Positions 1 through 26,314 of a stretch of DNA of 26,314 nt are shown in pieces. How positions within the stretch are numbered: the first letter of the stretch is position 1; every line of letters begins with the position of its first letter. Made by a program: the position numbers and the translations under genes. The stretch comes from a virus. The DNA is taken from positions 1 through 26,314 of IMG/VR virus record IMGVR_UViG_3300020411_000151, one strand, 5' to 3'. Under the pieces are notes generated by a model that saw only the letters and a program-made list of their open reading frames with translations, did not search any database and was not told the DNA's origin.

Positions 1-1157
1 CTATTGAGGTCAAAATTAACAACCCAATCATAGCGTCCTGGTTTCGGTTCCTTAACATAAGCACCTGCGTATTTTTCGTTTTTGGATGAACGTTTTTTTG
101 GAGGAACTACAAAGTTCTTCTTCTTAAGGTAATTATATATCATAGTATCCCACATGCGAACCTGTGAGTATACGTCATCAAAGTTAACCTTAGCATCATA
201 TGCCATTGTAATTGCTAGTTCAAGCAACTTCATCTTGTCTTCCAAACGGTCAACAAGTTCAACGTCAATGATATTATATTCAATAAACTTCTGCCAATCA
301 TTAGTATAGAATGCTTTGAAGTTCTCATGTTCAGACCAATCCAACTTCTTCTGTCCTAATTCTACATTGGCAATATAATCAAGACGATAAGATTCTCTAT
401 TAGTATAGGTAAACTTCTTATAGAGATCTAGATAATCTAGAATTGATACACCACAAATATCATAGTAGATATTACGACGACCTTGAATATAAACTTCCTC
501 TTCATCAACCTTATTCCAAGGTGACAAAGACTTCATCCACTTCTCTCCAAGGATACGCTCTACACGACGACAAATGTATGGAATATCATATAGATTACAG
601 TTCCAACCTGTGATAATATCAGGAGTATTTTGTGCCCACCAATTTATAAAGTGAGCAAGCATTGCTTTTTCATCATCAAAGATGTGATGCTCATGCTCTG
701 ATTCAAATTCTCTAATACCCCATGTAATAGTCTTCTTAGTTGCATGATCTCTGATTGTAATACAGAGCATTTCCTCTGCTGATGCATCTACATCAGGAAA
801 TCCATTCTCACATGCAACCTCAATATCAATAGTATAGATCTTCATTTGATCCATACGATAATCTATCTCACCTTTAAATTCCTTAGACAGAAACTGATAA
901 AGATAACGATCATATCCATGAACTTCTACACCTTCAACACCATGATACTTTTCAGCAAAGTCTCTTGCTTCACGAACAGTATTAAATTTGACAGGTTTAA
1001 CGTTACGTCCTGTTAAAGTCTTCCACTTCTCTTCTTTATTACTTGTTATAAAGAGAGTAGGAGAAAATTGGAAGCGACTTTCAATTCGCTCCCCACCTTC
1101 ATACCCTCTATAGAGGATAGTATTTCCTAGAAGTTGGACGTTAGTGTAGAAACTCAT
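1..1157 (-). CDS. 43: DNA polymerase gp43 (family B), N-terminal part, cut by the window edge
   Basis: Replicative family B polymerase with a 3'-5' exonuclease. I translated the region directly: it starts at the ATG at 1157-1155 and stays open for 385 codons to the window edge. The exonuclease motifs are visible: Exo I as TIDIE near residue 110, Exo II as GWNCNLYDIP near residue 190, and Exo III as EYNIIDVELV near residue 325. The reading frame leaves the window inside VNFDLNS, the start of polymerase motif A (the DxxSLYPS region), so the palm and thumb domains lie outside. The start overlaps the stop of the preceding gene as ATGA, indicating translational coupling. Length and motif order fit T4-type gp43. 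The call is firm; only the 3' part is missing. Confidence 0.96.
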   Translation of the reverse strand, partial: MSFYTNVQLLGNTILYRGYEGGERIESRFQFSPTLFITSNKEEKWKTLTGRNVKPVKFNTVREARDFAEKYHGVEGVEVHGYDRYLYQFLSKEFKGEIDYRMDQMKIYTIDIEVACENGFPDVDASAEEMLCITIRDHATKKTITWGIREFESEHEHHIFDDEKAMLAHFINWWAQNTPDIITGWNCNLYDIPYICRRVERILGEKWMKSLSPWNKVDEEEVYIQGRRNIYYDICGVSILDYLDLYKKFTYTNRESYRLDYIANVELGQKKLDWSEHENFKAFYTNDWQKFIEYNIIDVELVDRLEDKMKLLELAITMAYDAKVNFDDVYSQVRMWDTMIYNYLKKKNFVVPPKKRSSKNEKYAGAYVKEPKPGRYDWVVNFDLN

Positions 1158-1420
1158 TCAGTAGGTGGTTTCGCAGGTAGAGTAGACTCATAAAGTTCCA
1201 CCATCGTGGCACTTGGATCCACTATAGTAAAGATTGACTCAGATGTCAAGAACAAATCACGTTGTGCTGAATACTTTGGATAGACTTCCAACTGATCATT
1301 CACAATACGAAACGCATCTTCAATGAAGAGTGATGGTTCCTCATCAAGTTCTTGAACCTTACCTATAAGGTAATCATCTAAGTTACCATTTTTAAGTAGA
1401 ACTACTTTCAGATTCTCCAT
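1154..1420 (-). CDS. Small Sm-like (LSm/Hfq-type fold) protein, paralogue A
   Basis: Predicted 88-residue protein just upstream of gp43. The ATG at 1420 is preferred over an upstream TTG because GAGG lies 6 bases before it. The sequence starts with a beta-rich stretch (VVLLKNG, then YLIGKVQEL) followed by IEDAFRIV, a YPKYS segment, DLFLTSESIFTIVDP and a final VELYES. The same pattern (L.nG..lig, a residue block ending in P or F plus a hydrophobic strand, an aromatic segment, D(L/F)(F/Y)(L/I), then a terminal YE) recurs in the genes at 1392-1796 and 21314-21766. An Sm-like fold has been reported for a protein of putative cyanophage origin, which is the basis of the fold name. RNA binding is inference. 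The gene overlaps its upstream neighbour by 29 bases and gp43 by 4. Confidence 0.75.
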   Translation of the reverse strand: MENLKVVLLKNGNLDDYLIGKVQELDEEPSLFIEDAFRIVNDQLEVYPKYSAQRDLFLTSESIFTIVDPSATMVELYESTLPAKPPTE

Positions 1421-1796
1421 TTTTTGCCTCAATAAGTTCAATGTACTTTTCGGTTACTTGACCATGGGGATCATAAACTGTAACCACTTCTTCTAAACGA
1501 ATATAAAAGTCTCTGTTAGTTGCTAAAGGTGCCCATGGATAAAGAATAAGATTAGGATTCTTTTCAATTGCTTCTTTATTAGATGCAAGAATCTCTGGTT
1601 CTTCTTCGTCTAATGATTCATCACCTTCACCCCACATCTCCATCTCAATTTCAGATTGATCATCTAAAATGACTGTGTATGGGTCACGGAACATGAATGC
1701 AATAGCAGTTTTATTCTCATCTTCCTTAGCACTGACTTCTTTGATATCAGCGATGACATCTTCACCGCCTTTTAGTCTTGCGATTTTTACGCTCAT
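1392..1796 (-). CDS. Sm-like protein with acidic insert, paralogue B
   Basis: 134 residues, ATG at 1796. The N-terminus (VKIARLKGGEDVIADIKEV) and C-terminal half (LILYPWAPL, RDFYIRLEEVVTVYDP, EKYIELIE) align by eye with the proteins encoded at 1154-1420 and 21314-21766. Between them is an acidic insert around residues 50-70 (EIEMEMWGEGDESLDEEEPE). This looks like a two-strand Sm-type core split by an acidic loop. Function is unknown; an RNA- or protein-binding accessory role near the polymerase gene is only inference. It overlaps the next gene by 29 bases and the previous one by 35, suggesting coupled translation within one transcript ending in gp43. Confidence 0.8.
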   Translation of the reverse strand: MSVKIARLKGGEDVIADIKEVSAKEDENKTAIAFMFRDPYTVILDDQSEIEMEMWGEGDESLDEEEPEILASNKEAIEKNPNLILYPWAPLATNRDFYIRLEEVVTVYDPHGQVTEKYIELIEAKNGESESSST

Positions 1797-1992
1797 AACT
1801 CTTTGCTGAAATTGTGTTAATGCTTTGATTAATTATGTCCTTAAGGACTTTGTTAGTATGAGTGCCTTTGTCATATGCAATGTTACGAGCATACTCCAAT
1901 ACATCTTCCATCATATACGATGGGAGCTCAATTGTCAAGACCTCTTTCTCACCATTGTAGCCTTGTGGTGAACAGTTATAGTAAAAGTTCAT
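1762..1992 (-). CDS. Small basic-tailed protein of unknown function
   Basis: 76 residues from the ATG at 1992; an in-frame TTG four codons earlier is less likely because a GGA sits about 8 bases before the ATG. The N-terminus is MNFYYNCSPQGYNGEKE. The middle (LPSYMMEDVLEYARNIAYDKG...NKVLKDIINQSI) looks alpha-helical, and the last dozen residues are strongly basic (YERKNRKTKRR). No family recognised. The tail could bind nucleic acid, but that is inference. The gene is first after a terminator hairpin at 2004-2031, so it either has its own weak promoter in that short gap or is reached by read-through. It overlaps the Sm-like gene downstream by 35 bases. Confidence 0.65.
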   Translation of the reverse strand: MNFYYNCSPQGYNGEKEVLTIELPSYMMEDVLEYARNIAYDKGTHTNKVLKDIINQSINTISAKSYERKNRKTKRR

Positions 1993-2003
1993 AGTTGTTT
2001 CCA

Positions 2004-2031
2004 ATAAAAAGAGAACCCCGAAGGGTTCTCT
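2004..2031 (-). terminator. Rho-independent terminator with UUCG tetraloop
   Basis: Read on the minus strand, an 8-bp perfect stem (GAGAACCC / GGGTTCTC) is closed by a C(UUCG)G loop and followed directly by TTTTTATT. It lies about 33 bases after the stop of the small exported protein gene at 2064-2423 and before the gene at 1762-1992. This is a textbook intrinsic terminator, visible directly. Confidence 0.92.
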
Positions 2032-2063
2032 ATTCAGTTATACACTATATATCACTTTGTGAT

Positions 2064-2423
2064 TTAGAATACGAACTTAACTCCAACTTTACCAGAGAAG
2101 TCAATGTCGCTCTCGTTAGTTACACCGTATACTTCACCATAGAACTTATCATAAGTTCCACCAAGGTATCCAGCGATTTCTACATCACCGAACTCATCAG
2201 CAGTTTCTGTATGTGTAACTGTAGGACCTACAGATGCATACCAACCGATTCCACCAGGTGTTTCACCTTCGTAACCAAGTTGTGCTTCTAGTGCTCCAGA
2301 AGAATATTCTCCATCAGGATATGAACCATTCGCTTCCAAATTCACATATGGACCAGCAAAAGCTGCACCAGCGAGGAGGAACGGAGAGGCTGCAACAGCA
2401 GCGATTGTTGATTTAATAGACAT
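2064..2423 (-). CDS. Small exported beta-rich protein (outer-membrane/porin-like)
   Basis: 119 residues from the ATG at 2423; longer in-frame reading runs into the upstream terminator hairpin and is rejected. The first 23 residues form a clear signal peptide (MSIKST, hydrophobic AAVAASPFLLAGA, cleavage at AFA-G). The mature part alternates hydrophobic and polar residues with many Gly, Tyr and Glu (LEAQLGYEG, IGWYASVGPTV, VEIAGYLGG, FYGEVYGVT, GKVGVKFVF) and ends in Phe, as outer-membrane beta-barrels do. It probably inserts into or lines the host outer membrane, but at this size it could be only a half-barrel or a periplasmic protein. It is a single-gene unit with a late promoter at 2547-2554 and its own terminator at 2004-2031. 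No convincing Shine-Dalgarno sequence is seen. Confidence 0.82.
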   Translation of the reverse strand: MSIKSTIAAVAASPFLLAGAAFAGPYVNLEANGSYPDGEYSSGALEAQLGYEGETPGGIGWYASVGPTVTHTETADEFGDVEIAGYLGGTYDKFYGEVYGVTNESDIDFSGKVGVKFVF

Positions 2424-2449
2424 GTTTTTAGATTTATAGTATCTCGCAG

Positions 2450-2511
2450 AAAAAAACCCTGCGGATGATAGCACCCCCGACATGGGGTACTTTGTAACAT
2501 CTGACGCAGGG
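2450..2511 (-). terminator. Branched intrinsic terminator / candidate attenuator
   Basis: On the minus strand CCCTGCG (2511-2505) pairs with CGCAGGG (2463-2457), extended by GATG/CATC after a 3-base bulge, and an inner hairpin (ACCCC...GGGGT, 2488-2473) fills the loop. Seven T residues (2456-2450) follow the stem at once. It lies after hsp20 and before the small exported protein gene, so it can end the hsp20 transcript. The late promoter at 2547-2554 lies upstream of it, so late transcripts of the exported protein gene would have to cross it. Confidence 0.85.
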
Positions 2512-2546
2512 TACGATTGTTTCGGGCCTGTGTAGTTATGTTAAGT

Positions 2547-2554
2547 TATTTATA
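2547..2554 (-). promoter_or_regulatory. T4-type late promoter TATAAATA for the small exported protein
   Basis: An exact TATAAATA reads leftward in the 153-base gap between hsp20 and the gene at 2064-2423. In T4 this octamer is the site for the gp55-containing late RNA polymerase, and gp55 is encoded in this window. The expected start is about 6-8 bases downstream, giving a leader of roughly 115-120 bases that includes the branched terminator. Confidence 0.75.
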
Positions 2555-2576
2555 ATACCAGAAGGTTATGTATTTG

Positions 2577-3017
2577 TCAAGCTAATGACCAATCTTTTCT
2601 GGCATGGTGATCTGGAACGATTTTACCCAACTCAATGGTAAGTAAACCGTCCTCAAATTTTACATTACGAACTTCTGTATCATCAGTAAGAGTCCACTGT
2701 CTAGTGAAAGATCTCTGAGCAAGACCCTGATGGGTGTACTCTACCTCTTCCTTAGATTCTTTCTTACCTTCTACAACCAACTTACCATATTCGGTAAAAA
2801 CGTTTACTTCGTCTTTCTTAAACCCTGCTAGTGCAATTTCCAAACGTGACTCCACGTTATTAATAGTTACCAAATTATATGGAGGATAGTTGCTTGCAGG
2901 TATATCAATATTAAAGAAACGATCAAAGTACTGATCATTGATTCCAAGAGAATGCTTAGTGATCTTATCAAATAGTTCTGGAAGATCAGACGCACGATAG
3001 CGTGTTAGGTTAGTCAT
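2577..3017 (-). CDS. hsp20: Hsp20 / small heat-shock protein (alpha-crystallin family)
   Basis: 146 residues. ATP-independent holdase chaperone of the IbpA/Hsp17 type, known in nearly all cyanomyoviruses. The N-terminal arm (FDKITKHSLGINDQYFDRFF, then NYPPYNL) resembles bacterial IbpA; the alpha-crystallin domain runs from about residue 45 to 135, with LEIALAGFKKDEV, LVVEGKK, GLAQRSFTRQWTL and NVKFEDGLLTIEL as its conserved strands. The C-terminal IxI anchor is not canonical (KIVPDHH). The start at 3017 has AAGGAG 7 bases upstream. The gene has its own early promoter at 3142-3169 and a long structured leader that may be thermosensitive. It likely protects phage or host photosynthetic proteins during infection. 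Confidence 0.95.
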   Translation of the reverse strand: MTNLTRYRASDLPELFDKITKHSLGINDQYFDRFFNIDIPASNYPPYNLVTINNVESRLEIALAGFKKDEVNVFTEYGKLVVEGKKESKEEVEYTHQGLAQRSFTRQWTLTDDTEVRNVKFEDGLLTIELGKIVPDHHARKDWSLA

Positions 3018-3131
3018 AATAGTCTCCTTATTAAGCGAGTTTAAATGGTGTACCCATAGTGGCGTACATGACTATTTAATCACATTTAGTGTGAAAATGT
3101 TAGCGTTTATACCGTAATATTTAATACGGTT
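3018..3131 (-). promoter_or_regulatory. Structured hsp20 5' leader, candidate ROSE-like RNA thermometer
   Basis: With a start predicted near 3135, the hsp20 leader is about 118 bases and contains four successive hairpins on the minus strand: 3130-3111 (ACCGTA/TACGGT), 3093-3081 (CACA/TGTG), 3068-3049 (TGTAC-G-CCA / TGG-GTACA, one bulged G) and 3039-3024. The last pairs CTC-G-CTT with AAGGAG across an AAT loop, covering the Shine-Dalgarno sequence and leaving one bulged G. ROSE thermometers of heat-shock genes have several hairpins, the last pairing a U(U/C)GCU box with the Shine-Dalgarno sequence; UCGCU is present here. The structure is seen; temperature sensing is inference. Confidence 0.55.
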
Positions 3132-3141
3132 TTCTAGAAGA

Positions 3142-3169
3142 ATTATAGGTATAAATAGCCTTAGGTCAA
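3142..3169 (-). promoter_or_regulatory. Sigma-70 early promoter of hsp20
   Basis: Reading leftward, TTGACC (3169-3164) is separated by 16 bases from a perfect TATAAT (3147-3142). Five of six and six of six consensus matches make this a strong host-type promoter. It overlaps, on the other strand, the late promoter at 3150-3157. Confidence 0.8.
3150..3157 (+). promoter_or_regulatory. T4-type late promoter TATAAATA of the plus-strand island
   Basis: An exact TATAAATA octamer ends 25 bases before the ATG at 3183 and points at the only plus-strand gene group in the window. It sits inside the spacer of the leftward hsp20 early promoter. Confidence 0.85.
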
Positions 3170-3182
3170 CCAATGTAAAGAA

Positions 3183-3683
3183 ATGAAAAGATTCATTCCC
3201 TTTATAATGCTTGCTGGTATTGGTGTACTAGCAAACCCTGTGAGAGCTGACATTACTACTAAATTTTCCTCCAGTGTGCAACTGAGTGTAGGAGGAGCTT
3301 CAACTCAGGCTGAAAGGATAGGATCTTCGTTCAGTATTTCTGGTAGTAATATTGATACAACTGATGGTACAACGGCTGGGACAGTCAGTGCAGGTACGAT
3401 CACTTCAGGAGTTTATAGTCCTGGAACAATTGCAGCAACCCAAGACACAGCAGGTGCAGCTTTCAGCTTTAGCCAGTCATACACTCAAGCTGATGCCTTG
3501 CCTACCAGTGCAGTAACTGTTGGAGCATCACAAAACTTCGGTGACATTTATAGTGTTTCTGGTGGAACTACTGGTGACCTTGCTGGTCAAGTAACTAGTG
3601 CTCACACTTTTGCTAGTGTAGATGCTGGTGGAGCAAATACTGCTGTAACATCTCAGTTCGTATCTGAAGTAACTGTACGATAG
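3183..3683 (+). CDS. Exported Ser/Thr/Gly/Ala-rich protein, plus-strand island gene 1
   Basis: 166 residues. The N-terminus is a standard signal peptide (MKRF, hydrophobic IPFIMLAGIGVLA, cleavage at VRA-D). The mature part is low in charge and rich in Ser, Thr, Gly and Ala (SSSVQLSVGGA, SSFSISGSNI, GAAFSFSQSYTQAD, VTSAHTFASV), suggesting an extended beta-structure. It shares two motifs with the next gene: (F/Y)S(I/V)SG.NI and GAAF....(S/T)Y. No enzyme motif is seen. It lies just behind a late promoter, so it is probably made late and exported by the host Sec system, or is a virion decoration whose leader is retained. Function unknown. The Shine-Dalgarno sequence is poor. Confidence 0.82.
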   Translation: MKRFIPFIMLAGIGVLANPVRADITTKFSSSVQLSVGGASTQAERIGSSFSISGSNIDTTDGTTAGTVSAGTITSGVYSPGTIAATQDTAGAAFSFSQSYTQADALPTSAVTVGASQNFGDIYSVSGGTTGDLAGQVTSAHTFASVDAGGANTAVTSQFVSEVTVR

Positions 3684-3694
3684 AGTCATGAGTG

Positions 3695-4141
3695 ATGAGA
3701 AAAACGATTGTCCCATATGTGATTGCTGTGGGTACTGTACTTGTAAGTGCTGTACCTGCAAGGGCGGTCCCCGTGGTCCCAAATTTTACCCAAGGGTCCA
3801 TGACTAGCCACACAGAAACTACTAGTACGGTAACAGAAACCATAAATTCTATGGATTATGCTACAGGCTGGCAGTATTCTGTTTCTGGGGTGAACATAGA
3901 ACACGACGGAGCATCAATATCTCCTGGTACTGAAACCTCAACTAATACAATTGATGGAGTGACTTCAACATGGACAGGTTTAGACGTAAACAACAAACCA
4001 AACTGGACTATCAAAACACCAGGTGCTGCATTTCAGATGACGGAAACGTATCTCGGACCTGGGCTTCAGAACCAGACAATAATTCAACGCACCAGTACAA
4101 TAACAAGCGTAACAGATACCACAAGTATCTTCTCCCAGTAG
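3695..4141 (+). CDS. Exported Thr-rich protein, paralogue of the preceding gene
   Basis: 148 residues from the ATG at 3695 (a GTG directly before it is also in frame). The signal peptide is clear: MRKT, hydrophobic IVPYVIAVGTVLVSA, cleavage near ARA-V. The mature part is Thr- and Ser-rich (TSHTETTSTVTETI) with YSVSGVNI and GAAFQMTETYLGPG, which match FSISGSNI and GAAFSFSQSYTQAD of the gene before it, so the two look like diverged duplicates. The start lies 11 bases after the previous stop. Its last 172 bases overlap the next open frame. No enzyme motif is recognised; an envelope or surface role is inference. Confidence 0.8.
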   Translation: MRKTIVPYVIAVGTVLVSAVPARAVPVVPNFTQGSMTSHTETTSTVTETINSMDYATGWQYSVSGVNIEHDGASISPGTETSTNTIDGVTSTWTGLDVNNKPNWTIKTPGAAFQMTETYLGPGLQNQTIIQRTSTITSVTDTTSIFSQ

Positions 4142-5061
4142 TAGCATTATTAACATGTTCACCTGCAATGGCTACAGACGTAGGTGGTGTATCAGCGACA
4201 GCAAATCCAGTCGCGAATAGTTCTGGCTCAGTAACCAACCAGGCAATACAAGTTTTACAAGGTCCTTACATTACAAATACGTACGGTAATGGTATTCAAT
4301 GTCAAGGTCCTACCCTCAATATCACACCATACGTCACTCGGACGCAATCTTGGCAGTTACCATACGAAGCTTACTATAACGATCCAGTCTACACTACATA
4401 CGATGGTGATGATGATGGTTATATAGATAATCCTGGTGAAATTGAATACTATGTTCCTACTAGAACTGGTCAAAAGGATACCCATAGTTATAACGCAGGG
4501 GTATCAGCAACGTTATCATGGCCATTAGATAAACAATTACAAGCACAATGTAAAGATGCTGCTGCTGCAAACATTGCATACATGCAACAGAATACTGCTA
4601 ACAAAAGACTTGACTTTGAGATAGCCAGATTGAAAAATTGTGGAGAATTGATGAAAGCTGGAATAGTCTTCCATCCAAAGTCTCCTTATGCTTCTATATG
4701 TGCTGATGTTATGTTAGTGAATCCACCTGGTGTTATACCAAATCATCAGCATGAAATCAGTGCAGGTTCTTTAACTCCTAAACCTAATGGTAGTGCTAAA
4801 GATCTAGGAACATTTTCTATCGGCGACCCTTCTTCTTCAGATTCTTCTTCATCATCTTCAGAGGAGGTAGACCTTTCTTCAAACGGTACTGGTCTGCTTG
4901 AATTTCAGATCGGGACGGTTTCTGAGGAGTCTTACCCATCATCACCTGGATCTTCGTCATCAACTTCTTCACAGCAGGTTTCACAATGCGAAGGAGAATG
5001 TCCGCAAGCGGTTTTGCTAGGAGGGCACCAGTCGTTGCAACTACCGCAATTCCAGCAGTAG
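3970..5061 (+). CDS. Exported protein with unclear start and Ser-rich antisense tail
   Basis: Open frame of 363 codons with three parts. Residues 1-50 lie entirely inside the previous gene in another frame and look non-coding. From about residue 51 (KYLLPVVALLTCSPAMA-T) there is a typical signal peptide, but no ATG, GTG or TTG precedes it closely; the ATG at 3970 is the only standard start. The mature region (about 70-270) has a Tyr-rich part with an acidic Asp/Gly patch (YDGDDDGYID), a strand motif SYNAGVSATLSWPLDKQ, and a helix (AAAANIAYMQQNTANKRLDFEIARLKNCGELMKAG) with paired cysteines. The last 80 residues are Ser-rich and lie opposite the minus-strand gene at 4817-5716. Function unknown. 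The body is surely coding; both ends are doubtful. Confidence 0.7.
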   Translation: MDRFRRKQQTKLDYQNTRCCISDDGNVSRTWASEPDNNSTHQYNNKRNRYHKYLLPVVALLTCSPAMATDVGGVSATANPVANSSGSVTNQAIQVLQGPYITNTYGNGIQCQGPTLNITPYVTRTQSWQLPYEAYYNDPVYTTYDGDDDGYIDNPGEIEYYVPTRTGQKDTHSYNAGVSATLSWPLDKQLQAQCKDAAAANIAYMQQNTANKRLDFEIARLKNCGELMKAGIVFHPKSPYASICADVMLVNPPGVIPNHQHEISAGSLTPKPNGSAKDLGTFSIGDPSSSDSSSSSSEEVDLSSNGTGLLEFQIGTVSEESYPSSPGSSSSTSSQQVSQCEGECPQAVLLGGHQSLQLPQFQQ

Positions 5062-5716
5062 TTGATACTGTCTGAGCACTAGGTAGATACTGTTCTACTA
5101 CAGTGAGATCCTCGTATAATGTCACACAAATTTTTAAATCTTTGTTATTAGGATCAGGTTGTAATTCATATCCTGATACCTTTTCAGTTCCACTCTGAGC
5201 CACGTCACCTATTCTAGGAGCATTAGGTGGTGGACAGGGTGGATCTTCTTTTGTTACAGTCTTTGGTATATTTGTAACTGGATCTGGTGTTTCCACGTCA
5301 GGATCAGGCGGTGGTGCAACAGGAGGTGGTGGGGTTTCTCTTGTGATTACTAATTGTTCAGGTTCATAATCCATAGGATTAAATGAAGGAGTACCTGCAT
5401 CACAATATACCTTGACACCTTTAGGATCTTCAGTCTTTAAAGTATTTGCTTTACCATCGTCTTCAGTATGTGCTTCTACACATCCTGGCATATCAACAAT
5501 AGGTTTTCCTATGTTGGTAGTAACTGGAGCTTGTGGAGATATAGCCATAGAAGGCTCTACCAACCAATTTGGTGGATTAGGATTAGTAATCTGACCTATT
5601 TTAAGATCACCTATAGTACCAGTACTTAAATTACTAATCCCAATGTTACCTATTCCTATCTGGTAATTACCAACTGTATTAACCCCTTGAGTTCTTATCT
5701 GGGGTATCTCAGACAT
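4817..5716 (-). CDS. Proline-rich membrane-anchored protein of unknown function
   Basis: 299 residues. Residues 1-50 are Gly/Asn/Ile-rich and repetitive (GVNTVGNYQIGIGNIGISNL). A proline-rich stretch around 130-165 (ETPPPPVAPPPDPDVETPDP, then DPPCPPP) looks like a flexible spacer. A hydrophobic segment near residue 220 (AGIAVVATTGALLAKPLADILL) is a likely membrane helix, and the C-terminus is strongly basic (MMKKNLKKKGRR). This suggests a protein spanning the envelope or a virion linker. The start overlaps the previous stop by one base (TAATG). The 3' end runs 245 bases into the plus-strand gene at 3970-5061, tail to tail. No known family is recognised. Confidence 0.82.
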   Translation of the reverse strand: MSEIPQIRTQGVNTVGNYQIGIGNIGISNLSTGTIGDLKIGQITNPNPPNWLVEPSMAISPQAPVTTNIGKPIVDMPGCVEAHTEDDGKANTLKTEDPKGVKVYCDAGTPSFNPMDYEPEQLVITRETPPPPVAPPPDPDVETPDPVTNIPKTVTKEDPPCPPPNAPRIGDVAQSGTEKVSGYELQPDPNNKDLKICVTLYEDLTVVEQYLPSAQTVSTTAGIAVVATTGALLAKPLADILLRIVKPAVKKLMTKIQVMMGKTPQKPSRSEIQADQYRLKKGLPPLKMMKKNLKKKGRR

Positions 5717-5976
5717 TACAACTTAGCCTGGTTAGGTTGAATTGTACCAACTGGAGCATCCATCAAGACATCACCTGTTGAACTTGGGACACTTGGAATT
5801 TCTGGTAGAGCAGTGTCCACCAATCCTGGAAGTGCTCCAGTGACAGCCTCCATAACTTGAGATTTAACTCCATCAATGATTGATGCTCTATTGAGATATA
5901 CGTATAGCCCACCACCGACAACGGAAGCAGATACAACAGTAGACGCAATAGCAAGGATGTTGACAATTTTCTGCAT
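5716..5976 (-). CDS. Small membrane protein of unknown function
   Basis: 86 residues with one N-terminal hydrophobic segment (residues 5-28, VNILAIASTVVSASVVGGGLYVYL), which could be a signal anchor or an uncleaved leader. A helical part follows (SIIDGVKSQVMEAVTGALPGLVDTALPEIP), then a polar tail. It is translationally coupled to the proline-rich membrane protein downstream (TAATG) and follows purM by 14 bases, so the two membrane proteins may work together. No family recognised. Confidence 0.75.
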   Translation of the reverse strand: MQKIVNILAIASTVVSASVVGGGLYVYLNRASIIDGVKSQVMEAVTGALPGLVDTALPEIPSVPSSTGDVLMDAPVGTIQPNQAKL

Positions 5977-5990
5977 TTTAAATTTTTAAC

Positions 5991-6935
5991 CTACCCTATA
6001 TAGGTCTCTCCAATCACCCATGATTCCCAACCGTAGGAATCTTTAATCTGTGCCTTAGTATCATCAACTACTTCTGGAGGAACTACCAAACAATATCCAA
6101 TACCCATGTTAAATGTTCTCCACATGTCTTCTAAAGGAACCTCACCTGCATTACATATGTGAAGGAATGATGCTGGTACTGGCCATGAGTTCCAATCTAT
6201 CATCACCTTCATACCTTTAGGCAAACAACGTGGTAGATTCTCTGTAATACCACCACCTGTAATATGTGCCATACCAAGTATGGGTACTTCATCCATCAAC
6301 TCATCAACCATAGAACTATAAATTCTAGTTGGTTCCAACAATTGCTCCTTCATATCATCAAAGTAAATCTTATGTCTCCACAATAGATCATTGATTAAAC
6401 TATATCCATTAGCATGGAATCCACTACTTGCTACTCCAATTACCTTATCACCAGATTTAATTAATGACCCATCCACTATCTCTGATTTCTCTACAATACC
6501 AGTAGCAAAACCTGCCATATCAATATCCTTTGCTCTCGGATGTTCAGCAGTTTCACCGCCAATAAGATCAACACCTGCCATCTCACATCCCTTAATAATA
6601 CCATCAGTTATCTGTGCTGCTGTAGGACAGATAGTATTAAGTGAGATATAATCTAAGAAGTATAATGGTTTAGCACCAGAAGTAATGATATCATTAACAC
6701 ACATAGCAACAAGATCAATTCCAATGGTTGAATAGTCTCTACCTAAACAACACATATGGATTTTGGTGCCAACTCCATCTGTTCCAGATACTAAAATAGG
6801 TTCCTCATATCCACGAGGAACCTTAAACATACCACCAAATCCACCTATACTAGGTGCTTTCTTTTTCAGTTCTTCAACAAAAGCATTAGCTCTATCAATA
6901 TCCACTCCCGACTCTTTGTAATTCATTGGGTTCAT
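5991..6935 (-). CDS. purM: Phosphoribosylformylglycinamidine cyclo-ligase PurM (AIR synthetase)
   Basis: Fifth step of purine synthesis: ATP-dependent closure of FGAM to aminoimidazole ribotide. About 314 residues. Family signatures in order: YKESGVDID at the N-terminus, LVSGTDGVGTKI near residue 50 (the usual LA(S/G)GTDGVGTK), DLVAMCVND near 75, GGETAEHP near 125, GVASSGFHANGYSL near 170, HITGGGITEN near 225 and FNMGIGY near 280. It is about 30 residues shorter than E. coli PurM, mostly at the C-terminus. Two in-frame ATGs (6935 and 6926) are possible; both lie inside the end of pcyA. Cyanophage pur genes are thought to raise nucleotide supply for phage DNA. The call is firm. Confidence 0.96.
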   Translation of the reverse strand: MNPMNYKESGVDIDRANAFVEELKKKAPSIGGFGGMFKVPRGYEEPILVSGTDGVGTKIHMCCLGRDYSTIGIDLVAMCVNDIITSGAKPLYFLDYISLNTICPTAAQITDGIIKGCEMAGVDLIGGETAEHPRAKDIDMAGFATGIVEKSEIVDGSLIKSGDKVIGVASSGFHANGYSLINDLLWRHKIYFDDMKEQLLEPTRIYSSMVDELMDEVPILGMAHITGGGITENLPRCLPKGMKVMIDWNSWPVPASFLHICNAGEVPLEDMWRTFNMGIGYCLVVPPEVVDDTKAQIKDSYGWESWVIGETYIG

Positions 6936-7587
6936 CAAACAGTATATTATCTATATACGCATGAGCCCACTCTTTATCAAACCACTGGGAAAGCACACCT
7001 TCTGTCTTACGATTCATCTTTTGTTTCTTACAATAATAAACCTGATCTGCTTGACGTTGTTCTCTTAACTCTGGTTCTATAACTGCTGTCTTGACTTCAT
7101 CCAAATAGATTAAAAGCCATTCTAATAGAAGTTCTTTATAATTATCTCTCTCTTCTAAAGTATGAAGACGCATGAACTTACAGTAGGGTGAGAATATATC
7201 TGCCCATGCTGGTAACTTGCGATCATCAAAGTCATTATACTGTGCACTAACTATCTTAAGTTTATCGTAAATCTTTCTAGTACCTGTTACTGGAGATACA
7301 TCTGCTATAGCAGCAGTAATAATCTTACCATTGTCTACAATATCACATCCAAAGATAGGTAAATTATACTCTGGATAAGGATATAGGACACAATGCAAGA
7401 CTTCTAAGTGCTGTGTTTCTCCTGTCTCTATGTGTATCTTACGTAATTGAGGACACTTCCACATCTCATTAACTATGTGGACATCATTATGAAAAATTTC
7501 TGGGTAACCAGGATGCTTATATTCTAAGTCTGGTATTCTTGATACTGCACCTTTAATTAAGTGCTCTACTTCATATACAAAAGACAT
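6895..7587 (-). CDS. pcyA: Ferredoxin-dependent bilin reductase, PcyA type
   Basis: 230 residues. PcyA reduces biliverdin IXalpha to phycocyanobilin using ferredoxin electrons. The start ATG at 7587 has AGGT 6 bases upstream and overlaps the previous stop (TGATG); a longer TTG-initiated form is unlikely. The PcyA core is well preserved: PQLRKIHIE, VLHCVLYPYPEYNLPIFGCDIV, ITAAIADVSPV, LPAWADIFSPYCKFMRL, and near the end YCKKQKMNRKT and YIDNILFDEP. Glu54, His65 and Asp82 fall where Synechocystis PcyA has catalytic Glu76, His88 and Asp105. The viral PcyX enzymes, which make phycoerythrobilin, are PcyA relatives and cannot be excluded by eye. No heme oxygenase gene is in the window. It overlaps purM by about 40 bases. 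Confidence 0.93.
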   Translation of the reverse strand: MSFVYEVEHLIKGAVSRIPDLEYKHPGYPEIFHNDVHIVNEMWKCPQLRKIHIETGETQHLEVLHCVLYPYPEYNLPIFGCDIVDNGKIITAAIADVSPVTGTRKIYDKLKIVSAQYNDFDDRKLPAWADIFSPYCKFMRLHTLEERDNYKELLLEWLLIYLDEVKTAVIEPELREQRQADQVYYCKKQKMNRKTEGVLSQWFDKEWAHAYIDNILFDEPNELQRVGSGY

Positions 7588-7775
7588 CAGTGCACCTGAC
7601 AAGTTGATTCTGGATCCCAACAATCAGGACAATCCATTTCCTGTGCATAACTTTTGATCTTACGTATGGTTTTATCATACTCATATCCTAAACTTGGATC
7701 TTGAGTACGAACAACACTAGCAAAATACTCACATGCGTTTAGAATGCGAGCTATCTCTTTCTCGTGAAACTGCAT
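7587..7775 (-). CDS. Small Cys-containing protein of unknown function
   Basis: 62 residues from the ATG at 7775 (a GTG precedes it). The N-terminal half is helical (FHEKEIARILNACEYFASVV), and the C-terminus holds a cysteine cluster, CPDCWDPESTCQVH, in which three Cys and a His could bind a metal ion. It overlaps the previous gene by 47 bases and pcyA by one base, so it belongs to the pcyA operon. A metal or redox role is a guess from the cysteines only. Confidence 0.7.
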   Translation of the reverse strand: MQFHEKEIARILNACEYFASVVRTQDPSLGYEYDKTIRKIKSYAQEMDCPDCWDPESTCQVH

Positions 7776-7956
7776 CACTGGTTGGGGTCTCTGTATATTT
7801 TAGCAAAGATTTCAATCTTTTCAATTCACTCTTTAGTGTTTTGTTTTCAATCTCTAACTTTTGGATCTCTTGTTCGTAAACAATAATCATATCTTCTAGT
7901 TTAGATTTAGCAAGTTCCAGATCCCAATCCATTTGTTCATGTCTACCCTTGCACAT
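7729..7956 (-). CDS. Small coiled-coil protein of unknown function
   Basis: 75 residues. After MCKGRHEQMDWDLELA there is a long heptad-like helix (SKLEDMIIVYEQEIQKLEIENKTLKSELKRLKSLLKY, split here only by motif), then a polar tail (TPTSDAVSRERDSSHSKRM) that overlaps the next gene. A second ATG at 7932 would give a 67-residue form. First gene after the 46-base gap at 7957-8002, which carries a CTAAATA box. Probably oligomeric through the coiled coil; role unknown. Confidence 0.7.
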   Translation of the reverse strand: MCKGRHEQMDWDLELAKSKLEDMIIVYEQEIQKLEIENKTLKSELKRLKSLLKYTETPTSDAVSRERDSSHSKRM

Positions 7957-7976
7957 AAAGGTAAACCAAGCACAAT

Positions 7977-7983
7977 TATTTAG
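7977..7983 (-). promoter_or_regulatory. Possible late-promoter variant CTAAATA
   Basis: CTAAATA reads leftward in the intergenic gap and ends 20 bases before the ATG at 7956, the same spacing as the TATAAATA site has to the gene at 3183. It differs from the T4 consensus TATAAATA. I recall CTAAATA-like late promoters in cyanophages, but this single short match could be chance. Confidence 0.4.
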
Positions 7984-8002
7984 GTCTGGAGCTACTATTT
8001 AA

Positions 8003-8602
8003 TCATTTAATTTCTTCTTCACAATTCTCATTAAGATCCTCAACCATGTTACCACCTATCTCAGCACCCTGATTGCCACCAAACATTGCCACCCATCCAG
8101 CTGCTAACCAACCTACGAATGGTATACCTGATACAGCAGGTGCAGCTGCTGTTCCAACGCTAGTTCCTACAAGTCTTCCTGTCTGTTTACCACCACCGAC
8201 TGCTTCAATACATGCGACAGTTTTATCAGATACTCCACCACCTTTCTCCTCTACGATAGTGCTTGGATCTTGCCATGATCTCTTATTAGAGACAGGTCCG
8301 CCCTGATTGGTCTTACCATCCATGACATACTCCTCAACAACTTGAGTTGTATTGGTTGCTAGTCCTAAGAAACCACCCTTTCTCTTGATGTCCTTAGTGA
8401 TGTGCATTGTCTTAGGATCGTTAGCAGTGTAACTGATCTTATAACCATTCTCATCTGCTGAGACAACATAAGATGTATAATCTCCTACTGGAGGATTGAT
8501 TATTGGTAACCTGTTACTTTGCCTTGTCGCTAGTAAACCTATCATACCAACATGGGACAATCCGAAGATTGTCCCTAAACTAATTCCTATCCACTTGTTC
8601 AT
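8003..8602 (-). CDS. Membrane protein with glycine-rich C-terminus, unknown function
   Basis: 199 residues; GAGG 8 bases before the ATG at 8602. Residues 5-25 (IGISLGTIFGLSHVGMIGLLA) form a signal anchor or uncleaved leader. The middle is polar with beta-like strands (YTSYVVSADENGYKISYTA, TTQVVEEYVMDG). Residues about 130-185 are Gly/Ala-rich and hydrophobic with repeated small residues (GRLVGTSVGTAAAPAV, PFVGWLAAGWVAMFGG, GAEIGGNMV), like glycine-zipper membrane segments. The tail is acidic (EDLNENCEEEIK). It lies 17 bases after another membrane protein gene, and the two probably act together. A role at the host envelope is inference. Confidence 0.78.
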   Translation of the reverse strand: MNKWIGISLGTIFGLSHVGMIGLLATRQSNRLPIINPPVGDYTSYVVSADENGYKISYTANDPKTMHITKDIKRKGGFLGLATNTTQVVEEYVMDGKTNQGGPVSNKRSWQDPSTIVEEKGGGVSDKTVACIEAVGGGKQTGRLVGTSVGTAAAPAVSGIPFVGWLAAGWVAMFGGNQGAEIGGNMVEDLNENCEEEIK

Positions 8603-8619
8603 TTACTGTTCCTCAATAA

Positions 8620-9066
8620 TTACATTTTGTATTTTTCGTCTGTGGTTATCTTTAATGGTGCTTGTTCTATTCGTATTGTTTGTGCAGGTATAGATGATTT
8701 TGCTAGTAAAGCTTCCATTTCCTGTTTGCTGATACCACCACCAGCTCCTCCGTTTTGCATCTTCATAGTACCGTCACCTTTCTTACTAGCCGTCTGGATG
8801 CCAAAGCTAGCTAAAACTCCTGTAAAAACCGAGGCTATGAAAGTCGGATCAATTTTCTGTTGCGGTACACCTGGTATGGCAACGTAATTTAAAGTCAATA
8901 TTCCACCGCTCCAGGCAAGAACGGTAATGCGTACAAATGTACTAATGATCGCTGCTTGCTCTTCAGCATCAGGAACAATAGCAGCTTTTACTTTACCGAA
9001 GAGACCTTTCTTCTCTTTCTTAAGATCCTTTTTAGAATCTTCTTCTGGTAATACTACCTCTGGCAT
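8620..9066 (-). CDS. Membrane protein with two hydrophobic segments (possible holin-like)
   Basis: 148 residues from the ATG at 9066, which has an excellent GGAGG 6 bases upstream inside the end of regA; a longer form reading into regA is rejected. A charged N-terminus (EEDSKKDLKKEKKGLFGKVKAA) is followed by two likely membrane helices (about 42-65, AAIISTFVRITVLAWSGGIL; about 75-92, FIASVFTGVLASFGIQTA), then a Gly-rich linker (QNGGAGGGIS) and a soluble tail. Two helices and a charged terminus fit small holins as well as structural membrane proteins; nothing decides between them. One base separates it from regA, so the two are coupled. Confidence 0.75.
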   Translation of the reverse strand: MPEVVLPEEDSKKDLKKEKKGLFGKVKAAIVPDAEEQAAIISTFVRITVLAWSGGILTLNYVAIPGVPQQKIDPTFIASVFTGVLASFGIQTASKKGDGTMKMQNGGAGGGISKQEMEALLAKSSIPAQTIRIEQAPLKITTDEKYKM

Positions 9067-9067
9067 T

Positions 9068-9496
9068 TTAAACCTCCGATGATTGTTTCTTTTTTCCAAT
9101 GTTATACTTGGACTCTAAATCCCAATCACCTTTTTCCTTATAGGAAATAATCTTAATTTGACTAAGAGGTGCAGTGTCATTGATAGTAACCTTATTTGGT
9201 ACTTCAACTAGACCCCAATCACATAGTAATTGTACGATCCTATTCCTCCGTTGCACGTCATTCTGAGACAAGTTTGTCCTTTTACCATCTAGAGCAAAGA
9301 GTTCCTTAAAATGTACAATGTAGTACTGACCCTTCTTGTGTAATATATGGCATGATTGATATAGTTTCTTTTCTTTTCTAGACGCTACTCCTATTCGTGT
9401 AAGAGTTTCACGCACCTTTAGAAAGTCATCAGGTTCTCTTAGAGTAACCTCAACCATATCCGTTTTTGTCCACGATACTTCCATCTCATCGCTCAT
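9068..9496 (-). CDS. regA: RegA translational repressor
   Basis: 142 residues. In T4, RegA binds the start region of early mRNAs, including those for clamp-loader proteins, and blocks ribosome access. The match to T4 RegA is close: VEVTLREPDDFLKVRETLTRIG, KLYQSCHILHKKGQYYIVHFKE, RRNRIVQLLCDWGL and the final W(D/K)L..KYNIG block. The chosen ATG at 9496 has GGAGG 6 bases upstream within gp62 and overlaps the gp62 stop as ATGA. This gives 13 residues (MSDEMEVSWTKTD) before the point where T4 RegA begins. T4 order is 44-62-regA; here 62-regA adjacency is kept but gp44 is displaced. Firm call. Confidence 0.96.
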   Translation of the reverse strand: MSDEMEVSWTKTDMVEVTLREPDDFLKVRETLTRIGVASRKEKKLYQSCHILHKKGQYYIVHFKELFALDGKRTNLSQNDVQRRNRIVQLLCDWGLVEVPNKVTINDTAPLSQIKIISYKEKGDWDLESKYNIGKKKQSSEV

Positions 9497-9873
9497 CCTG
9501 TTCCTCCAGTGTTCAGTTTTTGTTTAATATAGTCAATTTGTTGCGGGGATAGCAGCGATAAGGCTTGTCTTGCTTTTTCAACAGAGTACCCATAGTACTT
9601 TTTAACAAGATCAAGGTTCTCAACCGTGTCCTTCTTTTCCCAAGGAGAGAATCTCTTCCTTGGTCTAACCGTATTTATAAAGAAATCATACTGTAATTTT
9701 GCAGGTAGATTGGGGCATCTATTCATCTCATTTGCATGCATAATTGTATCAATATGATGCGACATACACTTGTTAATGATATATGCTGGATAACTCTTTT
9801 CATTCAAGGGATCTTCATCCATGAAGTTGTGTTTCGTGTTGTTTATGCTGTTGAGGTAGTCTTTCAGTTGCAT
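9493..9873 (-). CDS. 62: Clamp-loader small subunit gp62
   Basis: 126 residues, shorter than T4 gp62 (187). Part of the gp44/gp62 loader that opens and places the gp45 clamp. Recognition rests on the FFINTVRPRKRFSPWEKK block (compare AAVPRGKRYGKWAK in T4), the helix after it (LVKKYYGYSVEKARQALSLLS) and position directly before regA. It starts at 9873, overlaps the 73-residue membrane gene by 59 bases, and ends in the ATGA shared with regA. Sequence likeness to T4 is low outside the central block, so context carries weight. Confidence 0.85.
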   Translation of the reverse strand: MQLKDYLNSINNTKHNFMDEDPLNEKSYPAYIINKCMSHHIDTIMHANEMNRCPNLPAKLQYDFFINTVRPRKRFSPWEKKDTVENLDLVKKYYGYSVEKARQALSLLSPQQIDYIKQKLNTGGTG

Positions 9874-10036
9874 CGTTCCAATGTCTTATATTACCTGCGA
9901 TAATAAAGCAGTTAGTTACTACTAACTGTACAAAGATAACAGTTCTGATGACGCAGATAATATCATCATACTTCTTTGTGGTTTCATCTTGGAAGGAACC
10001 TAAAGCATACTTCCATACTTTCCATAAAGTTTTCAA
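9815..10036 (-). CDS. Small membrane protein, TTG start
   Basis: 73 residues. A charged N-terminus (MKTLWKVWKYALGSFQDETTKKYDD) leads to one membrane helix (IICVIRTVIFVQLVVTNCFIIAG) and a basic, polar C-terminus. The start is TTG, overlapping the stop of the previous small gene as TTGA, which mirrors the ATGA/GTGA couplings elsewhere in the window. No ATG is available before the membrane helix. I recall similar short proteins next to gp62 in other cyanomyoviruses. Function unknown. Confidence 0.78.
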   Translation of the reverse strand: MKTLWKVWKYALGSFQDETTKKYDDIICVIRTVIFVQLVVTNCFIIAGNIRHWNDATERLPQQHKQHETQLHG

Positions 10037-10176
10037 TCAAACACCGCCGTTACACCTAATACCTTTGCGTTAGGATTTCTGGCAAGAGCAACCTCCCTTG
10101 CTTCTTCATAGTTGCGACAGATTACCTTTTCGGTAAATACTTGACCTGCCACATAAAGTCTGACTTCACATTTCAT
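10033..10176 (-). CDS. 47-residue conserved-looking small protein
   Basis: Read by hand from the ATG at 10176: MKCEVRLYVAGQVFTEKV, then ICRNYEEAREVALARNP and NAKVLGVTAVFD, stop TGA at 10035-10033. The beta-beta-alpha-beta pattern and ARNPNA motif make a plausible compact domain. It overlaps the end of dam by 11 bases and the TTG of the next gene by 4 bases (TTGA), filling the gap between them exactly, which supports that it is real. I recall close relatives in T4-like cyanophages. Function unknown. Confidence 0.8.
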   Translation of the reverse strand: MKCEVRLYVAGQVFTEKVICRNYEEAREVALARNPNAKVLGVTAVFD

Positions 10177-10993
10177 AGTTCATTAATACCAATTCTTTTC
10201 TATCGTTCTGATCTTTCATGTAATCACCCACAGAACGCATGGTGTAAGTGTGATTAAATTCAGCAGCAGCCCAGTACTTAAAGCGATCTCTAATACACTG
10301 ACTACTATTATAACTGATCATTTGCTTACAACAGTAATTGTCACAAGATGATGCAAAGGCATCATGATCAAAATACTTATGCATAGTACCCTTCTTACCA
10401 TAAAGAGCATCACCTATCTCATATGGTGGATCCAAATATACAAATGCCTTGTCGTTATCATCTAACAATGCACCAAAATGATAGTTGGTAATCTGCCAAT
10501 GTTCAATCAATTCTGTATATCCTGGAAGTCTTTCAATACCTCTGTATGAGAAGTTGGATTCACTTGCTTGTTTTGAGAACGAGGAAGACTCAGTAAGACC
10601 ACTAAAGGAACACTTGTTAACAATGTAAAAAGCAACAGCACGGTCTTTCTCGGAGACTGATTTGTCATTTATCTTCTCCTTAGATTCAGCAAATAAATTC
10701 TTAGCAGAGTCTGGATCTGGATGAAAGTTCTTTGCCTTTGTTAATTCAGTATAAAGGTAGTTACCTTCATGTTGTAGTTGTTGCCAAAAATTAACAAGAG
10801 GTTCATACAAATCATTAACCCAGATCTTAAGTTTAGGATAAGTCTTAGTAACATGTAATGCTACTGATCCACCACCTAAGAATGGTTCACGATAGATATC
10901 AAATTTGCTTAAATCTGGCATGTGTTTTGCCAACTTAGGCACTGCTCTAGATTTACCACCAGGATATCTGAGTGGTGTTTTCAATGCTTTCAT
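10166..10993 (-). CDS. dam: DNA adenine methyltransferase, Dam/D12 class
   Basis: 275 residues. Transfers methyl from AdoMet to adenine N6 in DNA. Motifs: PLRYPGGKSR at residues 7-16 (D12-class start), REPFLGGGSVAL near 36 (AdoMet-binding FxGxGS-like), VNDLYEPLVNFW near 60 and the catalytic FVYLDPPYEIG near 190. T4 Dam (259 residues, GATC) has the same order. The recognition site cannot be read off. It starts in an ATGA overlap with pyrE. It lies within a block that separates gp62 from gp44, so it may be an acquired gene. It might protect phage DNA from host restriction or mark its own DNA; both are inference. Confidence 0.93.
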   Translation of the reverse strand: MKALKTPLRYPGGKSRAVPKLAKHMPDLSKFDIYREPFLGGGSVALHVTKTYPKLKIWVNDLYEPLVNFWQQLQHEGNYLYTELTKAKNFHPDPDSAKNLFAESKEKINDKSVSEKDRAVAFYIVNKCSFSGLTESSSFSKQASESNFSYRGIERLPGYTELIEHWQITNYHFGALLDDNDKAFVYLDPPYEIGDALYGKKGTMHKYFDHDAFASSCDNYCCKQMISYNSSQCIRDRFKYWAAAEFNHTYTMRSVGDYMKDQNDRKELVLMNYEM

Positions 10994-11511
10994 GTGAAAT
11001 CTTCAATAGTAAAGATACTCTTTAGTTCTAGACCTGCTTCCATTATAGCATGCTCTCCCCCTTCCTGTCTATCAACTATCGTAACAATTCTTTCAACCTG
11101 ATAACCTGCTCTCCTCATTATATCTGCTGCCTTAATTGCTGAACCACCTGTAGTAATTACATCCTCTAGAATAGTGACTCTAGAACCTTCTACTTGAGGA
11201 GGACCTTCAATCCATGCTTGAGTTCCATGTCCTTTAGGTTCTTTACGGACAATAAATGCATCCAGTTTACCATAAGATGCTAATGCCACACCTGCTACAA
11301 GAGGATCAGCACCTAGTGTAAGACCTGCTACTGCTGAAGAATTCTCTTCTACCATCTCATACATTAAAGAAGAGATAATACGAAGTCCAGTACCTGATAA
11401 GGTCAGGTTCTTACAATTAATATAATGTTCACTCTCTATTCCAGATGAAAGTTTGAAGTCACCCTTCTTGTAGCACTTCTCCTTCATCAGTTTCAATAGT
11501 TCTTGCTTCAT
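10990..11511 (-). CDS. pyrE: Orotate phosphoribosyltransferase PyrE
   Basis: 173 residues. Makes orotidine 5'-monophosphate from orotate and PRPP in pyrimidine synthesis. The signature regions are FKLSSGIESEHYINCK at residues 19-34 (substrate loop), LTLGADPLVAGVALAS near 65, FIVRKEPKGHGT near 86 (flexible catalytic loop, with Lys and His) and the PRPP-binding VTILEDVITTGGSA near 110. It is slightly shorter than bacterial enzymes (about 200-215). The start at 11511 lies inside the small gene at 11459-11593, and the end overlaps dam as ATGA. It fits the nucleotide-supply theme with purM. Confidence 0.94.
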   Translation of the reverse strand: MKQELLKLMKEKCYKKGDFKLSSGIESEHYINCKNLTLSGTGLRIISSLMYEMVEENSSAVAGLTLGADPLVAGVALASYGKLDAFIVRKEPKGHGTQAWIEGPPQVEGSRVTILEDVITTGGSAIKAADIMRRAGYQVERIVTIVDRQEGGEHAIMEAGLELKSIFTIEDFT

Positions 11512-11593
11512 TCCAATGCTTGATTAGTAGTTTCAATTCTGAGATCCGATCCTCAGCACGGTTAATCTTTTCGTCAAGATGACTATTTGACAT
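11459..11593 (-). CDS. 44-residue helical small protein between gp44 and pyrE
   Basis: Read by hand from the ATG at 11593: MSNSHLDEKINRAEDRI, then SELKLLIKHWNEARTIE and TDEGEVLQEG, stop TGA at 11461-11459. It is a single predicted amphipathic helix (I10, I17, L20, L23, I24 heptads). It overlaps gp44 by 11 bases and pyrE by 53 bases, and is the only frame that covers the otherwise untranslated 71-base gap between them. Short length keeps confidence moderate. Function unknown. Confidence 0.55.
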   Translation of the reverse strand: MSNSHLDEKINRAEDRISELKLLIKHWNEARTIETDEGEVLQEG

Positions 11594-12527
11594 TACATTC
11601 CATCATTAGTTGAGTAAGACATGCCAAAAGATTGATTTCTTGATCAGCAACAAACGCTGCTTTATACTGATAGTCAGCAATGATCAAAACCATTGCAGCA
11701 ATACTTTGCTGCTCCAACTTAGTATATAGGGTATCATAGATCTGTCTGTATAGACTCGTAACATCGTTATCAATATTATGAACAACCCATGATTTAACGT
11801 TAGTAAAATTCTTCTGTTTCAATGCTTCAACTAACTTATCCATCTTAGCATCACCAATAATGGATAGGATACCACTATCAATTCTACCACCTGCTGCATA
11901 GCGTTGTAGTTCATTAAGAACTCTTCTCCAGTCAGGGAAATATTTCTTGATCAACTCAGCAACTACCTTCATCTCAAACTCAACATTCTCTGTACCGAGA
12001 ATAGTATTAACACGTTTGAAGAACTGCTGAGACAGTTCCATTTTTGCCTTACCAGTTATACCAAATTCAACAACGCTACAACGAGAATGGAGGGGTTCAA
12101 TGATACGGTTTTTGTAGTTGCATGTAAAGATGAAACGACAGTTCTTTTGAAACTCTTCAATGCTTGCACGTAATAGTAACTGGACATCATTGGTGGTATT
12201 GTCTGCCTCATCAATAATGAGTACTTTATGCTTACTCCCACCAACCAAAGACACAGTAGAAGCAAAGGTCTTTGCCTGATTGCGTACAGTGTCCAAGAAT
12301 CTACCTTCATCAGATCCATTAATGACGTAGTAATCTGCTCCCAGTTCATTACATAATGCTTTTGCTACTGTTGTCTTACCAACTCCAGGCGGACCTGCTA
12401 ACAACAAGTTTGGTATCTCACCTTTATCTAGGAAAGATTTGAATGTATCCTTTACAGATTCTGATAGGATACAATCTTCAATTTTTGTGGGTCTGTACTT
12501 CTCTACCCAGAGGAAATCAGATGGCAT
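11583..12527 (-). CDS. 44: Clamp-loader ATPase gp44
   Basis: 314 residues (T4 gp44 has 319). AAA+ ATPase that with gp62 loads the gp45 clamp at primer junctions. Seen: WVEKYRPTKIEDC at residues 7-19, Walker A GPPGVGKTT near 46, Walker B VLIIDEADN near 105, sensor 1 region CRFIFTCNYKNRI near 130 and the SRC arginine-finger motif LHSRCSVVEF near 148. A helical collar domain follows. The start overlaps the upstream oxygenase gene by 11 bases; the Shine-Dalgarno sequence is weak. Unlike T4, gp44 is separated from gp62 by five genes here. Confidence 0.97.
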   Translation of the reverse strand: MPSDFLWVEKYRPTKIEDCILSESVKDTFKSFLDKGEIPNLLLAGPPGVGKTTVAKALCNELGADYYVINGSDEGRFLDTVRNQAKTFASTVSLVGGSKHKVLIIDEADNTTNDVQLLLRASIEEFQKNCRFIFTCNYKNRIIEPLHSRCSVVEFGITGKAKMELSQQFFKRVNTILGTENVEFEMKVVAELIKKYFPDWRRVLNELQRYAAGGRIDSGILSIIGDAKMDKLVEALKQKNFTNVKSWVVHNIDNDVTSLYRQIYDTLYTKLEQQSIAAMVLIIADYQYKAAFVADQEINLLACLTQLMMECNVK

Positions 12528-13059
12528 CTAGTTTAGCAGCGTTCGCTGTTTTAAAGGATAGGTTAAAACCTATAATAGTCTTTCTCTCACTGTTTGTCAA
12601 GGCGGGAGAACAATGAGGTAAGCATCCTGGAAATACTAGGATGTCACCTTCTTCAACATCATGCTGATACTTCAGCATTTCGTCAGGATCAAATATTAAC
12701 GTACTATCTTCTTGCTTTTCCATTTCTAAAAAGTAGACACATGCAATATTAGTATGAGAATGGAAATGCCAGTTATGGATATCGGTTGTTTCATATTGCT
12801 GAAACCATCCATTAACTATATCAAGATCTTTAAGCATATATCTATCAACAACTTCTTCAAAAAACTCTCCTAGTTGATTCTTGAAAAGTGTGAAGTAGTT
12901 CTTGTCTGTTAGTTGTACTTTCTCATAGTAATCAGTTCTTGCAATTTGATCACCATTAGGTTGAGTACACTTACTAGCAGGTGTATATGCTATAGATCTT
13001 AATAGAGCAGGTTTTAACTGTTCATGTACTTTTAAGGTATGTTTCCATACACTCTTCAT
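12517..13059 (-). CDS. Putative 2-oxoglutarate/Fe(II)-dependent oxygenase
   Basis: 180 residues. The C-terminal half fits the double-stranded beta-helix dioxygenases of the 2OG-FeII_Oxy_5 type: IHNWHFHSHTNIACVYFLE near residue 95 (first metal ligands), STLIFDP, then EGDILVFPGCLPHCSPALTNSERKTIIGFNL near 135-165 with the second His and the 2OG-binding Arg. T4-like cyanophages often carry such genes; substrates are unknown. It sits between gp45 and gp44 with a 4-base overlap to gp45 (ATGA), so it is made with the clamp and loader. DNA or protein hydroxylation are both possible. Family call firm, substrate unknown. Confidence 0.85.
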   Translation of the reverse strand: MKSVWKHTLKVHEQLKPALLRSIAYTPASKCTQPNGDQIARTDYYEKVQLTDKNYFTLFKNQLGEFFEEVVDRYMLKDLDIVNGWFQQYETTDIHNWHFHSHTNIACVYFLEMEKQEDSTLIFDPDEMLKYQHDVEEGDILVFPGCLPHCSPALTNSERKTIIGFNLSFKTANAAKLDAI

Positions 13060-13709
13060 GGTTCAAGAGCAATCCAATATTTGACATTAGTACCTTGGAA
13101 GAAAGCAACATTAGCATCACTAATAGTTACTTTATAATCACAGGGAACTAGTTTTAAATTCTCAATCTTAAAGCAATAGCAATACTCAGCATCTGTCTCG
13201 CCAACTTCTACCGTATATGAATTGGATGTATCGTTCTTCTTATCAGTAACACGTAAGGTCATCTTACCATTATGTGCTACAAGGCATAGATCAGGTACAC
13301 CATATACTGCTGCTGCACGTTGAAGTGCATTCAAAGTCTCAGCACTTAGATTGAAGTGTACATCTTCTGAAGGAAGATCAAGATCCTTATCAGGAGGTTG
13401 AACTATAACATCAGGATCAGCATAGAAAAATTTAGTCTTAGATTTACCAGAACTATTAGTTACAGTAAGATACTGAGTGTTACTAGTATCAAACTGGGGT
13501 TGATCAAATAGACTCAAACAACCTAAGAAAGAACTGAGATCATAGATAGAAATCTGCTCAGAGATACTCTCCTCAATCTTTGCTGAAGCAAGGATATTCT
13601 TATTAACACTAAGAGTTCTAATAGTGTTTCCTGGTTTAATTACAATAGACTTATTGATACTGCTGAAGTTTTTCAGAATGTCAATAGTCTCTTTAGAAAT
13701 TACGGTCAT
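13056..13709 (-). CDS. 45: Sliding clamp gp45
   Basis: 217 residues (T4: 228). Trimeric clamp that tethers gp43 and, in T4, also activates late transcription with gp33 and gp55. Typical features: an N-terminal TIDILKNFSSINKSIVIKPGN, the IYDLSSFLGCLSLFDQPQF block near residue 55, and DVHFNLSAETLNALQRAAAVYGVPDL starting the second domain near 115. The context (DUF3310-like gene, clamp, oxygenase, gp44) is joined by 4-base overlaps at both ends. Firm call. Confidence 0.95.
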   Translation of the reverse strand: MTVISKETIDILKNFSSINKSIVIKPGNTIRTLSVNKNILASAKIEESISEQISIYDLSSFLGCLSLFDQPQFDTSNTQYLTVTNSSGKSKTKFFYADPDVIVQPPDKDLDLPSEDVHFNLSAETLNALQRAAAVYGVPDLCLVAHNGKMTLRVTDKKNDTSNSYTVEVGETDAEYCYCFKIENLKLVPCDYKVTISDANVAFFQGTNVKYWIALEP

Positions 13710-14020
13710 TTGTCGTAGTCAACTGTGAATGCTGTAGGATTATTTGCCATGGATTTATTTGCTGCATCACGCTTATCATTGAAATGTAAGAGTAGCATAC
13801 CATAGTGAATGATTTTAATAATATCATTACGTGCTGATCCCTTACGGTCATAACGTGAAGCATACTTAAGAACATTACTTCTACAGAATGCTTCTGCATC
13901 GCCCACAGAATCAATGAGATCAAGAGTCTGTACGTTTCCTACAGAATAATGACCTCGGTATGTGTTTGTAATATAATCGGAGATCTCTTGCAAGATCTCC
14001 TTTTCGCTATACTTATTCAT
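13706..14020 (-). CDS. DUF3310-like small protein
   Basis: 104 residues. The centre, AFCRSNVLKYASRYDRKGSARNDIIKIIHYGMLLLHF, matches the DUF3310 pattern (GN.iKY..R...K.g..eDl.K..hY...l), a family of phage proteins sometimes labelled nucleotide-kinase-like without firm proof. The N-terminus (EKEILQEISDYITNTYRGHYS) is helical. It overlaps the CobS-like gene by 8 bases (ATGAATAA) and gp45 by 4, so it is co-translated with the clamp. A link to nucleotide metabolism is only suggested by the family. Confidence 0.75.
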   Translation of the reverse strand: MNKYSEKEILQEISDYITNTYRGHYSVGNVQTLDLIDSVGDAEAFCRSNVLKYASRYDRKGSARNDIIKIIHYGMLLLHFNDKRDAANKSMANNPTAFTVDYDK

Positions 14021-15113
14021 CTAGTGAAGCAAGTAGTTGCTCATCTGTCATTTGTCCATCATCATTATACACTGTTTCTTCCCCTGCGTCAACCTTTGTG
14101 TATAGATCAAGGAATGATTGCTTAGTATCCTCATCAAAACGATTGATACAATTGGTCAATGCCTTTAACTTATCTCCAAAGATATTGAATGCTTGAGCAA
14201 TGTGAACTAGACGACGTGTAGTAATGATCTCATCAACTCCACCATCATAGAATGTTTTACGAATTGCACCTGCCCACTTAACTAGGTTCTCAGCAAACTC
14301 TTTATCACATCCAACATTAATAAGAATCTTATTCTCAGTAACAGCAGAAGGATATGCTTGCTCAAAGGTTACAGGGAATCTCTCAAGGAATGCTTCATTC
14401 AATACGTTAGTACCAATGAATCTACCATCCTCAGATCCTTTACCTTTAGTATTAGCAGTAGCAACTACAGTAAATCCTGGTGCAGGTCTTACATAACGTC
14501 CAATCTTCTTAAGGAATAATCCTTTACCTTCTAGTACAGATTGTAAACATAGAATCTTATTAGATGCTAGATCAATCTCATCAAGTAATAGAACTGCACC
14601 TTTCTCAAGTGCTTCAACCACAGGACCGTTATGCCATACTGTATCTCCATTAACTAGACGGAAACCACCGATGAGATCATCCTCATCTGTTTCAATAGTA
14701 ATGTTTACACGAATTAGATCACGCTTAGTATTAGCACATGCTTGCTCTACAGAAACTGTCTTACCATTACCAGACAAACCAGTAATGAATACAGGGTAGT
14801 AAGACTTAGATGCAATGATCTTCTTAAGGTCATTGTAAGCACCGAATGGTACAAAATTTGGATCCTTACTAGGAACTAAATTTGCATCAACTTTTGCAGA
14901 AGGTGCTTCAAATACTTTCTCAAGATCTGCTACTGTAAGATTCCACTTACCACGTCCGACTTTATAATCTGAGAGTCTTTTGAAAACTGTTGGTTGTGTT
15001 ATGTTAAACTTAGTAACACATGCACGGATAGCGTCATTTCCAAATTCGTTACCGTACTTTCTCTTAATGAATCGTTTTAGATCAGCAGTTGAGACTTCAG
15101 ATTTTTTTGGCAT
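14013..15113 (-). CDS. cobS: CobS-like MoxR-type AAA+ ATPase
   Basis: 366 residues. Called CobS in cyanophages from its likeness to the cobaltochelatase ATPase subunit. The first 75 residues are a DNA-binding-like or substrate-binding region (ADLKRFIKRKYGN, ITQPTVFKRLSDYKVG). The AAA+ core has Walker A GLSGNGKT near 112, GGFRLVNGDTVWHNGPVVEAL near 150, Walker B AVLLLDEIDLA near 175, sensor 1 FTVVATANTKGKG near 212 and an Arg-rich ERFPV region. A VWA partner gene lies just upstream, the usual pairing for MoxR ATPases. It starts with AGGA 5 bases before the ATG and has its own promoter at 15139-15147. True cobalamin function is unproven. Confidence 0.9.
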   Translation of the reverse strand: MPKKSEVSTADLKRFIKRKYGNEFGNDAIRACVTKFNITQPTVFKRLSDYKVGRGKWNLTVADLEKVFEAPSAKVDANLVPSKDPNFVPFGAYNDLKKIIASKSYYPVFITGLSGNGKTVSVEQACANTKRDLIRVNITIETDEDDLIGGFRLVNGDTVWHNGPVVEALEKGAVLLLDEIDLASNKILCLQSVLEGKGLFLKKIGRYVRPAPGFTVVATANTKGKGSEDGRFIGTNVLNEAFLERFPVTFEQAYPSAVTENKILINVGCDKEFAENLVKWAGAIRKTFYDGGVDEIITTRRLVHIAQAFNIFGDKLKALTNCINRFDEDTKQSFLDLYTKVDAGEETVYNDDGQMTDEQLLASLDE

Positions 15114-15137
15114 TTGTTTCCTTTTTGTTTATATAAT

Positions 15138-15164
15138 CATTATAGCAGTTCTAAAACTATAATG
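15138..15164 (-). promoter_or_regulatory. Extended -10 early promoter of the CobS-like gene within an inverted repeat
   Basis: On the minus strand TGCTATAAT (15147-15139) is a perfect extended -10 element; the -35 region is weak. The -10 forms one arm of an 8-bp inverted repeat, CATTATAG (15164-15157) and CTATAATG (15145-15138), with an 11-base spacer. This could be an operator or a chance product of AT-rich sequence. The site lies in the 69-base gap before the gene at 14013-15113. Confidence 0.7.
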
Positions 15165-15182
15165 GTAGGTCAGTGTGCCAGT

Positions 15183-15437
15183 TTAAAAATTGGGTTTGCC
15201 TGTAGTTGATGATCCTAAATTATTCAAACTATCCATAGCAATATCTTCCTGACTACCACCACCAGTTAAAGGCATTGATGGATCTACAGTAGGATAATCT
15301 TTCATAAAAGCATTAGGATAACCTGCTTGAAAATTTAGACATGCTCTTGCCTGAGTAGGGGCAAACACATGCCCATCATAGAGTTTGTCACGATCTTCTT
15401 TATAATAATATTTGAAATTCCACTTAGGTAGACTCAT
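15183..15437 (-). CDS. Small protein between the VWA and CobS-like genes
   Basis: 84 residues. The N-terminus is aromatic and charged (SLPKWNFKYYYKEDRDKLYDGH), followed by APTQARACLNFQAGYP and a disordered Gly/Ser-rich tail (MPLTGGGSQED...LGSSTTGKPNF). It is coupled to the VWA gene by an ATGA overlap and separated from the CobS-like gene by that gene's own promoter. No family is recognised. Position suggests it could serve the VWA/MoxR pair, but nothing in the sequence shows it. Confidence 0.75.
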   Translation of the reverse strand: MSLPKWNFKYYYKEDRDKLYDGHVFAPTQARACLNFQAGYPNAFMKDYPTVDPSMPLTGGGSQEDIAMDSLNNLGSSTTGKPNF

Positions 15438-17632
15438 GCGATTTGCTCCACAAATTTGTTTAGAATTAACTTATTAGTCATCTTAGAATTCATATGTTTC
15501 TTGAATGCTCTAGTAAGTTCACCCGCAGTTGCTACTGAACCTTTAACTTTAACATCAAGGTCATGTGTATCTCCACCAACACTTGATGAACCTAGGATAA
15601 GTAGTTCGCTGTATCCATATTTATCTGTGTTTACAAATCTCTCTTTAGACCATTGCTTATTGATTGCAGATTGTTCTGTCCATGCATAACCACACTGTTC
15701 CATGATGCTATTCATGTCAGACTTATCTCCGATACGAATTCCAATCCAGTTGTAGTCAGTAACTTCTTTCATAAATCCTACAATCTCTTTAGTAGTAAGA
15801 CGAGAATCAGATTTAATTCTCTTAGAATAACGAGAATCTCTATCACGAAGAATGAATAACTTACCACGATTATGGCATAGATATGATGTTCTGAATTGAG
15901 AATCTATTGACCAATCAGAATCACGTTGCTGATAATATGAAAGTGGATTTGACTCTCCATCAGATAAGATTACAACATTAACTTTGTCAACTCTTTCTTC
16001 TTGCTTTAATTTCTTAACAAGAGATTTAGTGCAAAGAACTGCTTCACCTAATGGTGTACCACCAAGACTATACTTAGAGCAATAATTAATACCATAGGAT
16101 TGCTTCATGCACCATGCTTGAGTCCAAAGATACTTCATCTGTGCTTCTAATTCTTTATTATTCATCTTAGATGTAAAGAATTCAAAGAGTTGGAATGTAC
16201 CTTCAATTGCTAGAGAATTCTCTTTAGGAGTAACACACTTACTAAGTTCATCTCCATTCCATCCATTAGAGAAACCATAGACTCTGAATGGAATGTTTAC
16301 TTTCTTACAAAACCAAATTAGGTTATAAACTTGCTTAAGAGTATCAGTAAGAATACATCCTGTAGGAGTACCAACTGTCATAGAACCTGACCAATCAAGA
16401 TGCATTACTAGACCATGGTTTTTACCATCAGGAACTGTAGTAACTCTCTTGAAGATATCCTCACTAATCTTATACTTGTATAGTGAATTAGTGTTAATAA
16501 CTCCAGACTTAGAAGTTGCTTGACGCTGATAGTTATCAGCAGACTTCTTCATTTCAAATTGCTTAACAAGATAGTTAACTGTTTTAACAGAAGACTTTTT
16601 GAAAGTATTAAACTTATCAAAGTTAAACATTAACTGATCATTGTAATACTTCTGAGATGTCTCATCTACATGTGCCTGACCTAAGAAGTGATATTTAAAA
16701 TCTTCTAGAATCTTCTTATAAGATACGATTGCTTTCTCAGCATCAACCTTTGGAAGATCTAAGTATACCCACTCTTTAGCAGAATCATCAACTAACTCTT
16801 CTTGTGCTTCTTCAAATGCTTGTTGTGTAGCAGCAATTGTTTCATCAGGACTTTCTTCCTCAGTACCGTGTGTACCTGCTGAATAACTTGGAACTTCTAA
16901 TTGAGCAGGGTCATCTTTTGAAGAAGGTTCTGGATGAGAACCATCATCAGATTTCTCATCACTTGAAGGGTCACTTTGAACTGGTTCATATGTAACTTTC
17001 TCTTGATCTCCATCGGGAGTTGATCCACCATTACCCATTGATGCCATTGGAAGATCAGGAAGGTCTTCAATCTCTTCTTTCTCCTTATCTTTTTGCTTAC
17101 CTTGACAGTACTCATATAGATCTATTGCACATTGCTTAACCTCTTGGAATGTTTCACACTCACCAACTCTCTTAACCCATGGTAGTTCTTCATCGTTGAA
17201 AGGTACTTGTAGTAAAGAACCAATCTTATAGTGAAGGTTAATACGATCAATGAATGCAACTTTATTAAGATCTTGATCCTTTACTCCGAAGAAATCTCTA
17301 CCGAATAACTCATTATAACCTTGGTAGAAAGACTTACGTAGACCAGGATAAGTCTTCTTCATCATCTTTTCAATTCTTGCATCTTCTACAACATTCACAA
17401 AATCTTTAGGAGCATCTTCTAGTAATTCACATGGTGTATATAGAGCGTGTCCAACTTCATGACCTACAAGCATATCATAAACGTTACCAGTTACATCTTT
17501 CCAGATTGGAAGTGCAAGGATTCTTTTCTTAACGTCAAAATATGCTGTTGAAATCTTACGGTGCTCTATATGAAGGTTCTCAGTTGCCAATAGTTTTGCG
17601 AGTTGTCCTTTGACTTCTGTGTTAACGTTCAT
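15434..17632 (-). CDS. CobT-like VWA protein with N-terminal HExxH metallopeptidase-like motif
   Basis: 732 residues from the ATG at 17632, which has AGAGGA just upstream; a longer frame has no support. The N-terminal domain carries VGHEVGHALYTP (His58-Glu59-x-x-His62) and, about 25 residues on, NVVEDARIE, a pattern like zinc-peptidase third-ligand helices. A disordered acidic Ser/Asp/Glu/Pro-rich region follows (about 190-270). The C-terminal VWA domain has a MIDAS motif LDWSGSM near residue 415 and VVILSDGESNP near 560. CobT and DUF2201-type proteins combine similar parts and work with MoxR ATPases such as the CobS-like gene downstream. Substrate unknown; a remodelling or protease role is as plausible as cobalt chelation. 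Confidence 0.85.
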   Translation of the reverse strand: MNVNTEVKGQLAKLLATENLHIEHRKISTAYFDVKKRILALPIWKDVTGNVYDMLVGHEVGHALYTPCELLEDAPKDFVNVVEDARIEKMMKKTYPGLRKSFYQGYNELFGRDFFGVKDQDLNKVAFIDRINLHYKIGSLLQVPFNDEELPWVKRVGECETFQEVKQCAIDLYEYCQGKQKDKEKEEIEDLPDLPMASMGNGGSTPDGDQEKVTYEPVQSDPSSDEKSDDGSHPEPSSKDDPAQLEVPSYSAGTHGTEEESPDETIAATQQAFEEAQEELVDDSAKEWVYLDLPKVDAEKAIVSYKKILEDFKYHFLGQAHVDETSQKYYNDQLMFNFDKFNTFKKSSVKTVNYLVKQFEMKKSADNYQRQATSKSGVINTNSLYKYKISEDIFKRVTTVPDGKNHGLVMHLDWSGSMTVGTPTGCILTDTLKQVYNLIWFCKKVNIPFRVYGFSNGWNGDELSKCVTPKENSLAIEGTFQLFEFFTSKMNNKELEAQMKYLWTQAWCMKQSYGINYCSKYSLGGTPLGEAVLCTKSLVKKLKQEERVDKVNVVILSDGESNPLSYYQQRDSDWSIDSQFRTSYLCHNRGKLFILRDRDSRYSKRIKSDSRLTTKEIVGFMKEVTDYNWIGIRIGDKSDMNSIMEQCGYAWTEQSAINKQWSKERFVNTDKYGYSELLILGSSSVGGDTHDLDVKVKGSVATAGELTRAFKKHMNSKMTNKLILNKFVEQIA

Positions 17633-17654
17633 ACATTCCTCTTTTGATATACTT

Positions 17655-17675
17655 ATTATAGCACACTGGTTGTGC
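17655..17675 (-). promoter_or_regulatory. Extended -10 early promoter of the VWA gene with adjacent inverted repeat
   Basis: On the minus strand TGCTATAAT (17663-17655) is a perfect extended -10 element in the 65-base gap before the ATG at 17632. Its TGTGC forms one arm of an inverted repeat, GCACA (17675-17671) and TGTGC (17665-17661). The -35 region (CATGTT at 17-bp spacing) is poor. Confidence 0.7.
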
Positions 17676-17697
17676 AAAACATGACCAAGTGGACAGT

Positions 17698-19419
17698 TTA
17701 AGAAGCGTCTGTCATCTTAGAGAAATCGTTCAACTTTTCAAATTTTAAAGTACGCATAAATTTATCTTGTAAAATCTCACCCTTATGGGAGATTACAAAT
17801 ACATTAGTGGTAGAACCTAGATCTCTTAGAATCTTTAGTAGTTCCTGAGTAGAGGAATCATCTAAAGAACTATCAAAAACTTCATCAAGAATTAGAAGGT
17901 TAGTTGCTGCTGAGTTCTTCATACGTGCTACCTCTCTCCATGTAAAGAGAAGTGCTAAGTCAATCTTTTGTTTCTCTCCTTCAGAGAAAGATGCATACGA
18001 GAACTGATCTCTAAATCTTGATCTGATCACCTCATTAAACTCTTCGTCAAGGGTAAAGTTGACAAAGAAGTCCATTGATTGAAGGTATTTATTAATGAGT
18101 GTGTTAAAAATTGGAATGTATTTGTTAATGACTTTACTTTTAATACCACTATCCTTTAACATATAGGATACTGCTGTGTACTCATCAAGAACTTTATTAA
18201 TACCACTACAATCTTCCTCAACCTTTTTAAATTGTTCTTTAAGAGAAGTCAAAGTTTGATACTCATCCTTCATATTTGGTTGTTCTTCTGTTAAAGATTT
18301 GATCTGTTTTTCTAATTTTAAATTATCTTTCTCTATTTTTAAAACATCTCGTTCAAGATTGTTTAAATTGTTTTTTAAAGTAAAAATATATCCATTTAAC
18401 TCTTCCAACTTATCTACATCTTTAAGGGTAGTATCAATCTGGGATTCCAATTTTACTAGACCTTCAGCATACTTATTAGATTCAGTATCTAAACTGTTAC
18501 ACTTCTGTTCTTTAAATTCAATGTTAATAGGTTGGGTACAAGTAGGACAAACCTCGTTACTAGTGAAGAATTTTAGTTCTTTTATCAGAGATGCCTGACG
18601 TGATTCAATTTTTATACGCAAGCCCTTTAGCTTTTCTAAATCTTTCTTTACATTTTTGTAATTATCAATTTCAGGTTCTTGTTTTTTTATTTTAAATTCA
18701 AGAGCTTTGGCATCCTTATTATATTTCTTAATCAAATCTTTATTATTTTCAATAGTATCTTCCTTTTCCTTAACTCTTTCTTCATTAATGGCAGTTAGTT
18801 TATTAATATGAGACTGTTGAGTCTCAATTCTTTCCTCTGCTACTGCAAGAAGGTGGTCGCAATCTCTACCTTTATCTTGTGCTTCCTTAATACGATCCTT
18901 AAGAAGAGTATTCATTACACCAAAGATCTGAATATCTAATAGATCTTCTACAACCTCACGTCTTACACTAGCATTCAATTGCATAAAGGGAACAAATGTA
19001 CTACTCCCTAGTATAACAACTTGTGTGAAACTTTTAAAGTTTAATTTTAAAATAGTTTGTTCAAGGTGTTTTTGATAATCTCTATTAGCAGCATCCTGAT
19101 CTACCAACTCATTGTTTTCAAATATCTCAAACTTAGCAGGTTTCATTTGGCGACGTACCAAATACTTTCTACCATGTGTAGTAAATTCTATTTCAACTAC
19201 AGTTCCTTTCTCATTAATAGTGTTTACTAATTGACCTTTAGTAACCTTTCTAAAAGGTTTATTAAACAATACAAAGGTAATAGCATCCAGTATGGTGGAT
19301 TTACCTGCACCATTAGTACCAATAATTAGAGTGCTTCGGTCACTGTCTAATTCAATTTCGGTGAAATGATCTCCTGTTGCTAGGAAATTTTTCCAACGAA
19401 TCTTTTCAAAAGTTATCAT
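17698..19419 (-). CDS. 46: Recombination endonuclease subunit gp46 (SMC/Rad50-like ATPase)
   Basis: 573 residues (T4: 560). With gp47 it forms the Rad50/Mre11-like complex that resects DNA ends for recombination-dependent replication and degrades host DNA. Seen: IRWKNFLATGDHFTEI start, Walker A GTNGAGKSTILDAI near 33, long coiled coils either side of a zinc hook CPTCTQPI near 290, ABC signature SFSEGEKQKIDLALL near 490 and Walker B NLLILDEVFDSSLD near 522. The start overlaps the previous stop (ATGA). Complete and firm. Confidence 0.97.
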   Translation of the reverse strand: MITFEKIRWKNFLATGDHFTEIELDSDRSTLIIGTNGAGKSTILDAITFVLFNKPFRKVTKGQLVNTINEKGTVVEIEFTTHGRKYLVRRQMKPAKFEIFENNELVDQDAANRDYQKHLEQTILKLNFKSFTQVVILGSSTFVPFMQLNASVRREVVEDLLDIQIFGVMNTLLKDRIKEAQDKGRDCDHLLAVAEERIETQQSHINKLTAINEERVKEKEDTIENNKDLIKKYNKDAKALEFKIKKQEPEIDNYKNVKKDLEKLKGLRIKIESRQASLIKELKFFTSNEVCPTCTQPINIEFKEQKCNSLDTESNKYAEGLVKLESQIDTTLKDVDKLEELNGYIFTLKNNLNNLERDVLKIEKDNLKLEKQIKSLTEEQPNMKDEYQTLTSLKEQFKKVEEDCSGINKVLDEYTAVSYMLKDSGIKSKVINKYIPIFNTLINKYLQSMDFFVNFTLDEEFNEVIRSRFRDQFSYASFSEGEKQKIDLALLFTWREVARMKNSAATNLLILDEVFDSSLDDSSTQELLKILRDLGSTTNVFVISHKGEILQDKFMRTLKFEKLNDFSKMTDAS

Positions 19420-19694
19420 AGTGTAGGTGGAATGACCAACTGATCGGGTTCAATAATAGTGTAGCGGTAACCAAACTGTTTACAGTTGGCAGCAACTATG
19501 TCAACATCAATATTAGCAATTCTTAAATTATCGTTTTTATACTCACCTGACTTAGGTTCTTCTGGTTTTGCTTCAAGATGAACTAGGTATCTTTCAGCAT
19601 CATCTCTCTCTTGAAAGATGTGCACCACTTTCTTTTTCTCTTGGTCTCTAACAGCGTAGACACCATCATTGCTTTTGTCTACTAATATGAACAT
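19416..19694 (-). CDS. DUF3110-like small protein between gp47 and gp46
   Basis: 92 residues. The pattern GVYAVRD, VVHIFQERDDAERYLVHLEA, VDIVAANCKQFGYRYTIIEPDQLVIPP matches DUF3110, a family of small cyanobacterial proteins of unknown role (compare the LMFEdedDAeRYA and Pp ending). This suggests a gene of host origin. It overlaps gp47 by 13 bases and gp46 by 4 (ATGA), so it is locked into the nuclease operon, where it may be a small partner of the complex. The role is inference. Confidence 0.8.
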   Translation of the reverse strand: MFILVDKSNDGVYAVRDQEKKKVVHIFQERDDAERYLVHLEAKPEEPKSGEYKNDNLRIANIDVDIVAANCKQFGYRYTIIEPDQLVIPPTL

Positions 19695-20716
19695 GCTTCT
19701 ACATACAAAGATTTCATAATGGACTTAATGTTTTCCTTATTTTGTTTCATTTCCATCTCATCTATGTAGGACTCTAGCAGGGTTAAAGTGTCTTCGGTCT
19801 CTACTACTTCTAGTTGTTTTTCTAGAACAGTACCGAGATCCTCAATGATCTTTAAGTCTGCTACTTCGCTCTCTTGTAGAGCACGGACAGTTTTATCAAA
19901 ATCAATTTGATCTGACTTGTTCTCTACTATTAGTTTGACATAAGTGCCTTTAATAGTAGCAGGGTCAGGTAAGTCACACCCATTATTATAATAGATTTTG
20001 TGGAACATGTCAAATGGATTTCTGTAGAACGTAGTCTTCAGAGTATCTGTATCAAACATATGGAACCCACGTTTACAACCATAATCATTCCAGTACAACT
20101 GATATGGATTACCTAGATATACAATATTATCTTGTCTAGACTTCATATGATAGTGTCCTGTAAACACTCTTTCAAATTTTAAAAAGGGATCTCTATCAAC
20201 CCCAAAGGTCATGACAGCACCTGGATGAGCCTCAAAACCATTAAGTTCAAGATGGCCAAAACAGCACCGAGCAGTAGTCTCATTGATTTCTTTGTATATG
20301 ACATCTCTGTTGTCATCACATATCCAAGGTATAAAGAGAATATCAGTACCGTCAAAGTTAATGGTAGTTGGAGATTCAATGATATTGATGTTCTCATACT
20401 CTCCCAATAATTCTCGTATAGCATTTACTCTAAGTGTATTCTTGTAATAGATATCATGATTACCAATCAGAGTAGTCATTTGTACACCCATCTTTCTAAG
20501 TGGGTCAAACCACATCTCTCTAGCAGCATCTAAAGATAGGAAATTAATACTCTTTCTCTTGTCAAAGGTATCACCTAAGTTGATAATAGTATCTACTTTA
20601 TGTGCTTTAATAAAAGGTATGACTATTTCGCCATAGAACTTTTTGTACATATTAATGTACGCAACATTATCATTACGAACACCAAAGTGTTGATCAGTTA
20701 TGAGTAAAATTTTCAC
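19682..20716 (-). CDS. 47: Recombination endonuclease subunit gp47 (Mre11-like phosphoesterase)
   Basis: 344 residues (T4: 339). Calcineurin-type nuclease acting with gp46. Metal-binding motifs in order: TDQHFG at 7-12, NLGDTFD near 48, LIGNHDIYY near 90, CFGHLELNGFE near 155 and FTGHYHMKS near 188, then YLGNPYQLYWNDYG. The start is GTG, overlapping the gp55 stop as GTGA; ATG is not available nearby. Firm call. Confidence 0.97.
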   Translation of the reverse strand: MKILLITDQHFGVRNDNVAYINMYKKFYGEIVIPFIKAHKVDTIINLGDTFDKRKSINFLSLDAAREMWFDPLRKMGVQMTTLIGNHDIYYKNTLRVNAIRELLGEYENINIIESPTTINFDGTDILFIPWICDDNRDVIYKEINETTARCCFGHLELNGFEAHPGAVMTFGVDRDPFLKFERVFTGHYHMKSRQDNIVYLGNPYQLYWNDYGCKRGFHMFDTDTLKTTFYRNPFDMFHKIYYNNGCDLPDPATIKGTYVKLIVENKSDQIDFDKTVRALQESEVADLKIIEDLGTVLEKQLEVVETEDTLTLLESYIDEMEMKQNKENIKSIMKSLYVEACSY

Positions 20717-21198
20717 TTATTTCTTTGGGTAGTTTCTATACGTTGTTTGATCTGATTCATCTCTGCCCCACCATTTCCATCTACACTGAATACTTCTTGA
20801 TAACCTGACTTCTCTATAATCTTATCTCTGATTTCCATTTGTCTTTTCTCTTTAGCAATACGTCTAAGGAAAGCAAAGTAAACTATCTGTGTGAAATAAG
20901 CAAATGGATTTTTAGATTTAGCAGGGTCAAAGTTATCTATGTACTGAATACAATTCTCTACACCATCGCATATCATATCATCCTTATACATGTAGTTGAT
21001 GAAGTTAGGTCTATACGATAAATGAGTAGCAATTTTTAAAAAGCAACTACCGATATAATTATTAACTCTTGGTTTAGGTTTCCCCTCTCGTTCATTTCTT
21101 GCAATTTTGGCACGATACTTTTCCAGCTCTGCTAAGAACTTTTTGTTATCTAGATAGTGCTCTTTTTTCCTAGCTGGCATCTTAGGTTTAGTATACAT
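20713..21198 (-). CDS. 55: Late-transcription sigma factor gp55
   Basis: 161 residues (T4: 185). Directs host RNA polymerase to late promoters such as TATAAATA. The region from about residue 45 (NNYIGSCFLKIATHLSYRPNFINYMYKDDMICDGVENCIQYIDNFDP) and KNPFAYFTQIVYFAFLRRIAKEKRQ is the typical gp55 sigma region 2-like core. An N-terminal basic segment (KPKMPARKKEHYLDNKKF) precedes it. It is driven by a perfect consensus sigma-70 promoter at 21222-21250, as expected for an early or middle regulator. No gp33 is seen in this window. Confidence 0.94.
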   Translation of the reverse strand: MYTKPKMPARKKEHYLDNKKFLAELEKYRAKIARNEREGKPKPRVNNYIGSCFLKIATHLSYRPNFINYMYKDDMICDGVENCIQYIDNFDPAKSKNPFAYFTQIVYFAFLRRIAKEKRQMEIRDKIIEKSGYQEVFSVDGNGGAEMNQIKQRIETTQRNK

Positions 21199-21221
21199 TG
21201 AGCCTGTTATTATATAATGCT

Positions 21222-21250
21222 ATTATACCGAACTCCAAACTAAATGTCAA
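21222..21250 (-). promoter_or_regulatory. Perfect sigma-70 promoter of gp55
   Basis: Leftward TTGACA (21250-21245), 17 bases, TATAAT (21227-21222): a full 12/12 consensus match with ideal spacing. The -35 hexamer is half of a 7-bp palindrome (21245-21263). The predicted start is about 20 bases before the gp55 ATG. Confidence 0.93.
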
Positions 21251-21263
21251 CAGGGGGTTGACA
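21245..21263. repeat. Inverted repeat TGTCAAC-N5-GTTGACA between two -35 boxes
   Basis: Perfect 7-bp arms around a 5-base spacer of A and G (plus strand). Each arm holds a TTGACA hexamer, one per strand, so the palindrome carries the -35 boxes of two divergent promoters. It could be an operator, or the simple result of two -35 boxes back to back. Confidence 0.75.
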
Positions 21264-21286
21264 AACAGTTAAAGTGTCTGTAGAAT
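21258..21286 (+). promoter_or_regulatory. Divergent sigma-70-like promoter facing away from gp55
   Basis: Rightward TTGACA (21258-21263), 17 bases, TAGAAT (21281-21286): eleven of twelve consensus bases. It points into the 3' end of the convergent gene at 21314-21766, so any transcript would be antisense to that gene. No plus-strand gene follows it. Activity is uncertain. Confidence 0.5.
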
Positions 21287-21313
21287 AACAATGTCAGTTG
21301 TGAAGGGTTACCT

Positions 21314-21766
21314 CTAGCTATTCTTAAAGAGATCTTCAAACTTCTTACGTGCTTCAGATATTTTTCCTACCATACCTTCTTTTTCCGTGACATCTACTCG
21401 GTGCTCCTTCTTCAATTTATCCTTTTCACCCTGCCCGCGTTGCGAGTGGAGGAATGATTCGTAAACAAAGATCATCTCTCTTGAAAGAGATGCAACTGAA
21501 ATAACATCCTTTTCGTTTACAATATAAAAATCTTCATCGCTAAAGTTCTGCCACTGTGTAAATCCAATTCCTTTTACTGCCTTGGTCTCATCCATCTCTT
21601 TTGTAAATGATTGTACAACTAGAGGATCTTGAACGTATAATAGGTCGGTGGCGGGGAATGTTGTCTTGTCTCGTGATACAATTACTTTCCCAATAAGTTC
21701 CTCACCATTAACTAACTTAATGGTACAGTGGAATTCTTCATCGTGTTTAACGTAGTTTAAAGCCAT
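21314..21766 (-). CDS. Sm-like protein, paralogue C
   Basis: 150 residues, ATG at 21766 with AAGG upstream. The core is EFHCTIKLVNGEELIGKVIV, LLYVQDPLVVQSF, IGFTQWQNFSDEDFYIVNEKDVISVASLSREM and FVYESFL, which aligns by eye with the two Sm-like proteins at 1154-1420 and 1392-1796. The C-terminal 40 residues are charged and probably disordered or helical (QGEKDKLKKEHRVDVTEKEG). It follows uvsW by one base. An Sm/Hfq-like fold and RNA binding are inferred from the reported structure of a similar cyanophage-like protein. Confidence 0.8.
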   Translation of the reverse strand: MALNYVKHDEEFHCTIKLVNGEELIGKVIVSRDKTTFPATDLLYVQDPLVVQSFTKEMDETKAVKGIGFTQWQNFSDEDFYIVNEKDVISVASLSREMIFVYESFLHSQRGQGEKDKLKKEHRVDVTEKEGMVGKISEARKKFEDLFKNS

Positions 21767-21767
21767 G

Positions 21768-23225
21768 TTACCTTAGTTTTACGTCTATAATTTCATAATC
21801 AAATTGTTCTTCGTTGTAAACTTTCACTCGTTCAATAAGATGTTTCAAGGTGTAGTTACGGAAACTATTTTTAGAGATATCATCTGCAATGTCATACAAC
21901 GTTGCTTGTGATTTGTTCTCTCCTTTTCTTAAAACTCTACCAATAGACTGTAGGTTTCTCACCCTAGACTTACTAGGACTTGCAAAAATTACATTATGAA
22001 GGTTTTTAATATTAATACCTGTAGAGAAAGTTCCGTAGGAAGCAACGATAATACTATTATCTGATACTTCTGTTAGTTCTCTTATCTCTTCACGGTCTTC
22101 AGTATCAACACCACCATGAACTAAATGTACTGGTCGTGTTACGTTACTATTTAGCAGATCATAAAGAGGGATTCCGTGACGCTCTACATAGTTAAAGAGA
22201 ACGAGAGTATTTCCGCGTAGATCTTTTGCCAATTTCATAATGAAATTATTCCTTTGTTCGTGAGAAACAATATAATCCATTTCCTCTTGGTAAGAGTCAA
22301 ACCCTTGGAACTCATGCTTTAACACTAGGACTTTAACTTTTAAGTCAGCAACTTGCTGTCTCTCCATAAGTTCTTTAGTCTTAGTTACTTGTGAACATCT
22401 ACCAAACAAACCTTCTAATACTAGTTGATTTGTTTCTGATCCATCTAACGTTCCTGTGAATCCAATCCTATATTTACAGAGATGCAACTTAGACATCAAT
22501 TGCGTGAGAGATTTTGCTTTGAAAAGGTGAGCCTCGTCACCGATCACTACGTCAAACCTCTTAAACCAATTAACAGGTTGCTTATAGATAGACTGCCAAG
22601 TGGTAATTATTACATTCTTTTCAGATGTTTTCTCTTGCCCCGCGTATATTTTGTGGCAATAGTAGGACGCTTTCCAACCATAAGACTCAAAATCTTTATG
22701 CATTTGCTCCACCAACGTCGTCGTAGGAACTACTATTAACACTCTTCTCTCTACATTTACATGAAACCTAACCAATGAATAGATCATCAAGGATTTCCCA
22801 CTGGCAGTTGGCGACAATAGGAGCCGTCTGTTGTATCGTAGGGACTCGTATACTCCTCGGTATTGGTAGTCCCTCATCTTTACAGGAAGAGATAAAGAAT
22901 TTACGAACTGACCCACCGCTTCAGGAGTTATTAATTGATTCTCCTCCAATGGAAGACCAAAGCGTTCGCTAGGTTCAAACTTATAACTATAACCATTCTC
23001 CCGACACCATTCTACCAAGTAGTTTGTTAGACCAACATATAACTCTCCAGTGCCAGGAGAAAACAATCTTATCTTACCATCCCACTTCCTATATCTCCTC
23101 TGCCTTTGCAAATACTTAAATCCTGGTACTTCAAATGTAAAGTAATCAGATAACTCTTGGTAAATATGAGGCTCGGCAATAACCTTGAGGTTAACCTCAT
23201 TCTTCTTAGAGATTATCAGATCCAT
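21768..23225 (-). CDS. uvsW: UvsW helicase
   Basis: 485 residues (T4: 503). SF2 helicase that unwinds D-loops, R-loops and branched DNA during the shift to recombination-dependent replication. Start ATG at 23225, two bases after the uvsY stop. Motifs: N-terminal EVPGFKYLQRQRRYRKWDGKIRLF split across residues 37-60, MRDYQYRGVYESL near 120, Walker A SPTASGKSL near 140, DVVIGDEAHLF near 225, GFTGTLDG near 255, VASYGTFSTGINIKNLHNVIFA near 390 and QSIGRVLRKGE near 425. Firm call. Confidence 0.96.
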   Translation of the reverse strand: MDLIISKKNEVNLKVIAEPHIYQELSDYFTFEVPGFKYLQRQRRYRKWDGKIRLFSPGTGELYVGLTNYLVEWCRENGYSYKFEPSERFGLPLEENQLITPEAVGQFVNSLSLPVKMRDYQYRGVYESLRYNRRLLLSPTASGKSLMIYSLVRFHVNVERRVLIVVPTTTLVEQMHKDFESYGWKASYYCHKIYAGQEKTSEKNVIITTWQSIYKQPVNWFKRFDVVIGDEAHLFKAKSLTQLMSKLHLCKYRIGFTGTLDGSETNQLVLEGLFGRCSQVTKTKELMERQQVADLKVKVLVLKHEFQGFDSYQEEMDYIVSHEQRNNFIMKLAKDLRGNTLVLFNYVERHGIPLYDLLNSNVTRPVHLVHGGVDTEDREEIRELTEVSDNSIIVASYGTFSTGINIKNLHNVIFASPSKSRVRNLQSIGRVLRKGENKSQATLYDIADDISKNSFRNYTLKHLIERVKVYNEEQFDYEIIDVKLR

Positions 23226-23227
23226 AA

Positions 23228-23656
23228 TTACATTCCCGCTTGGAATTTCTCCCAATCAATAGCATTTTTAATGTGGAAGCCACGGTTATTAATCATTCGG
23301 ATGATTGAGTCCAAATAATTAGTACACATCTCTATATATGATAGTTTAGAACGGAGAGTTATTACTTCAGAATCCCCATTAATAAAGGTTTCTACCTCTT
23401 CACGACTAGTCAATTTCAAATCAAAAGGCACCTCACGATACACTGTCGCAGGTGCCTTTCCCTTATAATATTTCCATTTCTCTTTTAACAGAGACTTGAG
23501 TTTTGCCTCTGCTTCAATCTTCATTGTATTAAAAGTATTAATATACTGAAAATACTTAGCATGGAGTCTAGCAATTTTAACAGACTCTTCACCATACAGG
23601 TCAGAGTCTATTTGGGAATCTTTAGACCACTGTTCCTGTATAATTTCTAAATTCAT
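23228..23656 (-). CDS. uvsY: UvsY recombination mediator
   Basis: 142 residues (T4: 137). Loads UvsX recombinase onto gp32-coated single-stranded DNA. It aligns with T4 UvsY through the start MNLEIIQEQWSKDSQID, AEAKLKSLLKEKWKYYKGKA near 50 (compare ALKARLDYYSGRG) and the C-terminal YLDSIIRMINNRGFHIKNAIDWEKFQAG (compare LDAIKSRGFAIKHIQDMRAFEAG). The uvsW-uvsY order is as in T4. The start overlaps the previous stop (ATGA). Confidence 0.93.
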   Translation of the reverse strand: MNLEIIQEQWSKDSQIDSDLYGEESVKIARLHAKYFQYINTFNTMKIEAEAKLKSLLKEKWKYYKGKAPATVYREVPFDLKLTSREEVETFINGDSEVITLRSKLSYIEMCTNYLDSIIRMINNRGFHIKNAIDWEKFQAGM

Positions 23657-23901
23657 ATGCCTTGATCTTTAGTTCTAGATAGAAATTCTTTTAGTGATGA
23701 TTGATGCTGACCTCTATTCTCTGTGTCAGGTTCTTTAATCCCCTTCATCTTTTTGTAGTCTTGGTGCATCGCTCCCAAGATCCATGCCTGTGCTAGTTGA
23801 TGAGGTCCCTCCTTCAACAACTGGATTTGAAATTTGGATAGACCAGCCTTCATCTCCAAATACTCCTGTCTCCACGATGTGTCGTGTACTGGTTCTGTCA
23901 T
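23653..23901 (-). CDS. Small helical protein upstream of uvsY
   Basis: 82 residues from the ATG at 23901, which has GGGAGG 6 bases upstream. Sequence: TEPVHDTSWRQEYLEMKAG, LSKFQIQLLKEGPHQLAQAW, ILGAMHQDYKKMKGIKEPD and a polar tail. It occupies the position of the small T4 genes before uvsY, but I do not see clear likeness to them. It overlaps the next upstream gene by 167 bases in a different frame and is coupled to uvsY by ATGA. The strong ribosome site supports it. Function unknown. Confidence 0.75.
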   Translation of the reverse strand: MTEPVHDTSWRQEYLEMKAGLSKFQIQLLKEGPHQLAQAWILGAMHQDYKKMKGIKEPDTENRGQHQSSLKEFLSRTKDQGI

Positions 23902-24130
23902 CCTGTTCCTCCCACGTTTTAACAATGTCGGCGGCTTGGCGATCCACAGACTTCATGGTATTGTATATTTTAGCATCAATCCAGATCTGTGTCAACCATT
24001 TGATCGCACCAAGTAATAAATGGTTCCAAGGAAAGGGTTTTTTCCTAGCCCATCTTTCTGCTTTAGCATACCATGGATCTACACCAGATCCAAAAGTAGT
24101 TTCAAACTTAACTTGTACGTCTCTTTCCAC
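23735..24130 (-). CDS. Trp-rich small protein with long out-of-frame overlap, GTG start
   Basis: 131 residues from a GTG at 24130; no ATG is near. Residues 1-75 look coherent: VKFETTFGSGVDPWYAKAERWARKK is followed by FPWNHLLLGAIKWLTQIWIDAKIYNTM, an amphipathic or membrane-associated helix, then KSVDRQAADIVKTWEEQ. Residues 76-131 lie over the next gene in another frame and are low-complexity (EGGTSSTSTGMDLGSDAP), so the tail may be disordered filler. It overlaps the structural gene upstream by 23 bases. It could be a baseplate or tail accessory protein from its neighbours; no motif shows this. Confidence 0.6.
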   Translation of the reverse strand: MERDVQVKFETTFGSGVDPWYAKAERWARKKPFPWNHLLLGAIKWLTQIWIDAKIYNTMKSVDRQAADIVKTWEEQDDRTSTRHIVETGVFGDEGWSIQISNPVVEGGTSSTSTGMDLGSDAPRLQKDEGD

Positions 24131-24671
24131 GGTTCAACGCTCTAATCTCATAGAGAGTATATCTGAATGTTGCTTCAGCCACAAAGAACTGTGTATCTGT
24201 TTGTGTTACATCAAACGGTAGTGTGGATAAACTTGTTGGAAAAGCATCCTCAAAGACACATTCAAATGCCACATTCAATTGATTATTTAGTACTTGCAAA
24301 GTTCCATCTGAGACTAAACTCTTATAATTTGGTGCATCTCCTACTCGTTTAGTATCTATCCATACCTTTCTCTCTCCAAGATCTTGTGGAGTTCCCATTG
24401 CTCTCATCCAATTGTGGATCTGAAGATAATTTTCTAAGTTCTCATCAACCAAAAATGACAGGCTTAAATCACCATACCTAATGTTTCCATCAATAGGATA
24501 TTGAACCAAACCTGCTGTTGGTATTTGAACAGAACCTATATCTAATGCGGGTATACTTGCTTGCTGTACAAGGAATGCAACCTTTGGTGCTTTCTCCAAA
24601 ATGAATTTGAATCCAATCGGAGCTAGAAAGTTCTTATTCTTTAATTCCTCTTCGTACCAAGTGGCAGCCAT
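24108..24671 (-). CDS. Tail-tube-fold virion protein (gp19/gp54-like)
   Basis: 187 residues; GGAAAG before the ATG at 24671. The pattern APIGFKFILEKAPKVAFLVQQASIPALDIGSVQIPT, IRYGDLSLSFLVDENLENYLQIHNWMRAMG, a variable loop and VAEATFRYTLYEI matches phage tail-tube and tube-initiator proteins (compare the DxE...NY..i..W motif of T4 gp54/gp19 relatives). It most likely sits in the baseplate or tube of the virion. In T4 the genes beyond uvsY are also tail baseplate genes, which supports the call. A CTAAATA box lies 22 bases upstream of its ATG. Which T4 gene it equals cannot be decided by eye. Confidence 0.7.
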   Translation of the reverse strand: MAATWYEEELKNKNFLAPIGFKFILEKAPKVAFLVQQASIPALDIGSVQIPTAGLVQYPIDGNIRYGDLSLSFLVDENLENYLQIHNWMRAMGTPQDLGERKVWIDTKRVGDAPNYKSLVSDGTLQVLNNQLNVAFECVFEDAFPTSLSTLPFDVTQTDTQFFVAEATFRYTLYEIRALNRGKRRTS

Positions 24672-24692
24672 ATCTTTCCAGTCTAATCCTAA

Positions 24693-26225
24693 CTATTTAG
24701 AATAGATGGCATCCCCGACTACAAGTACATCTAGATCAGTATTATGTAAGATACCAAGTGCATCATTAATACGACCTGCTACTGGTGCACCACCTTGATT
24801 AAGTGATGTATTAAGCACCATAGGTAAACCAGTTATATCTTTAAAAGTACTGAGTAAATTATAGAAGTCTTGTTTATCCTGTCCTACGGTCTGTGCTCTA
24901 CATGTACCATCAACATGAGAAATAGGATCAAAAGTTCCTTGATCTTTAATTGGCATATTATATAACATAAACTCTGACTTACCTTCAAACTCAAAGTACT
25001 CACTAACATCTTCTTCTAAGATAGATGCACCAAATGGTCTAAACCATTCACGATGTTTTACTCTATCATTAATAATTTTCTTACCACCTCTAAGATCAGG
25101 TCTCATTAAAATACTTCTATTACCTAATGCTCTAGGTCCACACTCTCCATGACCTTGATACCATCCAACAATATTACCATCGGCAAGTAACTCACAAGTT
25201 TCATCAATAGTTCTTTGTGAAGGTCTATCAACTGGTGCTTCATCATCTTGCCAGAATGGAAACCCATCTCTTTCAAATGGTTCCTCATTATAAATCTCTC
25301 TCAATACTTCTACTATACCAAGACTTAAACCACCATCATTAGTATGAGGAGGTATATGTATATTCCGTGCATGTCTTAATTTAGAATTGATAATAGTATT
25401 CAGTGCAACTCCACCTGAGTATCCAATAACATCTTCCTTAGTACTATTTTCCATGAAGTACTTCAAGAATATATCTTCAGTTACATCGTGACAGAATTGA
25501 ATATGATCTACTATTTTGAGGTCTTCCCCCTCCTCAGAAATAGAATTATATACAAGACGCTCAAGATAAGGAAGATTCCATAGATCTCGTATCCCATCAA
25601 TAGTGCACTTTTCATAAGTCTGTAACTCCAATTTAGTCTTTTCAATAGACTCTTGTGAGAGTCTACCGTGAGCTTTTAATGCCATGACTTTACCTGCCAT
25701 GTCAGAATCCCACCCACTAAGTTTTAAAATATGACCACCAATATCTCCTAGGACAGAACCAAAACTAGGTGAGTCTTCTATAGTACCCACCTGAGTTCTC
25801 TTACCATCTTTAAAGATAGTACGAGTTATTCTATCATCTCCAAATCCATCATATACAAAATCAATTGTAGTGTCAACATTCAATGGCCATAATGATTTAG
25901 CATGAGCATAGTGATGATCTATTCTATAGATAGGACAATAAAATCCCATGTCTCTGAATAGAGGTATCTCTATCTTCTCATACACTTGTTTATGATCACA
26001 CTTTAATTTAGGATACTTATGGTTATCAAATACTATACCAATAGCATTTACTTCATGTGGATCTATATCCCAACGTTTCAAAACCTCTGGCCAAGAAGTC
26101 ATGTTCTTGTAACCAAAGTGTTTTGATTGATAATCTCTTTCTGTATTGTAGTATTTTATCTCTGTTCCATTCGTGTAAGTGATATTAGAATCATGGTCTT
26201 CAAGTCTAAGTCCTATAAAGTTCAT
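24693..26225 (-). CDS. Carbamoyltransferase of the NodU/CmcH family
   Basis: 510 residues. Transfers a carbamoyl group from carbamoyl phosphate to a hydroxyl, on sugars or natural products. The N-terminal ASKHA-like domain begins NFIGLRLEDHDSNITY and contains the catalytic RIDHHYAHAKS near residue 105 and GYSGGVALNTIINSK near 268. The C-terminal YrdC-like adenylation domain shows GWYQGHGECGPRALGNRSILM near 355, EWFRPFGASILEED near 395 and TGLPMVLNTSLNQGGAPV near 470. Length fits the family (about 550). Found in some cyanophages, possibly for modifying glycans or nucleosides; the substrate is unknown. Its ATG overlaps the stop of a partial upstream gene (ATGA). Confidence 0.93.
   Translation of the reverse strand: MNFIGLRLEDHDSNITYTNGTEIKYYNTERDYQSKHFGYKNMTSWPEVLKRWDIDPHEVNAIGIVFDNHKYPKLKCDHKQVYEKIEIPLFRDMGFYCPIYRIDHHYAHAKSLWPLNVDTTIDFVYDGFGDDRITRTIFKDGKRTQVGTIEDSPSFGSVLGDIGGHILKLSGWDSDMAGKVMALKAHGRLSQESIEKTKLELQTYEKCTIDGIRDLWNLPYLERLVYNSISEEGEDLKIVDHIQFCHDVTEDIFLKYFMENSTKEDVIGYSGGVALNTIINSKLRHARNIHIPPHTNDGGLSLGIVEVLREIYNEEPFERDGFPFWQDDEAPVDRPSQRTIDETCELLADGNIVGWYQGHGECGPRALGNRSILMRPDLRGGKKIINDRVKHREWFRPFGASILEEDVSEYFEFEGKSEFMLYNMPIKDQGTFDPISHVDGTCRAQTVGQDKQDFYNLLSTFKDITGLPMVLNTSLNQGGAPVAGRINDALGILHNTDLDVLVVGDAIYSK
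24694..24700 (-). promoter_or_regulatory. Possible late-promoter variant CTAAATA before the tail gene
   Basis: CTAAATA reads leftward across the stop codon of the carbamoyltransferase gene and ends 22 bases before the ATG of a structural gene, a class expected to be late. Spacing matches the TATAAATA site at 3150-3157 and the CTAAATA at 7977-7983. Weak as a single heptamer. Confidence 0.45.
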
Positions 26226-26314
26226 AACCAATTCGGTTTTCTGGATGGGTCACGAAGATAATTAGATGCAACCCAAGGTTTGCTGCTAATGTAATTCTTG
26301 TAAGCAGTAAAAGT
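26222..26314 (-). CDS. C-terminal end of an unknown gene, cut by the window edge
   Basis: The last 30 codons of a minus-strand frame: TFTAYKNYISSKPWVAS then NYLRDPSRKPNWL and TGA at 26224-26222. The stop overlaps the carbamoyltransferase ATG as ATGA, the coupling seen throughout the window, which supports a real gene. Too little remains to name it; it may act with the carbamoyltransferase. Confidence 0.6.
   Translation of the reverse strand, partial: TFTAYKNYISSKPWVASNYLRDPSRKPNWL

Follow-up and report, generated by a model that had tools for sequence, protein, structure and literature searches.

A conserved ROSE-like two-hairpin leader of hsp20, a candidate RNA thermometer, in marine T4-like cyanophages

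The window analyzed here is the whole of a 26,314-base IMG/VR virus record (IMGVR_UViG_3300020411_000151). It encodes a late sigma factor of the gp55 family, a clamp loader, a sliding clamp, a DNA helicase, a CobS-like protein, SbcC/SbcD-like endonuclease subunits and a tail tube protein, a gene set that identifies it as DNA of a T4-like phage. Its minus strand carries hsp20, and the divergent ORF at 3183 belongs to phrog_564, a family of unknown function (Table 1). The best match of the Hsp20 protein is the NCBIfam IbpA model, but the score remains under that model's equivalog cut-off. Relatives of the gene are overwhelmingly from cyanophages, 463 of 494 phage records being named Synechococcus, Cyanophage or Prochlorococcus. 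The shared core of marine T4-like cyanophages, 25 genes in all, includes hsp20 (PMC3037559), and the protein from phage S-ShM2 is on record as purified (PMC5028025).

Table 1. Features of the hsp20 locus in the window, with the late sigma factor gene
Feature	Positions	Strand	Evidence
hsp20, 146 aa, IbpA-type small heat-shock protein	2577-3017	-	NCBIfam IbpA 1.8e-21; phrog_432 Hsp20
hsp20 ATG	3017	-	start codon
Full-length match to Rfam ROSE_3 (RF02523)	3012-3068	-	17.7 bits, E 0.25; gathering score 43
Two-hairpin element, match to covariance model R1	3020-3070	-	33.1 bits, E 2e-6
Shine-Dalgarno (SD) sequence AAGGAG	3024-3029	-	sequence
Hairpin II, thermosensor candidate: CUC-G-CUU / AAGGAG, AAU loop, bulged G 3036	3024-3039	-	sequence, folding, relatives
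Anti-SD CUCGCUU including ROSE motif U(U/C)GCU	3033-3039	-	sequence
Unpaired spacer between hairpins I and II	3040-3048	-	folding
Hairpin I, 8 bp, bulged G 3063; covarying in relatives	3049-3068	-	folding, relatives
T4-type late promoter TTAAATAG, directly before hairpin I	3072-3079	-	motif, relatives
Small upstream hairpin TCACA..TGTGA; missing in relatives	3080-3094	-	relatives
Upstream inverted repeat ACCGTA..TACGGT; arms only in L001/L002; outside the conserved element	3111-3130	-	relatives
Sigma-70-like TTGACC-16-TATAAT box	3142-3169	-	motif
Late promoter TATAAATAG, perfect T4-type, serving the divergent ORF at 3183	3150-3158	+	motif
Late sigma factor (gp55 family)	20713-21198	-	phrog_234 1.5e-69

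The first-pass annotation of this DNA had proposed that CUC-G-CUU pairs with AAGGAG at 3039-3024 around one bulged G, and this is exactly what is found; it had also described the preceding hairpin as an 8-bp stem with a single bulged G, and that description holds. CTCGCTTAATAAGGAG, at 3039-3024 on the minus strand, is the sole match to CTCGCTN{2,8}AAGGAG in the 26 kb, and the pattern occurs in none of 100 shuffles of the window; a chance origin is rejected. The UCGCU within CUCGCUU pairs imperfectly with AAGGAG in the manner of ROSE-like elements, a position confirmed by 70 leaders. The anti-SD strand of the window leader being CUCGCUU, it lacks the UUUU opposite the SD that characterizes fourU elements.

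The same annotation had placed these hairpins in a 118-base leader with four hairpins, transcribed from a sigma-70 promoter. All four hairpins are present in the window, and the folding energy of leader and start together (148 nt) is -29.5 kcal/mol (z = -2.46), but the upstream pair, 3130-3111 and 3094-3080, is not conserved: the latter hairpin is gone in the two closest relatives (L001 and L002; 89% protein identity), and other relatives are without the upstream stretch that carries the extra hairpins. A conserved four-hairpin unit is therefore rejected. The sigma-70-like box likewise exists but is degraded in the closest relatives, where the -10 reads TATAGA instead of TATAAT, so it was discarded as the main conserved promoter. 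It overlaps TATAAATAG, the late promoter of the opposite strand. In 63 of 65 related leaders a late-promoter core precedes hairpin I at a constant position, versus 6% of random places, and the window encodes its own gp55. Transcription from the late promoter at 3079-3072 probably begins near 3067, which would place hairpin I at the 5' end of the hsp20 mRNA; an upstream arm, paired with the start codon when the longer leader is folded, would then be missing. Because the upstream hairpins and the sigma-70 box are unconserved and the late promoter abuts hairpin I, the regulatory unit comprises about 50 nt and two hairpins, not 118 nt.

Relatives were compared in 80 viral loci with hsp20 and 29 phage records. 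Nearly all Kyanoviridae leaders consist of a late promoter, a few nucleotides, hairpin I, a spacer of about 7-13 nt, CTCGCTT-loop-AAGGAG and the ATG; hairpin I has the form xxx-G-CC-loop-GG-xxx, and its loop is often GNRA or UUCG. A covariance model (R1) built from 17 leaders finds 72, of which 70 are distinct. In these 70, standard pairs occupy 98.7% of stem cells and both sides have changed at 7 of 13 pairs (88 cells), counts that are biased toward structure since the alignment was fitted to it. The covariation score, subject to the same bias, is 0.335, compared with 0.119 in shuffles (none of 500 reached the observed value) and at most 0.092 in slid controls, and sliding the partner by 1 to 3 columns lowers pairing to 41-58%. 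MAFFT alignments A1 and A2 were poor in hairpin I, and anchored and model-based alignments were used instead; a MAFFT alignment of 17 anchored sequences agrees with the model-based result for helix 1. Helix 2 is less variable than helix 1, as expected where one strand is the ribosome site.

The SD stem of related phages shows compensated changes, and the CUCGCUU/AAGGAG pairing that the annotation suggested looking for is kept. Examples are GUCGCUU/AAGGAC in S-CAM4, AUCGCUU/AAGGAU in Pelagibacter phage HTVC104P, CCACGCUU/AAGGUGG (CCAC/GUGG) in S-TIM66, CUCGCUA/UAGGAG in P-HM2 and MED4-213 and, in the upper half of the stem, CUCGCUC/GAGGAG in locus L046. Both bulged Gs are kept in all 70 distinct leaders while their neighbors covary, which indicates that the bulge itself, a ROSE hallmark, is functional. 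These alignments argue for selection on the pairing in Kyanoviridae and some pelagiphages, and the conserved ROSE-like leader is almost certainly an RNA structure under selection, covering the ribosome site.

The element is closely tied to hsp20. In 23 public phage records (4.31 Mb), all 17 matches to R1 at E<0.01 are hsp20 leaders; two weaker matches, in ACG-2014g (E 0.04) and ACG-2014d (E 0.14), lie inside apparent coding sequence and were rejected as instances on other phage genes. The pattern ACTCGCTTN{2,6}AAGGAG with an Hsp20-like frame downstream occurs in 62 of 80 returned viral contigs. The element is also found in S-PM2, OM43 phage Melnitz and the pelagiphages HTVC008M and HTVC104P, and in a looser form in HTVC115P and Pseudomonas phage PA5oct. 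Two Vibrio phages that encode Hsp20 lack it. R1 recovers no bacterial ibpA leaders and misses three phage leaders (HTVC104P, S-TIM66 and DSL-LC02), for which visual inspection and folding were used instead.

Several neighboring observations concern other arrangements. The hsp20 leader of DSL-LC02 (L092) has a hairpin in the SD region in another register (UUAGAU..AUCUAA), without the standard anti-SD. On four viral contigs a CTCGCTT..AAGGAG hairpin without a clear hairpin I precedes other genes, namely a peroxiredoxin-like frame (L146), phasin-like frames (L165, L200) and an unknown frame (L193). At four cyanophage loci (L022, L046, L003 and L083) hsp20 has the Rfam manA RNA (RF01745) no more than about 1 kb away.

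In S-PM2 the element coincides with a published DNA motif. For S-PM2d hsp20, a putative Pho box for host PhoB has been tabulated (ATTCAAACTCGCTTAAATA; Table 2 of PMC10976474), but the same study found no PhoB binding and no phosphate response for this gene, and in S-PM2 (L130 301-326) the string is the spacer plus the anti-SD of hairpin II. An explanation of the conserved letters as a DNA site can practically be dismissed, and the RNA element accounts for the false Pho box.

Comparison with Rfam places the leader nearest to the ROSE elements. As the annotation had recommended, the ROSE models were searched: of 4227 families, ROSE_3 is the best at the window leader (region 2950-3300), and the hsp20 leaders of MED4-213, S-SKS1 and C48C1 match this family and no other. 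The alignment is full-length, with the same two-hairpin bulged-G consensus, but the gathering score of 43 is not reached (window 17.7 bits, best relative 29.2), and no ROSE model gives a match at gathering score in the window or at 20 related loci. The leader of E. coli K-12 ibpA, used as a control, scores 100 bits with ROSE_2 (RF01832). It has an identical CUC-G-CU/AGGAG core, and its preceding hairpin also contains one bulged G (L127): CUC-G-CUG/CAGGAG follows GACCU-G-UCCA..UGGA-AGGUC, thus the same two hairpins with the same bulged Gs. The E. coli leader, unlike that of the phage, is longer and has further hairpins, the phage leader corresponding to the last two only.

The anatomy of the phage leader is closest to the short two-hairpin Pseudomonas type. 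The leader of Pseudomonas ibpA is a proven two-hairpin thermometer of 61-62 nt (Krajewski 2013, PMC3669281); like the phage leader, it has a stable first hairpin, the SD in the second, a U(U/C)GCU anti-SD and an IbpA-type gene downstream. The lengths are similar (about 60 nt, versus about 50 nt in the phage from the probable late start). The phage differs in having a T4-type late promoter instead of a heat-shock promoter, and a thermometer function in the phage would be ascribed by analogy. Further properties of ROSE-like elements are present: the anti-SD strand carries a bulged G in 70 of 70 leaders, two conserved hairpins have the SD in the 3'-most (two to four being usual), and Hsp20 is encoded directly downstream, so that the leader is the 5'UTR of a small heat-shock gene.

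Similar leaders occur in bacteria. Those of gammaproteobacterial IbpA genes contain the U(U/C)GCU motif and, in some cases, a bulged-G first hairpin, and in one genome (ocean MAG G001) among 75 of one class a ROSE_3 match lies directly before an IbpA-type gene. A scan of bacterial contigs gave five loci, three of which (L106, L107 and L109) look like cyanophage contigs with hsp20, binned into Formosa, Actinomycetota and Saprospiraceae MAGs. In a SAR202 MAG (L108, 1466-1497) the SD of an IbpA-like gene follows immediately on a bulged-G hairpin I, with no hairpin II. One record named as a phage, Campylobacter phage A11a (L100; MG065691, unverified), seems to include E. coli chromosomal DNA, its matched stretch being by eye the E. 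coli ibpA leader letter for letter. The shared anatomy, including that of an ocean gammaproteobacterial MAG (L125), would suit a passive relic of a bacterial ibpA leader, captured with the gene and free of selection in the phage. However, compensatory change is extensive although protein identity drops to 36-45%, and this covariation makes a relic very improbable.

Other known thermometers are less similar. A 2024 paper lists as phage thermometers only those of lambda cIII, SPbeta blyA (a fourU) and a sigma-70 gene of gut Caudoviricetes (PMC11182007). These are, like the leader proposed here, temperature-responsive structures in leaders of phage mRNAs, but none is described as ROSE type or as control of a heat-shock gene (PMC11182007, PMC10586365, PMC4166951). 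Among cyanobacteria, one of the Anabaena sHsp leaders has been called ROSE-like (PMC4166951), whereas the Synechocystis hsp17 thermometer folds into one hairpin containing a 1x3 internal loop (PMC4477652).

Folding predictions are compatible with a temperature response. The predicted stability of hairpin II in the window falls from -3.1 kcal/mol at 20 C to -1.1 at 37 C and -0.5 at 42 C, with a two-state Tm of 47 C. In a transcript modeled from 3069, the SD is predicted to be 9-16% unpaired at 15-30 C and 25% at 42 C; the site is thus predicted to be closed at growth temperature, where an open one would have spoken against the first reading of this leader. A like calculation for the E. coli ibpA control gives 11% at 15 C and 32% at 42 C. 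From 20 to 42 C the fully open fraction rises about 56-fold in hsp20 leaders versus 11-fold in 17 control genes, with no significant difference between the two sets at either 20 or 42 C. The energy model handles the phage leader and the proven E. coli ibpA thermometer alike and does not decide for or against thermosensing. The median stability of hairpin II across 70 relatives is -1.1 kcal/mol at 37 C, compared with -4.1 to -7.6 reported for Pseudomonas (PMC3669281); the weaker hairpin could suit hosts of cooler water.

The predicted opening on warming is modest, which counts against a thermometer. Moreover, the temperature of the sea is nearly constant during one infection, and the benefit of thermosensing is not obvious. 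Modest melting would suit a static element in which hairpin I, put by the late promoter at the very 5' end, stabilizes the late transcript and hairpin II sets a low, temperature-independent level of translation; stabilization of mRNA by 5' hairpins is possible (PMC3669281). Such a static role explains neither why all 70 leaders keep an unpaired G in U(U/C)GCU nor the confinement of the element to hsp20 in 23 phage records, and it is improbable. By analogy with bacterial leaders, the hsp20 leader probably senses temperature, alone or together with self-repression by Hsp20.

The Hsp20 protein itself may act on the leader. E. coli IbpA acts on the 5'UTR of its own mRNA to repress translation, an activity that requires R93 and an aromatic residue at position 34 and that IbpB lacks (PMC10474464). 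R102 and Y44 of the window protein align with R93 and Y34, so the residues needed for self-repression are present. Of 62 distinct phage proteins, 60 have Arg and 2 have Lys at the R93 position (the column has Lys in PA5oct and C48C1 and Gln in E. coli IbpB), and all 62 have Tyr or Phe at the Y34 position. With an IbpA-like Hsp20 that retains both residues on which IbpA depends, self-repression is a live possibility and, judged from sequence, a serious candidate for an added or alternative function. In its strongest form, the leader would be chiefly protein-controlled: Hsp20 would bind its own two bulged-G hairpins and repress translation until aggregated or unassembled protein titrates it away, temperature being secondary. 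The E. coli precedent (PMC10474464) and the conserved unpaired G of hairpin I, which lies away from the SD and suits a binding site better than a pure thermometer, point in this direction. However, the structure of the chaperone may be what preserves the Arg and Tyr, binding is putative, and both modes coexist on one bacterial leader, so thermosensing need not be excluded; predominant control by the protein is rather unlikely.

Taken as a whole, the locus is best explained, with good probability, by a late hsp20 mRNA with a two-hairpin ROSE-like switch, and the ROSE-like reading of the first-pass annotation is well supported by both the conserved pairing and the predicted closure of the SD. 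The mRNA would be made late in infection from the T4-type late promoter and open with the short element, its stable hairpin I holding a conserved bulged G and its hairpin II pairing CUCGCUU with AAGGAG around a second. At normal temperature ribosomes would largely be kept off, and warming would melt the weak hairpin II, yielding Hsp20 on demand. In the manner of E. coli IbpA, Hsp20 may in addition bind the leader and repress it until unfolded protein draws the chaperone off. Where bacteria have a heat-shock promoter the phage would use its own late promoter, while keeping the translational switch. A wider version, in which practically every T4-like marine cyanophage, and some pelagiphages, would have a late-promoter-driven hsp20 switch combining temperature with Hsp20 self-repression in one sensor of unfolded protein, is put forward tentatively, as a possibility somewhat short of even.

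The ROSE class is already known; what is new is its occurrence in viruses, its late promoter and its spread throughout the sampled marine T4-like cyanophages. Nearly all relatives examined share the leader design, which is apparently undescribed in these very abundant viruses. In the open-access literature no paper linking RNA thermometers with cyanophage hsp20 and no account of hsp20 regulation in marine T4-like cyanophages was found, although an earlier mention elsewhere is possible; within that literature, no viral ROSE-type element would predate this one. A conserved RNA switch would give a testable account of when the virus makes its chaperone, and would link the outcome of infection to ocean temperature or to protein-folding stress in virion assembly. 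If the wider version is true, these phages carry a virus-borne proteostasis circuit that operates at the time of virion assembly.
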